This document shows, piece by piece, positions 1 through 64,000 of a stretch of 64,000 bases of DNA (position 1 is its first letter; each line of letters begins with the position of its first letter). The notes under the pieces were generated by a model. The model was not told the DNA's origin. It made no database searches and saw only the letters and a list, made by a program, of their open reading frames with translations. The DNA is from Oscillospiraceae bacterium (GTDB taxonomy: Bacteria > Bacillota > Clostridia > Oscillospirales > Ruminococcaceae). The stretch is from NCBI GenBank assembly GCA_017847835.1, contig JAGASH010000006.1, positions 20,160 through 84,159 of the forward strand, in the 5' to 3' direction. The translations under genes and the position numbers were made by a program.

Positions 1-159
1 GGTGAAAACTGCGTAATCGGTGAGGGCGCACACATCGGTGAACGTCCCGAGCTTATCGAGGACAAGGACCAGTGGGGTGTTGCCGTTATCGGTCACAACG
101 TAAACGTATCCGACAAGGCTGTCGCTCCCCCCAAGGCTATGATTTCTAAAGATATTTAA
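1..159 (+). CDS. glgC: Glucose-1-phosphate adenylyltransferase GlgC, C-terminal end (partial)
   Basis: The window opens inside this gene; only the last 52 codons are present, ending in TAA at 157-159. The visible peptide has the hexapeptide-repeat style of the GlgC C-terminal left-handed beta-helix (GEGAHIGERPE, then DKDQWGVAVIG). GlgC makes ADP-glucose from ATP and glucose-1-phosphate for glycogen synthesis. glgD follows after 23 bases, the usual Firmicutes pairing. The assignment leans on this short tail plus the neighbour. Confidence 0.85.
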   Translation, partial: GENCVIGEGAHIGERPELIEDKDQWGVAVIGHNVNVSDKAVAPPKAMISKDI

Positions 160-182
160 TTGAAGGAAAGGATGTTTTTGAT

Positions 183-1307
183 ATGGCTAGTATGGCTAAT
201 GTTTTAGGCTTGATTTTCGCTAATATGCACGAACAGACCCTTCCCGAGCTTACAAAAGCGAGAGCAATGGCAAGCGTTCCGTTCGGAAGCAAATACCGTC
301 TTGTCGATTTCCCGCTTTCGAGTATGGTTAATTCGGGAATTACTCAGGTCGGAATTATCACAAAGCAGAATTACTACTCCCTGATGAACCACCTCGGAAT
401 GGGCTCTGAGTGGGATTTGGCAAGAAAGACCGGCGGTCTGCATATTCTCCCGCCCTACGGCAGAGAAGGAAGCGGAATTTACCGCGGCAGACTTGAAGCT
501 CTTGCGGGAGCTTATGAGTTCATCGATGAGAGCGCTGCTGAGTATGTGATTATGTCAGACAGCAACATCATCGCAAATATGGATTTGAAGCCGATTGTTG
601 AGTTCCACGAAAAGAGCGAGGCTGATATCACCTGCGTTTACGGACGCGGTGTTTACCCGACCGAGAGAGCTATGGCTCAGACGGTTCTGTGCGTTGACGA
701 CAACAACGTTGTTTACGACGTTCTCGCAAGACCTGCAATGAGCGGTGAAATGAACGTTGCGCTCAACGTTTACGTTATGAAGCGCCAGTTCCTTCAGGAC
801 CTTATCCGCGAGAGTGAGTGCCGCAGCCTTTACAGCTTTGAAACCGATATTCTCCAGCACAAGCTCCACGACTACAAGGTTCTCGGCTACAAGTACGAGA
901 AGTACTACGAAATCATCGACTCAATGAAGACCTACTACAAGGCAACTATGGATATGATGAACCGTCAGATTTGCAAGGAAGTCTTCTCGCTCGAAACCCC
1001 GATTTACACAAAGGTTCGCGATGTCGCTCCCGCAAAATACGGAATTGACTGCGACGTCAAGACTTCTCTTATTGCGGACGGCTGCATTATCGAGGGTACC
1101 GTTGAAAACAGCGTGCTTTTCCGCGGCGTTAAGGTCGGCAAGGGTGCTGTTGTAAAGAACAGTATCGTTATGCAGGACGCTGTTATCGAGGAGAAATCCG
1201 CACTTATCAACGCAATTACCGATAAGGACGTGACAATCTCCAAGAACCGCACAATCACCGGTTCACCCGATTTCCCTGTTTACATAAGCAAGGGCGGTAT
1301 CGTATAA
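183..1307 (+). CDS. glgD: Glucose-1-phosphate adenylyltransferase, GlgD subunit
   Basis: 374 aa. An N-terminal nucleotidyltransferase-like domain (about residues 1-245, with SVPFGSKYRLVDFPLS near 33-48) is followed by a left-handed beta-helix (about 280-365). GlgD is the non-catalytic partner that forms a heterotetramer with GlgC and raises ADP-glucose synthesis; the N-terminus lacks the full GGxGxRL loop of GlgC, which fits GlgD. ATG 183 follows AAGGAAAGG at 163-171; a second ATG at 192 is possible. It is in an operon with glgC and ends at a hairpin terminator. Confidence 0.93.
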   Translation: MASMANVLGLIFANMHEQTLPELTKARAMASVPFGSKYRLVDFPLSSMVNSGITQVGIITKQNYYSLMNHLGMGSEWDLARKTGGLHILPPYGREGSGIYRGRLEALAGAYEFIDESAAEYVIMSDSNIIANMDLKPIVEFHEKSEADITCVYGRGVYPTERAMAQTVLCVDDNNVVYDVLARPAMSGEMNVALNVYVMKRQFLQDLIRESECRSLYSFETDILQHKLHDYKVLGYKYEKYYEIIDSMKTYYKATMDMMNRQICKEVFSLETPIYTKVRDVAPAKYGIDCDVKTSLIADGCIIEGTVENSVLFRGVKVGKGAVVKNSIVMQDAVIEEKSALINAITDKDVTISKNRTITGSPDFPVYISKGGIV

Positions 1308-1320
1308 TCGCAATTCAATA

Positions 1321-1354
1321 AAAAGAGCGCGGATTTTTCAGTCCGCGCTTTTTG
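1321..1354. terminator. Bidirectional intrinsic terminator between glgD and the HAD gene
   Basis: AGCGCGGA (1326-1333) pairs with TCCGCGCT (1342-1349), with an A-run on one side and a T-run on the other. It therefore serves both glgD (plus) and the convergent HAD gene (minus). Confidence 0.85.
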
Positions 1355-1894
1355 TTATGCCTTGATTTTGAATTTCCGCCAATCCTCAACATACTCGTCA
1401 ACGTAAGGCTTGATATTTCCGTCGTTCACGGTGATTTCATCGTACACTCCGACAACGTAAAATCCCGCGTCCTTTGCCGTAGCAACAGCGTGAGGAACAT
1501 CTTCAAAAACCACACATTCCGAGATTTCCGCGCCAAGCCGCTTTGCTGCAAGCAGAAAAACATCGGGCTTGTCCTTGTACGCGCCGATTTCTATGCAGTC
1601 GATGTAAAACTCCATAAAGTCCATAATCCCCGTTTTCACGAGAAACGGCTCGGCAATATCCCGACGCGTTGCGCTTGCTATGCACATCTTTATACTGCGC
1701 TCTTTTGCCGCGCGAAGAAAATCCAAAACTCCCGCTTTTATCTCGATGTCCTCGGCATAGTGCTTTTTCATTCGCTGAAAAACGCGCTCCCAAGCCTCGT
1801 CATCGTCCGCTTTTTCCGCAGCGCACTCCCGCCGCCAGCATTTCATCGAAGCGGCAAGCGTGCCGTCCATATCGAATATGTAAAAATTTTTCAT
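1355..1894 (-). CDS. HAD-superfamily phosphatase (beta-phosphoglucomutase-like)
   Basis: 179 aa. HAD motif I is FDMDGT (residues 7-12), motif II is the Ser/Thr in IASATRRD, the conserved Lys lies in KPDVF, and motif IV is VVFEDVPHAV. The helical cap between motifs I and II puts it with the phosphoglycolate phosphatase/beta-phosphoglucomutase group; the substrate cannot be told from sequence. It is a single-gene unit convergent with glgD and divergent from the ABC exporter, with its own promoter at 1934-1962. Confidence 0.8.
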   Translation of the reverse strand: MKNFYIFDMDGTLAASMKCWRRECAAEKADDDEAWERVFQRMKKHYAEDIEIKAGVLDFLRAAKERSIKMCIASATRRDIAEPFLVKTGIMDFMEFYIDCIEIGAYKDKPDVFLLAAKRLGAEISECVVFEDVPHAVATAKDAGFYVVGVYDEITVNDGNIKPYVDEYVEDWRKFKIKA

Positions 1895-1933
1895 TGTTTC
1901 CCTCTTTTCGACATTTTTCTATCTATTATAATA

Positions 1934-1962
1934 AGTATAGCATATTTTTGCACGTTTGTAAA
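1934..1962 (-). promoter_or_regulatory. SigA-type promoter of the HAD gene
   Basis: On the minus strand, TTTACA (1957-1962), 17-base spacer, TATACT (1934-1939). Confidence 0.6.
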
Positions 1963-1979
1963 GTGTGAAATTTTCACAC
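1963..1979. promoter_or_regulatory. Operator-like palindrome between divergent promoters
   Basis: GTGTGAAA, one central base, TTTCACAC: a perfect 8-bp inverted repeat. It directly abuts the -35 of the HAD promoter and lies just upstream of the exporter promoter. A regulator of the GntR/YtrA type often uses such sites next to small ABC exporters, but no such regulator gene is nearby. Confidence 0.5.
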
Positions 1980-1995
1980 AATTTTCACATTTGTG

Positions 1996-2004
1996 TGCTA
2001 TAAT
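1996..2004 (+). promoter_or_regulatory. Extended -10 promoter of the ABC exporter operon
   Basis: TGC-TATAAT (1996-2004) without a good -35 hexamer at 17 bases; an extended -10 promoter is the best reading. The palindrome at 1963-1979 covers the -35 area. Confidence 0.5.
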
Positions 2005-2032
2005 AGGATAAATCTATAAAGGGAGTGAAAAT

Positions 2033-2920
2033 ATGGTTCAAATCAGAGGTCTGAAAAAGGCTTATGGCAATTTTTCCGTGCTTCGCGGTCTTGATATGAA
2101 CATCAACGACGGCGATATATATGGTTTTCTCGGCAGAAACGGCTGCGGAAAAACCACAACAATGAACATCATCGCAAACATCATCGAAAAAGATGACGGC
2201 GAAATCAAGCTCGGTGACGGAAAACCCGTCAAAATCGGCTATCTCCCCGAAAGTCCTATGATTTTCGGCTATATGACCGCGCGCGAATATCTCGAATATA
2301 TTGCCGCGTGCAACGATTTTGACGGCGATATCAAGAGCCGTGTTTCCGAGGTGCTCGAAATCGTTGGGCTTTCAAGTGCCGCAGACCGCCGCACAAAGGG
2401 CTTTTCGCGCGGTATGACGCAGCGCCTCGGTATGGGTGCCGCTATCATCAGAAAGCCCGATTTGCTGCTGTTTGACGAGCCGACCTCTGCGCTTGACCCG
2501 CAGGGCAGACTTGAAGTTATCGATATCATCAACCGCCTGAAATCGCTCGGCTGCACGATTGTCCTGTCAACGCACATTTTGTCCGATGTTGAAAGAATAG
2601 CAAACAGAATTGGAATTATGACGGGCGGCACGCTCGCAGAAGAGGGTAATCTGAAGGATATCCTCAAAAAACACGGCGGAGATGTCATCAACCTCACCGT
2701 GAGAAATCTCACGCAGGAAAACAAGCTCTCGCTCCTCAGAATTGACTTCGCGAGAGCCGAATTTGACGAGAAAACGGGACTTTTCCGCTTCGGCTCGGAC
2801 AATGCCGAGGAAACCGCCCGCAGACTTGTAAAAATTCTCGCGGAGCAGGAAATGACGGTCGAGAGCTTCAAAATCGGCACGGCAACTCTCGAAGAAGTTT
2901 TCAGAAAGGTGGCGGGTTAA
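2033..2920 (+). CDS. ABC transporter ATP-binding protein
   Basis: 295 aa. Walker A GRNGCGKTT (about residues 34-42), signature SRGMTQRLGMG (about 124-134), Walker B LLLFDEPTSALDP (about 145-157) and the switch His in STHILSD. Single-domain ATPase with a C-terminal tail of about 80 residues, as in ABC-2 exporters. It abuts its permease (stop TAA then ATG with no gap), so the two form one exporter at the membrane. The substrate is not deducible. ATG follows GGGAG. Confidence 0.9.
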   Translation: MVQIRGLKKAYGNFSVLRGLDMNINDGDIYGFLGRNGCGKTTTMNIIANIIEKDDGEIKLGDGKPVKIGYLPESPMIFGYMTAREYLEYIAACNDFDGDIKSRVSEVLEIVGLSSAADRRTKGFSRGMTQRLGMGAAIIRKPDLLLFDEPTSALDPQGRLEVIDIINRLKSLGCTIVLSTHILSDVERIANRIGIMTGGTLAEEGNLKDILKKHGGDVINLTVRNLTQENKLSLLRIDFARAEFDEKTGLFRFGSDNAEETARRLVKILAEQEMTVESFKIGTATLEEVFRKVAG

Positions 2921-3790
2921 ATGCAGCTTAAATACAGTCTGAAAAAGGAATGGTCGCATTTCACAAGAACCTTCCGCTTTGCGGGAGTTATTATCGCGGC
3001 ATTTGCCGTGGTGATTTTTTACCCGCTTATGTTCAAATTCGCGGGAGTTATCCTCAACGAAATGACGAAAATGAGCGGCTCGGTGTCGCTTGACGCAGGT
3101 GAAAACGGCTTGCTCGGGGGAATGTCGCTCGGAGATGTGACGGATATGTACTTTGACGCGGGAATAATGTTCTCGGTCACAATGACAAGCGTTTTCTCAA
3201 TGACGACGCTTATCATAATGCTGATAATCGGCTCGGCGGCAGGCGGTGAACAGAAAAAGCGCGCGATGATTATCCCGCTTTGCTCGGGACTGAACAACAA
3301 GCAATATGTTCTCGCGAAGTTCATCATCTACCCCGTGACAGCTTTCGTCGTGACTTTCCTTGCTTCCTTGCTCTGCGGAGTGATGTGCAATGCGCTTTTC
3401 CCCAACAACAAATTCGGCTTTGATATCCTGCTGCTCGGCTGTCTTATGTCGGGAATATACGTTCTTTTCATCGTGTCGATTTACCTCTCGCTCGGCATTT
3501 GCACCTCAAAGCCCATTGTTATGGCTGCGATTGTATTCATCGGAACGACGATTATCGACACGGTTCTCCAAAACCTCGGCATTGTAAACTATAACCCGTT
3601 CACGCTTTCAATGCTTGTTTCGGGCGGCTTGTTTTATTCGCCCGACTTCCCTGTCGCGGATTATACGGCGAGCATTGCTGTCGGTATCGCGATTTCGCTG
3701 CTTGTGAGCGCGCTTATGTGCCTGCTTGCGATAGCTGTTCTGAACGCGAAGAAAATCGACAACACCGAGGAGAAAAAGCCGGAGTTTTAA
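2921..3790 (+). CDS. ABC-2 type permease
   Basis: 289 aa with about six hydrophobic segments (near residues 20-45, 90-115, 130-160, 165-195, 200-225, 245-275). It starts on the base after the ATPase stop codon, implying translational coupling. The loop GGEQKKRAMIIPL between TM2 and TM3 resembles the coupling region of ABC-2 permeases. Partner of the preceding ATPase; substrate unknown. The transcript ends at the strong hairpin at 3812-3843. Confidence 0.8.
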   Translation: MQLKYSLKKEWSHFTRTFRFAGVIIAAFAVVIFYPLMFKFAGVILNEMTKMSGSVSLDAGENGLLGGMSLGDVTDMYFDAGIMFSVTMTSVFSMTTLIIMLIIGSAAGGEQKKRAMIIPLCSGLNNKQYVLAKFIIYPVTAFVVTFLASLLCGVMCNALFPNNKFGFDILLLGCLMSGIYVLFIVSIYLSLGICTSKPIVMAAIVFIGTTIIDTVLQNLGIVNYNPFTLSMLVSGGLFYSPDFPVADYTASIAVGIAISLLVSALMCLLAIAVLNAKKIDNTEEKKPEF

Positions 3791-3811
3791 CAGAATTTCT
3801 ACAAACACAAA

Positions 3812-3843
3812 AATCCCGCCGATTTCGCTTGGCGGGATTTTTT
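3812..3843. terminator. Bidirectional intrinsic terminator
   Basis: AATCCCGCC (3812-3820) pairs perfectly with GGCGGGATT (3831-3839), then a T-run on plus and an A-run before the stem that gives T on minus. It ends the exporter operon (plus) and the nth-side transcript including the structured RNA (minus). Confidence 0.9.
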
Positions 3844-3860
3844 GATAATATTTAAAACAA

Positions 3861-3963
3861 AGGCTGGTGAGAAAGCTCCAGATGCTAGGAAGCGGCTCCA
3901 CGGCTAGGCTTTGCGCCTGCCGTGGAGCCGCTGACAACGCAGATGGGGCTTTATCGCCAGCCT
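3861..3963 (-). ncRNA. Structured RNA element, copy 1 (family not recognised)
   Basis: The base stem AGGCTGGTGA (3861-3870) pairs with TCGCCAGCCT (3954-3963). AAAGC (3872-3876) pairs with GCTTT (3948-3952). A 14-bp perfect hairpin joins 3891-3904 and 3919-3932. Loop blocks CAGATGCTAGGAA, ACGGCTAGGCTTTG and ACGCAGATG recur in copy 2 (63009-63180), where the stems have different but complementary bases. Copy 2 has a strong promoter in one direction; by homology copy 1 is read on the minus strand. It begins at the nth stop codon and ends at the 3812-3843 terminator, so it may be a 3'UTR-derived RNA. Confidence 0.6.
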
Positions 3964-3965
3964 GC

Positions 3966-4598
3966 TCAGCGGGATTTGTTATATTTGCAGATATCTTTCA
4001 GCGCGCACTCCTCGCACCTCGGAGCTCTCGCGGAGCAAACTCCCCTGCCGTGCCAGACAAGACGGTGACAGAAATTCAAGCCCTCCTCGGCGGGAATTAT
4101 CGCACGAAGCTGCTTTTCGACTTGAACAGCGTCCGTGCCTTTCGCAAGACCGAGCCTGTTTGTAAGCCGGATAACGTGAGTGTCGCAGACCATTGCGGGC
4201 TTTCCGTAAAGGTCGCCGACAATCAGATTTGCCGTTTTTCGCCCAACACCCGCAAGTTTCACAAGCTCCTCGATACTGTCGGGGACAACGCTCCCATAAA
4301 TATCGCGAAGCTGCCTGCACATCTCCACGATATCCCGAGCCTTTGTGTGAAACAGCCCGCAGGACTTTATGTAACCCTCAACCTCGGAAACCTCCGCGTC
4401 CGCGAAAGCCTCGATTGTCGGGAAACGTTCAAAAAGCGCGGGAGTTACTAGATTTACGCGCTTGTCTGTACACTGCGCGGACAATCTCGTTGCAATCAGA
4501 AGCTCGTGCGGCTTTTCGTAAACGAGCGCGCACTTTACCTCTGGATATTCAGCTTTCAGCCGCTCGATAATCTCCGCGGCAAGTTCTTTTTTCTTCAT
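3966..4598 (-). CDS. nth: Endonuclease III (DNA glycosylase/AP lyase)
   Basis: 210 aa, normal Nth length. It removes oxidised pyrimidines in base excision repair. The helix-hairpin-helix LAGVGRKTANLIVG (about 113-126) contains the catalytic Lys, and the catalytic Asp lies in VCDTHV. The 4Fe-4S loop C-x6-C-x2-C-x5-C is complete at the C-terminus (CSARAPRCEECALKDIC). The ATG overlaps the stop of the upstream gene by four bases (ATGA). Last gene of the metG operon; the structured RNA copy 1 starts right at its stop codon. Confidence 0.95.
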   Translation of the reverse strand: MKKKELAAEIIERLKAEYPEVKCALVYEKPHELLIATRLSAQCTDKRVNLVTPALFERFPTIEAFADAEVSEVEGYIKSCGLFHTKARDIVEMCRQLRDIYGSVVPDSIEELVKLAGVGRKTANLIVGDLYGKPAMVCDTHVIRLTNRLGLAKGTDAVQVEKQLRAIIPAEEGLNFCHRLVWHGRGVCSARAPRCEECALKDICKYNKSR

Positions 4599-5545
4599 TC
4601 TTCCTCTTCTTCACTCTGCGGGAGCTTTGTCGCACGGATTTTCAGAATGTTTCTGTCCTCAACCATTGTCACGACCAGCTTCACACCCTCGTATTCAACG
4701 GCAGGCGGCATAATGTCCGCGCCCTCGGGAATGTAACCGAGCTTGTCCGTCACAAATCCCGCAATCGTTTCGTATTCGTGGTCCTCGGGAAGCGTTACTC
4801 CAAACAGCGCGAAAACATCATCGGGGTCAGCGTCACCGAGCACCTCGTAGGTGTTCTCGTCAAGACGGGTTATCTCGGCTTTCTCGTCGTCGTACTCGTC
4901 CTGAATGTTGCCCATAACCGCCTCGATGATATCTTCAAGCGTGACAATTCCCGCAGTGCCGCCGTATTCATCGACAACAACCGCCATTCCCGCTTTCATT
5001 TTCGTGAGCGTTTTGAAGGTGTCCGAGCAGGAGCAAGCCTCGGGTATAAAACTTACATCGCGCACGAAATCACGCGTGTTGAAATCGCTCAAATCGGGCT
5101 TTCCGATAAGGCAGAGCAAGTCCTTGACGATGATTATACCGATGATTTTGTCAACGCTGTCCTCGTACACGGGAATACGCGAAAATCCCATATCCAGCGC
5201 GAGATAAATCAAATCGTCCAGCGTTATCGTGTTGATATCAACGCCGACAATGCTTGTGCGGTGCGTCATAACATCGCCCGCAGTAAGCCCCGCAAACTCG
5301 AAAACGTTGCTTATCATCTGAGCGGAGTCTTCCTCAATTCCGCCCTCTTCCTCATCCTTTGCAAGCGCGTCAACCAAGTCCATAACCTCGTCCTCGGTCA
5401 CGTCCGCGTAATTCGCGCCGAGCGCCCGTCTGAGAAAGCCCGTTGTCTTTTTGTTCAGCCAGCAAAGCGGCTTCAACAGAACCTTTGCAGCCTTGTGTTC
5501 CTTTTCTTCCCCTATGTTTCCCGTACTTCGAGAGCCGTCGTCCAT
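4595..5545 (-). CDS. CBS-pair / CorC-HlyC domain protein
   Basis: 316 aa from the ATG at 5545, which has GGAGG four bases upstream; a longer reading to 5677 would run into the preceding gene. A CBS pair (about residues 85-205, from MTHRTSIVGVDI to VVVDEYGGTAGIVTLEDI) is followed by a CorC/HlyC FAD-like domain (about 220-300). No N-terminal DUF21 membrane domain is present, so this is the soluble CorC type, linked in the family to divalent-cation homeostasis. It overlaps nth by 4 bp. Confidence 0.85.
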   Translation of the reverse strand: MDDGSRSTGNIGEEKEHKAAKVLLKPLCWLNKKTTGFLRRALGANYADVTEDEVMDLVDALAKDEEEGGIEEDSAQMISNVFEFAGLTAGDVMTHRTSIVGVDINTITLDDLIYLALDMGFSRIPVYEDSVDKIIGIIIVKDLLCLIGKPDLSDFNTRDFVRDVSFIPEACSCSDTFKTLTKMKAGMAVVVDEYGGTAGIVTLEDIIEAVMGNIQDEYDDEKAEITRLDENTYEVLGDADPDDVFALFGVTLPEDHEYETIAGFVTDKLGYIPEGADIMPPAVEYEGVKLVVTMVEDRNILKIRATKLPQSEEEEE

Positions 5546-5555
5546 AATTCCTCCG

Positions 5556-6761
5556 TTAAAATATAAGTTCCATAAATTCCTCGGAACCGTTAAATCCAAG
5601 CGACTGATAAAGCGGTCTGCCGCTTTCGGTCGCGTCAAGAGTAATCTGCGTAACCCCGCGATTTCTCGCCTCGTCAAGCAGCTTTTTCATCATTTCACGC
5701 GCAATTCCTCGTCTGCGATAATCATCGCGCACATACACATTCATAACGTGCGCGCGTTTTCCCGTCGGGTGAGAATAAGTCGGCATTACATCAACATAGC
5801 AAATCGTCGCGCAGCCGACCGCGTTTTCCCCGTCAAAAGCAAGAACCGTGGTTTGAGCGCCGTTTGTGAAATATTCGCGCGAGCGTTCTCGGAAATCCTC
5901 GTCAAAGGTCTTGCCCTCGTTCACCACGGAAAGCATTTCCATTCTTATCGCAAGAACCGCCGACAAGTCGCTTTCTTCCGCAATCCTTACCGCAATCTCA
6001 CTCTTCACCAAAAACAGCCTCCTGCCGTTTTTGTTTGCAATTTCAATCATCTCGTCAGCCGATACGCCTTTGATTTCAGCCATTCTCGCTCCCGTAAACG
6101 CAATCATAGAGCTGTCGCAGCGCTTTCCGCGAAACGGCTCGGGCGCCATATACGGGCAGTCGGTTTCCAGCAGCAGCCGCTCAATCGGCACAGCCTCGCA
6201 GGCGGCAATCGCTTTCTTCGCGTTTTTGAACGTGAGCACACCTGTAAAGCCGACGTACATTCCGAGCTTCACGACCTCTTTCGCGATTTCCGCGCTGTAC
6301 GAAAAGCAGTGCATAACACCGCGCGGCTTGTACTCCCGAAGCAGCTCCATTGTATCCTCGCAGGCGTCCCGCGAGTGAATTATCACGGGCAAATCCAGCT
6401 TTTTCGCAAGCTCCAGCTGCCTCGCGAACACCTCGCGCTGTTTTGATTTGTTGTCGCTGCCATAATGATAGTCCAGCCCAAACTCCCCCAAAGCCACAAT
6501 TTTTTTCGCTTTGAGAGCAATTTCCAGCGTATTTTCCCAGTTTTCGGGCAAATCGTCAACAAATTCCGGATGAACTCCGAGCGCGCCGAAAATGTAATCG
6601 TGCCTTTCAACAAGCGCCGTCGTTTCCTCAAACTCGTCCAATCCGCAGCCGACAGCAAGCACGCGCTCGACGTTTTTCTCCGGCAGCTCACCGAGCAGCT
6701 TTTCAAGGTCGTCGCCGAAATCGCGTTTCAGATAATGCGCGTGCGTATCAAATATCCCCAT
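5556..6761 (-). CDS. TatD-family metal-dependent hydrolase fused to a GNAT acetyltransferase
   Basis: 401 aa from ATG 6761 (AAAAGG nine bases upstream); a GTG at 6779 is a longer alternative. Residues 1 to about 250 are TatD-like: FDTHAHY (His7, His9), the Glu in GEFGLDYHYG, His in HSRDA and MHCFSYS, Asp in ETDCPYMAP. From about 257 a GNAT domain follows, with the acetyl-CoA loop in VRDDYRRRGIAREM and a terminal LYQSLGFNGSEEFMEL. TatD is usually 250-260 aa, so this is a true two-domain fusion read through a continuous frame. It lies 10 bases upstream of the CBS gene. Confidence 0.88.
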   Translation of the reverse strand: MGIFDTHAHYLKRDFGDDLEKLLGELPEKNVERVLAVGCGLDEFEETTALVERHDYIFGALGVHPEFVDDLPENWENTLEIALKAKKIVALGEFGLDYHYGSDNKSKQREVFARQLELAKKLDLPVIIHSRDACEDTMELLREYKPRGVMHCFSYSAEIAKEVVKLGMYVGFTGVLTFKNAKKAIAACEAVPIERLLLETDCPYMAPEPFRGKRCDSSMIAFTGARMAEIKGVSADEMIEIANKNGRRLFLVKSEIAVRIAEESDLSAVLAIRMEMLSVVNEGKTFDEDFRERSREYFTNGAQTTVLAFDGENAVGCATICYVDVMPTYSHPTGKRAHVMNVYVRDDYRRRGIAREMMKKLLDEARNRGVTQITLDATESGRPLYQSLGFNGSEEFMELIF

Positions 6762-6763
6762 AT

Positions 6764-7075
6764 TTATGCCTTTTCCCACGCGTATTCTGCGGATTTTTCA
6801 CCCGTATCCATAAAATGTGCGGTAATCTTCATCACGTCGTCAAATGTCAGACCTTCGGGTTTAAGCGTGAATTTTTCGCTCAAATCCGAGTTTTTCCAGA
6901 CTATTCCGCTTATCGTGCCGTTGGAAAAATCAACGTTCATCGCGAGCGAGTCAGCCTTGCACTCAATCGATGTGACGCTTGTATTCATCGACAGAATTCT
7001 CACGATATCCGCGCTGTTTCGCGCAATCGCTACCCTTCCGTCAGCGAAAATTATCTTTGAACCTACACAAAACAT
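6764..7075 (-). CDS. Protein of unknown function (103 aa)
   Basis: I do not recognise this family. It is a small soluble protein, rich in Asp/Ser, with alternating beta-like segments (GSKIIFADGRVAIAR, then TISGIVWK) and no signal peptide or membrane segment. It sits two bases upstream of the TatD-GNAT ATG and five bases after the preceding gene, so it is co-transcribed with metG. Codon use matches its neighbours. Confidence 0.6.
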   Translation of the reverse strand: MFCVGSKIIFADGRVAIARNSADIVRILSMNTSVTSIECKADSLAMNVDFSNGTISGIVWKNSDLSEKFTLKPEGLTFDDVMKITAHFMDTGEKSAEYAWEKA

Positions 7076-7080
7076 TTTGC

Positions 7081-7731
7081 TTATTTCCCAATCCCATTAA
7101 AATAATTATCCATAACAAGCTGCTTTGTTTCATAGCTCTCCAAGGGCAGCCGTCCGCGTCCGCCAAACAGCTTTTCCGTGTCGTTGAACGCGCTCACAAA
7201 CGAACGCTCCAGCAGATTTGTCTTGTTTTCGCTGTCGATGTTCACGCAGTCGAAGAACATCAGCAGCCGCGAAGCCGTTTCATCGGGCTGCCAGTATTCG
7301 GGGGAATTTTCCTCGGCAGCGGAATTTCCGTACATCTGCCGAAGCTGCGTCAGAAGCTCCTCCGCGTACATTTTCGCGCCGACGCTCGGCACGCTTCCCG
7401 ACAAAACTTCACCCTGCTTAACGAACATTGCTCTGATTATGTGGCTTACACCCTTTGTCAGAAGCTCCTCGGGAGCTTTTTTCTCGCCCTCGGCAATCCG
7501 CTCCAGCTCCTTTTCACCTGCGTTTTCCTTTTGCGTGAGGTTGTTGTCGGAGCTTTGCTTCTGCGCCGAACGTTTCGTGTAAGCGGGCGTGAACGCTGCC
7601 TGACTTTTCACAAAGCTGTCCGTGTGCTCGGTCGTGAGCGTTGTGTTTTTCATCTCCGTGCGGTGCTCGGACGTTTTCGTCAAATTCGTCTGATTGACCG
7701 CAGGTATGTCCGCCATTCTTGATATATCCAT
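7081..7731 (-). CDS. Protein of unknown function (216 aa)
   Basis: Not recognised. The N-terminal ~85 residues are polar and likely disordered (rich in T, S, K, N, Q). The C-terminal ~130 residues are predicted helical (EELLTKGVSHIIRAMF, KMYAEELLTQLRQMYG). No signal peptide or transmembrane segment. It lies between metG and the 103-aa gene with short gaps (44 and 5 bases), so it belongs to the metG operon. Confidence 0.6.
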   Translation of the reverse strand: MDISRMADIPAVNQTNLTKTSEHRTEMKNTTLTTEHTDSFVKSQAAFTPAYTKRSAQKQSSDNNLTQKENAGEKELERIAEGEKKAPEELLTKGVSHIIRAMFVKQGEVLSGSVPSVGAKMYAEELLTQLRQMYGNSAAEENSPEYWQPDETASRLLMFFDCVNIDSENKTNLLERSFVSAFNDTEKLFGGRGRLPLESYETKQLVMDNYFNGIGK

Positions 7732-7775
7732 ATATTACTGCCGACCTCCCTTCCCTGAGAGTTACAAAACGTGTT

Positions 7776-9713
7776 TTATCCTATGGGGCTTCCGTTCGGA
7801 ATATCCTTATCCACAAACAGCACCTTTATATCCTCGTTTCCGCAGTCCGCCGCAAGTATCATTCCCTGCGACTCCTCACCGCAAAGCTTTCTCGGAGCGA
7901 GATTTGCCACGAAAACAATCTTCTTTCCGACAAGCTCCTCGGGAGTGTACCACTTCGCGATACCCGAAACAATCTGCCTGCCCTGTCTGCCGTCGTCAAC
8001 CGTGAGTTTAAGCAGCTTTTTCGCTTTCGGCATTTTCTCGCAGGCGGTGATTTCACCCGTTCTCAGCTTAACCTCGGCAAACTGCTCGATACCGATTACA
8101 TTCGCCTTATCCAAATCCTCGTCCTCACGAATGGTCTTCGCGGGAGTAAGAAGCGCGTTCAGCTCGTCGATTTCCTTTTCGATATCAATTCTCGGGAACA
8201 GAACCTCGCCCTTATGAACGGTGACGTTTGCGGGGAGTTTTCCGAATTCTCCCAAGACATTATACTCAACTTCCTCGGGTTTTGCGCCGATTTGCTCCCA
8301 AACCTTCGGCATTGTCTTAGGCATAAACGGGAACAGAAGTCCCGAACAAATTCTGATTGTTTCAAGCAGGTTGTACAAAACGCTTGCCAGACGCGGTCTG
8401 CTTGCCTCGTCCTTGCCGAGCTTCCACGGCTCGGTTTCGTCGATATACTTGTTCGCGCGCGAAACAACCTTGAAAATCTCTTCGAGCGCGTTTGACAATC
8501 TTGCTTCTTCAATCATCGGTGTAACGGTTTCGCGAAGTGCCGAAGCCATTTCCACAAGCTCGTCGTCAAGCTGGTCATAATCGCGTTCTTCGGGGAGAGT
8601 TCCGCCGAAATATTTATCAGCCATAGCAACCGTTCTTGAAACAAGGTTGCCGAAATCGTTTGCCAAATCGGAATTAATGCGGGTAATCATAATCTCGTTC
8701 GAGAAATTCGAGTCGGAGCCGTACGGCATATCGCGCATAATCTGATAACGAACAGCGTCCGAGCCGTATCTCTCGGCAAGAACAAACGGGTCGATTACGT
8801 TGCCGATGGATTTTGACATCTTCTGTCCGTTGAAGTTAATCCAGCCGTGACCGTAAAGCATCTTCGGCAGCGGCAAATCCAACATCATCAGAATGATTAT
8901 CCAAACAATCGAGTGGAAACGCACGATTTCCTTTGCCGTCATATGCATATCCGCGGGCCAGAATTTGCTGAAATCGTCGTAAGCGTCGTTTTCATAGCCG
9001 AGCGCGCTGATATAGTTTGCGAGCGCGTCAACCCAAACGTAAACAACATGCTTTTCATCAAAGGAAACGGGAACACCCCAAGTGAAAGAGGTTCTCGAAA
9101 CGCAGAGGTCTTCAAGTCCCGGCTTGATGAAGTTGTTCACCATTTCGTTTACGCGGGATTTCGGGCGGAGATAGTCGGTTTCGGTGAGGAATTTCTCGAT
9201 TTTGTCCGCGAAGTCCGAAATTTTGAGGAAATACGCTTCCTCGTGCGCGTCAATAACAGGTCTGTGGCAGTCGGGACAGCAGCCGTTTTCGTCAAGCTGG
9301 CTCTCCGTCCAGAAGCTCTCGCACGGCGTGCAGTATTTTCCCGTGTACTCGCCCTTGTAGATGTAACCCTTGTCGTACAGCTTCTTGAAAATCGTCTGCA
9401 CGGTTTTAACGTGATAATCATCGGTTGTGCGGACAAAACGGTCATTGCTTATGCCCATAACGTCCCACAGCTTCTTGAAATTCTCAACAATCGGGTCAAC
9501 GTATTCCTTCGGGGTAACTCCGAGAGCCTTTGCTTTCTGCTCAATTTTCATTCCGTGCTCGTCCGTGCCCGTGAGAAACATCACATCAAAACCCTGCATA
9601 CGCTTGAAGCGAGCAATCGTGTCGCACGCAACCGTTGTATAGCAGTGTCCGATATGCGGGTTGCCCGACGGATAATAAATCGGGGTTGTTATATAATACT
9701 TTTTCTTTTCCAT
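7776..9713 (-). CDS. metG: Methionyl-tRNA synthetase
   Basis: 645 aa from the ATG at 9713, preceded by AAGGAAG; a longer in-frame reading to 9809 would include the promoter and is rejected. HIGH signature at residues 20-23, KMSKS in GQKMSKSIGN, zinc-knuckle CxxC...CxxC (CTPCESF and CCPDCHR), and a C-terminal OB-fold tRNA-binding domain (about 545-645) as in dimeric MetRS. Charges tRNA-Met. First gene of a six-gene minus operon. No T-box leader fits in the short 5' region. Confidence 0.97.
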   Translation of the reverse strand: MEKKKYYITTPIYYPSGNPHIGHCYTTVACDTIARFKRMQGFDVMFLTGTDEHGMKIEQKAKALGVTPKEYVDPIVENFKKLWDVMGISNDRFVRTTDDYHVKTVQTIFKKLYDKGYIYKGEYTGKYCTPCESFWTESQLDENGCCPDCHRPVIDAHEEAYFLKISDFADKIEKFLTETDYLRPKSRVNEMVNNFIKPGLEDLCVSRTSFTWGVPVSFDEKHVVYVWVDALANYISALGYENDAYDDFSKFWPADMHMTAKEIVRFHSIVWIIILMMLDLPLPKMLYGHGWINFNGQKMSKSIGNVIDPFVLAERYGSDAVRYQIMRDMPYGSDSNFSNEIMITRINSDLANDFGNLVSRTVAMADKYFGGTLPEERDYDQLDDELVEMASALRETVTPMIEEARLSNALEEIFKVVSRANKYIDETEPWKLGKDEASRPRLASVLYNLLETIRICSGLLFPFMPKTMPKVWEQIGAKPEEVEYNVLGEFGKLPANVTVHKGEVLFPRIDIEKEIDELNALLTPAKTIREDEDLDKANVIGIEQFAEVKLRTGEITACEKMPKAKKLLKLTVDDGRQGRQIVSGIAKWYTPEELVGKKIVFVANLAPRKLCGEESQGMILAADCGNEDIKVLFVDKDIPNGSPIG

Positions 9714-9780
9714 TGGATTTCTTCCTTTTCTTTGTTGGTAAATTTTGTAAAAAGCGTTTTGGGCGCTATTATATAAGTAT

Positions 9781-9809
9781 ATTATATACCTTTTTTCCAC
9801 TTTTTTCAA
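9781..9809 (-). promoter_or_regulatory. SigA-type promoter of the metG operon
   Basis: Minus-strand TTGAAA (9804-9809), 17-base spacer, TATAAT (9781-9786). Confidence 0.7.
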
Positions 9810-9857
9810 TAATAATCAAAAAAATCAAGGAAATTTTACATTTTACCTAAAAAACAC

Positions 9858-9886
9858 TTGATTTTTTTGAAGTTTTTTAGTACAAT
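9858..9886 (+). promoter_or_regulatory. SigA-type promoter of the CdaR-like regulator
   Basis: TTGATT (9858-9863), 17-base spacer, TACAAT (9881-9886). The 110-base leader contains a short CCCCT/AGGGG stem near 9930-9952 with no recognised riboswitch consensus. Confidence 0.65.
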
Positions 9887-9995
9887 AGAGATAGGCACAA
9901 AAATCAATGGTTTAAACTGTGCAATTTTACCCCTCGGGAATAATCAAGGGGAACTCTGGTAATTTCAGTTCATAAAAAGAAAGAGGTATATCAAG

Positions 9996-11081
9996 ATGTC
10001 AAACAGGCTTTTTCAGGGAATTGTTCATCAGATGAAGGACGCGATAAACAGAGTAATCGGCGTGATTGACGAAAACGGAACGGTTATCGCCTGCTCCGAT
10101 TTAACAAAAGTCGGCGGCGGAAACGACTTCTTCTCAATCGAGCTTTCCGACTCGCACGAGGTGTTTATCCGCGACGGTTATACCTACAAGCCGTTTGGCG
10201 TTCACGTTAAGCCCGATTATGCGGTATTTGTCGAGGGGACCGACGAGCAGGCCGCAAAATTCGCGGGACTTATCTCAATCTCGCTGCTCGGTATCAAGCA
10301 GTACTATGACGAGAAATACGACAGAAACAACTTCGTAAAGAACATAATCCTCGACAACGTTCTCCCCGGAGATATTACATTAAAGGCAAGAGAGCTTCAC
10401 TTCAACGGAGATATCGGACGAGTTGTTTTCCTTATCAGCGTAATCGCTTCAAACGACGTTTCCGCTTATGACGTTATCCAGAACCTCTTCCCCGACAAGA
10501 ACAAGGATTTCGTTTTCAACATCACCGAAACCGATATCGTTCTTGTAAAGGAAGTCAAGAACAACATCGATGTCAAGGACCTCGAAAAGCTTGCGAGAAG
10601 CATTTCCGATACGCTTTCGAGCGAGTTCTTCACAAAGGTAAACATCGGTATCGGTACTCCCGTTATCGGAGTGAAGGATTTGGCTCGCTCGTTCAAGGAA
10701 GCGCAGACCGCTCTTGAAGTCGGAAAGGTTTTCGATACCGACAAGAATATCGTTTCCTACGACAACCTCGGTATCGCAAGACTTATCTATCACCTTCCGA
10801 CAACTCTCTGCGAAACCTTCCTGAAGGAAGTTTTCAAGAAGAATTCCATAGAGAGCCTCGACCACGAAACGCTTTTCACCATTCAGAAGTTCTTCGAGAA
10901 CAGCCTCAACGTTTCGGAAACATCGAGAAAGCTCTTTGTACACAGAAATACATTGGTTTACCGTCTTGATAAAATCAAGAAGCTCACGGGACTTGATTTG
11001 CGCGAATTCGACCACGCGATTATCTTCAAAATCGCTCTTATGGTCAAGAAATATCTCGCGGCAAATCCCACAAAATACTAA
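9996..11081 (+). CDS. CdaR/PucR-type helix-turn-helix regulator
   Basis: 361 aa. The C-terminal 60 residues carry the PucR/CdaR HTH (NVSETSRKLFVHRNTLVYRLDKI, then GLDLREFDHAIIFKIALM). The middle (about 150-270) resembles the GGDEF-like CdaR domain without a catalytic motif. The N-terminal ~110 residues look like a small ligand-sensing domain (GVIDENGTVIACSD). This family regulates catabolic or nitrogen genes; the target here is unknown. It directly precedes ftsEX, an unusual location. Confidence 0.8.
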   Translation: MSNRLFQGIVHQMKDAINRVIGVIDENGTVIACSDLTKVGGGNDFFSIELSDSHEVFIRDGYTYKPFGVHVKPDYAVFVEGTDEQAAKFAGLISISLLGIKQYYDEKYDRNNFVKNIILDNVLPGDITLKARELHFNGDIGRVVFLISVIASNDVSAYDVIQNLFPDKNKDFVFNITETDIVLVKEVKNNIDVKDLEKLARSISDTLSSEFFTKVNIGIGTPVIGVKDLARSFKEAQTALEVGKVFDTDKNIVSYDNLGIARLIYHLPTTLCETFLKEVFKKNSIESLDHETLFTIQKFFENSLNVSETSRKLFVHRNTLVYRLDKIKKLTGLDLREFDHAIIFKIALMVKKYLAANPTKY

Positions 11082-11095
11082 TTAAGTTACTTATT

Positions 11096-11118
11096 TTCCC
11101 CCGTTTACAGCGGGGGAA
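11096..11118. other. GC-rich hairpin between the regulator gene and ftsE
   Basis: TTCCCCC pairs with GGGGGAA around a 9-base loop in the 68-base gap. No T-run follows on plus, so it is a weak terminator or a processing/attenuation hairpin. ftsE is probably still reached by readthrough. Confidence 0.5.
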
Positions 11119-11149
11119 TACGGTTGAATATAGCGGGGGTTAATATACA

Positions 11150-11842
11150 ATGGCAATGGTAGAAATGAAAAACGTCAACGTGCATTATTCAAGCGGTGTA
11201 GACGCGCTTGTTGACGTTAATCTTCGCATAAACGAAGGTGAATTCGTGTTCATCGTCGGAAAAAGCGGCGCGGGAAAATCTACCCTTATGAAACTTATGA
11301 TGAGAGAGCTTGAACCGTCCACGGGACGCGTTTTCGTAAACGGCTACAACCTCTCCAAGCTCAAAGGCAACAAAATCTCAAAATTCCGTCGCTCTATCGG
11401 AGTGGTTTTTCAGGAATTCAGACTTATTCAGGACTACACGGTGTATGAGAACGTTTCTTTCGTGCTCAGAATTGCCGACCAGTCCAACAAATATATCAGA
11501 CAAAGAGTGCCGTACGTCCTCAATCTCGTTGAGCTTGCGGGCAAGGCAAAGGCAAAAACAAGAGAGCTTTCGGGCGGTGAGCAGCAGCGCGTTGCCATTG
11601 CAAGAGCGCTCGCAAACGACCCGAATTTGCTTATCGTAGACGAGCCGACGGGAAATCTCGACCCGGAGCGTTCCTATGAGCTTGTCGGGCTGCTGAAGGA
11701 AATCAATCGCTGCGGGACAACCGTTGTTATGATTACTCACGAGCACGAGCTTGTCAGAAATTTCGGCGGCAGAATTATCAACATCGAAGACGGCGAAATC
11801 ACGTTTGATGAAACTATCGGAGGCAGCGATGAGAACGAGTAA
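11150..11842 (+). CDS. ftsE: Cell division ATP-binding protein FtsE
   Basis: 230 aa. Walker A GKSGAGKSTLMK, the FtsE-typical FRRSIGVVFQEFRLI Q-loop region, signature LSGGEQQRVAIARAL and Walker B LLIVDEPTGNLDP. With FtsX it forms an ABC-like complex that activates peptidoglycan hydrolases at division or sporulation. ATG 11150 lies after a GGGGG stretch; ATG 11156 is an alternative. ftsX overlaps its 3' end by 14 bases. Confidence 0.93.
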   Translation: MAMVEMKNVNVHYSSGVDALVDVNLRINEGEFVFIVGKSGAGKSTLMKLMMRELEPSTGRVFVNGYNLSKLKGNKISKFRRSIGVVFQEFRLIQDYTVYENVSFVLRIADQSNKYIRQRVPYVLNLVELAGKAKAKTRELSGGEQQRVAIARALANDPNLLIVDEPTGNLDPERSYELVGLLKEINRCGTTVVMITHEHELVRNFGGRIINIEDGEITFDETIGGSDENE

Positions 11843-12731
11843 TGTAAGCTACCTTATCAAAAAAGGCATTTCTTCCGTCTGGAAAAACTTTATTATGTCG
11901 TTCGCTTCGTTCAGTATTCTCCTCGTCAGCCTTTTGCAGGTGAGTATGACCGTGCTTATTATGATGAACCTCAACATCATTATGGGCAATATCGAGGACA
12001 CGAACGAGATTACGGTTTTCATTGAGGACGGCGTTTCCGAGGCTCAGGTAAACAAAATCCACAACACCCTCAACAACAACGACAACCTCACGGACGTTAG
12101 ATTTATCCCCAAGGAAGAAGGTCTTGAAAACTTCAAGGAGAATATGGGAGAATATTCCGAGCTTCTTTCCTATCTCGACGAAAATCCTGTTCCCGACACT
12201 TTCCTTGTGAGAGTAAAGGACTTGAAGAATATCAAGCTCGCAGTCACGGCTATTTCCAGCATTGACGGAGTTGAACTTGTAAAAACTTCCGACGATTTCG
12301 CGGGCGCACTTATCAACATCAGAAATACGTTTTCGGTAATAATTATCGCGGTTCTGGCAACGCTGATTATCGTCAGCGTAATCGTGGTTTCAAACACAAT
12401 CAGAACCAGCGTTTTCGCCCGCAGAAACGAAATCTCGATTATGAAATACGTCGGCGCAACAAATACCTTCATAAAGCTTCCGTTCTTTGTTGAGGGTACG
12501 TTTATCGGAATTCTCTCGGGAGCGGCAGCCTGGGGACTGACGTGGTTTATCTACGACTCGGTGTTCGCTCTCTTTACCGACAATCTCTCGCTCTGGGAAA
12601 TGTTCGGTTTCTTCAACCTAATTCCTTTCAACAGCATAAGTCCGTTCGTGCTTATCATAAACTGCGTCACGGGAGCTGTTCTCGGTGCAGTCGGCACGGT
12701 TTTCAGCACGGGCAAGTATCTTAAGGTTTAA
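11829..12731 (+). CDS. ftsX: Cell division permease-like protein FtsX
   Basis: 300 aa from the ATG at 11829 inside the end of ftsE; the upstream in-frame start at 11751 is unlikely because it would overlap ftsE by 92 bases. Topology is FtsX-like: one TM near residues 20-45, an extracellular domain (about 50-165), then three TMs (about 170-200, 220-245, 265-295). Partner of FtsE. Confidence 0.92.
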   Translation: MRTSNVSYLIKKGISSVWKNFIMSFASFSILLVSLLQVSMTVLIMMNLNIIMGNIEDTNEITVFIEDGVSEAQVNKIHNTLNNNDNLTDVRFIPKEEGLENFKENMGEYSELLSYLDENPVPDTFLVRVKDLKNIKLAVTAISSIDGVELVKTSDDFAGALINIRNTFSVIIIAVLATLIIVSVIVVSNTIRTSVFARRNEISIMKYVGATNTFIKLPFFVEGTFIGILSGAAAWGLTWFIYDSVFALFTDNLSLWEMFGFFNLIPFNSISPFVLIINCVTGAVLGAVGTVFSTGKYLKV

Positions 12732-12752
12732 GCAATTTCAGGAGATAAAAAA

Positions 12753-13982
12753 GTGAACAAAAGAATTTCTTTGGGCGTGGCAATCAGCCTTATCGCAATC
12801 GGCTGTGCCATAACCTTCGTTCTGACCTGGACGGTTTCGCTCAACATCTACAACTCAAAAATCAGCAGCGCGGATAAATACGAGGGTGTTTACGAGAAGC
12901 TGCGCGAAATCGAAGCTGTTGTCAAGAACAACTACATCAACGTCAATTCGATGAGCGATGAAGCTATCGAAAGCGGTATTATAAACGGCTATGTAAGCGG
13001 TATCGGCGACAAATACGCGTCCTATCTCGAAGCAAACAATTACTATGAGCTTCAGCAGACCTCGAGCGGCGTTGTCAGCGGTGCGGGACTTGTCGCGCAG
13101 TCAGACGGCTCGGGCTATCTCGTGGTCACAAAGGTCTACACAAACAGCTCCGCTTATCTGAACGGCGTGAAAGTCGGCGACATAATCACGGAAATCGACG
13201 GAAAATCCCTTCTCTCAATGGAAGAAAAAACCGCGATTGAAAAGCTTTCCGGCGAAATCGGAACAAAGCTTACAATGAAGCTTCTGCGCGACAGCGAGGA
13301 GCTTTCCGTCAGCCTTATCAGACAGCAAATCGATATCGAGTCCGTGACGGGCGAAATGCTCGACAACGGTATCGGATATATAAAAATCACTTCGTTTAAC
13401 GATAAAACAGCCGAACAGTTCTCCGGCGCGCTCAGCTCGCTTACGGGCTCAACTCTCAACGCGCTTATCCTTGACGTTCGGCAAAATGGCGGCGGCTCAA
13501 TTGCCCCGCTTAAATCAATGCTCAACAAGCTGCTTCCCGCTTGCGTTGCCGCAACAGCCGAATATGCAAACGGCGTCAGAAAAACGCTTATCGAAACCGA
13601 CTCGGCTTCAAACATCAGCGTTCCTATGGCGGTTTTAGTGGACGGCGGAACAGCCTCGGCAGCCGAGCTGTTTACCGTTGCGCTCAGAGATGAGGGTAAT
13701 GCGCTGCTTATCGGCACGCAGACCTACGGGAAAGCGGTTATTCAGGGAACTTACGGTTTCCCCGACGGAACCGCGCTCACAATCTCAAACGCAAAGATTA
13801 TCCCGTCAAAATCCGCTTCCTATGACGGAGTCGGTCTGAAGCCCGATTACGTCACGGAGCTTCCCGCAGGAACAACCCTCGATACCGTTTCGCGTGAAAA
13901 CGACTCTCAGCTGCAAAAGGCAATCGAAATCCTTACTCCCGCAGCTCCCGTTGAACCCGGCGAACCCGAAGAAAGCGAATAA
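12753..13982 (+). CDS. C-terminal processing peptidase, S41 family (CtpA-like)
   Basis: 409 aa starting at GTG 12753 with AGGAG eight bases upstream. Signal/anchor helix at residues 8-30, PDZ domain at about 100-185 ([20 protein letters not shown]), S41 peptidase at about 200-370. The Ser lies in [10 protein letters not shown] and the Lys of the Ser-Lys dyad in TYGKAVIQG. The structural motif [11 protein letters not shown] replaces the common LDLRxNPGG. Extracytoplasmic protease; ftsEX-ctp linkage is frequent in Firmicutes and suggests a role with cell-wall hydrolases. Confidence 0.9.
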
Positions 13983-14017
13983 TTATCAATAAAATAAATT
14001 TTGGAGGAACAACTATT

Positions 14018-14506
14018 ATGAACAAGCCTATTACCGTTTTAACCCGCAAGGGTGAGCAGCAGCTCAAAGACGAGCTTAACGAGCTTCGCTCCGTTCGCCG
14101 TCGTGAGGTTGCGGAAAAAATCAAGGTTGCGCTCTCTTTCGGCGACTTGTCCGAGAACAGCGAATACGATGAAGCTAAAAACGAACAGGGTATAATCGAG
14201 TCGAGAATTGCCGAAATCGAGGCTACTCTTGCTCACGCACAGGTTATCGACGACGACGATATCTCCACCGAAAAGGTAGGTATCGGCATCACGGTCAAGC
14301 TCTATGACGTTGAAATGGACGAGGAGCTTGAATTCAAGATTGTCGGCACAAAGGAAGCCGATATCAACAAGGGCAAAATGTCCGACGAAAGCCCTATCGG
14401 TGCCGCTCTTATCGGTCACAAGGTCGGCGACGAGGTTGATGTGGAAACTCCCGACGGTATCGAGAAGTTTAAGATTCTTGAAATAAAGAAAGAAGACGAG
14501 GAATAA
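14018..14506 (+). CDS. greA: Transcription elongation factor GreA
   Basis: 162 aa, normal GreA length. N-terminal coiled coil with the signature [13 protein letters not shown] (about residues 44-56), whose acidic tip enters the RNA polymerase secondary channel and stimulates cleavage of backtracked RNA. The C-terminal FKBP-like domain ends in [15 protein letters not shown] lies ten bases before ATG 14018. It sits 3 bases upstream of lysS, a common pair in Firmicutes. Confidence 0.96.
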
Positions 14507-14509
14507 ACG

Positions 14510-16018
14510 ATGGCAAACGAAGTAAATCAGAACGAGGAAGTTACCGAGGTAACACAGGAGGAGCTTGACGAGCAGCACAGAGTTCGTCTTGAAAAGCTCG
14601 CCGCTCTCAAAGAAGCGGGAAAAGACCCCTATACAATCACGCAGTTCCCCGTGGATATCTACAACAGCGAAATCCGTGAGCGTTTTGACGAGCTGGAAAA
14701 CAGCGACGTTGTTATCGCGGGAAGAATGATGACGCGCAGAATTATGGGCAAGGCAAGCTTTCTCGATATCCGCGACGCTTCCGACAGAATGCAGGTTTAC
14801 GTTCGCAAGGACGATGTAGGCGACGATGATTACGCTGATTTCAAGAAGTGGGATATCGGCGATATCATCGGCGTTAAGGGCAAGGTTTTCCGTACAAAAA
14901 TGGGTGAGATTTCCGTTCACGCAACCGAAATCAAGCTCCTGTCAAAGTCCCTGCTCCCGCTGCCCGAAAAATGGCACGGTCTGAAGGACAAGGAAGAGCG
15001 TTACCGCAAGCGTTACCTTGACTTAATCGCAAATCCCGAGGTCAAGGACGTGTTTATCAAGCGTTCGAAAATCATCTCCGAAATCAGAAAATTCCTCGAC
15101 GGTCACGGCTATGTCGAGGTTGATACACCCGTGCTGCTCCCGCTTGAAATCGGAGCTTCTGCACGTCCCTTCAAAACTCACCACAATGCGCTCGATATCG
15201 ATATGTATCTGCGTATCGAAACCGAGCTGTACTTAAAGCGACTGATTGTCGGCGGTTTTGACAAGGTTTACGAGGTGGGAAGAATTTTCAGAAACGAGGG
15301 TATGGACAGCTCTCACAACCCCGAATTCACCTCAATCGAGATGTATCAGGCATATATGAACTACACGCAGATGATGGATTTAATCGAGGATTTGTACAGA
15401 ACCGTCACCCTCAACGTCTGCGGAACCGATACCGTGCCTTATCAGGGCAAGGAAATCGCTGTCGGAAAGCCTTGGGAGCGCCTCACGATGATTGAGGCTG
15501 TAAAGAAATATGCCGGCGTTGACTACAACGACTGGGCTGACGACGCTGCCGCCAGAGCCTGTGCAAAGGAAAAGGGCGTCGAGGAAATCACCGACAAGTC
15601 TACAAAGGGTGACGTACTTATCGCGTTCTTCGAGGAATATGTCGAGGACAAGCTTATTCAGCCGACGATTATCTACGATTATCCCGTCGAGAACTCTCCT
15701 CTTGCAAAGAGAAAGCCCGAATTCCCCGCATTTACCGAGCGCTTCGAGTACTTCATCAACGGAATGGAATTCGGAAATGCGTTCTCCGAGCTCAACGACC
15801 CGATTGACCAGAAACAGCGCTTCGTAAAGCAGGTTGAGGCAAAGCGCGCACAAGGCGGAAATGACGCACAGGTTGACGAGGATTTCGTCACCGCTCTGGA
15901 ATACGGTCTGCCGCCCACGGCAGGTCTTGGCTTCGGTCTGGACAGACTTGTTATGCTTTTGACCGACTCCGCAAGCATAAGAGATGTTTTGCTCTTCCCG
16001 ACGATGAGGATACACTAA
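14510..16018 (+). CDS. lysS: Lysyl-tRNA synthetase, class II
   Basis: 502 aa. An N-terminal OB-fold anticodon-binding domain (about 60-165) precedes the class II core. Motif 2 is FRNEGMDSSHNPEF, motif 3 GLGFGLDRLVMLL near the C-terminus. It charges tRNA-Lys. It starts three bases after greA and ends three bases before a membrane-protein gene, so all three are co-translated. Confidence 0.97.
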   Translation: MANEVNQNEEVTEVTQEELDEQHRVRLEKLAALKEAGKDPYTITQFPVDIYNSEIRERFDELENSDVVIAGRMMTRRIMGKASFLDIRDASDRMQVYVRKDDVGDDDYADFKKWDIGDIIGVKGKVFRTKMGEISVHATEIKLLSKSLLPLPEKWHGLKDKEERYRKRYLDLIANPEVKDVFIKRSKIISEIRKFLDGHGYVEVDTPVLLPLEIGASARPFKTHHNALDIDMYLRIETELYLKRLIVGGFDKVYEVGRIFRNEGMDSSHNPEFTSIEMYQAYMNYTQMMDLIEDLYRTVTLNVCGTDTVPYQGKEIAVGKPWERLTMIEAVKKYAGVDYNDWADDAAARACAKEKGVEEITDKSTKGDVLIAFFEEYVEDKLIQPTIIYDYPVENSPLAKRKPEFPAFTERFEYFINGMEFGNAFSELNDPIDQKQRFVKQVEAKRAQGGNDAQVDEDFVTALEYGLPPTAGLGFGLDRLVMLLTDSASIRDVLLFPTMRIH

Positions 16019-16021
16019 GCT

Positions 16022-16795
16022 ATGGCAAAAAGTCAACAGGAAGAAGAACGGCTTCGCAATGAAAGGCTGGAGCTTCTGAAAATGAAGCAGGGTATTATCG
16101 AGGAAAGCGAGATAATTCCCGAAAGCACGGGAGAAAGCGCAAGACAATACGAAAAACCGCGAGGCTGGAAGAAGGTCACAAATTTCTTCTACCTGAACAA
16201 GTGGATTATTATTCCCGCGTTAATTGCAGCGGCTTTGCTGTCATATCTCACGGTTCAGTTCTTCACGCGCGAACAAGCCGATATCAGCATTATTGTTGCC
16301 GTGAGCGAAAAGGAAAACTCAAGCCTGCTGCTCAAAACGCAATTAATCGAGGAAACAATCGAAATGTATTGTCCCGATTTTGACGGAAACGGCAAGGTTC
16401 ACGCAAGCATAATTACCATAAATATGGCTCTCGGAACCGATTACGCACAGTACTCCGACGTGGAAAACCAAAAGCTCACGCAGGAGCTTGTAAGGTTTGA
16501 TAACCCAATTGCGATTTGCGATACGGGATTTATCACAAATGATATCCCGAATTTCGGTCATTTAGACGTGCTCTACACCGACCTCTCCGACAGCTATCCC
16601 GAGGATTTGCTTTATCGGAACAAGGGTGTGCTCTGCTCAAAGCTTGACGCGGGACTTCCGCAGGACGCTTTGATTTGCGTTCGTGCAGTTCCCGCAGGCG
16701 AAAAAGGTCAGAAAAAAGAAGTAGCCGAGCTTCGCGAAAGAGCTTTGATTGTTCTGAAAAACATCGTTGAGGGAAATGTAATCAATCCAAAATAA
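16022..16795 (+). CDS. Single-pass membrane protein of unknown function
   Basis: 257 aa. Residues 1-55 are charged and cytoplasmic (EEERLRNERLELLKMKQG), one TM segment at about 60-82 (WIIIPALIAAALLSYLTV), and an extracytoplasmic domain of about 170 residues. That domain's fold is not recognisable by eye, but PDFDGNGKVHASI and DLSDSYPED recall extracellular domains of Ruminococcaceae envelope proteins. Last gene of the ftsE-to-lysS run, followed by a strong terminator. Confidence 0.7.
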   Translation: MAKSQQEEERLRNERLELLKMKQGIIEESEIIPESTGESARQYEKPRGWKKVTNFFYLNKWIIIPALIAAALLSYLTVQFFTREQADISIIVAVSEKENSSLLLKTQLIEETIEMYCPDFDGNGKVHASIITINMALGTDYAQYSDVENQKLTQELVRFDNPIAICDTGFITNDIPNFGHLDVLYTDLSDSYPEDLLYRNKGVLCSKLDAGLPQDALICVRAVPAGEKGQKKEVAELRERALIVLKNIVEGNVINPK

Positions 16796-16800
16796 CCTGA

Positions 16801-16829
16801 AACCCGCTCTTTTTCCGAGCGGGTTTTTT
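16801..16829 (+). terminator. Intrinsic terminator
   Basis: AACCCGCTC (16801-16809) pairs with GAGCGGGTT (16817-16825), then a T-run. It ends the ftsE-lysS operon. Confidence 0.9.
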
Positions 16830-16942
16830 CCTGCAAAATCAGAATTTCGGAGAATTTTCCTCACACGAAACAGGACTGTGCGCCGTTTTCCCGCGTCCTG
16901 CCTTTATGTCGCACGGAATGTGTTCAGACAGCGGACGCGTCC

Positions 16943-17389
16943 TCATAGATACTTTTTCAGACTTTCACAATATTCCTGTTCGCGCTGCAAAAGCCGCTCT
17001 GCGCTCTCCTTAATTCTGGGGTCGGCATTGTGAGAACGGTTTACGGCGTGCTGCATATCGATTATGCCCATTGTTGTGCCCTGAACCATAATTTTCGCGA
17101 TGTTGTGGCCGCTCTGATTTGACGCGGTTTTCATCGCAATTCCCATTTTCGACATAAGTTTCCCGAACGGCGCAACTTCCTCGGCGGTTTCGTTTCTCTT
17201 AATCAGCTCGTTTTTCGCTTGTTCGGCAACGTTTTTATAGCGCTCCTTTTCACGGTTTATCTCACGATAAAGCATATTGTTTTTGCAATGCTTCAAAACG
17301 TCCGAGGACGCTTCATAAGCCATTTGCGAGTTACGGTAAACCGCTTGCAGGATTTCAGCGCTTTGTCGGTTTTTGATGTTGTTCGACAT
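16943..17389 (-). CDS. Small helical protein, ferritin-like/four-helix type
   Basis: 148 aa from ATG 17389, which has GAGG eight bases upstream; a TTG at 17413 is the only longer start. Almost entirely helical and charged, with heptad-like stretches (REINREKERYKNVAEQAKNE). Length and helix pattern suggest a four-helix bundle of the DUF2383/PA2169-like type, but no metal-binding motif can be assigned. Single-gene unit beside the long operon. Confidence 0.55.
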   Translation of the reverse strand: MSNNIKNRQSAEILQAVYRNSQMAYEASSDVLKHCKNNMLYREINREKERYKNVAEQAKNELIKRNETAEEVAPFGKLMSKMGIAMKTASNQSGHNIAKIMVQGTTMGIIDMQHAVNRSHNADPRIKESAERLLQREQEYCESLKKYL

Positions 17390-17455
17390 TTCGATTACCT
17401 CGCTTTCCTGCAATATTTTGTGCAGAAATTGAGGAAATATTGTTGTTAAAAAAAG

Positions 17456-17482
17456 GAAAACCGCCGATTTATCGACGGTTTT
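17456..17482 (-). terminator. Intrinsic terminator of the Nudix-to-GH26 operon
   Basis: On minus, AACCGTCGAT pairs with ATCGGCGGTT (one mismatch each side), then TTTTCCTTTTTTT. Confidence 0.8.
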
Positions 17483-17488
17483 TGTTTA

Positions 17489-19096
17489 TCAGGACAAGTC
17501 ACCGAGCGCGTATTTCGCAAGGTCGGGAAGCTCGTCGCGCGTGATGAAAAGCGTGCTGTTGTAAGCGTTGTTGAGAGAGGACAGCGAGTTGAATTCCGCA
17601 GAAAACTGCCCGTTTTCCTTTATGACGTACTTTCCGCTTTCAAGCGCGCTCCACAGCCACAAGGCATTGTCACGCTTCAACAAATCCGCGCTCGGAAGCA
17701 CGTCCCTTGAAGTCGCGCAAATCGGCTTTCTTGTCAGAAATTCATCGCAGAGCGCGGAAAATCTTCCCGCAAATGACGCGTTTGAGTTCTCGAAAATGCT
17801 CTGCCCGATGATATCGCAATAGCGCGTTCCCGGGAAATACTCCTCGGTGCTGCCGCTCCACACCCAAATCAGATTTGTCAGCTTGTGGTATCGGCAAAGT
17901 CTGTCAAAAATCAGCCGATAGAGCTTTCCGTGGCACTCCGTGTCATCACCCCACCAATAAAGTCCCGAGTCAGCGTTCGGGACAGGCTCGAACACAACGG
18001 GAATTTTCGCATCGCTGAACTGCTTGAGCACCTCCGCGACTTTATCTATATCATTCATCAGCGAAACTATATTCGGTGACAAATAGCCGTTCTCGACCAT
18101 CAGCTTCAGCTCGTCCGCGTCCATTAGCGCGACCTCGTCGAGATTTTTCGCCGAAAGCGCTTCGTCCATTTCAAACGAGCCTGTGTTTACCGAGTGCTTT
18201 GTGTTCGGCGAGTACCAGTGCCACTTATACGAAACAATTCCGTTTGATTTGCCCCAATCGAGCGCAAGAGCGACGTCATTTTTCAGCTTTTCCGTGTTCT
18301 CCTCAATGTCAAGAGTAGCATACGCAAGTTCGCTTGTCCGGATTGCGGGATAGCGTCCCGTTGACTTATAAACCGCGTCAATCTCAGCATTTGTCCCGAG
18401 CGACACGTTTGCCGCCGCAAGAACACCGCTTCCGTAAACCTCCGACAAATATTTCATCACGCCGACTGTTTCCAGACTTGCCGAGGGATTTACCGCGGAA
18501 GTTCCCACGCGATAGCAGTCCTCGCTCACCGCTTCAGAGTTTTCGACAAGAATATAGTCGATGTCCGCAGTTCCCTTTTCCACAACAAAATCCAGCGTAT
18601 TCGCACCGCTTGTGAGGTAAATCGTGTCAACCGAGCAATATTCAAACTCCGCGTTTTCCTTGTCAGCCGCAGGTATGTAAATCACACCCTCAGCCTTTTT
18701 CTTTACATACACCTTCACCGCAGCTCCGCTTTCAGAGCGCGCCGAGATGATTATTCTGTAAAGCTGAGAGGTGTTCGCGTTCACGATATGCGTGAGCCGT
18801 CCGCCCTCATTGAACGAAAGAAATCCTTTCCCGTCAAATTCACCGTCCGTGCGCTCCGAAGCGCCCTCGAAAACCCCGCCCTCAGCGTTGAGTTTTGAGA
18901 GAAATTTCTGCTTCACCACAATGTAATCCGATGTGGAAAATTTGTCCGAAATCTGCGAAATTTCCGCAGAGGACTGTTCAAGGTCGGCGCTTTCGCTCGG
19001 TAAATCCGAAATTCCCGAATAATCAGGAATTTTTGCGCAGCCCGTTATTCCCGCAAACAAAAGCAAAGCCGCTGCCGCTTTTATGATTTTTTTCAT
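17489..19096 (-). CDS. GH26-like surface lipoprotein, probably catalytically inactive
   Basis: 535 aa. Lipoprotein signal with ITGC lipobox at residues 17-20. Residues about 60-170 look like a CBM35-type carbohydrate-binding beta-sandwich. From about 185 the sequence follows a GH26 mannanase barrel: VSYKWHWYSPNT, VVFEPVPNADSGLYWWG, NLIWVWSGSTEEYFPG. GH26 enzymes carry the acid/base Glu in a HEMNGxWFWWG-type motif; aligned on WWG, this protein has Asn there. The nucleophile strand, usually ending in Ser-Glu, reads CATSRDVLPS. Both alignments are by eye. Likely anchored outside the membrane; last gene of its operon. Confidence 0.65.
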   Translation of the reverse strand: MKKIIKAAAALLLFAGITGCAKIPDYSGISDLPSESADLEQSSAEISQISDKFSTSDYIVVKQKFLSKLNAEGGVFEGASERTDGEFDGKGFLSFNEGGRLTHIVNANTSQLYRIIISARSESGAAVKVYVKKKAEGVIYIPAADKENAEFEYCSVDTIYLTSGANTLDFVVEKGTADIDYILVENSEAVSEDCYRVGTSAVNPSASLETVGVMKYLSEVYGSGVLAAANVSLGTNAEIDAVYKSTGRYPAIRTSELAYATLDIEENTEKLKNDVALALDWGKSNGIVSYKWHWYSPNTKHSVNTGSFEMDEALSAKNLDEVALMDADELKLMVENGYLSPNIVSLMNDIDKVAEVLKQFSDAKIPVVFEPVPNADSGLYWWGDDTECHGKLYRLIFDRLCRYHKLTNLIWVWSGSTEEYFPGTRYCDIIGQSIFENSNASFAGRFSALCDEFLTRKPICATSRDVLPSADLLKRDNALWLWSALESGKYVIKENGQFSAEFNSLSSLNNAYNSTLFITRDELPDLAKYALGDLS

Positions 19097-19108
19097 CGCT
19101 CAAAACCT

Positions 19109-21190
19109 TTACTCGATTACAATTACATCGCCGTCGTGAATTTCCTCGTCAAGACGCGCGATTTTGCCGTTTATGGTTATCGTTCCCGCACGCGAAAGCA
19201 GCTTTGTCGGGTCGTCGGAAAACGCTGCCGCAACATCGAGAAAAATCGGCGCTCTGCCGTCCTCGCGAAGAGGAAACTGCGTTTCGATACCGTTCACCGT
19301 GATAATGGGATTTTTGCGCGGCTCTTCGGCTTTCTCCTGCGTTTCCTCGGCAGCCGACGCTTCTTCAACGCGATTTACCTCAAAACTCGGCTTTGCATAC
19401 TCGATTACATCACCGCTTCTGAGCGTTTCCGAGCCTGCCGCTTTTTCACCGTTTATGACAACTTCGTCCGTGATTTCAAGCGCTTTCAGAAGCTTTTCAA
19501 GCGTGTCGCGTTCAACAAGCGCAATTTCATCGTTATCGTTAATTCTGCGCTCACCCGAAGCCTCTTTTCCGTTCAGAAGAACATACTTTCCTGCGCGCGT
19601 TTTTTCACCGAAAACGGTTATCCAGAAGCCCTTTGTCGTATGCAGATTGAAATAATCCGAAAGGTGCGCAGACGCGTTTTCACCGCGCTTTGCGGGAGTT
19701 ATCACAACCTCGTCACCCTTTGTGACAACCGTGTTGAGCGAGGCAAGAGAGCCGTTTACGAGAATTTCCGAGGGCTTTGCGGGTTTTCCGCGCAGGTTGA
19801 TAATCTCACCGTTCAGCGTGAACGAAAGCGGTTTTCCTGCGCCCGCGATAAGCTCCTCGGGCTTGATTTTCGCGAAATTCAACAGCTCGAATACCGTCAG
19901 GCGGTTTGTGTCAAGCGCACGCAGCTTTTTCCCGTTGACCGTGATTGTCGTGTAGTCATACGAAACACCCTCTCCATAGCTCAGCGCAATTCCGAGCGGG
20001 GTTGTGTGCTCCGCTCCGAGAGGCATTTCTTCGGGTGCGTTTATACGGCGAAGCAGCTCGCGTCTGCCCGCGATAACGCGCGAAACGTCCATATTAAGCT
20101 CGCGCGCAACACGTTCCGGCAAGCCCTCCAGCTTGCTTCCTCCGCCGACAAGAAAAACAGCCTGCGGGGGAGTTGCATTTGCAGCGATAATCTCCTGTGC
20201 GATAACCTTTGCCAGCTCGTCCGCAGCAGGCTCGATTATCTCAGCGACGCGCTTTTTCGTGATTTTGTTCTGCATAAGCAGAATATTCGTGTATGTAATT
20301 TCGTCCTCGGCACTTGTTTTGATAGCCTCTGCGGTGTTGAAGTCAACGAGCAGCTCTTTCATCAGCACCTCGGTTATCTCGTTGCCCGCGGTTGTTGCCA
20401 TTCCGTATGCAACCACGCTTCCGTCGCGCGATATCGCAACGTCTGAAGTGCCCGCACCGATATCGCACAGCGCGAGATTTATAAGTCGGAGCTCCTGCGG
20501 GATAACCGCGTTCATCGCGGCAATCGGCTCCAGCGTAATTCCCGCGATTTCAAGTCCCGCTTCGTCAACCGCCGCGCAAAGGCTCTCCACAACATAAGCG
20601 GGCAGAAAAGCCGCGATAATCTCGGTTGTGAGGCACTCGCCGCGATGTCCCTCGGGCTTCGTCACCTTGAACCCGTCCAGCGACAGCGAAATCACGCTGT
20701 GTCCCACGCAATAAAACGCAGCAGCGTCGTTTTTCGCGGAAAAATCTGCACAGGTTCTTCTTACAGCGTCAAGCTCGGTTGCACTCAGGATTTCATCGGT
20801 TATCATCTTCTCCTTGTCGAGCTTGTACTCCCACGAGCTGCGCACGGTTTTGAGAGCGCGTCCCGCAGCCGCTATACAAGCCGATTTGAGCGAGATTTTG
20901 TTTTTCTGTTCAAGAGCGCGCCGAACTTTTTTGATGTCCTCGGCAACCGTCTTGATATCCTCAATCTGCCCGTCGTTCATACAACGCTTTTCGTGAGCCA
21001 CGGTTTCGATATCGAGAATTTCACAGCCTGTCGCGAGCTTTTTTGCAAGCACTCCGACAATTGTCCGCGTGCCGATATCCAGCGCGAAAATAATATCCTC
21101 CTGAGGAATTTTCTTCGCGGCGGATTTTTTGGCGCTCGTCTGAACCGCTGCGTTTTTCCTTGGTCTGCCTGCGCGTTTTTTCTGTTCCAT
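19109..21190 (-). CDS. FtsA/PilM-like actin-fold ATPase with long C-terminal extension
   Basis: 693 aa from ATG 21190 (GGTGGG upstream; a TTG at 21205 is possible). The N-terminus has an AT-hook-like basic patch (RAGRPRKN). Residues about 35-370 form an actin-type ATPase: IIFALDIGTRTIVG (phosphate 1), LCDIGAGTSDVAISRDG (phosphate 2), VFLVGGGSKLEGL (adenosine). FtsA is normally about 420 aa. The extra ~300 residues are repeated short beta-grasp-like blocks with VNGK/ING and DGDVI/GDEV motifs, which I cannot assign. It may tether or polymerise at the membrane or wall; division itself is not shown. Confidence 0.7.
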   Translation of the reverse strand: MEQKKRAGRPRKNAAVQTSAKKSAAKKIPQEDIIFALDIGTRTIVGVLAKKLATGCEILDIETVAHEKRCMNDGQIEDIKTVAEDIKKVRRALEQKNKISLKSACIAAAGRALKTVRSSWEYKLDKEKMITDEILSATELDAVRRTCADFSAKNDAAAFYCVGHSVISLSLDGFKVTKPEGHRGECLTTEIIAAFLPAYVVESLCAAVDEAGLEIAGITLEPIAAMNAVIPQELRLINLALCDIGAGTSDVAISRDGSVVAYGMATTAGNEITEVLMKELLVDFNTAEAIKTSAEDEITYTNILLMQNKITKKRVAEIIEPAADELAKVIAQEIIAANATPPQAVFLVGGGSKLEGLPERVARELNMDVSRVIAGRRELLRRINAPEEMPLGAEHTTPLGIALSYGEGVSYDYTTITVNGKKLRALDTNRLTVFELLNFAKIKPEELIAGAGKPLSFTLNGEIINLRGKPAKPSEILVNGSLASLNTVVTKGDEVVITPAKRGENASAHLSDYFNLHTTKGFWITVFGEKTRAGKYVLLNGKEASGERRINDNDEIALVERDTLEKLLKALEITDEVVINGEKAAGSETLRSGDVIEYAKPSFEVNRVEEASAAEETQEKAEEPRKNPIITVNGIETQFPLREDGRAPIFLDVAAAFSDDPTKLLSRAGTITINGKIARLDEEIHDGDVIVIE

Positions 21191-21201
21191 ATTTCCCACC
21201 G

Positions 21202-21870
21202 TCAATCCTTGATTTTAAGAGCCTTTCTGAGCTCTTTTTCCTTGGAATTCATCATAACCAACAGCACAACATCACCGCTCCACAAAATCGTTGCACCACG
21301 CGGGATTATCGTTCTGCCGCCTCGGTTTATGCAGGCTATGTTGCACTCTGCTGGCAGCGAAAGCTCCGCCAGCTTTTTCCCCTCGTAGACGTAATTATCG
21401 GGGAGCGTTATCTCGACAAGCGACGCGTCGTCAAATTCCTCGTCAATCGACAGCAGCTTTTTCATCGCGCTGAAATTAACCTCGTGTTCAAGCTGCTGAA
21501 TGATGTTGTCGGTTGCCGAAACCACGATATCAACGCCGAGCTGTTTCATAACATCGGCATTTTTCGGGTTGTTTACCTTTGCAATCGTTTTGCGCACATT
21601 GAAAGCCTTTTTCGCAACCTGACAGGTGATAAGGTTGCACTCGTCCTTTCCCGTCACCGCAATCACACAATCCGCTTTGTCTGCACCGCAAGCCAGAAGC
21701 GTTTCAACGCTTGTTCCGTCACCGCAGTCAACCTCCGCTTCAAGGTGATTTGCGCAATAGTGGCTCTGCTCCTTGTCGCGCTCGATAACCGTGACCGTAT
21801 ATCCTTTCTCCAGAAGCGTTTTCGCGAGGTAAAAGCCGACCTTTCCCCCGCCGACAATAATTGCTTTCAT
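21202..21870 (-). CDS. Potassium uptake regulator, TrkA/KtrA type (RCK N and C)
   Basis: 222 aa. An N-terminal Rossmann RCK domain with GGGKVGFYLAKTLLEKG (about 7-23) and the acidic end VIERD binds NAD(H) or ATP. RCK-C domain at about 140-215 (ITLPDNYVYEGKKLAEL). It gates a Trk/Ktr K+ channel at the membrane; no trkH/ktrB is in the window. It is paired with a second RCK protein 11 bases upstream, so the two may form a heteromeric ring. Confidence 0.85.
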   Translation of the reverse strand: MKAIIVGGGKVGFYLAKTLLEKGYTVTVIERDKEQSHYCANHLEAEVDCGDGTSVETLLACGADKADCVIAVTGKDECNLITCQVAKKAFNVRKTIAKVNNPKNADVMKQLGVDIVVSATDNIIQQLEHEVNFSAMKKLLSIDEEFDDASLVEITLPDNYVYEGKKLAELSLPAECNIACINRGGRTIIPRGATILWSGDVVLLVMMNSKEKELRKALKIKD

Positions 21871-21881
21871 ATCCTGTTACC

Positions 21882-22502
21882 TCAATTCTTTTTCGCAAAA
21901 ACCAGCTTGTCACCCGACTCAAATGCAACGGGCACGTTGTTATACAGAATAAATCCCGCTTCACCGCGGATTATTCCGAAAAGCGTTTCTTCCTCTTCAA
22001 GCTCGATGTCCTCGGGCACGCTGCCGACATAATTCTCCGGCAGGTCGATTATCGAGAATGTTATCCGAGCGTTTCCGAATGAAAGCACTCTGTCCCTTGT
22101 CGCTTCCTCTTCGAGAGCCGCGCACGCTGCGCTGACCGTGAGCTTTGTGGGACTGATGATATTTACACCGACATTCTCGAAAACACGGCATTTTCCGATG
22201 TTATCCACGCGCACGAAAATCTTCGGGATATTGAAAACCTCGCGTGCAATCTGCGCGGTCATAAGGTTCATATCATCGTTTTCAGTCACCGCGAAAAACG
22301 CGTCGCAGGCTTCAATTCCCGCGCGTTTGAGCACGTCGCGGTCAATTGCAACACCTGTTGCCGTAAAACCGTTGAAATCAGGAGGCAGCGCCTCAAAGCT
22401 CTCGGGATTTCTGTCAATAATCGAAATATCGTTTCCCTTTCGGTCAAGCTCTGCCGCGAGAGTACTTCCCATAGTGCCGCAGCCGATAATCAAAATATTC
22501 AT
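21882..22502 (-). CDS. Potassium uptake regulator, second TrkA-type protein
   Basis: 206 aa. Rossmann motif IIGCGTMGSTLAAELDRKG and acidic end IIDRN, then a shorter RCK-C region (about 135-200, IIDLPENYVGSVPED). Homologous in layout to the next gene but diverged, a common arrangement in Clostridia. It lies between mnmE and the first TrkA gene in the same operon. Confidence 0.82.
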   Translation of the reverse strand: MNILIIGCGTMGSTLAAELDRKGNDISIIDRNPESFEALPPDFNGFTATGVAIDRDVLKRAGIEACDAFFAVTENDDMNLMTAQIAREVFNIPKIFVRVDNIGKCRVFENVGVNIISPTKLTVSAACAALEEEATRDRVLSFGNARITFSIIDLPENYVGSVPEDIELEEEETLFGIIRGEAGFILYNNVPVAFESGDKLVFAKKN

Positions 22503-22545
22503 ATTCCACCTCTATGTACAGGCAGCAAAATCAACCTGCCGCCTT

Positions 22546-23910
22546 TTATTTTCCGACGCAAAACCGCTTGAAAACCTCCGCGATAACCTCGTCCGAAGCA
22601 CGTTTTCCCGAAAGCTCGTAAACCGCGTCCAGAGCCGCTTCAAGCTCAACTCCCACTGCGTCGGGAGTGACGCCCGCTTTTGCCGCCGAAAGCGCTTCAA
22701 AAACGTGCTCACGCGCACGCAAAACGCAGCTTCTCTGTCGCTCGTTTGCAAGAAATCCCGCGTTTGCGTCAAACCTGTCGAGATTGAGCCGCGACGTTAT
22801 CTCACGCGCGATAATTTCCGCCGTGTTTTTCTCCTTCGCCGAAATCACCGCCGCTTTGCCGAGATTTTCTTCGAGATACGCAAAATCGAGCTTTGTTTCA
22901 AGGTCGCTTTTGTTTACCACGGGCACAACATTCTTGCCTTTTATCAAGTCAACTAGCCGCTTGTCCTCGTCGGACAGCTCCCGCGAGCCGTCAAAAACCG
23001 CAAGCACAATATCCGCGTTTTCAAGCCGTTTGAGCATTATCTCAACACCGATTTTCTCGATTTCATCATCGGTTTCGCGTATTCCCGCGCAGTCCGACAG
23101 CAGGCAAACCGCTCCGTTTAAATTCACGGTTTCCTCGACAATATCGCGCGTTGTGCCCGCAACGGAGCTGACGATACTTCTCTCGCGCCCCGAAAGCAAA
23201 TTCATAATCGTGGACTTGCCGACGTTCGGTTTCCCGACAATCGCGCAGGAAATTCCCTCGCGGATAAGCCGTCCAGCGTCGTATTCCGAAAGCAGCTCCC
23301 CGAAATCCTCGTCGATAGCCGAAAGCCGCTCACAGAGCCATTCTTCCGTCACCACGGGCGTGTCGTCGTCGGGATAATCAATCCACGCGGAAATCTGCGC
23401 GGATACTTCCATAATCTTCTCGGAAATTCCCTCGCAGCGCCGATACAGCGCACCCTCGCGCTGAGCGTTTGAGCAGGACAAAAGCTGCTGTCCCTGAGCG
23501 GAAATTATGTCGGCGACCGCTTCTGCCTGAGTGAGCGACATTTTGCCGTTAAGCAGCGCTCTTTTCGTGAATTCACCGGCAGCCGCGGGCTCTGCTCCCG
23601 CTTTAAGGCAAGCCGTGAGCACGCGCTGTGTGACGTAAATTCCGCCGTGACAGAAAATCTCGCAGACGTCCTCGCCGGTGTAGGAGTGAGGCGCTCGGTA
23701 AACGAGCAAAACCCCGTCGTCAAGCCGCTCTGTGCCGTCAAAAATCTTGCCGTAAGCCGCCGTGTAGCCGCTCATTTCGCTCACGTTCACCGCGGGAAAA
23801 ATCGCCTTGAACACGCTCTCGGCAACCGAAAACGCACTCTCCCCCGAAATCCTCACCGCCGAAATTCCCCCGACAGCCGCAGGTGTTGCAATCGCGCAAA
23901 CCGTTGACAA
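22546..23910 (-). CDS. mnmE: tRNA modification GTPase MnmE
   Basis: 454 aa. It starts at TTG 23910, since the family N-terminus (STVCAIATPAAVGGISAVRISG) begins there and no ATG is near; AGGTGAG lies just upstream. The inserted G domain has G1 GKPNVGKST, G3 DCAGIRET and G4 NKSD. The C-terminus ends in FCVGK, whose Cys is the MnmE hallmark. With MnmG it modifies wobble uridines of certain tRNAs. Confidence 0.96.
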   Translation of the reverse strand: MSTVCAIATPAAVGGISAVRISGESAFSVAESVFKAIFPAVNVSEMSGYTAAYGKIFDGTERLDDGVLLVYRAPHSYTGEDVCEIFCHGGIYVTQRVLTACLKAGAEPAAAGEFTKRALLNGKMSLTQAEAVADIISAQGQQLLSCSNAQREGALYRRCEGISEKIMEVSAQISAWIDYPDDDTPVVTEEWLCERLSAIDEDFGELLSEYDAGRLIREGISCAIVGKPNVGKSTIMNLLSGRERSIVSSVAGTTRDIVEETVNLNGAVCLLSDCAGIRETDDEIEKIGVEIMLKRLENADIVLAVFDGSRELSDEDKRLVDLIKGKNVVPVVNKSDLETKLDFAYLEENLGKAAVISAKEKNTAEIIAREITSRLNLDRFDANAGFLANERQRSCVLRAREHVFEALSAAKAGVTPDAVGVELEAALDAVYELSGKRASDEVIAEVFKRFCVGK

Positions 23911-23919
23911 ATTCTCACC

Positions 23920-26187
23920 TTATTTCTTTCCGAATAGTTTCTTGAAAAAGCCCTGTTTTTCGCCCTTTTCCTCGGTTTTTTCGGACTTTGCGGAATTCTC
24001 CTCAGCAAAATCCTCCTCCGAGAAAACATTCAGCAAAATCGGTTTTGCCTTGAATTCCTCGGCTAAATCGTTCAGCAGATAAGTATAAATTCCCGTGGGC
24101 TTTTCTATCACATAATCCTCGATTTTATCGCATTTCAAAAGCGTTTCGAGCTTCTCGCACATTCTCTCGGGAAGCGATTCGGCAGCGCTTTCATAGTACT
24201 CCTCGCAGGCGATATTGTACTCGTCCGCGGGATTTCGTCCGGCAATCTGTGTGAGGTGAATTCCCTCGCGAAGGTATGCCGTGTAGTCGAGATAATCGCT
24301 GTGAAACTCGTTCAGAAGCGCCGCGAGGACCTTGTTTTCGAGAGTCTGAACCGCGTTCTCTCCGAATTTCCCGCAGGCTTTTTCGAACAGCTCGGGTGCG
24401 TTTTTCTGCCACAAATCGCTGTCATACTCGCCGTCAAGCAGCGCGTTTCTCTTGGAAAACGTCATCTCGCGGTGCTTTTCGCCGATAAGCGTGTACTTCA
24501 TCAAATTCACGCGCTCGTCAAAACCGTCACCCTCGGAAATCCTCTGAACGCGCTCTGCCTCTCGCAGGACAGCCTTGTCGGTTATCGCGCCCTCGACTTT
24601 TGCCGACGGGAAATGCCGCCCGCAAAGCCTCCGAAGGTCGTTCTTTATCATAATTTCATCATCGAGCGCCGCGAAAAATCTGCTCTCGCCGACGTCGCCC
24701 TGTCGTCCCGCGCGCCCTCTTAATTGCTGGGCAATCCGCGAGCTTTCGCGCATTGACGTGATTATGACAAGCAGTCCGCCGACCGACTCCACAAACTCCT
24801 TATCCGAGCAGTCCTCACCGCCGAGCTTTATATCAACACCGCGTCCCGCCATATTTGTCGAAATCGTCACCGCGCCGCGCTCTCCCGCTTTTGCGATAAT
24901 TCCTGCTTCCTCGAAGTTGTTCTTCGCGTTCAGCACCTTGCAATCCACACCGATTTTTCTCAAATCAGCCGCAAGACTTTCGCTCTCCTCAATGCTTTCC
25001 GTACCCACAAGCACGGGACGTTTTTTCTCAAAAGCCTCGGAAACCGCTGCGATAATCGCCTTGCGCTTTTCGGTTTTATCAAAGTAGATTTCAAGCGGGC
25101 GGTCAACTCTCGCGCAGGGCAGTCTTGTCGGGATAACCTCGGTCAGAATGCCGTAAATCTTCTCAAATTCCTCGCGGGAGGACTCCGCCGTGCCCGTCAT
25201 TCCCGAGATTTTCGGGTATAGCCGCGCGAAATACTGCAAAGCGATATTGCCCATAATTCTGCCGCGCGACGTGATTTTGAGATTATGTTTTGCCTCACAA
25301 GCGGGCTGAAGCTCACCGGGGAAAACTCGTCCCGCAGCAGCTCTTCCCGTAAACTCGTCGATAAGCACGATTTTCCCGTCACGGACAATGTAATCCTTGT
25401 CCTCTTTGAGGATATCGCGCGCCTTTATGCAAGCGGTGATTTTCGCGAGCAGCCCCGCGTTTTTCTCACCGTAAATGTTCTCGACAGAGAACAGCTTTTC
25501 CGCTTTATCCGCGCCGTTGTCCGTGAGATAAATGTTGCGCGAGTCCTCGTCAAACTCGTAGTCGCCGTCGGCAAATTCACCGATTTTCGCGTAAACCTTC
25601 GCTGTGCTTTCGTCCTCGTGTACAGCGACATCGCCCGCGATTACAAGCGGAATTCTAGCTTCATCGATAAGGATACTGTCCGCCTCATCAAAAATCGCGA
25701 AATCGGGCTTCGGGAAACACATCTCCTCGGTTTCATAGCAAACAAAGTCTTTCAGATAGTCAAAGCCCGCTTCTTTCGCGGTGATGTAGACAACCTGCTT
25801 CTGATAGAGCGATTTTCGTTCATCACGCGGGGTTTCCTCGGTGATACAGCCGACCGAAACGCCCATTTCCTCGTAAACGGGCTTCATCCACTCGCAGTCA
25901 CGGTGAGCGAGATAATCATTGAAGGTGAGGACGTGAGTGTAACCGCCGTTTAAAGCGTGCGCGCAAGCCGCGAAAACCGCGCAGAGCGTCTTGCCCTCGC
26001 CCGTCTGCATTTGCACCATTTTCCCGTCATTCAGCGCAAGAGCCGCCGAAAGCTGCTCGTCAAAAGGCGTTATCCCAAGCGTTTTTTCCACAGCTTTATA
26101 GCACCGCGCGAAAATTTCCTCAACGGAATTTCCCGAAAAATCTCCCGCCTCGGCAAGCTGTTTTATTTTTTCCACAGTCTTATTCAA
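23920..26187 (-). CDS. secA2: SecA-family translocation ATPase, SecA2-like
   Basis: 756 aa from TTG 26187, which has GGAGG eight bases upstream; reading back to 26325 would overlap the Nudix gene. SecA motor signatures are intact: MQTGEGKT (Walker A), FDEADSILIDEARIPLVIAG (Walker B), HVLTFNDYLAHRD, NMAGRGVDIKLGG, LRGRAGRQGD. The wing and scaffold are shorter than in housekeeping SecA, and the C-terminal zinc-binding SEC-C motif is missing; it ends in a basic tail (FKKLFGKK). This suggests an accessory SecA. No accessory SecY or obvious substrate cluster is visible. Confidence 0.8.
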   Translation of the reverse strand: MNKTVEKIKQLAEAGDFSGNSVEEIFARCYKAVEKTLGITPFDEQLSAALALNDGKMVQMQTGEGKTLCAVFAACAHALNGGYTHVLTFNDYLAHRDCEWMKPVYEEMGVSVGCITEETPRDERKSLYQKQVVYITAKEAGFDYLKDFVCYETEEMCFPKPDFAIFDEADSILIDEARIPLVIAGDVAVHEDESTAKVYAKIGEFADGDYEFDEDSRNIYLTDNGADKAEKLFSVENIYGEKNAGLLAKITACIKARDILKEDKDYIVRDGKIVLIDEFTGRAAAGRVFPGELQPACEAKHNLKITSRGRIMGNIALQYFARLYPKISGMTGTAESSREEFEKIYGILTEVIPTRLPCARVDRPLEIYFDKTEKRKAIIAAVSEAFEKKRPVLVGTESIEESESLAADLRKIGVDCKVLNAKNNFEEAGIIAKAGERGAVTISTNMAGRGVDIKLGGEDCSDKEFVESVGGLLVIITSMRESSRIAQQLRGRAGRQGDVGESRFFAALDDEIMIKNDLRRLCGRHFPSAKVEGAITDKAVLREAERVQRISEGDGFDERVNLMKYTLIGEKHREMTFSKRNALLDGEYDSDLWQKNAPELFEKACGKFGENAVQTLENKVLAALLNEFHSDYLDYTAYLREGIHLTQIAGRNPADEYNIACEEYYESAAESLPERMCEKLETLLKCDKIEDYVIEKPTGIYTYLLNDLAEEFKAKPILLNVFSEEDFAEENSAKSEKTEEKGEKQGFFKKLFGKK

Positions 26188-26206
26188 CCGAAATTCCTCC
26201 GATAAT

Positions 26207-26728
26207 TCAAGCCTCGCTCTTTGCCCTTTGCGTAAGCGAAAGCAGCTCGCTTCTGCGGCTGTTGAGCCAGCGCATAACCGTGCGGGTTGTCTGACCGTTT
26301 CTTGCCATTTCGCAGAGCCTGTCAAACGAAACCCACTTTGCTGCGCAAACCTCGGCTGACTGCAATTTCAGCGCAGAAAGAGGCACATCGCGCACAACAA
26401 TGTAAAAATCCCTCAGCATACTTTCTGTCACCATAGTCCATTCGTGCTGAAGGTCCTCGGGACGCGCTTTTATGCCGGTTTCCTCGAAAAGCTCTCTGCA
26501 AGCAGCCTCGCGCGAGGTTTCTCCGACAACAGCACAGCCGCCCGAGCACTCCCATTTTCCGCCGCTTGTTTTTTCGGGAACGCGCTGGGTGAGCAGGATT
26601 TCTCCGTTCTTATTCACCGTCATAACCTGAACCACGATGTGATACTCCCCGAAAGGTATGGGTGCGCCGCGCTGAACCTTTCTTCCAAGAGGCTCGCGGT
26701 TGATTGAATACAAGTCAAAATACTCCAT
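26207..26728 (-). CDS. Nudix hydrolase
   Basis: 173 aa. The Nudix box Gx5Ex7REUxEExGU is complete (from GCAVVGE to RELFEETGI, about residues 66-88), so it should hydrolyse a nucleoside diphosphate-linked compound with Mg2+. The N-terminal YFDLYSINREPLGRKVQRG matches a common group of uncharacterised Nudix proteins. First gene of a seven-gene minus operon, preceded by a ~200-base leader that holds a large palindrome. Confidence 0.9.
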   Translation of the reverse strand: MEYFDLYSINREPLGRKVQRGAPIPFGEYHIVVQVMTVNKNGEILLTQRVPEKTSGGKWECSGGCAVVGETSREAACRELFEETGIKARPEDLQHEWTMVTESMLRDFYIVVRDVPLSALKLQSAEVCAAKWVSFDRLCEMARNGQTTRTVMRWLNSRRSELLSLTQRAKSEA

Positions 26729-26755
26729 AAAAATAACTCCGTTTTATTCATTGTT

Positions 26756-26918
26756 GGGGTTCTCTAAAAACCGGGACACGAGCAGATTTTCGTATATGAC
26801 TTGTATCAGATGCAAGGCGTCAAACCGAAGGAATACTGTATGTATTTCAAGGTTTGACAACGCAGCAGATGATACAAGTCATAGAAAAGCTGCCGTGAAG
26901 GAGGTTTTTAGGGGTTCC
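26756..26918 (-). repeat. Long palindromic element, possible third member of the RNA family
   Basis: Nested arms: CTAAAAACC-type outer arm, then TATGACTTGTATC (26795-26807) pairing perfectly with 26871-26883, then TCAAACC with GGTTTGA, then an AT-rich tip. The internal loop reads CAGATGCAAGGCG on one side and ACAACGCAGCAGATG on the other, very like the loops of the elements at 3861 and 63009. On minus it is transcribed as the leader of the Nudix-secA2 operon, downstream of the promoter at 26947-26975. It could also be a MITE. Confidence 0.6.
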
Positions 26919-26946
26919 CTTTTGAATATAATACATATTACATTCT

Positions 26947-26975
26947 ATTATAGCACATTTCTGCGAAAATTTCAA
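26947..26975 (-). promoter_or_regulatory. Promoter of the Nudix-secA2-mnmE operon
   Basis: Minus-strand TTGAAA (26970-26975), 17-base spacer, TATAAT (26947-26952). It gives a leader of about 210 bases. Confidence 0.7.
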
Positions 26976-26977
26976 GG

Positions 26978-27006
26978 TTGACAGATCATTTTTTCCGTGC
27001 TATAAT
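26978..27006 (+). promoter_or_regulatory. Consensus promoter of the HAD-VOC pair
   Basis: TTGACA (26978-26983), 17-base spacer, TATAAT (27001-27006): a perfect SigA consensus back to back with the minus promoter. Confidence 0.8.
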
Positions 27007-27043
27007 AGAGCAGAGCAAAAAAATTCTATTGGAGTGAAAAACT

Positions 27044-27694
27044 ATGTACTTTCCCGTGATTTTTGACCTTGACGGAACGCTGCTGAATACGCTCGGCGAC
27101 CTTGCCGCTGCGTGCAATTTCGCACTTTCTCAAATGGGATTTCCTACGCACGAGGTGAACAAATACCGCTATTTTGTCGGAAACGGCGTGCCGAAGCTAA
27201 TCGAGAGAATTCTTCCCGAAAACCACACCGAGGCTGATTTCAACACGGCTTATCGGCTTTTCGGAGAGTACTACGAGCAGCACAAAACCGACACAACCGT
27301 GCCGTATGACGGTATTCCCGAGCTGCTTGAAACGCTTAATTCGCGCGGGATAACCTGCCTTTGCAACACAAACAAGTCACATTCGTTTTCCTGCGAGCTG
27401 CTCAAAGGATTTTTCGGGGACAACATAACCGAGATTGTCGGCGGAGAGCACGGCTACCCGAAAAAACCTGCTCCCGACGCAGCGCTTTACCTTGCCGAAA
27501 AGTACAAAAAGGACGGTTTTTCACCCATTTACATCGGTGACAGCTCGGTTGATATGCAAACCGCCGCAAACGCGGGTTTTGACGCTTGCGGGGTTTTGTG
27601 GGGCTTCCGCGACCGCGCTGAGCTTGAAAGCTTTCACCCGAAATATATTGCCGAAAATGTCGGGGATTTGCTGAAAATTATACTTGGAGAATAA
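27044..27694 (+). CDS. HAD-superfamily hydrolase, phosphoglycolate phosphatase-like
   Basis: 216 aa. Motif [11 protein letters not shown] (about residues 6-15), Thr/Ser motif CLCNTNKSH, Lys in YPKKPAPD, motif [18 protein letters not shown]. The cap domain and [12 protein letters not shown] follow the Gph pattern. The substrate could be phosphoglycolate or another small phosphate ester. ATG follows TGGAG. One base separates it from the VOC gene. Confidence 0.85.
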
Positions 27695-27695
27695 G

Positions 27696-27872
27696 ATGAA
27701 AATTGAACATATCGCGATAAGCGTCGGGGGCAAGGAAAAGGTTGTCGGGCTCACGCAATTGCTTGAAAAGGACGGCTTTGAAATCGCAAGCGCTCCCCGT
27801 ACAACGGGTGACGGGTATTTCGAGAGCGTTGTCGTGGATTTTGACGGGAATTTGATTGAAATAACGGTTTAA
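27696..27872 (+). CDS. Half-size VOC (glyoxalase-like) protein
   Basis: 58 aa. [16 protein letters not shown]... [25 protein letters not shown] matches the C-terminal half of ordinary VOC proteins (about 120 aa), with the terminal Glu metal-ligand position retained. The N-terminal half is absent, yet the gene has its own GGAG site and ATG. Either a single beta-alpha-beta-beta-beta module that dimerises or a degraded gene. Confidence 0.6.
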
Positions 27873-27899
27873 CGCGGACGTTTTGCGCCCGCGTTTTTG
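27871..27899 (+). terminator. Intrinsic terminator of the HAD-VOC pair
   Basis: AACGCGG (27871-27877) pairs with CCGCGTT (27889-27895), then TTTG. It overlaps the VOC stop codon. Confidence 0.75.
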
Positions 27900-27906
27900 C
27901 TTATTG

Positions 27907-28287
27907 TCAAGAGGTTTCGTTGATTTTCGAGCCACTTTTGAACACAAGTGCCGCAAGCAATCCGAAGAAAATCGCTGCCGATACTCCGACTGCCGCGGAC
28001 GTGAAGCCGCCCATAAAAGCACCCAGAAGCCCGTTTTCATCAACAGCACGGCGCACTCCCTTTGCGAGAAGATTGCCGAAACCCGTGAGCGGTACCGTAG
28101 CACCGCCGCCCGCAAAATCCACAATCGGCTCGTACCAGCCCAGCGCGCCCAGAATTACCCCTGCCACAACGTATGACGTGAGTATTCTCGCGGGCGTGAG
28201 CTTCGTCAGGTCGATAAGAACCTGTCCGATTGCGCAAAGCGCACCGCCGACTAAAAATGCCCAAAGATAATCCAGAAAAATATCCAT
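27907..28287 (-). CDS. spoVAE: Stage V sporulation protein AE
   Basis: 126 aa from ATG 28287, eight bases after GGGGG; ATG 28293 is too close to it. Three to four TM helices with VGGALCAIGQVLIDLTKLTPARIL and TVPLTGFGNLLAKG, the SpoVAE/SpoVAC-type membrane fold. It is part of the inner spore membrane SpoVA complex that imports dipicolinic acid in the forespore and releases it at germination. Third gene of spoVAC-AD-AE. Confidence 0.92.
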   Translation of the reverse strand: MDIFLDYLWAFLVGGALCAIGQVLIDLTKLTPARILTSYVVAGVILGALGWYEPIVDFAGGGATVPLTGFGNLLAKGVRRAVDENGLLGAFMGGFTSAAVGVSAAIFFGLLAALVFKSGSKINETS

Positions 28288-28313
28288 TTTCATTTCCCCC
28301 TAAGACGCTTTTC

Positions 28314-29318
28314 TCATTTGTGCGTTATCTCAACCGCGTGCGCTATTCCGGGGATATTTCCCCCTTGCTGAACCATTGTCGGTGACATCAGCGCACCGGT
28401 CGCCACATACAAAATCCGCTTTAAACCGCCGTTTTCGACGTTTTTCAGGAAGTGCCCGCACATCATTGAAGCAGAGCAGCCGCAGCCGCTTCCTCCCGCG
28501 TGAACGTCCTGTTTCTCACGGTCGTAAATCAGCAGCCCGCAGTCCTTGTGACGCTCTTCAAGAGCAACCCCGTCACGTCGGAACAGCTCGTACAGCATAT
28601 TGCTTCCGACTTCGCCGAGGTCGCCCGTGATAATCGCGTCATAGTCCTCAGGGTGAGAGCCCATATGCTTCAAATGCCGCGAAATCGTGTCATAAGCAGC
28701 TCCCGCCATTGCCGCACCCATATTGTTTAAGTCGGAAATACCCATATCCTGTATTTTTCCGACGGTTGCCGCCTTGATGAACGGCGGGTTCTGGCTCGCA
28801 GAAACGATTGCCGCACCCGCAGCCGTTGCCGTCCACTGGGCTGTCGGTGTTCGCACACCGCCGTAGTTCAGCGGGAAGCGAAACTGCCGCTCTGCCGACG
28901 AAAAGTGCGACGAGGAAACCGCCGCTGCGTTTTCCACATAGCCCGCGTTGACCATCGCGCCTGCCAGTAAAAGACCTTCGGCAAACGTTGAACACGCGCC
29001 GTAAATTCCCAGAAACGGCACATAGAAATCCTTCAGACCGTAGGACGAGCCAGTGCATTGATTTAGCAAATCTCCCGCAAAAATCAAGTCCATTTTCTCG
29101 GGAACAAGATTTGCCTTTTCCATTGCCCGCTTCAGCGCCTTCTGTTGAAAAAGTGCCTCAGCCTGCTCCCAAGTGTCTGCGCTGCCCTTGTTATCCTCAA
29201 TTATCTCGTCAAATTCGTCCCCGAAAGGCCCGTCGCTCTCGACCTTTCCCGCAACGCTCCCGTATGAAACTATCGACGCGTTGCTGTATCGAAAGGTTTT
29301 TCCCTCGCAAATAGCCAC
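28314..29318 (-). CDS. spoVAD: Stage V sporulation protein AD
   Basis: 334 aa, starts at GTG 29318 with GGAGGG upstream. It has a thiolase/ketoacyl-synthase-like fold: NQCTGSSYGLKDFYVPFLGIYGACSTFAEGLLLA with the Cys of the old nucleophile position, and SGCGCSASMM near the C-terminus. SpoVAD binds dipicolinic acid on the spore inner membrane surface. Confidence 0.95.
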   Translation of the reverse strand: MAICEGKTFRYSNASIVSYGSVAGKVESDGPFGDEFDEIIEDNKGSADTWEQAEALFQQKALKRAMEKANLVPEKMDLIFAGDLLNQCTGSSYGLKDFYVPFLGIYGACSTFAEGLLLAGAMVNAGYVENAAAVSSSHFSSAERQFRFPLNYGGVRTPTAQWTATAAGAAIVSASQNPPFIKAATVGKIQDMGISDLNNMGAAMAGAAYDTISRHLKHMGSHPEDYDAIITGDLGEVGSNMLYELFRRDGVALEERHKDCGLLIYDREKQDVHAGGSGCGCSASMMCGHFLKNVENGGLKRILYVATGALMSPTMVQQGGNIPGIAHAVEITHK

Positions 29319-29330
29319 AAAAATCCCTCC

Positions 29331-29774
29331 TTACAACAGCGTTTGGATATAGTAGATTATCCCGTAAACAATCGAAGCCGAAATGCCGTAAACCAGCACG
29401 GGACCTGCGATTACAAACATTTTCGCTCCAAGACCGAGCACAAATCCCTCGGACTTGAATTCAAGCGCGGGCGATACAATCGAGTTTGCAAAGCCTGTTA
29501 TCGGGACGAGAGTGCCTGCGCCCGCGTGCTGAGCAATCCTGTCGTACAGCTTCAAGCCCGTCAAAAGCGCGCTCAAAAAAATCAGCGACATTGAAGTGAG
29601 CGCGCCGGCGTCGTCCTGCGAAAATCCAAGTGCCGCGTACATATTTAAAAGCGCCTCACCGAGCGTGCAGATTGCGCCGCCGATAAGGAAAGCCATCGGT
29701 ATTGTTTTTGCCATTGATGAAGGCGGTGAAACGCGCTTTGCAAGCTCGCCGTACTCTTGATTTGAAATATTCAT
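29331..29774 (-). CDS. spoVAC: Stage V sporulation protein AC
   Basis: 147 aa. N-terminal EYGELAKRVSPPS is typical of SpoVAC, followed by four TM helices; GGAICTLGEALLNMY and VPITGFANSIVSPALEFKSEG are family signatures. It acts as a channel component for dipicolinic acid. First gene of the operon; GAGGAG lies seven bases before ATG. This operon is the clearest evidence that the host makes endospores. Confidence 0.94.
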   Translation of the reverse strand: MNISNQEYGELAKRVSPPSSMAKTIPMAFLIGGAICTLGEALLNMYAALGFSQDDAGALTSMSLIFLSALLTGLKLYDRIAQHAGAGTLVPITGFANSIVSPALEFKSEGFVLGLGAKMFVIAGPVLVYGISASIVYGIIYYIQTLL

Positions 29775-29804
29775 AGAAATCTCCTCTCAAAAAGATTTTA
29801 CAAA

Positions 29805-29833
29805 TATTTTGCCGATTTATCGCGAAAAAATGC
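29805..29833 (-). promoter_or_regulatory. SigG-like promoter of the spoVA operon
   Basis: Minus-strand GCATT (29829-29833), 17-base spacer, CAAAATA (29805-29811). It resembles the forespore SigG pattern (GNATR, then CANNNTA) and no SigA consensus is present, as expected for spoVA. Confidence 0.5.
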
Positions 29834-29861
29834 GCATTTTGAGCAGGCAAATTTTCACAAA

Positions 29862-29888
29862 AAAATCCCCGCCTTTTCGACGGGGATT
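29862..29888 (-). terminator. Intrinsic terminator of the GGDEF gene
   Basis: ATCCCCG pairs with CGGGGAT around a short loop; on minus it is followed by a T-run. Confidence 0.85.
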
Positions 29889-29922
29889 ATAACTTTTTGT
29901 ATAATTATCGGAAAATCTACAA

Positions 29923-31842
29923 TCAGTTGATGAACGCGTAGTTGGACTTACCGCTCTTCTTAACGGAGTACATCGCGTCGTCCGCTTTACCGATGAGGTA
30001 TTCAACGCGGGTGTTGTAGTTGTCCTTGATGAGCGCGATACCGATAGAAACGCTTACCGAAAGACGCTCGCCGATATCAGCGTCAAAGCCCTCGTTGAGC
30101 TTCGTGATAACACGCTGAGCAAAGAGCGCAGGGTCGTTTGTTTCCGCGTCACGGAGCAGAACGATGAACTCATCGCCTCCGTATCTTCCCGCAAATCCAA
30201 CGCCCTCAACCTCGGTCTTAATCGTTCTTGCGAGGAATTTAAGAACCTGGTCGCCTGTTGCGTGGCTGTAATTATCGTTGTAGTGCTTGAAATCGTCGAC
30301 GTCGATGAACAGAACAGCCATCTCAGATTTACGCATCTCGGAGAGCGAAATCTCGTTGTCAATCTGATTTTCAATTGTTTCACGGTTGTAAAGCTCGGTG
30401 AGAGCGTCATAGCTTGCGCGCTCGGTGAGCTGCTGCTCGGACTTCTTTCCGCGGTCGATATCAACCATAACTCCGACAACCTTTACGGGCTTGCCGTCGT
30501 TGTCCTTCAGCGTTGCGGTTCTCATAAGAACCCAGATAAAGTCGCCGTAGATATTCTTGATACGATACTCGTTGCGCTCGAAATCCTTACCCTTTTCGAG
30601 CTGGTCAAGGTCTTTTCTGTATCTGTCAAGGTCGTCGGGGTGAACCTTTGCCTTGAGCAGGAAGCTGTCGCCGAAGTGGTTGGAAGGAGCACGATAGCTG
30701 AACTTCTTGTTGAAGTTGTTGGAGAAAACAACCTCGTTTGTCTTGAAGTTCCACTCGAAGATGATGTTGTCGGACATCTCGGAGATGTTTCTGTATCTGT
30801 CCTCGCTGACAACGATATCGTCAACCAGATTGTTAAACGCTCTTGAAAGCTGACCATACTCGTTGTTATTCATATTGCGGATACGAGCCTCGTGGTCGCC
30901 GTTGCGGATAGTTTCAAGGGTTGACTGAATATTCTTGAGCGGTGCCGTGAGGATTTTGGAAACGACAATTGCAGCAACAATGCAGATTACTGCAAGAACA
31001 ATCGACATTACAACAATTGTAGTCGAGGGGTGACGGGAGAAATAAATCGCTCTTGCCGACGGGCAGCTTACAATAGCTGTAAGTCCGTTTTCACCGCCGA
31101 CCTTGACTGCCGCGCCGACATTTTCAACATCGTCGTTTGCAACGTACTTGAAAACGCCTGTGCTCTGACCGTCTGCAAGTCCGGAAATCTTTGCCTTAAG
31201 CTCCTCGTTAAGAACGGAAGCGCTGGAATAGCCCTTGCCCTTGCTCCAATTGAGCTTTGAGTCAACAATTATGACATTTCCTTCACTGTAGAACTTTGCG
31301 TCGTCGCAAATTCTCGCAAGAAGCGTGTTGTTTTCTGCGATATCATAAGAAATCAAGATGAAGCACTGACCGATGTTCTTCTTGATAACCATAGTCGAAT
31401 TTGTGTTTGTTTTGCCCGAAACTTCATCGAAATAAAGTGCATCGTCGCTGAAAGCATAATATCCCGAAGCGTTATCCAGATTGCTTCCGGAGTCTGTGCC
31501 CGCGATAATCTTTCCGCTGTTGTTTACAAGTCTTGCTCCGACAACAAGCGCGTTTCCGTCAGCAAAGTTTTTCAGAACTGCGTCTGCTTCCGAATTTGCC
31601 GAGCCGGAAGTTGCCGCACCCTTTACAGCGTCAAAATTTGCGAGGAAGCTGATATCGGATTTTGCGCCGGTAATCAAGGAATTCATCGGAGCAGCCTGAT
31701 TTTCCGCAAGGGAAGTGACGATTTTATTCAGCTCTTCTTCGCCGCTTGCGCTGAGCGCATTGTTGCCGACAATCGCGAAAGCCACCATCGGAATAATGGC
31801 AAACACCATCGCAGCAATCATAAGTACTTTTTTGAATTTCAT
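29923..31842 (-). CDS. Membrane diguanylate cyclase (Cache-HAMP-PAS-GGDEF)
   Basis: 639 aa. TM1 at residues 7-28, an extracellular Cache-like sensor (about 30-270), TM2 at about 275-297, HAMP (about 298-350), PAS (about 355-470, ending VVGVMVDI), and GGDEF (about 475-635) with intact RYGGDEF. No RxxD inhibitory site precedes GGDEF at the usual distance, so product inhibition is probably absent. It makes c-di-GMP in response to an unknown external ligand. Single-gene unit. Confidence 0.92.
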   Translation of the reverse strand: MKFKKVLMIAAMVFAIIPMVAFAIVGNNALSASGEEELNKIVTSLAENQAAPMNSLITGAKSDISFLANFDAVKGAATSGSANSEADAVLKNFADGNALVVGARLVNNSGKIIAGTDSGSNLDNASGYYAFSDDALYFDEVSGKTNTNSTMVIKKNIGQCFILISYDIAENNTLLARICDDAKFYSEGNVIIVDSKLNWSKGKGYSSASVLNEELKAKISGLADGQSTGVFKYVANDDVENVGAAVKVGGENGLTAIVSCPSARAIYFSRHPSTTIVVMSIVLAVICIVAAIVVSKILTAPLKNIQSTLETIRNGDHEARIRNMNNNEYGQLSRAFNNLVDDIVVSEDRYRNISEMSDNIIFEWNFKTNEVVFSNNFNKKFSYRAPSNHFGDSFLLKAKVHPDDLDRYRKDLDQLEKGKDFERNEYRIKNIYGDFIWVLMRTATLKDNDGKPVKVVGVMVDIDRGKKSEQQLTERASYDALTELYNRETIENQIDNEISLSEMRKSEMAVLFIDVDDFKHYNDNYSHATGDQVLKFLARTIKTEVEGVGFAGRYGGDEFIVLLRDAETNDPALFAQRVITKLNEGFDADIGERLSVSVSIGIALIKDNYNTRVEYLIGKADDAMYSVKKSGKSNYAFIN

Positions 31843-31921
31843 TGCATTCTCCCCGTTTCACAAAATGTATTTTTCAAGAACACCCACACTTGCAGGTATT
31901 CCGTTGTAGAGGCTTAAAATC

Positions 31922-31950
31922 ATTATATCACATATTTTTCTTTTTGTAAA
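31922..31950 (-). promoter_or_regulatory. Promoter of the GGDEF gene
   Basis: Minus-strand TTTACA (31945-31950), 17-base spacer, TATAAT (31922-31927). The 330-base gap 31843-32172 otherwise holds only this and the divergent promoter at 32068-32096. Confidence 0.65.
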
Positions 31951-32067
31951 CCTCTATATAAAATCTTCGGGGCATTTTTTGAATTTTTATTACTTTTTCA
32001 CAAAAACACAAAAAGCGTTTTGTGAAGATTACATTGTAGTTTTGAGAAAAAACGTCGGGCACACCAC

Positions 32068-32096
32068 TTGAATAAATGGAAAAAAAGTGATATAAT
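32068..32096 (+). promoter_or_regulatory. Promoter of the repeat-protein gene
   Basis: TTGAAT (32068-32073), 17-base spacer, TATAAT (32091-32096). Confidence 0.7.
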
Positions 32097-32172
32097 AATA
32101 ATGAATTATTGTAAGACTTACTTTGCGGCGAACAAACAGCCGCGTTCCATAAACTAACTCGGAGGAACAGAC

Positions 32173-33708
32173 ATGGGAAATGTTTTAAAGCGCAACCGTT
32201 ACAGATTGGTGGACAATCATTCGTTTGAGCTGCCGCTGCCGATGAAATTTGAGCTGTACAAGGAAAACAGCCCTGTCGCAGAGTATGAAATTTCACCCGA
32301 CCACAAGGTGAACTACCGAATACTCACGAAATACAAAGAGCAAATGCTCACGCCCATAAACCGTCCGATTTCTATTTCCGATATATATTTCTTCCTTTCG
32401 TGCCGTGTTTTTCAGGACAACACACCGTTTACAAGAATTGCGCTTTCTTCGGTCGGTCTTGAAAAGTACAACGTTATGGATATCGCCAGAAAAACGCGCG
32501 GAATGACGCCGTATGACAGCTATTGGGTGAAATTCGAGGGCGACGATATTACATACGAACAGGCTCTCGAAAATTTCGAGGAGCTGTTCAATTCCGGCGC
32601 GCCTGCTTTTCAGAGCGCTCCCGCTGCTCAGCCGCAGCCCGCTCCCCGTCCCGCTGCTCAGCCACAGGCTACTCCCCGTCCCGTTTCGCAGCCTGTCGAA
32701 ACACAGAGCGCGAGCATTGCCGATAAAGAGGAAATTCTCAGCCAGCACAAGGCAGACGTTTCGGCAATCAAGGAAGAGCTCGGAGTTCCGGAAATGCCGG
32801 AGGCTGCTCCCGAAGCCGAAGAAGAGCCGCTTCGCAACAATATGATGACCGCCGATGAAATCGAGGCTTTGCTTGCAAAATCGGGGCTCACCGACTCTCC
32901 GGCAATCGACCACTGTGATTTTGACGACAATGAAATATCCGACGGTGGCAAGATGTCGCAGGACGATATCGAGGCGCTGATTGCCGCGCAGACCGTAGCA
33001 GCTCAGCCCGCTCCCGAGCCCAAATCCGACGGAGGCAAGATGTCGCAGGACGATATCGAAGCGCTGATTGCTGCACAGACCGCAGCAGCTCAGCCCGCTC
33101 CCGAGCCCAAATCCGACGGTGGCAAGATGTCGCAGGACGATATCGAGGCTCTGATAGCCGCGCAGACCGCAGCAGCTCAGCCCGCTCCCGAGCCCAAATC
33201 CGACGGAGGCAAGATGTCGCAGGACGATATCGAGGCGCTGATTGCCGCGCAGACTGCCGCAGCCCAGCTTGCTTCCGAGCCCAAATCCGACGGTGGCAAG
33301 ATGTCGCAGGACGATATCGAAGCGCTGATTGCCGCTCAGACCGCCGCAGCTCAGCCCGCTCCCGAGCCCAAATCCGACGGAGGCAAGATGTCGCAGGACG
33401 ATATCGAGGCTCTGATTGCCGCGCAGACTGCCGCTGCTCAGCCCGCTCCCGAGCCTAAATCCGACGGTGGCAAGATGTCGCAGGACGATATCGAGGCGCT
33501 GATTGCCGCGCAGACTGCCGCAGCTCAGCCCGCTCCCGAGCCCAAATCCGACGGAGGCAAAATGTCACAGGACGATATCGAGGCGCTGATTGCCGCGCAA
33601 ACCGCAGCTGCTCAGCCCGCTCCCGAGCCCAAATCCGACGGAGGCAAGATGTCGCAGGACGATATCGAGGCGCTGCTCAGCGGAATGAAACAAGACGCTT
33701 CCAAGTAA
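32173..33708 (+). CDS. Repeat protein with nine FliM/FliY-like N-terminal motifs
   Basis: 511 aa. Residues 1-140 form a globular domain of unknown type (NRYRLVDNHSFELPLPMKF, then YDSYWVKFEGDDITYEQA). A Pro/Ala/Gln linker follows (about 140-175), then MTADEIEALLAKSG near 226. From residue 256 come nine 29-residue units (the last partial), each SDGGKMSQDDIEALIAAQ plus a PAPEPK linker. The core MSQDDIEALI closely resembles the FliM/FliY N-terminal peptide LSQDEIDALL, which binds phospho-CheY. I infer a multivalent docking scaffold. No signal peptide or TM segment; GGAGG precedes ATG. Confidence 0.75.
   Translation: MGNVLKRNRYRLVDNHSFELPLPMKFELYKENSPVAEYEISPDHKVNYRILTKYKEQMLTPINRPISISDIYFFLSCRVFQDNTPFTRIALSSVGLEKYNVMDIARKTRGMTPYDSYWVKFEGDDITYEQALENFEELFNSGAPAFQSAPAAQPQPAPRPAAQPQATPRPVSQPVETQSASIADKEEILSQHKADVSAIKEELGVPEMPEAAPEAEEEPLRNNMMTADEIEALLAKSGLTDSPAIDHCDFDDNEISDGGKMSQDDIEALIAAQTVAAQPAPEPKSDGGKMSQDDIEALIAAQTAAAQPAPEPKSDGGKMSQDDIEALIAAQTAAAQPAPEPKSDGGKMSQDDIEALIAAQTAAAQLASEPKSDGGKMSQDDIEALIAAQTAAAQPAPEPKSDGGKMSQDDIEALIAAQTAAAQPAPEPKSDGGKMSQDDIEALIAAQTAAAQPAPEPKSDGGKMSQDDIEALIAAQTAAAQPAPEPKSDGGKMSQDDIEALLSGMKQDASK
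32938..33680 (+). repeat. 87-bp in-gene tandem repeat array (8 full units plus one partial)
   Basis: Units start at 32938 and recur every 87 bases to 33634. They differ mainly at third codon positions, with one variant unit (LASEPK). Near identity means the copy number is likely to vary by slippage or recombination, always in frame because 87 is a multiple of three. Confidence 0.95.
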
Positions 33709-33796
33709 CTTTCACAAACTCTTCACACGGTTTTAACACACTTTCTTCTTTTGAGGTGTATAATTTTACTATAACTTTTGAAAGGAAGTTGGAAAA

Positions 33797-34492
33797 ATGA
33801 CGCTCAAAAAGAAAAAGCAAGCTTCCCCAACGGCGCTTGCTCCCGTTAAACAGCTCCTTGCCGAAAACAGCCAGCAGGCGGTTATGGAGCAGATGTACAA
33901 GTTTATCGAGCTTGAACACCTCTACGACTCCGCAATCCGCGAGGTCAAAACGAAGCTGGAAATCCTTGACAGCGAATTCCGCACGAAATACTCCTACAAT
34001 CCCATTCACCACATCGAGGACCGCTTGAAGTCCCCCGAAAGCATGTTCAAAAAGCTCCGGAGGAACAATCTTCCATTCACCGTTGAAGCTGTGCGCGAAA
34101 ATCTGTTTGATATCGCGGGAGTGCGCGTAATCTGCAACTATATCGAGGATATCTATCAGGTTGCCGACCTTCTCACGGCGCAGGACGACGTTACCCTTAT
34201 CAAGCGCAAGGACTACATCGCAAATCCCAAGGCAAACGGCTATCGCAGCCTTCATCTTGTAATCGAAACTCCCGTTTATCTTTCCGAGAAAAAGGAGCTG
34301 GTAAACGTCGAGGTGCAGATTAGAACGATTGCTATGGACTTCTGGGCAAGCCTTGAACACGAGCTGAAATACAAGACCGATACCGAGGTTTCCGCGGAGC
34401 TTGCCGAGCAGCTTCGGATTTGCGCGGAAACAATCGCTCAGACAGATATGAAAATGCAGCAGATTTACCGGACGCTGAAGCAAATTGACTAA
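33797..34492 (+). CDS. Small alarmone synthetase (RelA/SpoT synthetase domain, RelQ-like)
   Basis: 231 aa, with only the (p)ppGpp synthetase domain and no hydrolase or TGS/ACT region. Signatures are YNPIHHIEDRLKSPESMFKKL, DIAGVRVICNYIEDIY, NGYRSLHLVIETP and EVQIRTIAMDFWASLEHEL. It transfers pyrophosphate from ATP to GDP/GTP. C-terminal helix as in tetrameric RelQ. TATAAT at about 33760 with a poor -35 and AAAGGAAG before ATG mark its own expression unit. Confidence 0.92.
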   Translation: MTLKKKKQASPTALAPVKQLLAENSQQAVMEQMYKFIELEHLYDSAIREVKTKLEILDSEFRTKYSYNPIHHIEDRLKSPESMFKKLRRNNLPFTVEAVRENLFDIAGVRVICNYIEDIYQVADLLTAQDDVTLIKRKDYIANPKANGYRSLHLVIETPVYLSEKKELVNVEVQIRTIAMDFWASLEHELKYKTDTEVSAELAEQLRICAETIAQTDMKMQQIYRTLKQID

Positions 34493-34496
34493 TAAA

Positions 34497-34524
34497 AAGG
34501 CTGTTGACATCTATCAACAGCCTT
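34497..34524. terminator. Bidirectional terminator
   Basis: AAGGCTGTTGA pairs perfectly with TCAACAGCCTT (11 bp). The T-run is good on minus (TTTTTA) and weaker on plus. Confidence 0.85.
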
Positions 34525-34532
34525 AATTTCGG

Positions 34533-35126
34533 TTATTTGAAATATTCTCCGGCGAATTTTTCGAGCAGGTCAACCGTGCCGTCAATTCCGAGCGCGGAGC
34601 TGTCCAGACAAATATGATAATTCTGAGGCTGTCCCCAGCGTTTGTCCGTGTAATAATTATAATAGGAAACACGCTGCTTGTCAATGCGTTTTACATAGTC
34701 CTCCGCGTGCTTTTCGGCAATCCCGTAAACCTCAACGGCGCGCTTTACGCGGACTTCAAGCGGCGCTGTTATGAAAACATTCAGCACCTTTTTAAAATCG
34801 CGCAGAGCATAATCCGCACATCTTCCGATTATCACGCAGTCCTCCTCCGAGGCAACTTTGCGCACGGCATTCTGTGTGGCAAAGAAAAGCGAGTCGTCAA
34901 ACGGCACGCCTCCCTGTCCGTAGGTCGTGGACAAAAGGTAAAGGAAGCTGTTGGTGCGCTTTTCGTCGTTTTCGACAAAATGGCTTTGGTGTATGCCGCT
35001 GTTTTTTGCCGCTTCTTCAAGCAGCTCGTGGTCATAATAGCCCGTGCCGAGCCTTTCTGCAAGCTTCTGCCCGATTTCGCGGCCGCCGCTTGCATAGTGT
35101 CTTGAAACCGTGATGATTTTCCTCAT
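34533..35126 (-). CDS. Cytidylate kinase-like family protein
   Basis: 197 aa from ATG 35126 (AGAAGG eight bases upstream). N-terminal ITVSRHYASGGREIGQKLAERLG contains a GGREIG P-loop variant typical of the AAA_26 cytidylate-kinase-like family, then YYDHELLEEAAK and VIIGRCADYALRD. The real substrate of this family is not established; it is distinct from Cmk. Monocistronic between two terminators and an AT-rich region with TATAAT at about 35168. Confidence 0.8.
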   Translation of the reverse strand: MRKIITVSRHYASGGREIGQKLAERLGTGYYDHELLEEAAKNSGIHQSHFVENDEKRTNSFLYLLSTTYGQGGVPFDDSLFFATQNAVRKVASEEDCVIIGRCADYALRDFKKVLNVFITAPLEVRVKRAVEVYGIAEKHAEDYVKRIDKQRVSYYNYYTDKRWGQPQNYHICLDSSALGIDGTVDLLEKFAGEYFK

Positions 35127-35324
35127 AAACAGCACCTTCTTTCACAAAATTATTTTGTTTATATTATTATATCACATTTCCGTGGATTTGTCGATGATTT
35201 TGATAAATTTTCGGTTGTTTTGTGCAAATTTTTGTGAAAATATACAAATTTGCGAAAAGAATTTGTAAAAATTCATTTGTAAGGCAGATTATTTTATTCA
35301 AAATGATGAAATTTTTCTAAGCCC

Positions 35325-35353
35325 TTTACTTTTTCGGAAAAATTATGTATAAT
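35325..35353 (+). promoter_or_regulatory. Promoter of the Na/Pi transporter
   Basis: TTTACT (35325-35330), 17-base spacer, TATAAT (35348-35353). Confidence 0.65.
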
Positions 35354-35406
35354 AAAGGTGTATGGAAAAATGAAATAAGACAAAGAAAAATCGGGAGTAA
35401 GATTTT

Positions 35407-37170
35407 ATGAGCTTTCAGGATTTGCTTGGAATGTTCGGCGGACTTGCGGTGTTTATGTTCGGAATGCACACCTTGAGCGGCGCTCTGGAAAAGCTGGCGG
35501 GCGGACGAATTGAAACACTGCTCGAAAAAATGACCTCAAACCCTTTAAAAGGCGTGGGCTTGGGCGCGCTTGTAACCGCGCTTATTCAGTCCTCTGCGGC
35601 AACAACGGTTATGATGGTCGGCTTCGTAAACTCGGGGCTGATGAAGCTGTCGCAGGTAATCGGCGTCATTATGGGCGCAAATATCGGTACAACCGCGACT
35701 GCGTGGCTTGTGAGCCTTTCTTCGGTCGGCGGAGAAGGAGATATGGTAACGCAGATTTTCAGCGTGAAAACCTTCACCACGGTTCTCGCTGTTCTCGGAA
35801 TTATCCTCGCGATGTTCACGAAATCCGACAAAAAACGAACCGTCGGTACAATAATGGTAGGCTTTGCGCTTTTGATGTTCGGTATGAACTCGATGTCCTC
35901 GGCTGCCGAAAGCCTGAAGGATAACGAGCAGTTCACGAGCATTATGACAATGTTCTCGAACCCGATTTTGGGTGTTCTCGCGGGCGCGCTTCTGACAGCG
36001 GTTTTGCAGTCGTCGTCCGTGTCAATCGGTATTTTGCAGTCAATCTCGAACAAAACGGGAACCGTGACCTATTCAATCGCGCTCCCGATAATTCTCGGAC
36101 AGAATATCGGCTCGTGCGTGACCGCGCTTATCTCGTCAATCGGCGCAAACAAGTCCGCGAAACGCGTCGCTATCGTTCACCTTTACTTCAACGTTATCGG
36201 TACGGTTGTTTTCCTCGGGCTGTTTTATCTGGTAAACGCGCTTATCGATTTGCCGTTTATGCAGGAACAGCTGAACTCCGTGGGAATTGCAATTATTCAC
36301 ACCTGTTTCAACGTACTTGTAACGGCGCTGTTCCTCCCGTTCACAAAGCAGCTCGAAAAGCTCGCCTGCCTCACAATCCGCGACAAGCCCGGAGAGGCTA
36401 CTGCGGAAATGCCTATGCTGGACAAGCGCTTCCTCAACACTCCTTCCGTTGCTATCGAGCAGTGCAAGAATGTTGCCTATAAAATGGCAAATCTCACCAA
36501 GGAAACCCTGCTGATGTCGCTCGGTCTTGTCAAGGAGTATGACGCGAAAATCGCGCAGGAAGTTGTCGACAACGAGAACACAATCGATATCTACGAGGAC
36601 AAAATCGGCTCGTATATTTTACAGGTTGCTTCAAAGGATTTGTCGGTGAGCGACAGTCAGGTTGTGTCAAATCTTCTTCACACAATCGGCGACCTTGAAC
36701 GAATTTCCGACCACGCAGTCAACATCAAGGAAACCGCCGAAGAAATGCACACGAAGAAAATACGTTTTTCCGAGGCTGCCGAAAAAGAAGTTGAAGTTAT
36801 GACAAACGCGCTTATGGAAATTCTCGATATGTCAATAAGCTCGTTTATGAACGGCGATATCAAGCTCGCGAAAGAGGTTGAGCCGCTCGAAGACGTAATC
36901 GACACGCTTCGCGCGGAGCTGAAAAACCGTCACATCGAGCGTCTGCGCTCGGGTATCTGCACAATCGAGCTCGGCTTTATTTTACAGGATTTGCTCACGA
37001 ACTTTGAGCGCGTTTCCGACCACTGCTCAAATATTGCGGTTTGCCTTATTCAAATTCAGGAAAACAGCCTCGATACTCACGAATACATCAACGAGCTCAA
37101 AAAACTCGAAAAATCCGAGTTTATGGACGAGTTCAATGATTACAAGGCAAAGTACGTTTTACCCGATTAA
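35407..37170 (+). CDS. Na/Pi cotransporter family protein with C-terminal PhoU domain
   Basis: 587 aa. About eight to nine TM helices in residues 1-315 contain the duplicated QSSAATTVMMVGFVNSG / QSSSVSIGILQSI motifs of the NptA/PNaS family, the Na+ and phosphate binding QSS repeats. Residues about 340-570 are PhoU-like helices (ERISDHAVNIKETAEEM and ERVSDHCSNIAVCLI). It probably takes up phosphate with sodium. Its own promoter precedes it; the next gene follows after 46 bases. Confidence 0.9.
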   Translation: MSFQDLLGMFGGLAVFMFGMHTLSGALEKLAGGRIETLLEKMTSNPLKGVGLGALVTALIQSSAATTVMMVGFVNSGLMKLSQVIGVIMGANIGTTATAWLVSLSSVGGEGDMVTQIFSVKTFTTVLAVLGIILAMFTKSDKKRTVGTIMVGFALLMFGMNSMSSAAESLKDNEQFTSIMTMFSNPILGVLAGALLTAVLQSSSVSIGILQSISNKTGTVTYSIALPIILGQNIGSCVTALISSIGANKSAKRVAIVHLYFNVIGTVVFLGLFYLVNALIDLPFMQEQLNSVGIAIIHTCFNVLVTALFLPFTKQLEKLACLTIRDKPGEATAEMPMLDKRFLNTPSVAIEQCKNVAYKMANLTKETLLMSLGLVKEYDAKIAQEVVDNENTIDIYEDKIGSYILQVASKDLSVSDSQVVSNLLHTIGDLERISDHAVNIKETAEEMHTKKIRFSEAAEKEVEVMTNALMEILDMSISSFMNGDIKLAKEVEPLEDVIDTLRAELKNRHIERLRSGICTIELGFILQDLLTNFERVSDHCSNIAVCLIQIQENSLDTHEYINELKKLEKSEFMDEFNDYKAKYVLPD

Positions 37171-37216
37171 AAATACAAAAGCTGCTTTTGATACAATTTT
37201 TCAAAAAGGAGAAAAA

Positions 37217-37747
37217 ATGGAAAACCTCAAGCAATTAACCGATGAAATGATTTTAGAAAAGCTCAACCCAAATACGGCTTTTATTATAATTGTTGGACTG
37301 GTTGTTATCGGTGTTGGAGTTCTGCTGTTTTTCCTGCTCAGAAATGCTCCCAAAATCAAAAATTCCAAGGCGAAATACCTGATAATCGTGCCGTTTGCCG
37401 TAATGGGATTGATTTGCTTTATCATCGGATTTCCAAAGCTTTTCGGCAAAGAAGCGACAACGGAAGATTTTGTTGTCATTCAAAGCGAGGTTATCAACAA
37501 ATATAAGAAAAAGAAACCAGGCGATACCCTAAAACCCGACGCAACGGCAGTCCATTGGTACTACATCAACTGCAAGGGTTTTGACGAGGACATCAGAATT
37601 ACACAACATATGTATTATAACAGGTTTGAAAAGGGCGACAAGCTGTTTATTGTTATAGAACTACAAAAAGGCACTCCCGCTCTCGATTTAATTTATAATG
37701 CCGACGAGTATGAATATGTCGGCGAGAGATTGAAAAATTCATATTGA
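37217..37747 (+). CDS. Small membrane protein of unknown function
   Basis: 176 aa from ATG 37217 with AAAGGAG upstream; an upstream in-frame reading to 37004 lies inside the transporter gene and is rejected. Two TM helices (about 21-42 and 55-77) are followed by a soluble ~95-residue domain rich in charged residues. I do not recognise the family. Confidence 0.65.
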   Translation: MENLKQLTDEMILEKLNPNTAFIIIVGLVVIGVGVLLFFLLRNAPKIKNSKAKYLIIVPFAVMGLICFIIGFPKLFGKEATTEDFVVIQSEVINKYKKKKPGDTLKPDATAVHWYYINCKGFDEDIRITQHMYYNRFEKGDKLFIVIELQKGTPALDLIYNADEYEYVGERLKNSY

Positions 37748-37750
37748 CAG

Positions 37751-37784
37751 AACTGCCCGAGATTTTACTCTCGGGCGGTTTTGT
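37751..37784 (+). terminator. Intrinsic terminator
   Basis: AACTGCCCGAGA pairs with TCTCGGGCGGTT, then TTTTG. Confidence 0.85.
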
Positions 37785-37988
37785 TTACGAAATTACTTTA
37801 TAGTCCTTGTCCTCAACAGCCTTTTTCAGCACCGCGAAATCGGTTTCGGCGGAGAGCTTGACTTTTGCCGTGCCTGTTTTGTGGGAAACCTCCGCGCTCT
37901 CGACAGTCGGGATTGCTTCAAGTGCCTTTTTCACCGTCGCTTCGCAGTGCCCGCACATCATTCCCTCAATCTTCATCGTAACTTCCAT
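37785..37988 (-). CDS. copZ: Possible free CopZ copper chaperone from an internal start
   Basis: An in-frame ATG at 37988 inside copA begins MEVTMKIEGMMCGHC and would give a 67-aa CopZ-like protein. AAGGAGG lies eight bases upstream of it, an ideal ribosome binding site in the middle of a coding region. I infer that both the fusion and a free chaperone may be made from one mRNA. Alternatively the site is a relic of a former separate copZ gene. Confidence 0.5.
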   Translation of the reverse strand: MEVTMKIEGMMCGHCEATVKKALEAIPTVESAEVSHKTGTAKVKLSAETDFAVLKKAVEDKDYKVIS

Positions 37989-40289
37989 TATTTCTTCCTC
38001 CTTGTGTATTTTTGGTCCGCGTTTTGCGCGGATTTTTTTGTCGTGCTTTTCGTTGTAGATTTTCGTCAAATTCAACCGAAGCGCGTTTGTCACCACGAAC
38101 ACGCTCGACAGGCTCATAGCAGCCGCGCCGAACATCGGGTTCAGCCGCCAGCCAAACAGCGGTATCCAAATTCCTGCGGCAAGCGGAATGCCGATAACGT
38201 TGTAGAAAAACGCCCAGAACAGGTTTTGATGAATGTTCCGCAGAGACGCGCGCGAAAGCCGGATTGCCGCGGGAACGTCCATTAGAGTGCTTTTCATCAG
38301 CACAACGTCCGCTGCGTCTATCGCGATGTCCGTGCCCGCGCCCACGGCAATTCCCGTATCTGCACGGGTTAAAGCGGGAGCGTCGTTTATACCGTCACCG
38401 ACCATAGCGACTTTACCTTGCTTTTGCAGTTCCCGGACAACGTCCTCCTTGTCACCCGGCAAAACCTCCGCGATAACCTCGTCAACTCCCGCGATTTTTC
38501 CAACGGCTTCGGCAGTTCTGCGATTATCTCCCGTGAGCATAACCGTCTTTATGCCCATATTTCTGAGCTGCGAAATTGCGCGCGGGCTGTCCTCTTTCAC
38601 CGCGTCCGCGACCGCGATTATGCCCATAAGTCTGCTCTCACGGCAGAAAAACAGCGGCGTTTTGCCCTCCTCGGCAAGCATTTCGGCTCTCTCGCGCATT
38701 TGCCTCGGTATATCGCAGTACGTTTCGCAGAGCCGCAGATTTCCCGCGATATGCTCACGACCGTTAAGCGTTGCCGCAAGACCGCTTCCCCTCAAAACCT
38801 TGAATTCTGTCGGCTCGTCCGCGGTAAATCCGCGCTCGTTTCCGCAGCTCACAATCGCAGCGGCAAGCGGGTGTTCGCTGCGTTTTTCAAGCGAAAATGC
38901 GGTCTGCAAAAGCTCGTTTTCGTCAACATTTTCCACGGGAACAACGTCCGTCACCTCGGGCTGTCCCTTTGTAATCGTTCCTGTTTTATCGATAAGAACA
39001 ATATCGGTTTTGCCTGTCTGCTCCAGAGAAACGGCGGTTTTGAACAAAATTCCGTTCTTTGCGCCGACGCCGTTTCCGACCATAATTGCCACAGGCGTCG
39101 CCAGACCGAGCGCGCACGGGCAGGATATCACAAGAACCGAAATTCCGCGCTCCAGAGCAAATCCTGCGCCAAATCCGCACAACAGCCACACCAGAATTGT
39201 TACGAGCGCAATGCCGATAACCACGGGCACAAACACTCCCGAAACCTTGTCCGCGACTTTTGCAATCGGGGCTTTTGTCGCGGAAGCGTCGCTCACCATT
39301 TTGATGATTTTCGCAAGGGACGTGTCCTCGCCAACTCTTGTCGCGCGACAGCGGATATAACCCGACTGATTGATAGTCGCAGCGGAAACCTCGTCCCCGA
39401 CGATTTTGTCCGCGGGAACGCTTTCACCCGTGAGCGCGCTCTCGTCAACTGCTGTTTCTCCCTCAACCACAATTCCGTCAACCGGCACGCTTTCGCCGGG
39501 CTTTACGCTGAAAATATCGCCGATTTTCACCTGCTCAACCGGTACTATAGTTTCGGTTCCGTTCTCGATAAGCACGGCGGTTTTCGGCGCGAGTTTCATA
39601 AGTCCCCGAAGCGCGTTTGTGGTTTTGCCTTTGGAATAGCTTTCAAGCAGCTTCCCGAGAGTAATCAGCGTGAGTATCATTCCCGCGCTCTCAAAATACA
39701 GCTCGTGCATATACTTCATCACGGTTTCTCCGTCACCGAGAGCCTGCGCGTTTGACATCACAAAAAGTGCGTAGACGCTGTACCCGAAAGCAGCCGCGGC
39801 TCCGAGCGACACAAGCGTGTCCATATTCGGGGATTTGTGGATTATCCCGCGAAATCCGCTTATGAAGAATTTCTGGTTGATAACCATAATTATTGTCGTG
39901 AGCAAAAGCTGCGCGAGCGCCATTGAAACGTGGTCGTTTGCCATAAACGGCGGCAGCGGAAATCCCCACATCATCGCGCCCATTGAGATATACATTAATA
40001 TAAGCAGGAATCCCAAGCTCCAGAAAAGCCGCGTTTTCATTTTCGCGAAATCCTTGTTTTCAAGCGGGCTGTCCTCGGTATCTGTGGATTTTTGTCCTTT
40101 GAGAGAAGCGCCGTAGCCCGCTTTTTCCACGGCTTTTATGATATCGGCGCTCTTTCCGCCCTCAACAGTCATTGAGTTTGTAAGCAGGTTTACCGAGCAG
40201 TCCGAAACGCCCGTTACCGCTTTCACTGCCTTTTCAACCCGCGCCGAGCAAGCCGCGCAGGTCATTCCCGTAATGTTGAACCGTTCCAT
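37785..40289 (-). CDS. copA: Copper-translocating P-type ATPase fused to a CopZ-like domain
   Basis: 834 aa. N-terminal HMA domain with GMTCAACSARV (about residues 8-18), eight TM helices, TGES actuator loop, CPC motif in SCPCALGLATP, DKTGT phosphorylation site, GDGIND hinge. After the last TM, residues from about 768 form a second HMA domain with GMMCGHCEATV. CopA exports Cu(I). A C-terminal HMA is unusual, because CopA normally carries these domains at the N-terminus. It is in an operon with csoR, seven bases upstream. Confidence 0.95.
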   Translation of the reverse strand: MERFNITGMTCAACSARVEKAVKAVTGVSDCSVNLLTNSMTVEGGKSADIIKAVEKAGYGASLKGQKSTDTEDSPLENKDFAKMKTRLFWSLGFLLILMYISMGAMMWGFPLPPFMANDHVSMALAQLLLTTIIMVINQKFFISGFRGIIHKSPNMDTLVSLGAAAAFGYSVYALFVMSNAQALGDGETVMKYMHELYFESAGMILTLITLGKLLESYSKGKTTNALRGLMKLAPKTAVLIENGTETIVPVEQVKIGDIFSVKPGESVPVDGIVVEGETAVDESALTGESVPADKIVGDEVSAATINQSGYIRCRATRVGEDTSLAKIIKMVSDASATKAPIAKVADKVSGVFVPVVIGIALVTILVWLLCGFGAGFALERGISVLVISCPCALGLATPVAIMVGNGVGAKNGILFKTAVSLEQTGKTDIVLIDKTGTITKGQPEVTDVVPVENVDENELLQTAFSLEKRSEHPLAAAIVSCGNERGFTADEPTEFKVLRGSGLAATLNGREHIAGNLRLCETYCDIPRQMRERAEMLAEEGKTPLFFCRESRLMGIIAVADAVKEDSPRAISQLRNMGIKTVMLTGDNRRTAEAVGKIAGVDEVIAEVLPGDKEDVVRELQKQGKVAMVGDGINDAPALTRADTGIAVGAGTDIAIDAADVVLMKSTLMDVPAAIRLSRASLRNIHQNLFWAFFYNVIGIPLAAGIWIPLFGWRLNPMFGAAAMSLSSVFVVTNALRLNLTKIYNEKHDKKIRAKRGPKIHKEEEIMEVTMKIEGMMCGHCEATVKKALEAIPTVESAEVSHKTGTAKVKLSAETDFAVLKKAVEDKDYKVIS

Positions 40290-40296
40290 TTTTCAC

Positions 40297-40596
40297 CTAC
40301 TTCATCATTTTCCGAAGAATATCAACAAGCTCCTCGACAACATCATCGTTTCCTTTTCTGATATTATCCGCAACGCAGGTTCTTATATGCTCGTCAAGCA
40401 GCACTCTTTCAAAGGAATCAAGCGCCGCCGAAGCCGCCGCGCTCTGCGTTAAAATATCAACGCAGTATTCATCGTTTTCCAGCATTTTTTTCAGCCCGTT
40501 TATCTGCCCCGAAATCCTGTTCAGGCGGTTAATCAGCCGTTTTTTCTCCTCGGGTGAACGGACTTTTTTCTTTGAACAACAGCATTTTTCTTCCAT
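40297..40596 (-). CDS. csoR: CsoR-family copper-sensing repressor
   Basis: 99 aa, all-helical DUF156 fold. The Cu(I) ligands are present: Cys in EYCVDIL and the His/Cys pair in EHIRTC. The N-terminus adds a Cys cluster (EKCCCSKKK). Apo-CsoR represses the csoR-copA operon and is released by Cu(I). A matching operator lies in its own promoter at 40623-40639. Confidence 0.93.
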   Translation of the reverse strand: MEEKCCCSKKKVRSPEEKKRLINRLNRISGQINGLKKMLENDEYCVDILTQSAAASAALDSFERVLLDEHIRTCVADNIRKGNDDVVEELVDILRKMMK

Positions 40597-40617
40597 TTCA
40601 GCACTCCTTTCGTTTAT

Positions 40618-40646
40618 ATTATATACCCTATGGGGGTATTTGTCAA
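40618..40646 (-). promoter_or_regulatory. Perfect consensus promoter of csoR-copA with CsoR operator in the spacer
   Basis: Minus-strand TTGACA (40641-40646), 17-base spacer, TATAAT (40618-40623). The spacer holds ATACCC-N5-GGGTAT (40623-40639), matching the known TACCC/GGGTA operator of CsoR repressors. A repressor bound there would block RNA polymerase directly. Confidence 0.85.
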
Positions 40647-40707
40647 GGCTTTTTCAAAATTTCCAAAAATTTTTATAAAATTTTGTGCAACTTTTTATTA
40701 AAAACGC

Positions 40708-40736
40708 TTGACAAATTAATAAATGTATGATAAAAT
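40708..40736 (+). promoter_or_regulatory. Promoter of the RHH gene and clpB
   Basis: TTGACA (40708-40713), 17-base spacer, TAAAAT (40731-40736). No CIRCE or CtsR box is visible. Confidence 0.75.
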
Positions 40737-40775
40737 TAATAACATAAACAGCAAGTTCTCAAAGAGGTGATAAAA

Positions 40776-41429
40776 ATGGGGAACAGTATTTACAGTCTTG
40801 TGCTGTCGGACGATGTTGTGGACGCGGTGGACGCGCTCGCGCACGGAAACGGGCTGTCGCGCTCGGCGATGATAAACAGGATTTTAGCGGAGCGAGTGGC
40901 TCTCACAACTCCCGAAATGCGCTTGCAGGAAATTCTGGAAGCGGTTCGCGGAGCAATGGGAGAATGCTTTGTGCTGACGGAAATGCCCGGCTCGGGAGCA
41001 ATCAGCGCGCGCTCGTCGCTTAAATACCGCTACAAGCCGACCGCGAGATATTCCGTTGAAATCTACTCGGGAAACGGCAAGAAAGCAGGCGAAATCCGCG
41101 TGTCGTTCCGAACGCAGAACGCGGAGCTAATCGAAGCTCTGGACGGGTTTTTCGGGTGCTGGATTGAGCTGGAAAAGAAGTATATTTCGCGCGCGCTGTC
41201 CGATGATATAGTGTTCACGATAAACGCGGGAAAGTTCACGAGAACGCTCAATATGCCGCGTGAGAACATCTCGGACGACGCTCTCGGAGAAGCTGTCGCG
41301 GATTATATGGCAATGCTTGACGGGACGATGAAGGAGTATTTCGGGGCGCTGCCCGATGAACGTGAAGCACGGACGGCTGCCGAGAATTTCTACAAAACAG
41401 CTTTGGCAAAACAGAAATTTATTATATAA
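40776..41429 (+). CDS. Ribbon-helix-helix regulator with C-terminal sensor-like domain
   Basis: 217 aa from ATG 40776; the in-frame GTG at 40767 overlaps the AGAGGTG ribosome site. Residues 4-42 form a CopG-type ribbon-helix-helix (YSLVLSDDVVDAVDALA, then GLSRSAMINRILAERV). The ~170-residue remainder is alpha/beta and not recognised. It lies 16 bases upstream of clpB and may autoregulate the pair in response to stress; this is inference. Confidence 0.7.
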   Translation: MGNSIYSLVLSDDVVDAVDALAHGNGLSRSAMINRILAERVALTTPEMRLQEILEAVRGAMGECFVLTEMPGSGAISARSSLKYRYKPTARYSVEIYSGNGKKAGEIRVSFRTQNAELIEALDGFFGCWIELEKKYISRALSDDIVFTINAGKFTRTLNMPRENISDDALGEAVADYMAMLDGTMKEYFGALPDEREARTAAENFYKTALAKQKFII

Positions 41430-41445
41430 GAAAGGGGTCTGTTTT

Positions 41446-44040
41446 ATGAATGCAAACAAATTAACACAAAAATCAATGGAAGCCGTTCAGGCTGCGCAGG
41501 ACATCTCCATAAGCTACCAAAACAACTGCGTTGAGCAAATGCACTTGCTTTATGCGCTGATGAACGACGAGGGCGGGCTTGTACCGCAGCTTTTCTCGAA
41601 AACGGGTATTGACGCAAACGGCTTGAAGCAGGCTGCTCTCAAATTTATCGAGGGTATGCCGCGCGTTTCCGGAAGCGGCAGAGAAGTCGGGAAAATCTAT
41701 ATTTCCTCCGACCTTGATAAGGTTTTCACCGAGGCTGAAAGCCAAGCCGAGCGTATGAAAGACGAATATGTTTCGGTTGAGCACCTGCTTATGGCGCTGC
41801 TTGAAAAGGCAGACAGCGGTGTTGCGGGACTTATAAAGAGCTTCGGAATCGACAAGAAGAAAATCCTCGCGGCTTTGCAGGAAGTTCGCGGAAATCAGCG
41901 CGTAACCTCGCAAAATCCCGAGGAAACCTATGATGTGCTCAAAAAATACGGCACGGATTTGGTTGAACTCGCGCGGCAGAACAAGCTCGACCCTGTTATC
42001 GGCCGCGACAGCGAAATCCGCAGCGTTATCCGTATTCTTTCGCGTAAAACCAAGAACAATCCCTGCTTAATCGGTGAGCCGGGCGTTGGTAAAACCGCGA
42101 TTGCCGAGGGACTTGCTTTGCGTATCGTTCGCGGAGATGTTCCCGCAAATCTGAAAAACCGCAAGCTGTTCTCGCTGGATATGGGTGCGCTGATTGCGGG
42201 CGCGAAGTATCAGGGTGAGTTTGAGGAACGTCTGAAAGCCGTGCTGAACGAAGTGAAGAAGAGCGAGGGACAGATTATTATGTTCATCGATGAGCTTCAC
42301 CTTATCGTCGGCGCAGGCAAAAACGGCGGCGCAATGGACGCGGGAAATCTGCTCAAACCTATGCTGGCACGCGGTGAGCTGCACTGTATCGGCGCGACAA
42401 CACTTGACGAATACTCGAAATATATCGAGAAAGACCCCGCGCTCGAACGTCGTTTTCAGACGGTTCTCGTGGACGAGCCGAACGTTGAGGACACGATTTC
42501 CATTCTTCGTGGACTTAAAGAAAGATATGAAGTTTTCCACGGAGTAAAAATTCAGGACAACGCGATAATCGCTGCGGCAACCCTGTCTAACCGCTATATC
42601 ACCGACAGATTTTTGCCCGATAAGGCGATTGATTTGGTCGATGAAGCCTGCGCGATGATACGCACCGAAATGGACAGTATGCCCGCAGAGCTGGACGAGA
42701 TTTCCCGCGATATTATGCAGCACGAAATCGAAGAAGCCGCTCTTAAAAAGGAAACCGACAAGCTCTCCGAGGAACACCTTGCCGAAATCCGCAAAGAACT
42801 CGCCGAAAAGCGCGAGAAGTTTGCCGCGATGAAGGCAAAGTGGGAAAACGAGAAAAACGCTATTTCCAAGGTTCAGGATTTGCGCAAGGAAATCGAGCAG
42901 ACAAATGCCGATATCGAAAAGGCAAAGCGCGAATATAATATGAATAAGGCGGCAGAGCTGATGTACGGAAAGCTGCCGAAATTACAGGAAGAACTCAAAA
43001 ACGAGGAAGAAATTGCCGAAAAAGCAAAGGCAAACTCGCTGCTTCGAGATAAAGTCACCGAGGAGGAAATCGCAAGGATTGTAGGGCGCTGGACGGGTAT
43101 TCCCGTGAGCAAGCTGGTCGAGGGTGAGCGCGAGAAAATCCTTCACCTCGCAGATACGCTTCACAAGAGGGTTAAAGGTCAGGACGAGGCTGTTCAGCGC
43201 GTTACCGAGAGCATTATGCGTTCAAGAGCGGGCATAAACGACCCGAGAAAACCGCTCGGCTCGTTCCTGTTCTTAGGTCCGACGGGCGTTGGTAAAACCG
43301 AGCTTGCAAAGGCTCTCGCAGAGGCTCTTTTCGATGACGAACACAATATTGTCCGCCTCGATATGAGCGAATATATGGAGAAACACACCGTGTCGCGTTT
43401 GATTGGCGCGCCTCCCGGATATGTCGGATATGAGGAGGGCGGTCAGCTCACGGACGCGGTTCGCAGAAAGCCGTACTCCGTGGTGCTGTTCGACGAGGTT
43501 GAAAAAGCGCACCCCGATGTGTTCAATGTGCTGCTGCAAATTCTCGATGACGGTCGAGTAACCGACAGTCAGGGCAGGACGGTTGACTTCAAGAACACGA
43601 TTATAATTCTCACGTCAAACCTCGGTTCGCAGTATATTCTGGACGGTATCGGCGAGAACGGCGAGATTACCGAAGAAGCGAGAAAGAATGTTGATAAGCT
43701 GCTGAAGGGGTCGTTCAGACCGGAGTTCCTCAACCGACTTGATGAGATTGTGTTCTACAAGCCGCTGACGAAGGAGAATATTTTCGGGATTATCGAGCTT
43801 CAGGCTGCGGATTTGGCGAAGCGGTTGAAGGAGAAGCAGCTGTCGCTTGAGATAACCGATGAAGCGAAACAGTTGATTGTGGACGAGAGCTATGACCCGA
43901 TGTTTGGTGCAAGACCGTTGAAGAGGTATATTCAGAGAAATCTGGAAACGCTGATTGCGAGAGAAATTCTTGCGGATAAGCTGCATCAGGGCGATACGAT
44001 TAAGGTTGGCGTAGCGGACGGGCAGCTTGCGATTGTCTAA
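41446..44040 (+). CDS. clpB: Disaggregase ClpB
   Basis: 864 aa from ATG 41446 (AAAGGGG upstream); the longer frame from 41356 starts inside the RHH gene. Clp-N repeats (1-145), NBD1 Walker [10 protein letters not shown] (about 207-215), a coiled-coil middle domain (about 400-520) and NBD2 GPTGVGKTE (about 605-613). The middle domain separates ClpB from ClpC/ClpA. With DnaK it resolves protein aggregates. Confidence 0.96.
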
Positions 44041-44061
44041 AACGCATTTCTGTCCGTGAAC

Positions 44062-44300
44062 CGCGAAGCGAAAAAAGTCTTTTTGGAAGTCTTGAAACCT
44101 TTTTCTTCAGAAAAAGGTTTCAAGCCGCCGGAGGCATTCGGCACGAAGTGCCGCTACTCGCGGCGAAGCCGCGGACTGGAGCGAAGCGTCAAAAACGCGG
44201 AGCGAAGCGACGCGAAACACGCAAAAAAGCGCTAAAGGGGTTTGGGGGAAAACAAGAGTTTTCCCCCAACATTTTTGGCGGCTCGAAGCCGACAAAAATG
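44062..44300 (+). repeat. Hairpin-array repeat, copy A
   Basis: It begins 21 bases after clpB. A 15-bp perfect hairpin (44091-44124) is followed by a chain of short hairpins with C-GAA-G tips (GGCAC/GTGCC, GCGGC/GCCGC, GAGC/GCTC-like) and ends in GGCTCGAAGCC and ACAAAAATG. An inverted, diverged copy lies at 57569-57815, directly after purL. Function unknown; it may end or stabilise transcripts. Confidence 0.8.
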
Positions 44301-44334
44301 AAAAGCCGCACACAAATCAATCTTAACAGAAAAA

Positions 44335-44362
44335 CCCGCGAGTTTTACCCGCGGGCTTTTTT
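44335..44362. terminator. Bidirectional terminator between repeat A and glmM
   Basis: CCCGCG (44335-44340) pairs with CGCGGG (44350-44355), with a T-run on both strands. It ends glmM (minus) and the clpB transcript (plus). Confidence 0.8.
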
Positions 44363-44370
44363 GCAATAAA

Positions 44371-45735
44371 TCACGAGAAAGCAGGCTCGTTTTCAACGCA
44401 AAGTCCTTTTTCCCGAACAACCTTTTCGATGTCCTCGATGTGCTTTTTGCAGATTTCCTTGGTTGCCGCTTCTGCCATAATTCGGAGCAGAGGCTCGGTT
44501 CCCGAGGGACGGACAAGCACTCGCCCGTCAGCTCCCAGAGCGTCTTCCGCGGCTTTTACCGCTGCCTGAACGTCCGGGTCATCAAGCACCGCTTTCTTGT
44601 CCTTGACGCGAACGTTCTTCAAAATCTGCGGATATACCGTCATTCCCGACGAAAGCTCGGAGAGCGCGCACTTCTTCGCGCAGATTACTTCCATAATTTT
44701 CAGCGCCGTGATAATTCCGTCACCCGTGCTCGCGTACTTGCTGAAAATAACGTGACCGCTGTTCTCGCCGCCGAGAACAAATCCTTTTTCATTCATACAT
44801 TCATAAACGTACTTGTCGCCGACAGGAGTTTTCTCGTACTTTATCCCAAGCTCGTCAAAAGCCTTGTAAAGACCGAGATTTGACATAACCGTGGTTACAA
44901 CCGTGTCGTTGTCGAGCTGTCCGCGCTCTTTGAGATAATTTCCGCAGATGTACAGGATTTTGTCCCCGTCAACAATATTCGCCTTGTCATCAACCGCGAT
45001 ACACCTGTCCGCGTCACCGTCAAAGGCAAATCCGCAGTCAAGCTGCTCCTCACGGACAAGGCTGACAAGATTTTCAATGTGCGTTGAACCACAGGCAAGG
45101 TTTATATTAAACCCGTCCGGCTTGTTTCCGACAACATACGTTTTTGCACCCAGAGCGTCAAAAACGCTCTTAGCAATTGTAAACGCAGAGCCGTTCGCAC
45201 AGTCAAGCCCTATTCTCTTTCCCTTGAAAGAGTGAGTTGCTAGCGTGATAAGATAGCCTATGTAACGGTTTCTGCCCGCGGAATAGTCCGCTGCTCTGCC
45301 GATTTCATTGCCCGTCGAAAGCGGGATTTCGGGAAGCTCGCCGTCAAGATATTTCTCAATCTCATCAATAACCGCGTCCTCCATTTTCTCGCCCTTTGAA
45401 TTGAACAGCTTTATTCCATTATCGGAAAAAGGGTTGTGAGATGCAGAAATCATAATTCCGCAGTCAAAATCGTCCGTTCTCACAACATAAGAAACCGAGG
45501 GAGTTGTGGTGACGTGAAGCAGATAAACGTCAGCGCCCGAAGCCGTAAGTCCCGCAGTAAGCGCGTACTCGAACATATAAGAGCTGCGGCGGGTGTCCTT
45601 TCCGATAACAACCTGACAGCGGTGCTCTTTGCCGTAATAATCACCGATAAATCTGCCTATCATAAAAGCGTGCTGAACGGTAAGACCGACGTTTGCCTCT
45701 CCGCGAAAACCGTCCGTTCCGAAATATTTTGCCAT
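44371..45735 (-). CDS. glmM: Phosphoglucosamine mutase
   Basis: 454 aa from ATG 45735 with AAGGAG upstream. N-terminal YFGTDGFRGEANVGLT, active serine loop SASHNPFSDNGIK, metal loop FDGDADRC, sugar loop GGENSGH, and phosphate-binding RPSGTEPLLRIM. It interconverts glucosamine-6- and glucosamine-1-phosphate for peptidoglycan precursors. Monocistronic between promoter 45770-45799 and the 44335 terminator. Confidence 0.94.
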   Translation of the reverse strand: MAKYFGTDGFRGEANVGLTVQHAFMIGRFIGDYYGKEHRCQVVIGKDTRRSSYMFEYALTAGLTASGADVYLLHVTTTPSVSYVVRTDDFDCGIMISASHNPFSDNGIKLFNSKGEKMEDAVIDEIEKYLDGELPEIPLSTGNEIGRAADYSAGRNRYIGYLITLATHSFKGKRIGLDCANGSAFTIAKSVFDALGAKTYVVGNKPDGFNINLACGSTHIENLVSLVREEQLDCGFAFDGDADRCIAVDDKANIVDGDKILYICGNYLKERGQLDNDTVVTTVMSNLGLYKAFDELGIKYEKTPVGDKYVYECMNEKGFVLGGENSGHVIFSKYASTGDGIITALKIMEVICAKKCALSELSSGMTVYPQILKNVRVKDKKAVLDDPDVQAAVKAAEDALGADGRVLVRPSGTEPLLRIMAEAATKEICKKHIEDIEKVVREKGLCVENEPAFS

Positions 45736-45769
45736 TTCAAATCTCCTTTTTCCATAAATCATTATTTAT

Positions 45770-45799
45770 ATTATACGTTATGTACCAACTGTTTGTCAA
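45770..45799 (-). promoter_or_regulatory. Promoter of glmM
   Basis: Minus-strand TTGACA (45794-45799), 18-base spacer, TATAAT (45770-45775). Confidence 0.75.
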
Positions 45800-45821
45800 T
45801 ATGATAAATTACAAAAAGTAC

Positions 45822-45850
45822 TTGATTTTTTCGGGGAAATGTTGTATAAT
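45822..45850 (+). promoter_or_regulatory. Promoter of the SRP RNA gene
   Basis: TTGATT (45822-45827), 17-base spacer, TATAAT (45845-45850). Confidence 0.8.
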
Positions 45851-45860
45851 ATAAAAGTTA

Positions 45861-45988
45861 AGTGTTTTCGATTATGGGAGCAGACCCCGACAACACGGCG
45901 CCGTGAACCATGTCAGGCGGGGAACCGAGCAGCATTAAGCGATTTGCCGCGTGTGTACGGCAAGCCTGTTCCCATAATCGAGAACACT
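45861..45988 (+). ncRNA. ffs: Signal recognition particle RNA (small bacterial type)
   Basis: The helix 8 core is present: GTCAGG...GGAA...GAGCAGCA within 45913-45937. The ends GTGTTTTCGATTATGGGA and TCCCATAATCGAGAACAC pair along about 17 bp and are followed by TTTT, which ends the transcript. It binds Ffh for co-translational targeting. The order ffs-dnaX-ybaB-recR is the usual Firmicutes arrangement. Confidence 0.93.
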
Positions 45989-46083
45989 TTTCATAATTGC
46001 TGAAAATTTCGGCGTTTCGGACGCTGATTTTGTGGATTGTTACAAGACGGCAAGACTATGAAAACAGAAACGGCGGTGGGGAA

Positions 46084-47853
46084 ATGTATCTTGCTTTATA
46101 CAGAAAATATCGTCCGAGAACATTTGACGATGTTGTGTCGCAGGAACCTATCACCACAACTCTGAAAAATCAGATAAAAAACGGCTCGACAGGTCACGCA
46201 TATCTGTTCACGGGCTCGCGCGGTACGGGTAAAACAACCTGCGCGAAAATCCTTTCTATGGCGGTGAACTGCCTCAATCCAAAGGACGGAAATCCCTGCC
46301 TTGAATGTGAGCGCTGCCGTGAAATTCTGGACGGCTCGGCTACCGATATCGTGGAAATGGACGCGGCTTCAAACAACGGCGTTGACGATGTTCGGCAGCT
46401 GCGCGACGAGGTGAATTACACGCCCGTTTCCTGCAAATATCGTGTTTACATCATCGACGAGGTTCATATGCTTTCGGCTGCCGCGTTCAACGCGCTTCTG
46501 AAAACGCTTGAAGAACCGCCCGCTCACGTCAAGTTTATCCTCGCGACAACCGAATTGCAAAAAGTTCCCGCAACGATAGTGTCGCGCTGTCAGCGGTTTG
46601 AGTTTCGCAGAATTGATATTGCGGACAGCGCAAAAAGGCTGTTTTTCGCGGCACAAGAGGAAGGAATTACCCTCGACAATGACGCGGCTGAGCTTATCTC
46701 GCGGCTTTCCGACGGAGGAATGCGCGACGCGCTCTCTGTTCTGGACAGGTGCGCTTCTGCGGACAAGCACGTCACAAGCGAAATCGTGAGAAGGTGCGCG
46801 GGAGTTGCCGACACATCTCACCTCACGGCATTTGCGAGAATGATTGCCGGAAATGACGCAGCGGGCTGCATAAGACTGCTCTCGGAGCTGTACAAGCGCT
46901 CGAAAGACCCCGCGCTGATTATCGACGATTTGTCGGAGCGTTTCCGCGACCTTATGATTTGCAAGGCTGCGCCCGATGACGTGGATTTGCTCGCGGCTCT
47001 GCCCTCCGAGCACGAGGATATAAAAGCGACAGCAGAGCTGTTTTCGCTGGGTGAAATTCTGCGCTGCCTGAATTTAATGCGGCAGTGTGCGGATAATATC
47101 GGAAAAACACGCGGACGGAAAATTCTCGCGGAGATGTGCTTTGTGAAGATGTGCGCGGGAATAAGCGACACCGAAAGCACGGCTCGCGCGGTAAGCGTAA
47201 AGCCCGAAATGCGCGTCAAGGAGCTTCCGAAAGAGGATTTTGTTCCGACGCCGCCCGAGAAAATGTCGCGCGAGAATTTGATAAATCTCAACCGAATGAG
47301 AGCGCTCGGCGAGGAAACCGCAAAGCTTGTTGAAGGCGAGGAAACCGCTCCCGTACAAGCGCCGCTGGTTTTCGAAGAGCCGAAAGTTCCCGAAACGGAA
47401 CAGCCCGCTCCCGAGGAAAAAGCCGACGAGAAGCCTGCCGAACAAGCAGCCGAAGCTCCTGAAAATCCTGTTGAAGAAACGGCTGAAGCTCCCGAAAAGG
47501 CTGAGGAAAAAGCTGAAGAAACGGCTGTTCCCGAAGCGATTTCTCCCGAGGAATGGCAGAGCGCTGTCGGAAAGCTCGACTTTATGACGCAGTCAATGCT
47601 CGAAGGCTCAAAGGCTGAAATAAAGAACAAAACGCTCGTAATCCGTTCCGCGAACAATATGCTCGTCAACAACGTCAAAAACGAGGAGCTCGACGCGTTC
47701 AAAAGCGAGATTTCGCGGGCGCTGGGCTATGAAATCGGAGTGGTTATCGAAAAGGAAACAGTTTCCGAAGCCGACGACGAGAAAAATCAAAGCGAAATAG
47801 ACAAGCTGCTGGGCAAAGCAAAGCAGCTTGGAATTGAAATAAAACAAGAATGA
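46084..47853 (+). CDS. dnaX: DNA polymerase III gamma/tau subunit
   Basis: 589 aa from ATG 46084 (GGTGGGG upstream; family N-terminus MYLALYRKYRPRTFDDV); a longer frame from 45997 is rejected. Walker A GSRGTGKTT (about residues 40-48), zinc module CLNPKDGNPCLECERC, sensor SRCQRF. Residues about 430-510 are a Pro/Glu/Ala-rich linker before the C-terminal tau region. It is the clamp-loader ATPase. Confidence 0.96.
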   Translation: MYLALYRKYRPRTFDDVVSQEPITTTLKNQIKNGSTGHAYLFTGSRGTGKTTCAKILSMAVNCLNPKDGNPCLECERCREILDGSATDIVEMDAASNNGVDDVRQLRDEVNYTPVSCKYRVYIIDEVHMLSAAAFNALLKTLEEPPAHVKFILATTELQKVPATIVSRCQRFEFRRIDIADSAKRLFFAAQEEGITLDNDAAELISRLSDGGMRDALSVLDRCASADKHVTSEIVRRCAGVADTSHLTAFARMIAGNDAAGCIRLLSELYKRSKDPALIIDDLSERFRDLMICKAAPDDVDLLAALPSEHEDIKATAELFSLGEILRCLNLMRQCADNIGKTRGRKILAEMCFVKMCAGISDTESTARAVSVKPEMRVKELPKEDFVPTPPEKMSRENLINLNRMRALGEETAKLVEGEETAPVQAPLVFEEPKVPETEQPAPEEKADEKPAEQAAEAPENPVEETAEAPEKAEEKAEETAVPEAISPEEWQSAVGKLDFMTQSMLEGSKAEIKNKTLVIRSANNMLVNNVKNEELDAFKSEISRALGYEIGVVIEKETVSEADDEKNQSEIDKLLGKAKQLGIEIKQE

Positions 47854-47865
47854 GAGGTAAATTTT

Positions 47866-48213
47866 ATGAAATCAAGACTTCCCGCAGAGTATCAGAATTC
47901 CGGAGCAAATATGAACCAGATGGTGAGAAAAGCTCAGAAAATGCAGGAGGATATCACCCGCATTCAGGAGGAGCTCGAAGCCAAGGAGTTCACAAAGCAG
48001 GTTGGCGGCGGAGCGCTTGAGCTGGTTATGACCGGCGACAAGAAGCTCAAGTCCGTAACGCTCAAGCCCGAGGTTGTTGACCCCGAGGATATCGAAATGC
48101 TTCAGGACCTTATCATCAGCGGCGTGAACGAAATCATCTCCGAAATCGAGGAGTACAGCACCGAGGAAATGTCCAAGGTAACAGGCGGCGTTTCTATGCC
48201 GGGACTGTTCTGA
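47866..48213 (+). CDS. YbaB/EbfC nucleoid-associated protein
   Basis: 115 aa. N-terminal helix MNQMVRKAQKMQEDITRIQEEL followed by KEFTKQVGGGALELVMTGDKKL, the YbaB core. A DNA-binding dimer, almost always between dnaX and recR, as here. GAGAGG lies before ATG. The C-terminus is Gly/Met-rich (TGGVSMPGLF). Confidence 0.95.
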   Translation: MKSRLPAEYQNSGANMNQMVRKAQKMQEDITRIQEELEAKEFTKQVGGGALELVMTGDKKLKSVTLKPEVVDPEDIEMLQDLIISGVNEIISEIEEYSTEEMSKVTGGVSMPGLF

Positions 48214-48219
48214 TAAGCG

Positions 48220-48816
48220 ATGTCCGAATTTGTGTCTTTGCCGCTTGCTCTTGCAGCGGAACAGTTTGCAAAACTGCCGGGAATTGGCATAAAAACCGCC
48301 CAGCGGTTGGCTTACTATGTGCTTAATCTGCCCGAAAACGAGGTCTGCGAGCTTGCCGACAATCTTGTGAAAGCAAGAAAAAGCGTGCGGCTTTGTTCGT
48401 GCTGCCAGAATTTCACCGAGCGCGACATCTGCGAAATCTGTTCCGATGAAAACCGCGACAAAAGCGTGGTTTGCGTTGTGGAAAGCCCGAAGGACGTGTC
48501 CGCGTTTGAGAGAGCGGGCGGTTACGAGGGACTTTATCACGTTTTGCACGGGCTGCTTTCGCCTATGGACGGCATAACCGCCGAGGACTTGAAAATCAAG
48601 GAATTGCTCGGGCGGCTGTCAGACGTGAAAGAGGTCATTATGGCGACAAACCCGACCGTCGAGGGCGAAGCAACCGCGATGTACATCAGCAGGCTGATAA
48701 AACCGCTCGGAGTAAAGGTGACGAGGCTTGCCTACGGTTTGCCCGCGGGCTCGGCTCTCGAATTTGCCGACGATGTTACGCTTGTCAAGGCTCTCGAAAA
48801 CAGAAATGAGCTATAA
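48220..48816 (+). CDS. recR: Recombination protein RecR
   Basis: 198 aa. N-terminal helix-hairpin-helix (LPGIGIKTAQRLAYYVL), zinc finger C-x2-C-x8-C-x2-C (CSCCQNFTERDICEIC), and a Toprim domain (VVCVVESPKDVSAFERAG). It works with RecF/RecO in recombinational repair. It starts 6 bases after ybaB and is closed by a terminator. Confidence 0.96.
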   Translation: MSEFVSLPLALAAEQFAKLPGIGIKTAQRLAYYVLNLPENEVCELADNLVKARKSVRLCSCCQNFTERDICEICSDENRDKSVVCVVESPKDVSAFERAGGYEGLYHVLHGLLSPMDGITAEDLKIKELLGRLSDVKEVIMATNPTVEGEATAMYISRLIKPLGVKVTRLAYGLPAGSALEFADDVTLVKALENRNEL

Positions 48817-48824
48817 TCAAAAAC

Positions 48825-48856
48825 TGCCCGAGTATCACGCTCGGGCATTTTCTTTT
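48825..48856 (+). terminator. Terminator of the ffs-dnaX-ybaB-recR block
   Basis: TGCCCGAG (48825-48832) pairs with CTCGGGCA (48840-48847), then TTTTCTTTT. Confidence 0.85.
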
Positions 48857-48880
48857 GACCGCAAAAGCCGCCTTAAACCA

Positions 48881-48914
48881 CAAAAGCCGCCCTTGATTTT
48901 CACCAAAGGCGGCT
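48881..48914 (-). terminator. Terminator of comFB
   Basis: On minus, AGCCGCC (48908-48914) pairs with GGCGGCT (48885-48891), then TTTTG. Confidence 0.65.
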
Positions 48915-48935
48915 GATTTTCCTAAAAACGCAGGT

Positions 48936-49205
48936 TTACTTCTGATTGTGAGAGGGGTTCTGCGAAACGCACGCAATCGCGTTAGAAACGGCAACATTAA
49001 TATCGACAACCTTCTGGCGAAGCGTCGAGTCAAGCTTTGTGAAAAGCTCGCCGTTGTGGGTGCTGACATATTTAGCGGGAAGCTTGTTAAGAGCAATCGC
49101 TTTCATATCTTCAAGGCAGCGCTCGCACTTGCAGCAATTTTCAGAGCGAAGCATTTCTTCAAGTCTATCGTCCACAACCTTTTCCATAACGTTTACAAGA
49201 GCCAT
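48936..49205 (-). CDS. Late competence development protein ComFB-like
   Basis: 89 aa from ATG 49205 (GAGG eight bases upstream). The family pattern is LVNVMEKVVDDRLEEML followed by a Cys pair region CCKCERCLEDMKAIALNKLPAKYV. ComFB-type proteins are small zinc-containing proteins; in some bacteria they bind c-di-GMP or relate to competence and motility. Monocistronic, divergent from the deacetylase gene. Confidence 0.8.
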   Translation of the reverse strand: MALVNVMEKVVDDRLEEMLRSENCCKCERCLEDMKAIALNKLPAKYVSTHNGELFTKLDSTLRQKVVDINVAVSNAIACVSQNPSHNQK

Positions 49206-49253
49206 ACCCAAATCCTCTTTTCCGTGTCGCATTTTGCGCACTTATACATATTT

Positions 49254-49282
49254 ATTATATACCTTGCTGTTCGTTTTGTCAA
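49254..49282 (-). promoter_or_regulatory. Promoter of comFB
   Basis: Minus-strand TTGACA (49277-49282), 17-base spacer, TATAAT (49254-49259): perfect consensus. Confidence 0.8.
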
Positions 49283-49318
49283 GTGTTTTGAAAAAGTTTA
49301 TGTGATTTTTTCTGCTTG

Positions 49319-49348
49319 TCATATCTGTCCGCGTTTTTTCATAACAAT
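49319..49348 (+). promoter_or_regulatory. Possible SigE-like mother-cell promoter of the deacetylase
   Basis: TCATATC (about 49319-49325), about 14 bases, CATAACAAT (49340-49348). It resembles the SigE pattern (ATA-type -35, CATACANT-type -10), and no SigA consensus precedes the gene. Weak evidence alone, but it agrees with a sporulation role. Confidence 0.35.
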
Positions 49349-49377
49349 ATAACAAAAAATTCAACGGAGGTTACTAT

Positions 49378-50136
49378 ATGAGAGCAGTTTCTATAACAAA
49401 ACGACAAATCAAGCGCATAGCCGCAATAACCGCAGCAGCCGCGGCAACAGCTGCCGTGATAATCACCGCCGCTGTCACTTCAGTCGGCACAAAAGCAGAG
49501 CAGCGAAAGCTCCCGATTTACCGCGTGGAGCGCGCCGACAACAAGATTGCCGTCACATTTGACGTTGCGTGGGAAAACTCGAACACCGACGAGTTGCTCG
49601 ATATCCTCGATGAATATGACGCAAAGGCAACCTTTTTCATCACGGGTGACTGGTGCGACCGTTATCCCGACGATGTGAAAAAGTTTGCAGACGCGGGTCA
49701 CGAAATCGAAAATCACTCCGACAAGCACCCGCACGTCGAGGGAATTAACGTCAACGATTTAATCAACGACACGCGCGAGTGTTCCCGAAAAATCAAGATG
49801 ATTACAGGAAAAGAACCCGTGCTTTACAGAGCGCCCTACGGGGAATATGACGACTCACTTCTCACAACGCTTGAAGGTATGGGTCTGAAAACAATCCAAT
49901 GGGACGTTGAACCAAACGATACAGATGGAAAATCCCTTGCAGAGCCGTTTCGTAAGCTCTGCGGGGATTTTTCAGAATTTCCACTCGATTTCAATGCGTT
50001 CTTCCCACAGCAAAACCCGCGAGATGAACTCTCCCGCAATTCTTCGCTTCACTTCAACGGGCATTTCCGGAAAATCGTCCAGCAGCGTTATCACGGTTTC
50101 ATAGCTCTCCCGCGGAAGCTCTTCGCACGAATTTGA
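49378..50136 (+). CDS. Sporulation-type polysaccharide deacetylase, 5' part, interrupted
   Basis: The native coding part is 49378-49910 (177 codons); beyond that the frame runs into the inserted element and stops at 50136, giving a 252-aa truncated product. Membrane anchor helix at residues 14-35. NodB motifs 1-3 are present: TFDVAWE, HSDKHPH (His ligands) and RAPYGEY. Motif 4 is cut after TIQWDV. The gene resumes at 54270. Closest type is PdaB, a spore-cortex or forespore-envelope deacetylase; GGAGG precedes ATG. Confidence 0.88.
   Translation: MRAVSITKRQIKRIAAITAAAAATAAVIITAAVTSVGTKAEQRKLPIYRVERADNKIAVTFDVAWENSNTDELLDILDEYDAKATFFITGDWCDRYPDDVKKFADAGHEIENHSDKHPHVEGINVNDLINDTRECSRKIKMITGKEPVLYRAPYGEYDDSLLTTLEGMGLKTIQWDVEPNDTDGKSLAEPFRKLCGDFSEFPLDFNAFFPQQNPRDELSRNSSLHFNGHFRKIVQQRYHGFIALPRKLFARI
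49909..49931. other. attL: left junction of the inserted element
   Basis: Core GA at 49909-49910. The element side has GATAC (49918-49922) and TGGAAA (49926-49931), the mirror half of the arm at the right end. The gene side ends in GGGACGTT. Confidence 0.75.
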
Positions 50137-51453
50137 AAGCTCCCGCCGAAGTTCTTCGCGCTCGGAAATCAGCTTTTCCAGACGCTCTTCAAGAACTTTT
50201 CCTATCGAAACGTTTGTTTCGGAAATCCTGCTCACGAGATTGTCAATCTGCTCGTCAAGCGCTTCGAGCCGCATTTTAATTCTGTTTGCTTTAGGAGAGG
50301 ATTTTGGCTTTTCGCTCGGGTGAAAGCCTCGGATTTCCGTGAATTTCTTTTTCAGTTCCGAATATACCGCGTCCTCCGCGTCCGAAATCAGCGGTTTTCC
50401 CGAAATTCCCGCGCAGGTGTGGTGGTTTGCCCTGCCCGAGCAATAAAAATATTCACCCGACACAACCCGCATTGCATAGCCGCATTTCCCACATTTCAGC
50501 AGTCCCGTCAGCCACGAATACGAGCCGCTTTTGCCTTTTTTGAGCTGCGTGTTCCCGTCAAGCTTTCGCTGAACGTCAAGCCACAGCTCCGATGAAATCA
50601 CACCGTTATGCAAGCCCAGCGACAAAACGTGCCCGCTGACGTCGGTGTATTTTCGCTCGTTTGCCTCGCGCTTTCCGTACAGGAAACAGCCGCGTTCTCC
50701 CGTGAAATCCTCCGCAGGATTTGAGATTTTCGCGCCCTTTTCCTTGAAATACCGAAAAACCTCCATATCAGCGCAGACGTAAACGGGGCTGCGCAGAATA
50801 CGGCTGAGCTTGCTGCTGTCCCAGAGCGCGCCCGCAGGCGACGGGATTTCGCGCTCGTTCAGCGCTTTCACGATATCTCCGAGTGAACAGCCGCTTTTGC
50901 CGTATTCGGAAAATATGTACTCAACCGTTGAAATATCGCTGTTAGGCGAGAGCGCTGACGTTCGCACACCGCCGAGCTTTGTCGGGATTTTGTCGAAGCC
51001 GTACACGGGAACACCGCCGAGATACATTCCCTTTTCACCGCGTGAATAGTAGTTGTCGCGGACGCGCAGAAGAATATTTTCACGTTCAAGCTCCGCGAAA
51101 ACCATTATAATCCCGAGCATTGCCCTGCCTATTGCCGTTGACGTGTCGAACGTTTCCACGGTTGACGCAAACTCAACTCCGTATTTCCGGAAAATCTCGA
51201 CAAGTCCCGAAAAATCGCACAACGAACGGCTAATTCTGTCCAGCTTGTACACGACGAGCTTTGCGATTTCACCCGATTTTATATCCGCGAGAAGCTGCTG
51301 AAACTGCGGACGTTCGAGATTTTTCCCGCTCCAGCCTTTGTCCGTGTACACTCGGATTTCTCCCTCGCAGCACCGTCTGCAAGCCTCAATCTGTGTTTCT
51401 ATGGAAATGCTGTCCTTTTTGTCAACGCTTTGCCGCGCATAAATCGCCGTCAT
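49972..51453 (-). CDS. Large serine recombinase (SpoIVCA/SprA-like)
   Basis: 493 aa. Resolvase domain with catalytic Ser9 in YARQSVDKKDS, and arginines in LVVYKLDRISRS and AELERENI. A recombinase domain follows (about 165-270), then a zinc ribbon (CGKCGYAM ... YYC ... HHTC, about 325-360) and a coiled coil (about 385-445). This is the architecture of phage-type and sporulation-type large serine recombinases, which cut attP/attB at a 2-bp core. Its stop codon lies 61 bases inside the element's left end. GGGGGAACG precedes ATG 51453. Confidence 0.95.
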   Translation of the reverse strand: MTAIYARQSVDKKDSISIETQIEACRRCCEGEIRVYTDKGWSGKNLERPQFQQLLADIKSGEIAKLVVYKLDRISRSLCDFSGLVEIFRKYGVEFASTVETFDTSTAIGRAMLGIIMVFAELERENILLRVRDNYYSRGEKGMYLGGVPVYGFDKIPTKLGGVRTSALSPNSDISTVEYIFSEYGKSGCSLGDIVKALNEREIPSPAGALWDSSKLSRILRSPVYVCADMEVFRYFKEKGAKISNPAEDFTGERGCFLYGKREANERKYTDVSGHVLSLGLHNGVISSELWLDVQRKLDGNTQLKKGKSGSYSWLTGLLKCGKCGYAMRVVSGEYFYCSGRANHHTCAGISGKPLISDAEDAVYSELKKKFTEIRGFHPSEKPKSSPKANRIKMRLEALDEQIDNLVSRISETNVSIGKVLEERLEKLISEREELRRELSNSCEELPRESYETVITLLDDFPEMPVEVKRRIAGEFISRVLLWEERIEIEWKF

Positions 51454-51469
51454 TTATCGTTCCCCCAAA

Positions 51470-51592
51470 TCAAGCGTTTTTGCCGATTTCCCGCTTATAC
51501 CGCAAAAGCTCCTCGTAAACCCGCCGTGCGGCTTCATTCCGCGGTTTTTCCGTCTGCGCGCAGGGTGATTTTGTCGTGATTTTATAACCCAT
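51470..51592 (-). CDS. 40-aa small protein next to the recombinase
   Basis: ATG 51592 follows AAAGGGGCGGG; the peptide starts MGYKITTKSPCAQTEKP and ends in a basic helix (ARRVYEELLRYKREIGKNA). It stops 16 bases before the recombinase ATG, so the two are co-transcribed. Function unknown. Size, charge and position would fit an accessory such as a recombination directionality factor, but no motif proves it. Confidence 0.55.
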   Translation of the reverse strand: MGYKITTKSPCAQTEKPRNEAARRVYEELLRYKREIGKNA

Positions 51593-51651
51593 TTTCCCGC
51601 CCCTTTCTCACTATAAATATAGTTTGTCCGAGGACGGATTATGACAGGCAA

Positions 51652-51683
51652 AACAAAAAGGCACACTAAAAAGGTATGCCTTT
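51652..51683 (-). terminator. Terminator of the kdpDE-like operon
   Basis: On minus, AAAGGCATAC pairs with GTGTGCCTTT (one G-T pair), then TTTTTG. It separates kdpDE from the recombinase unit. Confidence 0.75.
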
Positions 51684-51698
51684 ATAATTTTTCGATTT

Positions 51699-52397
51699 TC
51701 AGAGCTTGTTCATTCGATAGCCTACTCCGACGTGAGTTTGAATATACTGCTGACCGGATTTCGAGCTCTTGTCGAGCTTCTTGCGAAGCGTTGCCATAAA
51801 CACTCGCAGCGACGCAACATCGCTGTCAAACGAGCTGCCCCAGATACTGTTTGTGATAAACGTATGCGTGAGAACTTTTCCGCTGTTTTTCGCCAGAAGG
51901 CACAAAAGCTTGTATTCAATCGGCGTGAGGTGGATTTCCTCGCTGTTTATAAACACGCTTCCCGCAGCGTAATCAATCTTCATCTCACCGTTTCTGAACT
52001 CGGAGTCCTCGGGGTCGGAATTTTTAAGGCTTGCAAGACGGCGCTGCGTAACGCGAAGCCTTGCAAGAAGCTCCTCGACGGAAAACGGCTTTGTGAGGTA
52101 ATCGTCGGCGCCGGAGTCAAGAGCGTCGATTTTGTCGGTATCCTCGCAGCGTGCGCTAATCACAATTATCGGCACCTCCGACCAATTGCGGACGCGCTTT
52201 ATCACGTCAATTCCGTCGATATCCGGCAGCCCCAAATCCAACAAAACGATATCCGGCTTCTTCGACGAAATTGCCTGAAGCGCGTTCTGACCGTTTTCGG
52301 CTCTTATGTACCTGTAATCGTGAGTATCCAGCGTTGTCGTGATAAGATTTCGCACAGCGATGTCGTCTTCAACCACAAGAATTGTTGTTTTATTCAT
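51699..52397 (-). CDS. KdpE-like OmpR-family response regulator
   Basis: 232 aa from ATG 52397. Receiver domain with the acidic pair (VVEDD), phospho-Asp in VLLDLGLPDIDG (about residue 53), Thr/Ser in VISARCED and Lys in YLTKPFSVEEL. OmpR winged helix from about 130, ending in YIQTHVGVGYRM, typical of KdpE. It overlaps the kinase stop by 8 bases. No kdpFABC is in the window, so its target may be on or off the element. Confidence 0.88.
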   Translation of the reverse strand: MNKTTILVVEDDIAVRNLITTTLDTHDYRYIRAENGQNALQAISSKKPDIVLLDLGLPDIDGIDVIKRVRNWSEVPIIVISARCEDTDKIDALDSGADDYLTKPFSVEELLARLRVTQRRLASLKNSDPEDSEFRNGEMKIDYAAGSVFINSEEIHLTPIEYKLLCLLAKNSGKVLTHTFITNSIWGSSFDSDVASLRVFMATLRKKLDKSSKSGQQYIQTHVGVGYRMNKL

Positions 52398-53982
52398 GGA
52401 TTTTAACCTCCTCGACAGGCAGGGTAAAGCTGAAAACCGTGCCCTTTGGCTTGTTGTCGCGAACGGTAATTTCACCGCCGTGAGCGTTTATTATCGATTT
52501 GCATACAGCAAGTCCCAGACCAAGGCTTCGACGGCTGTCGGCAATTTTTGTTTCGGCGGTGTAGAACATCTCGAAAATTCTCGGCTTGTCCTTTTCGGAA
52601 ATTCCGTTTCCGTTGTCGGCTATTTCCACGACGACATTGTTTCCCTTTTTGAACGCACTCACGAAAATTTCGGTGTCTGCGGGCGAATACTTCACGGCAT
52701 TGTCCAGCAGATTTGCCAAAACCTGTACAATAAGCCGCGCGTCAATTTTCAGAATTAACAGCTCGTCGCTTTCTTTCACCGTGATTTTTCTTCCGCTTGT
52801 ATTGCGAACGCGCGAAACCGCCTCGTCGATAACCTCCTCCATAAGCTCCGAGCGAAGCCGAAGCTTTGTTGTGCCGTCCTCGATACGGGTGACCGAGAGC
52901 AGGTTTTCGACCAGATTTATCAGCCACAGCGAGTCGTCATAAATGCTCTTGTAAATAATCGCGCGCATTTCCGGCTCGATATCCTCCGACTCTGCCAGCA
53001 AAAATCCGGCATTTCCCGAAATCGACGTGAGAGGGGTTCTCAAATCGTGCGAAATCGACCGCAGAAGATTTGCACGGAGCTGCTCGTTTTGCGCGAGAAC
53101 AGCCGCGTCCTCTTTTTCCTTGATATTTCGCATATTGTTCAAAGCCAGCGCAAGCTCACCGATAATCGCCAGCACAACGCTTTTTTCAAAGGAGTCAAGC
53201 GGCTTGCTCCCGACAACAATTCCGAAAACTCCATAAACGCTGTCGGTGCCGCGAACCGCGATATAAAGGCACTTTTCCTCGGAAAGCTCTTCGGCTGAAT
53301 CCGAGCCGTTTTCATCACGGAAAACGCGCTCTGCTGCGGCTTTTTCCTCGGAGGAAATGCAATTTTCGGGAACAGTCTGTCCTTCCGCCGAAAAAATCTG
53401 CGGCTCGGAAAGCTCACCCAGATATTCATCATAGAAAATCACGCTTCGGTCAAGCAGCTTCGCAAGCTGATTTGCAGCCGCAGCCGTTGCCTCGGAACAG
53501 GTTTCGGCTTTTTGCAGCAGCTTGTCCGTGTCGAAAAGAATTCTCGTCTGATAAGCCGTCAATGCCGATTTTTTTGCATTTTGCTTGATTATCGTGGCAA
53601 GAGTGCTCGTGATAAACGCTGAAGCAAACATAACCGCAAAGGTTATCGGGAAGCTCGGGTCATACACGCTGAGCGAAAAAAGCGGCTCTGTGAATATGAA
53701 ATTGAAAGTGAGAACGCTTACAAGCGAGGATATAAAACAAAACCACCGGTTTGTGGTAATGAGCGAAAGCACCAGCACTCCGAAAATATACACGGTGATG
53801 ATATTCACCATACTCACACCGAAATGCTCGAAAAGAAGCCCGATACCCGTCGCAGCAGCGATAACCACGATTGTTTTTATGATATCCGACAAAATGTGCC
53901 GTTTTGAACCCGATTTCAGTTTTTTGCGCCTGAAATCTGCAGAAGGCTCCGGACCTGTGAAAATATCACTTTCGCCGAGCAC
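52390..53982 (-). CDS. KdpD-like sensor histidine kinase (DUF4118), start uncertain
   Basis: 530 aa in the open frame starting at GTG 53982, which has no ribosome site. DUF4118 four-TM region (about 30-145), GAF-like domain (about 150-290), HisKA with SISHDLRTPL, HATPase N box NLLDNAVKYSP and G box LGLGLAVCKSI. The ~370-residue N-terminal KdpD sensor of enterobacteria is missing. A well-placed start (ATG 54032, GGGTGA upstream, consensus promoter) lies in the other frame and meets this one at an A AAA AAG heptamer. Confidence 0.85.
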   Translation of the reverse strand: MLGESDIFTGPEPSADFRRKKLKSGSKRHILSDIIKTIVVIAAATGIGLLFEHFGVSMVNIITVYIFGVLVLSLITTNRWFCFISSLVSVLTFNFIFTEPLFSLSVYDPSFPITFAVMFASAFITSTLATIIKQNAKKSALTAYQTRILFDTDKLLQKAETCSEATAAAANQLAKLLDRSVIFYDEYLGELSEPQIFSAEGQTVPENCISSEEKAAAERVFRDENGSDSAEELSEEKCLYIAVRGTDSVYGVFGIVVGSKPLDSFEKSVVLAIIGELALALNNMRNIKEKEDAAVLAQNEQLRANLLRSISHDLRTPLTSISGNAGFLLAESEDIEPEMRAIIYKSIYDDSLWLINLVENLLSVTRIEDGTTKLRLRSELMEEVIDEAVSRVRNTSGRKITVKESDELLILKIDARLIVQVLANLLDNAVKYSPADTEIFVSAFKKGNNVVVEIADNGNGISEKDKPRIFEMFYTAETKIADSRRSLGLGLAVCKSIINAHGGEITVRDNKPKGTVFSFTLPVEEVKIHE

Positions 53983-53988
53983 TTTTTT
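53982..53988 (-). other. Slippery heptamer A AAA AAG at the start of kdpD
   Basis: Read from ATG 54032 the codons are ATA AAA AAG TGC. A -1 shift at the heptamer continues as GTG CTC GGC into the kinase frame. This is the same heptamer and phase used in E. coli dnaX. Without a shift the upstream frame stops after 38 codons. A one-base change in the six-A run would have the same effect. Confidence 0.5.
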
Positions 53989-54049
53989 ATTGTTGAAATT
54001 AACTTGTTGGGCGCTGATTTTTCATCTTTCATAATGTTCACCCTATATC

Positions 54050-54078
54050 ATTATAACCGATTTCACATTGCTTTGCAA
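54050..54078 (-). promoter_or_regulatory. Promoter of the kdpDE-like operon
   Basis: Minus-strand TTGCAA (54073-54078), 17-base spacer, TATAAT (54050-54055), about 20 bases upstream of ATG 54032. It implies vegetative expression of the cargo kinase. Confidence 0.6.
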
Positions 54079-54248
54079 GTGCAAATAAGAAATAATTTTA
54101 CAATTTCTGTTATTTTCGTGAAAAACCCGTAAAAAAAAGAGCAAATTCGGTCAATTTTCGACATTCTTGTTATAAAGACGGGTTTCAAGCACGGTGTTAT
54201 TGAAATCGGGCATTCGCTAATTATTTCGCGTGTCGCGACAGAGATTGA

Positions 54249-54271
54249 TTTCCAACCGTATCCAACGCCGA
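54249..54271. other. attR: right junction of the inserted element
   Basis: TTTCCA (54249-54254), N3, GTATC (54258-54262), N7, core GA (54270-54271). The gene side continues CAGCGTAGACTGG. Confidence 0.75.
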
Positions 54272-54752
54272 CAGCGTAGACTGGAACAAGCCTACCTCCG
54301 AGCAGATTACAAAAAAGGTTCTCGACAACACGAAATCCGGCTCAATTCTGCTGTTCCACAATGATTTGCAGAACACAACCGAAGCTCTGCCGAATGTCCT
54401 CAAAGGGTTGAAAGAAAAGGGCTTTGAGTTTGTGACGGTTGACGAGCTGATACTCCACGAAAACTACACAATCGACGCAAACGGCGAACAGCAGCCCACC
54501 GCCCAAAGCCTCAACATCTCCGATGAAAAGGTTGAGGAGGTTATGGCAAAGTATCACGACGAGCTTTCTGCGGCGGGTGTAACCGACGAGCAGATTTCCG
54601 CTGCCGTTGCCGCAATCAGAAACGGAGATTTGAGCATTCTGCCCGAAGAACTCCGTCCGCTTGCGCTGGAGGTTATGTCAAAGCTCAAAGACAACAAATC
54701 CGATGATGTCCCCGCAAACGCGCCCGACAATACTCCGGCTTTGCAGAAATAA
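54270..54752 (+). CDS. Polysaccharide deacetylase, 3' part, interrupted
   Basis: 160 codons plus stop, open from the right junction and without a start of its own (a TTG at 54366 is the first possible). It begins DSVDWNKPTSEQ, the rest of motif 4, and continues through motif 5, SILLFHN, and the end of the NodB fold (TVDELILHENY). About 85 extra C-terminal residues follow, partly helical and acidic. It has no ribosome site, so it should be made only after excision of the element. Confidence 0.85.
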   Translation, partial: DSVDWNKPTSEQITKKVLDNTKSGSILLFHNDLQNTTEALPNVLKGLKEKGFEFVTVDELILHENYTIDANGEQQPTAQSLNISDEKVEEVMAKYHDELSAAGVTDEQISAAVAAIRNGDLSILPEELRPLALEVMSKLKDNKSDDVPANAPDNTPALQK

Positions 54753-54760
54753 ATATGCGA

Positions 54761-54792
54761 AATCCCCCAAATTCGGTTTTGGGGGATTTTTT
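54761..54792 (+). terminator. Terminator of the deacetylase gene
   Basis: AATCCCCCAAA pairs with TTTTGGGGGATT, then TTTTTTG. It shows that the 3' part is the real end of a transcription unit. Confidence 0.9.
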
Positions 54793-54839
54793 GTATATTT
54801 GCAGGCTTTATAATCAAAATAAGCAGGAGGTGAAAATAT

Positions 54840-55547
54840 ATGGACTTGCTTAAAGTAGCTTTTACATCGGCTGCAAGCGTTGTGACGCTGTTTTTGCTCA
54901 CAAAGCTTATGGGAAACAAACAGCTCTCGCAGCTCAGTATGTTCGACTATATCATCGGTATTTCAATCGGTTCAATTGCCGCGGAATTTGCCACCGAGCT
55001 TGAAAATCCCGAGCGCTCGCTTATCGCGATGATTATCTACGCGGTTATCGCTTTCTGCGTGTCGATTGTCACGGGGAAATCCGCAAAAGCGCGAAAAATC
55101 GTAAACGGAAAGCCGCTTATCCTTTTCGATAAGGGAAAGCTCTATCGCGAGAATTTCAGAAAAGCAAGAATTGATTTGTCGGATTTTCTCACGCATTGCC
55201 GAAATCTCGGATATTTTGATTTGTCGCAGGTGCAGACAGCCGTTTTTGAGTACAACGGCTCAATCAGCATTCTTCCCGTTGAGGAAAACCGGCCTATCCA
55301 GCCGACAGATGTGAACATCAAGCCCGTACAGCAGGAGCTTCTCGTAAACGTAATACTTGACGGGAATATAAACGAGCCGAACCTCAAACACACGGGGAAC
55401 AACAAGGTCTGGCTTGAAAAAGAACTGCACGCACAAGGCTTTCACAGCGCAAAGGAAATCTTTCTCGGCACGGTCAACACAACCGACAACACCTTACAGC
55501 TTTACGCGCGCGATGTCCCGAACAAAAGCTGCGATATTTTTGAGTGA
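54840..55547 (+). CDS. DUF421 (YetF-like) membrane protein
   Basis: 235 aa. Three TM helices in the first ~80 residues (LFLLTKLMGNKQLSQLSMFDYIIGISIGSIAAE), then cytoplasmic YetF/DUF421 domain (RIDLSDFLTHCRNLGYFDLSQVQTAVFE). Members are frequent in spore formers, and some act in the spore membrane, but the exact role is not known. AGGAGG lies eight bases before ATG. It follows the deacetylase terminator closely; no clear SigA promoter is seen. Confidence 0.88.
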   Translation: MDLLKVAFTSAASVVTLFLLTKLMGNKQLSQLSMFDYIIGISIGSIAAEFATELENPERSLIAMIIYAVIAFCVSIVTGKSAKARKIVNGKPLILFDKGKLYRENFRKARIDLSDFLTHCRNLGYFDLSQVQTAVFEYNGSISILPVEENRPIQPTDVNIKPVQQELLVNVILDGNINEPNLKHTGNNKVWLEKELHAQGFHSAKEIFLGTVNTTDNTLQLYARDVPNKSCDIFE

Positions 55548-55997
55548 TTATTCTTTCTTTGAAATGAAACGCGCAAGCATTTCAAACAGCTTGTCAATAT
55601 CCACGGGCTTTGCAATATGACCGTTCATTCCGGCGTTTTCGGCTTCCTTCTTGTCCTCCTCAAAGGCATTCGCAGTCATCGCGACAATCGGAAGTCCCGA
55701 CTTTTCGGGGTCGTCGAGGGCACGGATTTGACGGGTTGCTTCATAGCCGTTCATTCGCGGCATAAGTATATCCATTAAAATCATATCATACTGCCCCGCA
55801 GCAGCTTCTTTGACCTTTTCAACGGCAATCTCTCCGTCACCGGCAATATCAACTTTAATTCCGACCTGACGCAAAATCTCGGCTGCGATTTCCTGATTTA
55901 AGCGGTTGTCCTCGACAAGCAGAACATTATTTCCCGAAAAATCGGGCTTTTCAATGGGTTTTGCTTTTACGATGCCATTAGCAGAACATTTTTCCAA
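55548..55997 (-). CDS. Response regulator receiver protein (hybrid-kinase type)
   Basis: 149 aa. A receiver domain (about 25-145) with VLLVEDNRLNQEIAAEIL, phospho-Asp in MILMDILMPRMNGYEAT, Thr in VAMTANAF and Lys in HIAKPVDIDKL. The EDNxxNQ signature is typical of receiver domains at the C-terminus of hybrid histidine kinases, yet no kinase is attached. Upstream on minus lie a broken receiver and an Hpt protein, which together could form a split phosphorelay. Confidence 0.85.
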   Translation of the reverse strand: MEKCSANGIVKAKPIEKPDFSGNNVLLVEDNRLNQEIAAEILRQVGIKVDIAGDGEIAVEKVKEAAAGQYDMILMDILMPRMNGYEATRQIRALDDPEKSGLPIVAMTANAFEEDKKEAENAGMNGHIAKPVDIDKLFEMLARFISKKE

Positions 55998-56038
55998 CTT
56001 CTCTCACTCCCCGAAGATTTATATAATAGCTTTTTCTG

Positions 56039-56428
56039 TCAACAACCCTTGCCCGAGCGTTTTGTCAGCTCTTCTCCGAGCGTCTGTTTCAGCACGTCGA
56101 CGTCAATCGGCTTGCTGATGAAATCGGAAATTCCATACTGAGAAGCGCGCTTTACGTTTTTCGCGGTAGCTTCTGCCGTTACAAGCACAACAGGAAGCTG
56201 GATTTTGTTCTCTGCCATAACGCGAAGCACGTCAAACCCGTCCAGCACGGGCATAGAAATATCAAGCAGCATTCCCTCAATTCCGGAATTTTTGCTCATC
56301 AGAATTTCGAGAGCTTAATAGCCGTTTGCAACCTCGGTGATTTCAAATCGCTTGCTCAGGATATTACGCAGAATTCTTCTGTCGATTTCCGAATCGTCAA
56401 CCAGAAGCAATCTCTTATAATTTGCAAT
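56039..56428 (-). pseudogene. Receiver-domain gene with an in-frame TAA
   Basis: Read from codon ATT at 56428 (AAGGAG six bases upstream) the frame gives ANYKRLLLVDDSEIDRRILRNIL...EVANGY, then TAA (56315-56317), then ALEILMSKNSGIEGMLLDISMPVLDGFDVL and a complete receiver to TLGEELTKRSGKGC. The conserved residue after GY is normally Glu (GAA), one base from TAA. The 3' portion alone (56039-56299, ATG) lacks beta1. A nonsense mutation is likeliest; there is no ordinary start codon either, so ATT may be a rare start. Confidence 0.7.
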
Positions 56429-56469
56429 AAAATACTCCTTGTAATTCGCAAAAATAAATAAACAACGGC

Positions 56470-56826
56470 TTACTGCTGTTCAAGCCAAGCCTTGATTACT
56501 TCGGTGACCTTTGTGTATTTCTCGGTGATTTCGGGCATCATCGCGCTGGCGTCGTCCCACTTGTCCGCTCTGAAAAGCGCAACCTGTTCGGAAAAGAGCT
56601 TGAAAAGCTCAGTCATCGAGAGGTTTCCGCACAAACCTTTGAGGGTATGCGAAGCCGAGAGAGCGTCGCTTTCGTTTTTCTCGGAAATAGCCGCGACAAG
56701 GTTTTCATAGTTCTTGTCGACGAGAAATTTTCCGAGCATTCTCGCGTAAAGCGACTCGTTTCCCATAAATCTCTTGACAGCGTCCTGCGCGTCAATTCCT
56801 GTGTTTATAAGCATATCAAAATTCAT
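56470..56826 (-). CDS. Hpt-domain phosphotransfer protein
   Basis: 118 aa from ATG 56826 (ATG 56838 in frame is the alternative). A four-helix Hpt bundle with the phospho-His motif SHTLKGLCGNLS (about residue 60). It would shuttle phosphate between receiver domains. It stands first in a unit with the broken receiver and the intact receiver; the partner kinase is not in the window. Confidence 0.88.
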   Translation of the reverse strand: MNFDMLINTGIDAQDAVKRFMGNESLYARMLGKFLVDKNYENLVAAISEKNESDALSASHTLKGLCGNLSMTELFKLFSEQVALFRADKWDDASAMMPEITEKYTKVTEVIKAWLEQQ

Positions 56827-56891
56827 ATTATTTCTCATTGAAAAGTGGCTTAATTCGGGCTTCCCCTGTGTGAATATACATTATCATTATA

Positions 56892-56920
56892 ATTATAACA
56901 CTTTTGCCAAAAAAAGTCAA
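56892..56920 (-). promoter_or_regulatory. Promoter of the Hpt-receiver unit
   Basis: Minus-strand TTGACT (56915-56920), 17-base spacer, TATAAT (56892-56897). Confidence 0.7.
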
Positions 56921-57109
56921 CAGCTTTTGTCCGCATATTAAGATTTTATGAGTGTCGAAACCGCCGGTGCTTTTTTGGTGATAATGCACTAATCGTGGCT
57001 TATTACAGCGATTTTTGAAGCACCGCGCTGCCGGAAATTTGTGCAAAAAAGCCTCTCGTTTGAGAGGCTCGGGTTATTCAAATCAATCGCAGAAGCGCGC
57101 AGTCGCTTT

Positions 57110-57278
57110 CGGGCATAAAAATCACCACATAAAATAAAGGAGGAGCACCGCGGCTTTTGTCAATTTCGTGCACAAATGTTGCTTGCGGGCACAAAAATCG
57201 CCCTATCAAATCAAGTTAGTGCACCGCGGTTTTTGTCAATTTTGTGAACAAATGTTGCTTGCGGGCACAAAAAACGCC
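57110..57278. repeat. 76-bp imperfect tandem repeat beside tRNA-Ala
   Basis: Two near-complete units start at 57145 and 57221, each opening GCACCGCGG and containing CAAATGTTGCTTGCGGGCAC. A truncated unit precedes them (about 57110-57144), and a GCACCGCG/TTTGTGCAAAA fragment lies at about 57021. No coding potential. A small hairpin GCCTCTC/GAGAGGC at about 57050-57068 borders it. The stretch 56840-57322 holds nothing else I can name. Confidence 0.7.
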
Positions 57279-57298
57279 TCTAGCAGTAACTAGAGGCG
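57272..57298 (-). terminator. Terminator of tRNA-Ala
   Basis: GCCTCTAG pairs with CTAGAGGC, then TTTTTT on minus. Confidence 0.85.
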
Positions 57299-57322
57299 AA
57301 ATAGGGTGCAGCGTCACGCTGC

Positions 57323-57398
57323 TGGTGGAGATAAGGGGATTCGAACCCCTGACCTCTTACATGCGAAGCAAGCGCTCTCCCAACTGAGCTATACCCCC
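57323..57398 (-). tRNA. tRNA-Ala(CGC)
   Basis: 76 nt with encoded CCA. Anticodon loop TTCGCAT gives anticodon CGC. The acceptor stem shows the G3-U70 pair that identifies tRNA-Ala. D arm GCTC/GAGC, T arm AGGGG-TTCGAAT-CCCCT. Confidence 0.97.
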
Positions 57399-57426
57399 AT
57401 AACGTGCAATTCCCATTGCACGAATA

Positions 57427-57455
57427 ATTATACCACTTTTCCCGTCCGTTGTCAA
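57427..57455 (-). promoter_or_regulatory. Perfect consensus promoter of tRNA-Ala
   Basis: Minus-strand TTGACA (57450-57455), 17-base spacer, TATAAT (57427-57432). A leader hairpin GTGCAAT/ATTGCAC lies at about 57404-57421. Confidence 0.85.
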
Positions 57456-57568
57456 GAACTTTTTGGATTTTTTCGGCTGCGAAACTCAATTCTTTTCCTG
57501 ACTTGTCTTACTGTTGGGAGCTCAGATATGCGTTCTTTTTCTCTTGAACTCGATTTGCGGGTGCCTTT

Positions 57569-57815
57569 GCATTTTTGCCGGCTTCGAGCCGACAAAAATG
57601 ATTGGGGAACACCCCTCAGGGGTTTTCCCCAAACCCTATTCCGCAAGGGGGAAACTCTTGTTTCCCCCTTGAACCCCTTTGCGCTCGCTAACGCATTTAC
57701 GCGGCTTCGCCGCAAGTAGCGGCACTTCGTGCCGAGTGCCTCCGGCGGCTTGAAACCTTTTTCTGAAGAAAAAGGTTTCAAGACTTCCAAAAAGACTTTT
57801 TTTCGCTACGCGGTG
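57569..57815 (-). repeat. Hairpin-array repeat, copy B (inverted relative to copy A)
   Basis: Read on minus it starts about 20 bases after the purL stop and repeats copy A (44062-44300): AGTCTTTTTGGAAGTCTTG, the 15-bp CTTGAAACC hairpin, GGCACGAAGTGCC, GCGGCGAAGCCGC, then a CATTTTTG-CCGGCT/AGCCG-CAAAAATG hairpin at 57570-57600. The middle differs from copy A in length and sequence. Confidence 0.8.
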
Positions 57816-57836
57816 CTTGATGCGCGCTCCGTTCAA

Positions 57837-60800
57837 TTACTTGAAGTACTCAATTCCGTTCTTGAATATCGGCTGGTCCTTGTTTCCGTCAACATTCTTC
57901 GCAACATAATCCGTCAATCGCTCCGTGTGTCCCATCTTACCAAGCACACGTCCATCCGGCGAAATTATGCCCTCAATCGCGCACATCGACATATTCGGAT
58001 TGTATCTCACATCTCCCGAAGGATTTCCCTGCAAATCAACATACTGCGTCGCAACCTGTCCGTTATCAATCATCTTCCTGATAACATCGCCGTTTGCCAC
58101 AAATCTTCCCTCGCCGTGTGAAATCGGTATCGCGTGAATATCGCCCACCTTGCACCCCGCAAGCCACGGGCTCTTGTTCGTCGCAATCCTCGTGTAAACC
58201 ATCTGGCTCTGGTGTCTGCCGATTTTATTGTAGGTCAGCGTCGGGCTCTCCTCGGTCAGCGGAACAATATGTCCGAACGGCACAAGTCCCAGCTTAATCA
58301 GCGCCTGGAAGCCGTTGCAGATACCCAGCATAAGTCCGTCGCGCTTGTACAGCATATTCTCGACTTCCTCGGTAATCTTCGGGTTGCGGAAGAACGCGTT
58401 GATAAACTTTGCCGAGCCCTCGGGTTCGTCACCGCCCGAGAAGCCGCCCGGAATTGCGATAATCTGCGCGCTTGCGGCAAGCTTTGCAAACTCGTTCACG
58501 CTCTCCTCGATATCGTTTGCCGAGAGGTTTCTGATAACGAAAATCTCGGATTTTCCGCCGTATTTCTCGAAAGCAGCAGCCGTGTCATACTCGCAGTTTG
58601 TGCCGGGGAACACGGGGATAAGCACCTTCGGAGCGGCAAGCTTCGGGGAAATATGCGTTGTGAGCAGCTCGCAGCCTTCCTTATATTCAACCTTTTCTGC
58701 GTCGGGCAGATACGGCAGCTTTGCCTTGAACACGGGTTCAAGAACATCGTCCCACTTTTCTTCGAGAGCCGCGATATCCAGCTTCACATCACCGCAGACA
58801 ATCTCGTAATCCGCGGTTGTTTCACCGATAACTCTCACGCTCTCCTCGCCGAAATCTTCTTCAAGTTCAAGGATAAACGCGCCGTAAACGGGTGTGAACA
58901 GCTCCTCGTCCGTGAGATTTTCGAGCTTCGCACCGATGTGGTTTCCGAGCGACATCTTGAAAATACCCTCGGCAACACCGCCGTTTGCCACACTCCATAC
59001 AGAGAGAGCCTTTTTGCTTCTGATGAGCTTTTCAACCGTCTTGAAAACAGCCTTTACGCTCTCGAAATCGGGCAAGCCGTTTTCGTTGTATCTAGGCGCG
59101 ATATAGCCGATTTTGCTGAACGGGCACTTGAACTCAGCGGAAATGATATTGTCTGCCTTGTCCGCCGCAACAGCAAACGAAACCAGCGTCGGAGGAACAT
59201 CGATATGCTCGAAAGTACCGCTCATACTGTCCTTGCCGCCGATTGCGGGAAGACCGAGAGCAAGCTGCGCCTCGTATGCGCCGAGAAGTGCCGAGAAAGG
59301 CTTGCCCCAACGTTCGGGCTGTCCCTGAGTTCTCTCGAAGTACTCTTGGAAAGTAAGACGGCACTTGTCATAGCAGCCGCCTGCCGCTACTACTTTCGCA
59401 ACGCTCTCCACAACCGCGCAGACTGCCCCGTGATAAGGCGACTGCTGCGAAACAGCGGGATTGAAGCCCCAGCCCATAATCGAAGCTGTGGTTGTTTTGC
59501 CGTTGAGGACAGGCAACTTTGCTGCCATAGCCTGAACGGGCGTCTGCTGATAACGTCCCGCAAACGGCATAAGAACCGTACCCGAGCCGATTGTGCTGTC
59601 GAAACGCTGAACAAGACCTCTCTGCGAGCAGACATTGAGGTCGGTGACGAGCTTTTCCCAATCCGCAGCGGTGTTTTTGAAGCCCGTGGAGTAGCTTACG
59701 TTCACGTCGGGAACGCTCACGGTTGTGTGCTTTTCGGCACCGTTTGAGTTGAGGAACTCGCGAGAGATATCGACAATTGTTTTTCCGTTCCACGTCATTT
59801 TGAGGCGCGGCTCAGCCTTAACGGTCGCGACAATCGTGCTTTCAAGGTTCTCCTTGGAAGCGAGCGCACGGAACTTGTCCGCGTCCTCGGGAGCTACTAC
59901 GACCGCCATTCTCTCCTGACTCTCGGAAATAGCAAGCTCCGTTCCGTCAAGACCGTCGTATTTCTTGGGAACTTTATCAAGATTGATTTCAAGACCGTCG
60001 GCAAGCTCTCCGATTGCCACGGAAACACCGCCTGCGCCGAAGTCGTTGCAGCGCTTGATAAGTCTTGTTGCCTCGGGATTTCTGAAAAGTCGCTGGAGCT
60101 TGCGTTCCTCGGGAGCGTTGCCCTTCTGAACCTCTGCGCCGCAGCTGTCGAGCGACTCAACCGAGTGCGCCTTTGACGAGCCCGTTGCACCGCCGCAGCC
60201 GTCACGGCCTGTTCTTCCGCCGAGAAGAATAATCACATCATCGGGAGCGGGACGTTCTCTGCGGACATTTTCCGCGGGAGCAGCGCCGACAACCGCGCCG
60301 ATTTCCATTCTTTTTGCCATATAGCCCGAGTGATAAATCTCGGCAACGTGTCCCGTGGCAAGACCTATCTGGTTGCCGTAGGAGGAGTAGCCCGCAGCTG
60401 CCGTTGTGGTGATTTTGCGGGGCGGGAGCTTGCCCTTGAGCGTCTGTTCAACGGGGAGCAGCGGGTCGGAAGCGCCCGTCACTCTCATCGCCTGATATAC
60501 ATAAGAACGTCCCGAAAGCGGGTCGCGGATTGCACCGCCAAGGCAGGTTGCCGCGCCGCCGAAAGGCTCGATTTCGGTGGGGTGGTTGTGGGTTTCGTTT
60601 TTGAACATAAGGAGCCAGTCCTCGTCCTTGCCGTCAACGTCAACCTTTACCTTAACCGAGCAAGCGTTGATTTCCTCGCTCTCGTCCAAATCGTCAAGCA
60701 GGCCGTCCTTTTTGAGCTTTTTCGCGGCAAGCGTCGCGATATCCATAAGGCAAATCGGCTTGTTCTGTCTGCCCAAATCGATACGGTGGAGCTGATATTT

Positions 60801-61544
60801 ATTATAGGTATCCTGAATATAGGACGGCTTGATGTCCGCCTTGTCGATGATTGTGCCGAAAGTCGTGTGACGGCAGTGGTCGCTCCAGTAGGTGTCAATC
60901 ATACGGATTTCCGTGATTGTCGGGTCGCGGTGTTCGCTCTTGAAATAGTCCTGACAGAATTTGAGGTCGTCGTTGTCCATAGCAAGACCGTATTTCACAA
61001 CAAAATCCGCAAGCTCCGCGTCGCTCTTTTCGATGAAACCGTTGAGCGTTTCAACCTCGGTCGGCACGGTGTAGGAAACTTTGAGCGTCTGCTTCTCCTC
61101 AAAGCCGCACTCGCGCGACTCAACGGCATTGATTAAATAATGCTTGATTTTGGCAAATTCCTCGTCGGAAATCTCTCCAGACAAGATGTAGATTTTCGCG
61201 TATTTCACATCGGGACGGTCACCCTTGCAGAGCATCTGAATACACTGCGCCGCAGAGTCTGCGCGCTGGTCGAACTGTCCGGGCAAAAACTCAACCGCGA
61301 AAATGCGCTCGTTTTCCTTTGCCTCGGGAAGCGCGAAATAAACCTCGTCAACAGGCGGCTCGGAAAATACCGTCGGGAGCGCTTTTTTGAAGTTCTCCTC
61401 GGAAATTCCCTCTACGTCATAGCGGTTGACAATGCGAACGTTCTTGACGGATTTCACGCCAAGCGCGGTGTTGAGGTCCGCGAGAACGTCGCCGCCTTCA
61501 ACGGCAAACAGCTTTTTCTTCTCCACATAAACTCGATAAACCAT
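57837..61544 (-). CDS. purL: Phosphoribosylformylglycinamidine synthase, single-chain
   Basis: 1235 aa, the large fused form. N-terminal PurS-like region (1-150), the two AIRS-type ATP-binding halves (NETHNHPTEIEPFGG, later SPYHGAVCAVVE and GGKDSMSGTFE), and a C-terminal glutaminase (about 965-1235) with nucleophile Cys in LGICNGFQALIKLG and PGGFSGGDEPEGSAKF. It makes FGAM from FGAR, Gln and ATP in purine synthesis. GGAG lies before ATG 61544. No purine riboswitch is seen; it is 39 bases downstream of mtaB. Confidence 0.96.
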   Translation of the reverse strand: MVYRVYVEKKKLFAVEGGDVLADLNTALGVKSVKNVRIVNRYDVEGISEENFKKALPTVFSEPPVDEVYFALPEAKENERIFAVEFLPGQFDQRADSAAQCIQMLCKGDRPDVKYAKIYILSGEISDEEFAKIKHYLINAVESRECGFEEKQTLKVSYTVPTEVETLNGFIEKSDAELADFVVKYGLAMDNDDLKFCQDYFKSEHRDPTITEIRMIDTYWSDHCRHTTFGTIIDKADIKPSYIQDTYNKYQLHRIDLGRQNKPICLMDIATLAAKKLKKDGLLDDLDESEEINACSVKVKVDVDGKDEDWLLMFKNETHNHPTEIEPFGGAATCLGGAIRDPLSGRSYVYQAMRVTGASDPLLPVEQTLKGKLPPRKITTTAAAGYSSYGNQIGLATGHVAEIYHSGYMAKRMEIGAVVGAAPAENVRRERPAPDDVIILLGGRTGRDGCGGATGSSKAHSVESLDSCGAEVQKGNAPEERKLQRLFRNPEATRLIKRCNDFGAGGVSVAIGELADGLEINLDKVPKKYDGLDGTELAISESQERMAVVVAPEDADKFRALASKENLESTIVATVKAEPRLKMTWNGKTIVDISREFLNSNGAEKHTTVSVPDVNVSYSTGFKNTAADWEKLVTDLNVCSQRGLVQRFDSTIGSGTVLMPFAGRYQQTPVQAMAAKLPVLNGKTTTASIMGWGFNPAVSQQSPYHGAVCAVVESVAKVVAAGGCYDKCRLTFQEYFERTQGQPERWGKPFSALLGAYEAQLALGLPAIGGKDSMSGTFEHIDVPPTLVSFAVAADKADNIISAEFKCPFSKIGYIAPRYNENGLPDFESVKAVFKTVEKLIRSKKALSVWSVANGGVAEGIFKMSLGNHIGAKLENLTDEELFTPVYGAFILELEEDFGEESVRVIGETTADYEIVCGDVKLDIAALEEKWDDVLEPVFKAKLPYLPDAEKVEYKEGCELLTTHISPKLAAPKVLIPVFPGTNCEYDTAAAFEKYGGKSEIFVIRNLSANDIEESVNEFAKLAASAQIIAIPGGFSGGDEPEGSAKFINAFFRNPKITEEVENMLYKRDGLMLGICNGFQALIKLGLVPFGHIVPLTEESPTLTYNKIGRHQSQMVYTRIATNKSPWLAGCKVGDIHAIPISHGEGRFVANGDVIRKMIDNGQVATQYVDLQGNPSGDVRYNPNMSMCAIEGIISPDGRVLGKMGHTERLTDYVAKNVDGNKDQPIFKNGIEYFK

Positions 61545-61583
61545 TTTTTGTATCTCCTTTTTTCAACGGCATTTGCCGTAATT

Positions 61584-62879
61584 TTACAATTCTTCGATTA
61601 CCGTCCCAAGACAGTAACCCTTTTTCGCGCCCGTGATTTTCACACGGACAAGAGAGTGCCGCGGGATTTGCTTTCCCATAATCCGCACGGGTGTGTAGTT
61701 TTCGGTGAAGCCCTGCGAATACAGCTCGCTCTGCGGCTTTTCAATCAGTACAACGCCTTCTTTTCCGCGCTGTGACCGCAGAAATTTATCTTCAAGCGTT
61801 TCCGCGACGTTCATCAGAAAACGCGTGCGCTCGGTTCTGACGGAAGGCTGGATTTGCGGCATTTCCGCGGCAATTGTCCCTTTTCGGAGCGAATACGGGA
61901 AAACGTGGACTTTCGCGAAACCGATTTTTTCCGCAAATTCAACGCTTTGCTCAAAATCCTCGTCGCTCTCGAACGGAAACCCGACGATAATATCCGTAGT
62001 TATCGCGCACTCGGGGAAAACCTCGCGGAGCTTTTCGACAACGTGCAGATATTGCTCGGTTGTGTATTTTCGGTTCATTTTGCGCAGAATTTCATCGCTG
62101 CCCGACTGTAATGACAGGTGAAAATGCGGGCAAAGCGCGGGGATTTCTCCGAGCCGCTCGATAAGCTCGTCCGTTATCATTTCGGGTTCAAGAGAGCTGA
62201 GCCTTATCCTAGGGACGCCGCTCTCGGAAACCGCTTTCACCGCGTCATAAAGCGAAAGTCCCAAGTCCTGCCCGTAACAGCCGAGATTTATTCCCGTGAG
62301 GACGATTTCCCGGTGACCGTCAGCAAAACAGGCAGCCGATTGCTCTCGGATATCTTCACAAGAAAGCGAACGAACACGTCCGCGAGCCGTCGGGATAATG
62401 CAGTAGGAGCAAAACCTGTCGCAGCCATCCTCGATTTTGATGAAAGCGCGGGTTCTGTCCTCGTCGGGCACGGAACAGCCCTTGCAGAATTCACGCGTGA
62501 GCGGGTTTATTTTGACGGTTTTGAGGCGGCTCTCGATGAAACCGTTTACATAATCGACGATTTTGTCCTTGTCGGAATTCCCGACAACAATGTCCGCGTC
62601 AAATTTAAGTCCCGCTTCCTCGGGATAACTCTGCGGAAAACACCCGCAAAGCACGATTATACCGCTCGGATTTTCCCTGCGATATCGTGAAGCCGCGTGA
62701 CGGGCTTTGGCAACGGCAGTTCCCGTGACCGAACAGCTATTTATAATGTATAGGTCGGGATTTTCGTTTTCGGCTTTCGTGAAACCGTTTTCAAGAAAGC
62801 GTTTTTCGATTGCCGCGCTCTCGCAGGAGTTGACTTTACAGCCGAGCGTGAGTATTTTAAAGGTGGTTTTTTCGTTCAT
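61584..62879 (-). CDS. mtaB: tRNA t6A37 methylthiotransferase MtaB
   Basis: 431 aa from ATG 62879 (AGGAA upstream; a TTG at 62909 is the only longer start). UPF0004 domain with TLGCKVNSCES and Cys positions (SCSVTG, CGCFPQ), radical-SAM CxxxCxxC (CDRFCSYC), and a C-terminal TRAM domain (ENYTPVRIMG...RVKITGAKKGY). It converts t6A37 to ms2t6A37 in tRNA-Lys. Shares the promoter at 62932-62960 with purL. Confidence 0.93.
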   Translation of the reverse strand: MNEKTTFKILTLGCKVNSCESAAIEKRFLENGFTKAENENPDLYIINSCSVTGTAVAKARHAASRYRRENPSGIIVLCGCFPQSYPEEAGLKFDADIVVGNSDKDKIVDYVNGFIESRLKTVKINPLTREFCKGCSVPDEDRTRAFIKIEDGCDRFCSYCIIPTARGRVRSLSCEDIREQSAACFADGHREIVLTGINLGCYGQDLGLSLYDAVKAVSESGVPRIRLSSLEPEMITDELIERLGEIPALCPHFHLSLQSGSDEILRKMNRKYTTEQYLHVVEKLREVFPECAITTDIIVGFPFESDEDFEQSVEFAEKIGFAKVHVFPYSLRKGTIAAEMPQIQPSVRTERTRFLMNVAETLEDKFLRSQRGKEGVVLIEKPQSELYSQGFTENYTPVRIMGKQIPRHSLVRVKITGAKKGYCLGTVIEEL

Positions 62880-62931
62880 ATCCAAAAAATTCCTGTCGGA
62901 AATATACAAAAAATTTTTTCACTACACTTCT

Positions 62932-62960
62932 ATTATACTTTAAAACTACAAATTTTGCAA
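62932..62960 (-). promoter_or_regulatory. Promoter of mtaB-purL
   Basis: Minus-strand TTGCAA (62955-62960), 17-base spacer, TATAAT (62932-62937). Confidence 0.65.
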
Positions 62961-62967
62961 TAAGGTA

Positions 62968-62996
62968 TTGACTATTTTTTAAAAAGTTGTTATATT
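62968..62996 (+). promoter_or_regulatory. Strong promoter of structured RNA copy 2 and HPr-like gene 1
   Basis: TTGACT (62968-62973), 17-base spacer, TATATT (62991-62996). The expected start (about 63003) falls just before the base stem of the RNA, which fixes the RNA's strand as plus. Confidence 0.75.
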
Positions 62997-63008
62997 ATTT
63001 ACAAGAGC

Positions 63009-63180
63009 AGGCTGTCGATAACCCATCATCTGCGTCGTCACCTGCACAACGGCAGTGCAAACACGATGTTTGCAGGTTGCCCCACAAAAGGGCGGCACGG
63101 ATGCCGCCCGCCAGAGGGCAACCAAAACAAAGCCTAGCCGTTGTACAGGTTCCTAGCATCTGACGGGTTCTCGCCAGCCT
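63009..63180 (+). ncRNA. Structured RNA element, copy 2, leader of an HPr-like gene
   Basis: Base stem AGGCTGTCGA (63009-63018) with TCGCCAGCCT (63171-63180); AACCC (63020-63024) with GGGTT (63165-63169); CCTGCACAACGGC (63041-63053) with GCCGTTGTACAGG (63137-63149). Inside are two further hairpins (63055-63073 and 63074-63122) absent from copy 1. Loops ATCTGCGTCGTCA, AAAGCCTAGCCG and TTCCTAGCATCTG match copy 1. No terminator follows, so it reads into the gene at 63231. I cannot name the Rfam family. Confidence 0.65.
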
Positions 63181-63230
63181 AAAGAAAATTTTATAAAGCT
63201 CTTATAAATAACGAGAAAGAAGGCAAAGCT

Positions 63231-63467
63231 ATGGAAGAATTTATGATTAAGCTGAACTCGATTGACGAGGTAAAGGAGTTTGTGACGCTCACAAACAATT
63301 GCGCGTTTGACGTTGACCTTATGTCGGGAAGATACGCAATCGACGCTAAGAGCATTATGGGTATCTTCAGCCTCGACCTTTCAAAGCCTCTCAAAATGAT
63401 TGTTCACGCGGAAGGCGACGCTGCTGCCGATTTCGTCGAGGAAGCGGCTAAGTTTATTGCAGATTGA
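63231..63467 (+). CDS. HPr-like protein without active-site histidine, copy 1
   Basis: 78 aa. The second half follows the HPr fold (GRYAIDAKSIMGIFSLDLSKPLKMIVHAEG), including the Ser of KSIMGI that HPr kinase phosphorylates. The N-terminal GxHARPA loop with the phospho-His is replaced (VTLTNNCAFDVDLM), so it cannot act as a PTS phosphocarrier. Possibly regulatory, like Crh, or structural. GAAGG precedes ATG. Confidence 0.82.
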   Translation: MEEFMIKLNSIDEVKEFVTLTNNCAFDVDLMSGRYAIDAKSIMGIFSLDLSKPLKMIVHAEGDAAADFVEEAAKFIAD

Positions 63468-63512
63468 CAAAAAAGACAAAATCCCTTTCTGCAAAATTGG
63501 GCAAAAACCCCA

Positions 63513-63541
63513 TTGACAAAGGCACGGAATTGTGCTAACAT
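63513..63541 (+). promoter_or_regulatory. Promoter of HPr-like gene 2
   Basis: TTGACA (63513-63518), 17-base spacer, TAACAT (63536-63541). A leader hairpin AATCCG/CGGATT (63571-63589) lies just before the ribosome site. Confidence 0.7.
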
Positions 63542-63607
63542 TTAGATAGCAAAGGAAAATAATAAGGGAAAATCCGTTCAGAGCGGATTGTGAAAGGAGA
63601 AATTTTT

Positions 63608-63838
63608 ATGACAACCGCAAAAATTCACATCAACACTATCGAGGACGTTAAGAAGTTTGTTTCCATCGTTACCGGCTGCGCTTATGACGTTGATATCGTA
63701 AGCGGAAGATATGCAATCGATGCAAAGAGCATTATGGGTATCTTCAGCCTCGACCTTTCCAAGGATTTGGAGCTGAAAATCCACAGCGACGACTGCGCTG
63801 ATTTCCTCGATGATATCAAGGATTTCGTTGTAGCATAA
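63608..63838 (+). CDS. HPr-like protein without active-site histidine, copy 2
   Basis: 76 aa from ATG 63608 with AAAGGAG upstream; a GTG at 63590 overlaps the ribosome site. The central block GRYAIDAKSIMGIFSLDLSK is identical to copy 1, the flanks differ (IEDVKKFVSIVTGCAYDVDIV; acidic end DDCADFLDDI). Again no active-site His. A tandem duplication with separate promoters. Confidence 0.82.
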   Translation: MTTAKIHINTIEDVKKFVSIVTGCAYDVDIVSGRYAIDAKSIMGIFSLDLSKDLELKIHSDDCADFLDDIKDFVVA

Positions 63839-63852
63839 GTTATTACGGTCAG

Positions 63853-64000
63853 ATGACAGAATCAAAACCACCAGCTAAGCTGGTGGTTTGCACTCGCCCT
63901 TCAAGGGCGTATTACCGGCTCGTGCCTGAAGGCACACTGAGAGTCTGGCAACCGCATCTTACTCACGAGCAGCCGCTAAAGCGGCTGTTCTTTTTGCTTA
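63853..64000 (+). ncRNA. Candidate IscB omega-RNA (HEARO-like), cut by the window end
   Basis: Perfect hairpin with 11-bp arms (63865-63875 with 63879-63889), then CACT and CGCCC/GGGCG (63895-63909), ATTACC, a stem GCTCGTG (63918-63924) with CACGAGC (63964-63970) enclosing GTGCC/GGCAC, TCTGGCAACCGCATCTTACT, and finally AGCCGC/GCGGCT with T-rich tail (63971-63995). This order agrees with what I recall of HEARO/omega-RNAs of IS200/605-related IscB elements, which sit downstream of ATGA or GTGA; ATGA is at 63853-63856. A nuclease gene would lie beyond the window. Confidence 0.55.

Follow-up and report, generated by a model that had tools for sequence, protein, structure and literature searches.

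A PdaB-like deacetylase gene split by a serine recombinase element in Clostridia and its predicted rebuilding during sporulation

A polysaccharide deacetylase gene of an Oscillospiraceae bacterium was found to be divided by a 4,361-bp element encoding a large serine recombinase, in a 64,000-nucleotide stretch of contig JAGASH010000006.1 (hereafter the window). The gene is probably rebuilt in the sporulating mother cell through the element's own recombinase, as predicted here, and the element would very probably represent a new and widespread sporulation gene-intervening element. On its own, the in-frame restorability of the gene is a weak argument, since every element that integrates site-specifically would reconstitute its target on leaving. 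The case is supported by the recurrence of the break at one codon with related recombinases, by the preservation of both halves, and by purifying selection that acted on the 3' half after a shared insertion. A background of sporulation genes and a sigma-E-like promoter that is conserved among orthologues complete it. The same observations support the placement of this deacetylase in the class of sigK, spsM, and spoVFB, which had been proposed in an earlier note on this DNA.

Structure of the split gene and gene content of the element

The PdaB-like deacetylase gene breaks after codon 177 (QWDV). Its 5' part (codons 1–177; 49378..49908, forward strand) matched PF01522, and the 5' ORF continues past 49908 into element sequence until a stop at 50136, giving 252 aa in all. 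The 3' part (160 codons and a stop; 54270..54752, forward strand) opens with DSVDWNKP at 54270 and ends with TAA at 54750–54752, and a terminator-like hairpin with a T-run could be read by eye at 54761..54792 on the forward strand. In the NCBIfam model TIGR02764 (PdaB), which has 191 positions, the 5' ORF covers positions 1–138 and the 3' part covers positions 129–191. As these ranges are consecutive, the two parts are successive pieces of one domain, which confirmed that a single deacetylase is split by a recombinase element. NodB motifs 1–3 presumably lie in the 5' part, with motif 4 broken. Joining the halves gives 177 + 160 = 337 codons, in agreement with the in-frame 337-aa protein that the earlier note had put forward. 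Equivalog identity with PdaB was rejected, as the intact relative in genome G016, at 212.6 bits, was below the TIGR02764 cut-off of 237.4 bits, and the name PdaB-like was thus used. The split deacetylase likely serves spore building.

Comparison with contiguous relatives placed the element at 49909..54269. Its left end, attL (49909..49931, forward strand), consists of a GA dinucleotide and the inner arm ACCAAACGATACAGATGGAAA, which is kept in all 8 split same-genus genes, and its right end, attR (54249..54271, forward strand), consists of the inner arm TTTCCAACCGTATCCAACGCC and a GA dinucleotide. The two arms form an inverted repeat with 12 of 20 positions matching, a level reached in none of 5000 shuffles, and inverted arms flanking GA were observed in 6/6 elements with both ends read. 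Such an arrangement appears as would be expected of serine-integrase sites. The suggested crossover at GA proved to be right, uninterrupted relatives reading through the junction as QWD[VTA]DS[VI]DW.

The large serine recombinase (493 aa; 49972..51453, reverse strand) is intact, with resolvase, recombinase, and zinc-ribbon domains in Pfam (PF00239, PF07508, and PF13408). Its serine 9 is invariant in 8 aligned relatives, and each of the other 7 same-genus genomes with a split gene has an orthologue. Recombinases of the same family also form mobile-looking groups, with near-identical members in different families. A 40-codon ORF (51470..51592, reverse strand) lies immediately upstream of the recombinase gene; it had no match in Pfam or NCBIfam and may be considered a candidate recombination directionality factor. 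A small ORF is kept at the same place in 7/7 same-genus elements read and in many relatives; it is not peculiar to sporulation elements, as mobile-looking relatives have one too.

The cargo consists of a KdpE-like response regulator (51699..52475, reverse strand; PF00072 and PF00486), for which KdpE was the best NCBIfam model at a score below the cut-off, and an N-terminally truncated KdpD-like sensor kinase (52390..53982, reverse strand; DUF4118, HisKA, and HATPase_c). The kinase covers positions 397–885 of the 895 positions of the NCBIfam KdpD model, and the reading frames of its orthologues span 693–908 aa in G015, G016, and G022. Pfam and NCBIfam analysis of the element revealed no phage structural or replication genes, the only matches being the recombinase, the regulator, and the kinase. 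A phage or plasmid origin was rejected, as the recombinase had no close match there, the best identity among the matches listed being 33.5% for phages and 39.5% for plasmids. The description of the element as small and non-phage holds for the window; the small size does not extend to related elements, which reach about 39 kb.

Recurrence, selection, and alternative explanations

The deacetylase gene was contiguous in 33 and split in 8 of the 41 same-genus genomes that have it. The uninterrupted orthologues anticipated in close relatives were thus present, and none of the genomes examined had the two halves as full genes in their own right. All 8 split genes are broken at the same codon and have orthologous recombinases. 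Of 80 genome loci with related recombinases across Clostridia, 36 had a split deacetylase next to the recombinase and none had a contiguous copy there. Both halves were clearly retained in 29 of the 34 genomes with a split gene beside the recombinase (one half only in 4, ambiguous in 1), and where the halves lay on one contig, strand and gene order agreed in 15/15. The split could also be observed in isolates, among them Oscillibacter valericigenes Sjm18-20 (complete genome), O. ruminantium, Caproicibacter fermentans, and Anaerovorax odorimutans. Cultured carriers include C. fermentans EA1, O. ruminantium GH1, and Anaeromassilibacillus senegalensis. Cargo across the elements includes the host-type genes PFK, TrkA/TrkH, and KdpDE.

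The elements of genomes G020 and G030 share recombinase and cargo, and their dS (0.59–0.93) is similar to that of the gene halves (0.59 and 0.98), indicating that the insertion is older than the split between these genomes. With a dN/dS of 0.089, the severed 3' half of G020/G030 has been under purifying selection across the break since the shared insertion. The recombinase gave dN/dS values of 0.057–0.140 in 21 same-genus pairs. Constraint on the window's 3' half is weaker (dN/dS 0.127 and 0.158, compared to 0.058 for G016–G019) and the nearest relatives of its genome are without the element, so this particular insertion may be young. Purely vertical descent was ruled out for at least two pairs of loci, L140/L144 and L131/L138, in which the recombinases are much closer than the host genes; the elements thus also move by horizontal transfer.

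Such transfer would suit a selfish integrative element for which the deacetylase offers a conserved landing site, the gene then being broken in carriers and restored only on chance exit or transfer. The mobile-looking groups within the recombinase family, the nearest relatives without the insertion, and the in-frame restoration that is automatic for any integrant also agree with this explanation. It is nevertheless unlikely, given the constraint kept on the 3' half in G020/G030, whose shared insertion predates their divergence, the retention of both halves in 29/34 genomes, and the host-type cargo. Far less probable is a tolerated break, in which the function is supplied by the shortened 5' product or by a paralogue, the 3' half surviving by chance or in some other role. 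In its favour are the 5' ORF reading on to 252 aa, two further deacetylase matches in the window's genome (G000), and an intact paralogue in G095. Against it, the 5' product is missing the last part of the conserved domain, and the 3' half is constrained in frame although no start codon conserved together with that frame could be found for it. An assembly or binning artefact deserves hardly any credence. The assembly of the window's genome comprises 23 contigs, and many of the relatives are metagenome assemblies, but the same break with orthologous recombinases occurred in 8 genomes, and isolates, including the complete genome of Sjm18-20, also have the split.

Promoter, sporulation background, and predicted excision

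The rebuilding of the gene in the mother cell is consistent with its upstream region, where a promoter-like site composed of TGTCATATC (-35-like), a 14-nt spacer, and CATAACAATA (-10-like) was found at 49318..49349 on the forward strand. This site may be regarded as sigma-E-like. The motif, GTCATA[AT][TC] followed 14 nt on by [CA]ATA, is kept in 29 of the 30 orthologue upstreams examined, with a variant in G032. The covered part of a C. difficile study places ATA at the -35 position of sigma-E sites and lists three polysaccharide deacetylases as controlled by sigma-E (PMC3789822). Against the assignment stand two results: of the 3 exact matches to the core motif genome-wide, only that of the deacetylase precedes a recognisable gene, and calibration on spoIVA found nothing similar in 12 upstreams, sequences that resemble the end of a preceding gene. 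A sigma-E promoter for the recombinase was rejected as weak; a like site beat shuffles at 0.03 or better in only 3/7 elements, and the one before the window's recombinase ranked fifth within the element. SpoIVA was above its cut-off in 70 of 81 genomes, including that of the window.

Judging from the promoter, sigma-E RNA polymerase would transcribe the deacetylase. The recombinase, probably with help from the product of the adjacent 40-codon ORF, would join attL with attR at GA, and the element would be cut out in the sporulating mother cell, bringing the 337-codon gene back in frame. By analogy with skin, the excised circle would be left in the dying mother cell and the forespore chromosome would retain the split copy. 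The attP pattern of the excised circle was found in 0 stretches of viral contigs.

Comparison with known systems and significance

The fdxN element of heterocystous cyanobacteria undergoes programmed excision in a differentiating cell. The window's recombinase matched the XisF model of that system at 129 bits, far under its cut-off of 375 bits, and the host and the gene are different. In the skin element in sigK of Bacillus subtilis and Clostridioides difficile, too, a serine recombinase is encoded within a segment that interrupts a sporulation gene of the mother cell; C. difficile skin is reported to use a directionality factor of 72 aa controlled by sigma-E and SpoIIID (PMC5025042). Unlike skin, the window's element splits a deacetylase instead of sigK, no phage-like gene was found in it, and its excision is only predicted. 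The gin element in gerE of Bacillus cereus ATCC10987, as far as described in the part of its report that was covered (PMC5595907), likewise has a serine recombinase and no phage genes, and is excised in sporulation with a further factor, GirX. It differs in having 28.6 kb, three recombinases, and a 9-bp shared core, compared to 4.4 kb, one recombinase, and a GA core here. SP-beta in spsM, vfbin in spoVFB, vrin in spoVR, and yin in yabG also split sporulation genes, but they are prophages or prophage-like and interrupt other genes, according to the sections covered (PMC4191935, PMC10747680).

The published work covered names few gene-intervening elements in spore formers; most of them are prophage-like, and they interrupt single genes such as sigK, spsM, spoVFB, spoVR, gerE, and yabG. 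No report of an interrupted deacetylase as an element target was found in searches of an open-licence library. The deacetylase is very probably a new target gene for such elements, and many Clostridia have it broken at one and the same codon; annotation would list a possibly working sporulation gene as two fragments. The elements also provide many natural pairs of attachment sites along with a recombinase and a very small candidate control factor.

In a wider interpretation, which we consider evenly balanced between right and wrong, one recombinase family would be specialised in splitting mother-cell sporulation genes of Clostridia, namely the PdaB-like deacetylase at one codon and, by a related clade, asparagine synthetase at one place. 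The segments would then be lasting chromosome parts with single-copy host genes (phosphofructokinase, potassium transport, and regulators), discarded by the dying mother cell as it rebuilds its spore genes. As some elements contain host-type genes, part of the working chromosome would be lost in each mother cell of such hosts.

The split deacetylase gene and its intervening DNA

The source genome (G000 among the genomes compared; 2.18 Mb, 23 contigs, 99.6% complete) carries a PdaB-like polysaccharide deacetylase gene in two parts separated by 4,361 bp. The 5' part (49378–49908) extends up to QWDV, from where its frame continues into the element and reaches a stop at 50136; the remainder occupies 54270–54752. 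Positions 1–138 of the NCBIfam PdaB model were matched by the first ORF and positions 129–191 by the second part. The element contains a large serine recombinase (493 aa, minus strand), a 40-codon ORF directly upstream of it, and a KdpE-like regulator with a KdpD-like kinase. The kinase corresponds to positions 397–885 of the KdpD model. Orthologues of 72–74% identity were found in G015, G016, G019, and G022 among 44 genomes searched; the frames in G015, G016, and G022 are longer (693–908 aa), and that in G019 is interrupted by a contig end. The orthologous KdpDE pair of G016 (C17:36310, locus L228) lies approximately 10 kb from the uninterrupted deacetylase gene of that genome and is oriented relative to it as in the window's element.

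Among 43 same-genus genomes searched, the deacetylase orthologue was missing from G002 and G007. The two parts were contiguous in 33 of the 41 genomes with an orthologue, the nearest showing 97–98% identity over the 5' part, and the break fell after the same codon in eight (G000, G003, G004, G014, G015, G020, G026, and G030). The left end of all eight split genes consists of GA followed by an arm containing GATAC[AG]GATGG. Right ends could be read in six of the eight, and in all six the arms flanking GA were inverted repeats of each other, matching at 12 to 18 of 20 positions, with at most 3 of 5000 shuffles equally good. Serine-integrase attachment sites consist of inverted arms around a central dinucleotide, and the match to this layout places the crossover at GA, so that the position proposed in the earlier note was borne out. 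A recombinase 72–78% identical to that of the window was present in the seven other split genomes, in G003 as two pieces on separate contigs. The deacetylase halves lie on separate contigs in G003, G004, G014, and G015. In G015, a recombinase lies amid mobile-looking DNA some 4 kb upstream of the 5' part, and a second copy, broken into two frames, lies on C69 (L219); the contig of locus L119 is equal in length to C69 and is probably identical with it.

Spread and cargo of related elements

An alignment of eight recombinases was searched against one genome per species. At least 594 stretches matched the pattern, 500 of those listed encoding recombinase relatives, and the best 80 of these 500 among the matches listed were examined. 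A split deacetylase was found at 36 of the 80 loci (both halves at 7, the 5' half at 14, the 3' half at 15), a contiguous one at none, and neither half within the flanks at 44. The split loci include records of Defluviitalea, Vallitalea, Oscillibacter, Anaerovorax, Caproicibacter, Anaerotignum, Anaeromassilibacillus, Lawsonibacter, Butyricicoccus, and Candidatus Epulonipiscium. Whole-genome searches with the uninterrupted G016 protein covered 34 of the 36 loci, the other two being G030 and G026 again. By manual tally, both halves were clearly present in 29 of these 34 genomes; G084 was ambiguous, and only a single half was found in G087, G091, G097, and G107. Halves sharing one contig were on the same strand and in gene order in 15 of 15 genomes, 3.8 to 39 kb apart. 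A deacetylase gene piece also occurred at 3 of 55 related-recombinase loci in a viral collection (L259, L266, L292); these three could represent host DNA or else prophages located at the deacetylase site.

In a quickly built tree of 94 recombinases, with SH-aLRT as the only support measure, no mixture model, and warnings of long branches, 41 rows bore the label 'by the split deacetylase'. This label required 8 changes vs 30.9 in shuffles, with 0 of 500 as low. The deeper branches hold most of the labelled rows. Unlabelled rows include groups nearly identical across families, as is typical of mobile elements. Near-identical recombinases occupy many loci within L147–L186 (Holdemania, Roseburia, Gemmiger, and Hungatella among others) and are preceded, at a distance of about 100 nt, by small ORFs that resemble one another; they likely represent a mobile element that has a family-wide partner protein. 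Recombinase distances were correlated with those of the 5' half (Mantel r 0.47, p 0.0005, 25 rows) and the 3' half (r 0.20, p 0.0035, 27 rows), and with one same-genus row the values were r 0.46, p 0.001 and r 0.18, p 0.048, respectively.

A related recombinase clade adjoins a split asparagine synthetase (PF00733) at L239, L240, L241, L017, and L245–L251 (G018, G022, G038, G039, G041) and at L150, L161, L168, and L172. In G016 protein numbering, the N part runs to about residue 468 and the C part begins at about 456–468. An undivided copy of the synthetase gene is present in G016, G020, and G021, and G000 lacks the gene. The synthetase may be a second target for this recombinase family.

The elements of G020 and G030 contain PFK (PF00365); in G021, G016, and G000 its closest orthologue lies at another place in the genome, other matches in those genomes being about 30% identical (12 genomes searched). 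They also contain TrkA and TrkH (PF02254, PF02386), which occur on the element contig of G014 as well. Other elements carry a sodium:alanine symporter, HD-domain proteins, and a pyridine-nucleotide oxidoreductase, and ORFs of the G020 and G026 elements resemble polysaccharide synthesis genes, as judged by eye. Such host-type cargo would be consistent with a segment that only dying cells lose.

A probable link to sporulation

SpoIVA scored above the cut-off in 70 of 81 genomes, including G000. Thirty upstream regions were taken from the 41 genomes with the deacetylase gene, and GTCATA[AT][TC] with [CA]ATA 14 nt further downstream was found in 29 of them, with a variant in G032. The core motif has three exact matches in G000, of which only that of the deacetylase precedes a recognisable gene; as a calibration attempt within the genus, 12 spoIVA upstream regions were searched and the motif was absent. 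In C. difficile, an ATA motif marks the −35 region of sigma-E promoters, and sigma-E controls three polysaccharide deacetylases (PMC3789822).

The sigK gene is also split, in a skin-like manner, in the same group, with both halves in G020 (C4) and G047 (C8, same family) and the 5' half read in G031 (C9) and G038 (C4). A serine recombinase lies near one sigK half in each of the four (L232–L236). Four nearly identical sigK 3' half copies with differing leaders occur in G000 (C7:35766, C7:47596, C7:52777, C19:12962; L188–L191), and the sigK search of that genome listed no matching 5' half.

Programmed excision or selfish insertion

Excision of the element in the mother cell, rebuilding the deacetylase gene, is the best account and is probably correct, resembling skin (PMC5025042) and gin (PMC5595907). 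The chief rival, in which a selfish element favours this landing site and inactivates the gene, is unlikely; the retained halves and the pair G020/G030 speak against it. The elements of this most telling pair have TrkA, TrkH, PFK, and the recombinase in common (dS 0.76, 0.64, 0.59, and 0.93, respectively), alongside dS of 0.59 and 0.98 for the deacetylase halves; the insertion thus very probably predates the split of these species. With a dN/dS of 0.089, the severed 3' half has very probably been under purifying selection since then. In the window's lineage, its dN/dS was 0.127 and 0.158 vs 0.058 between G016 and G019; the 3' half is less constrained there, and the window's insertion may be young.

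Signs of horizontal transfer within some pairs of loci favour the selfish element. The recombinase dS was 0.15 vs 0.96 for the 3' half in L140/L144, and 0.28 vs 1.93 for the 5' half in L131/L138, which points to transfer of the element, against purely vertical descent. The recombinase was again closer than the host gene in L129/L137 and L180/L184, where dS was near-saturated, and the two were about even in L135/L136 and L141/L146; the comparison left out L114/L118 and L127/L128. Programmed excision and selfish landing may both be partly true, since SP-beta is an active prophage yet rebuilds spsM during sporulation (PMC4191935).

Searches of an open-licence library yielded no report of an interrupted deacetylase as a target. 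The kind of element is already known; its target, its spread across Clostridia, and its host-type cargo are new relative to the literature searched.
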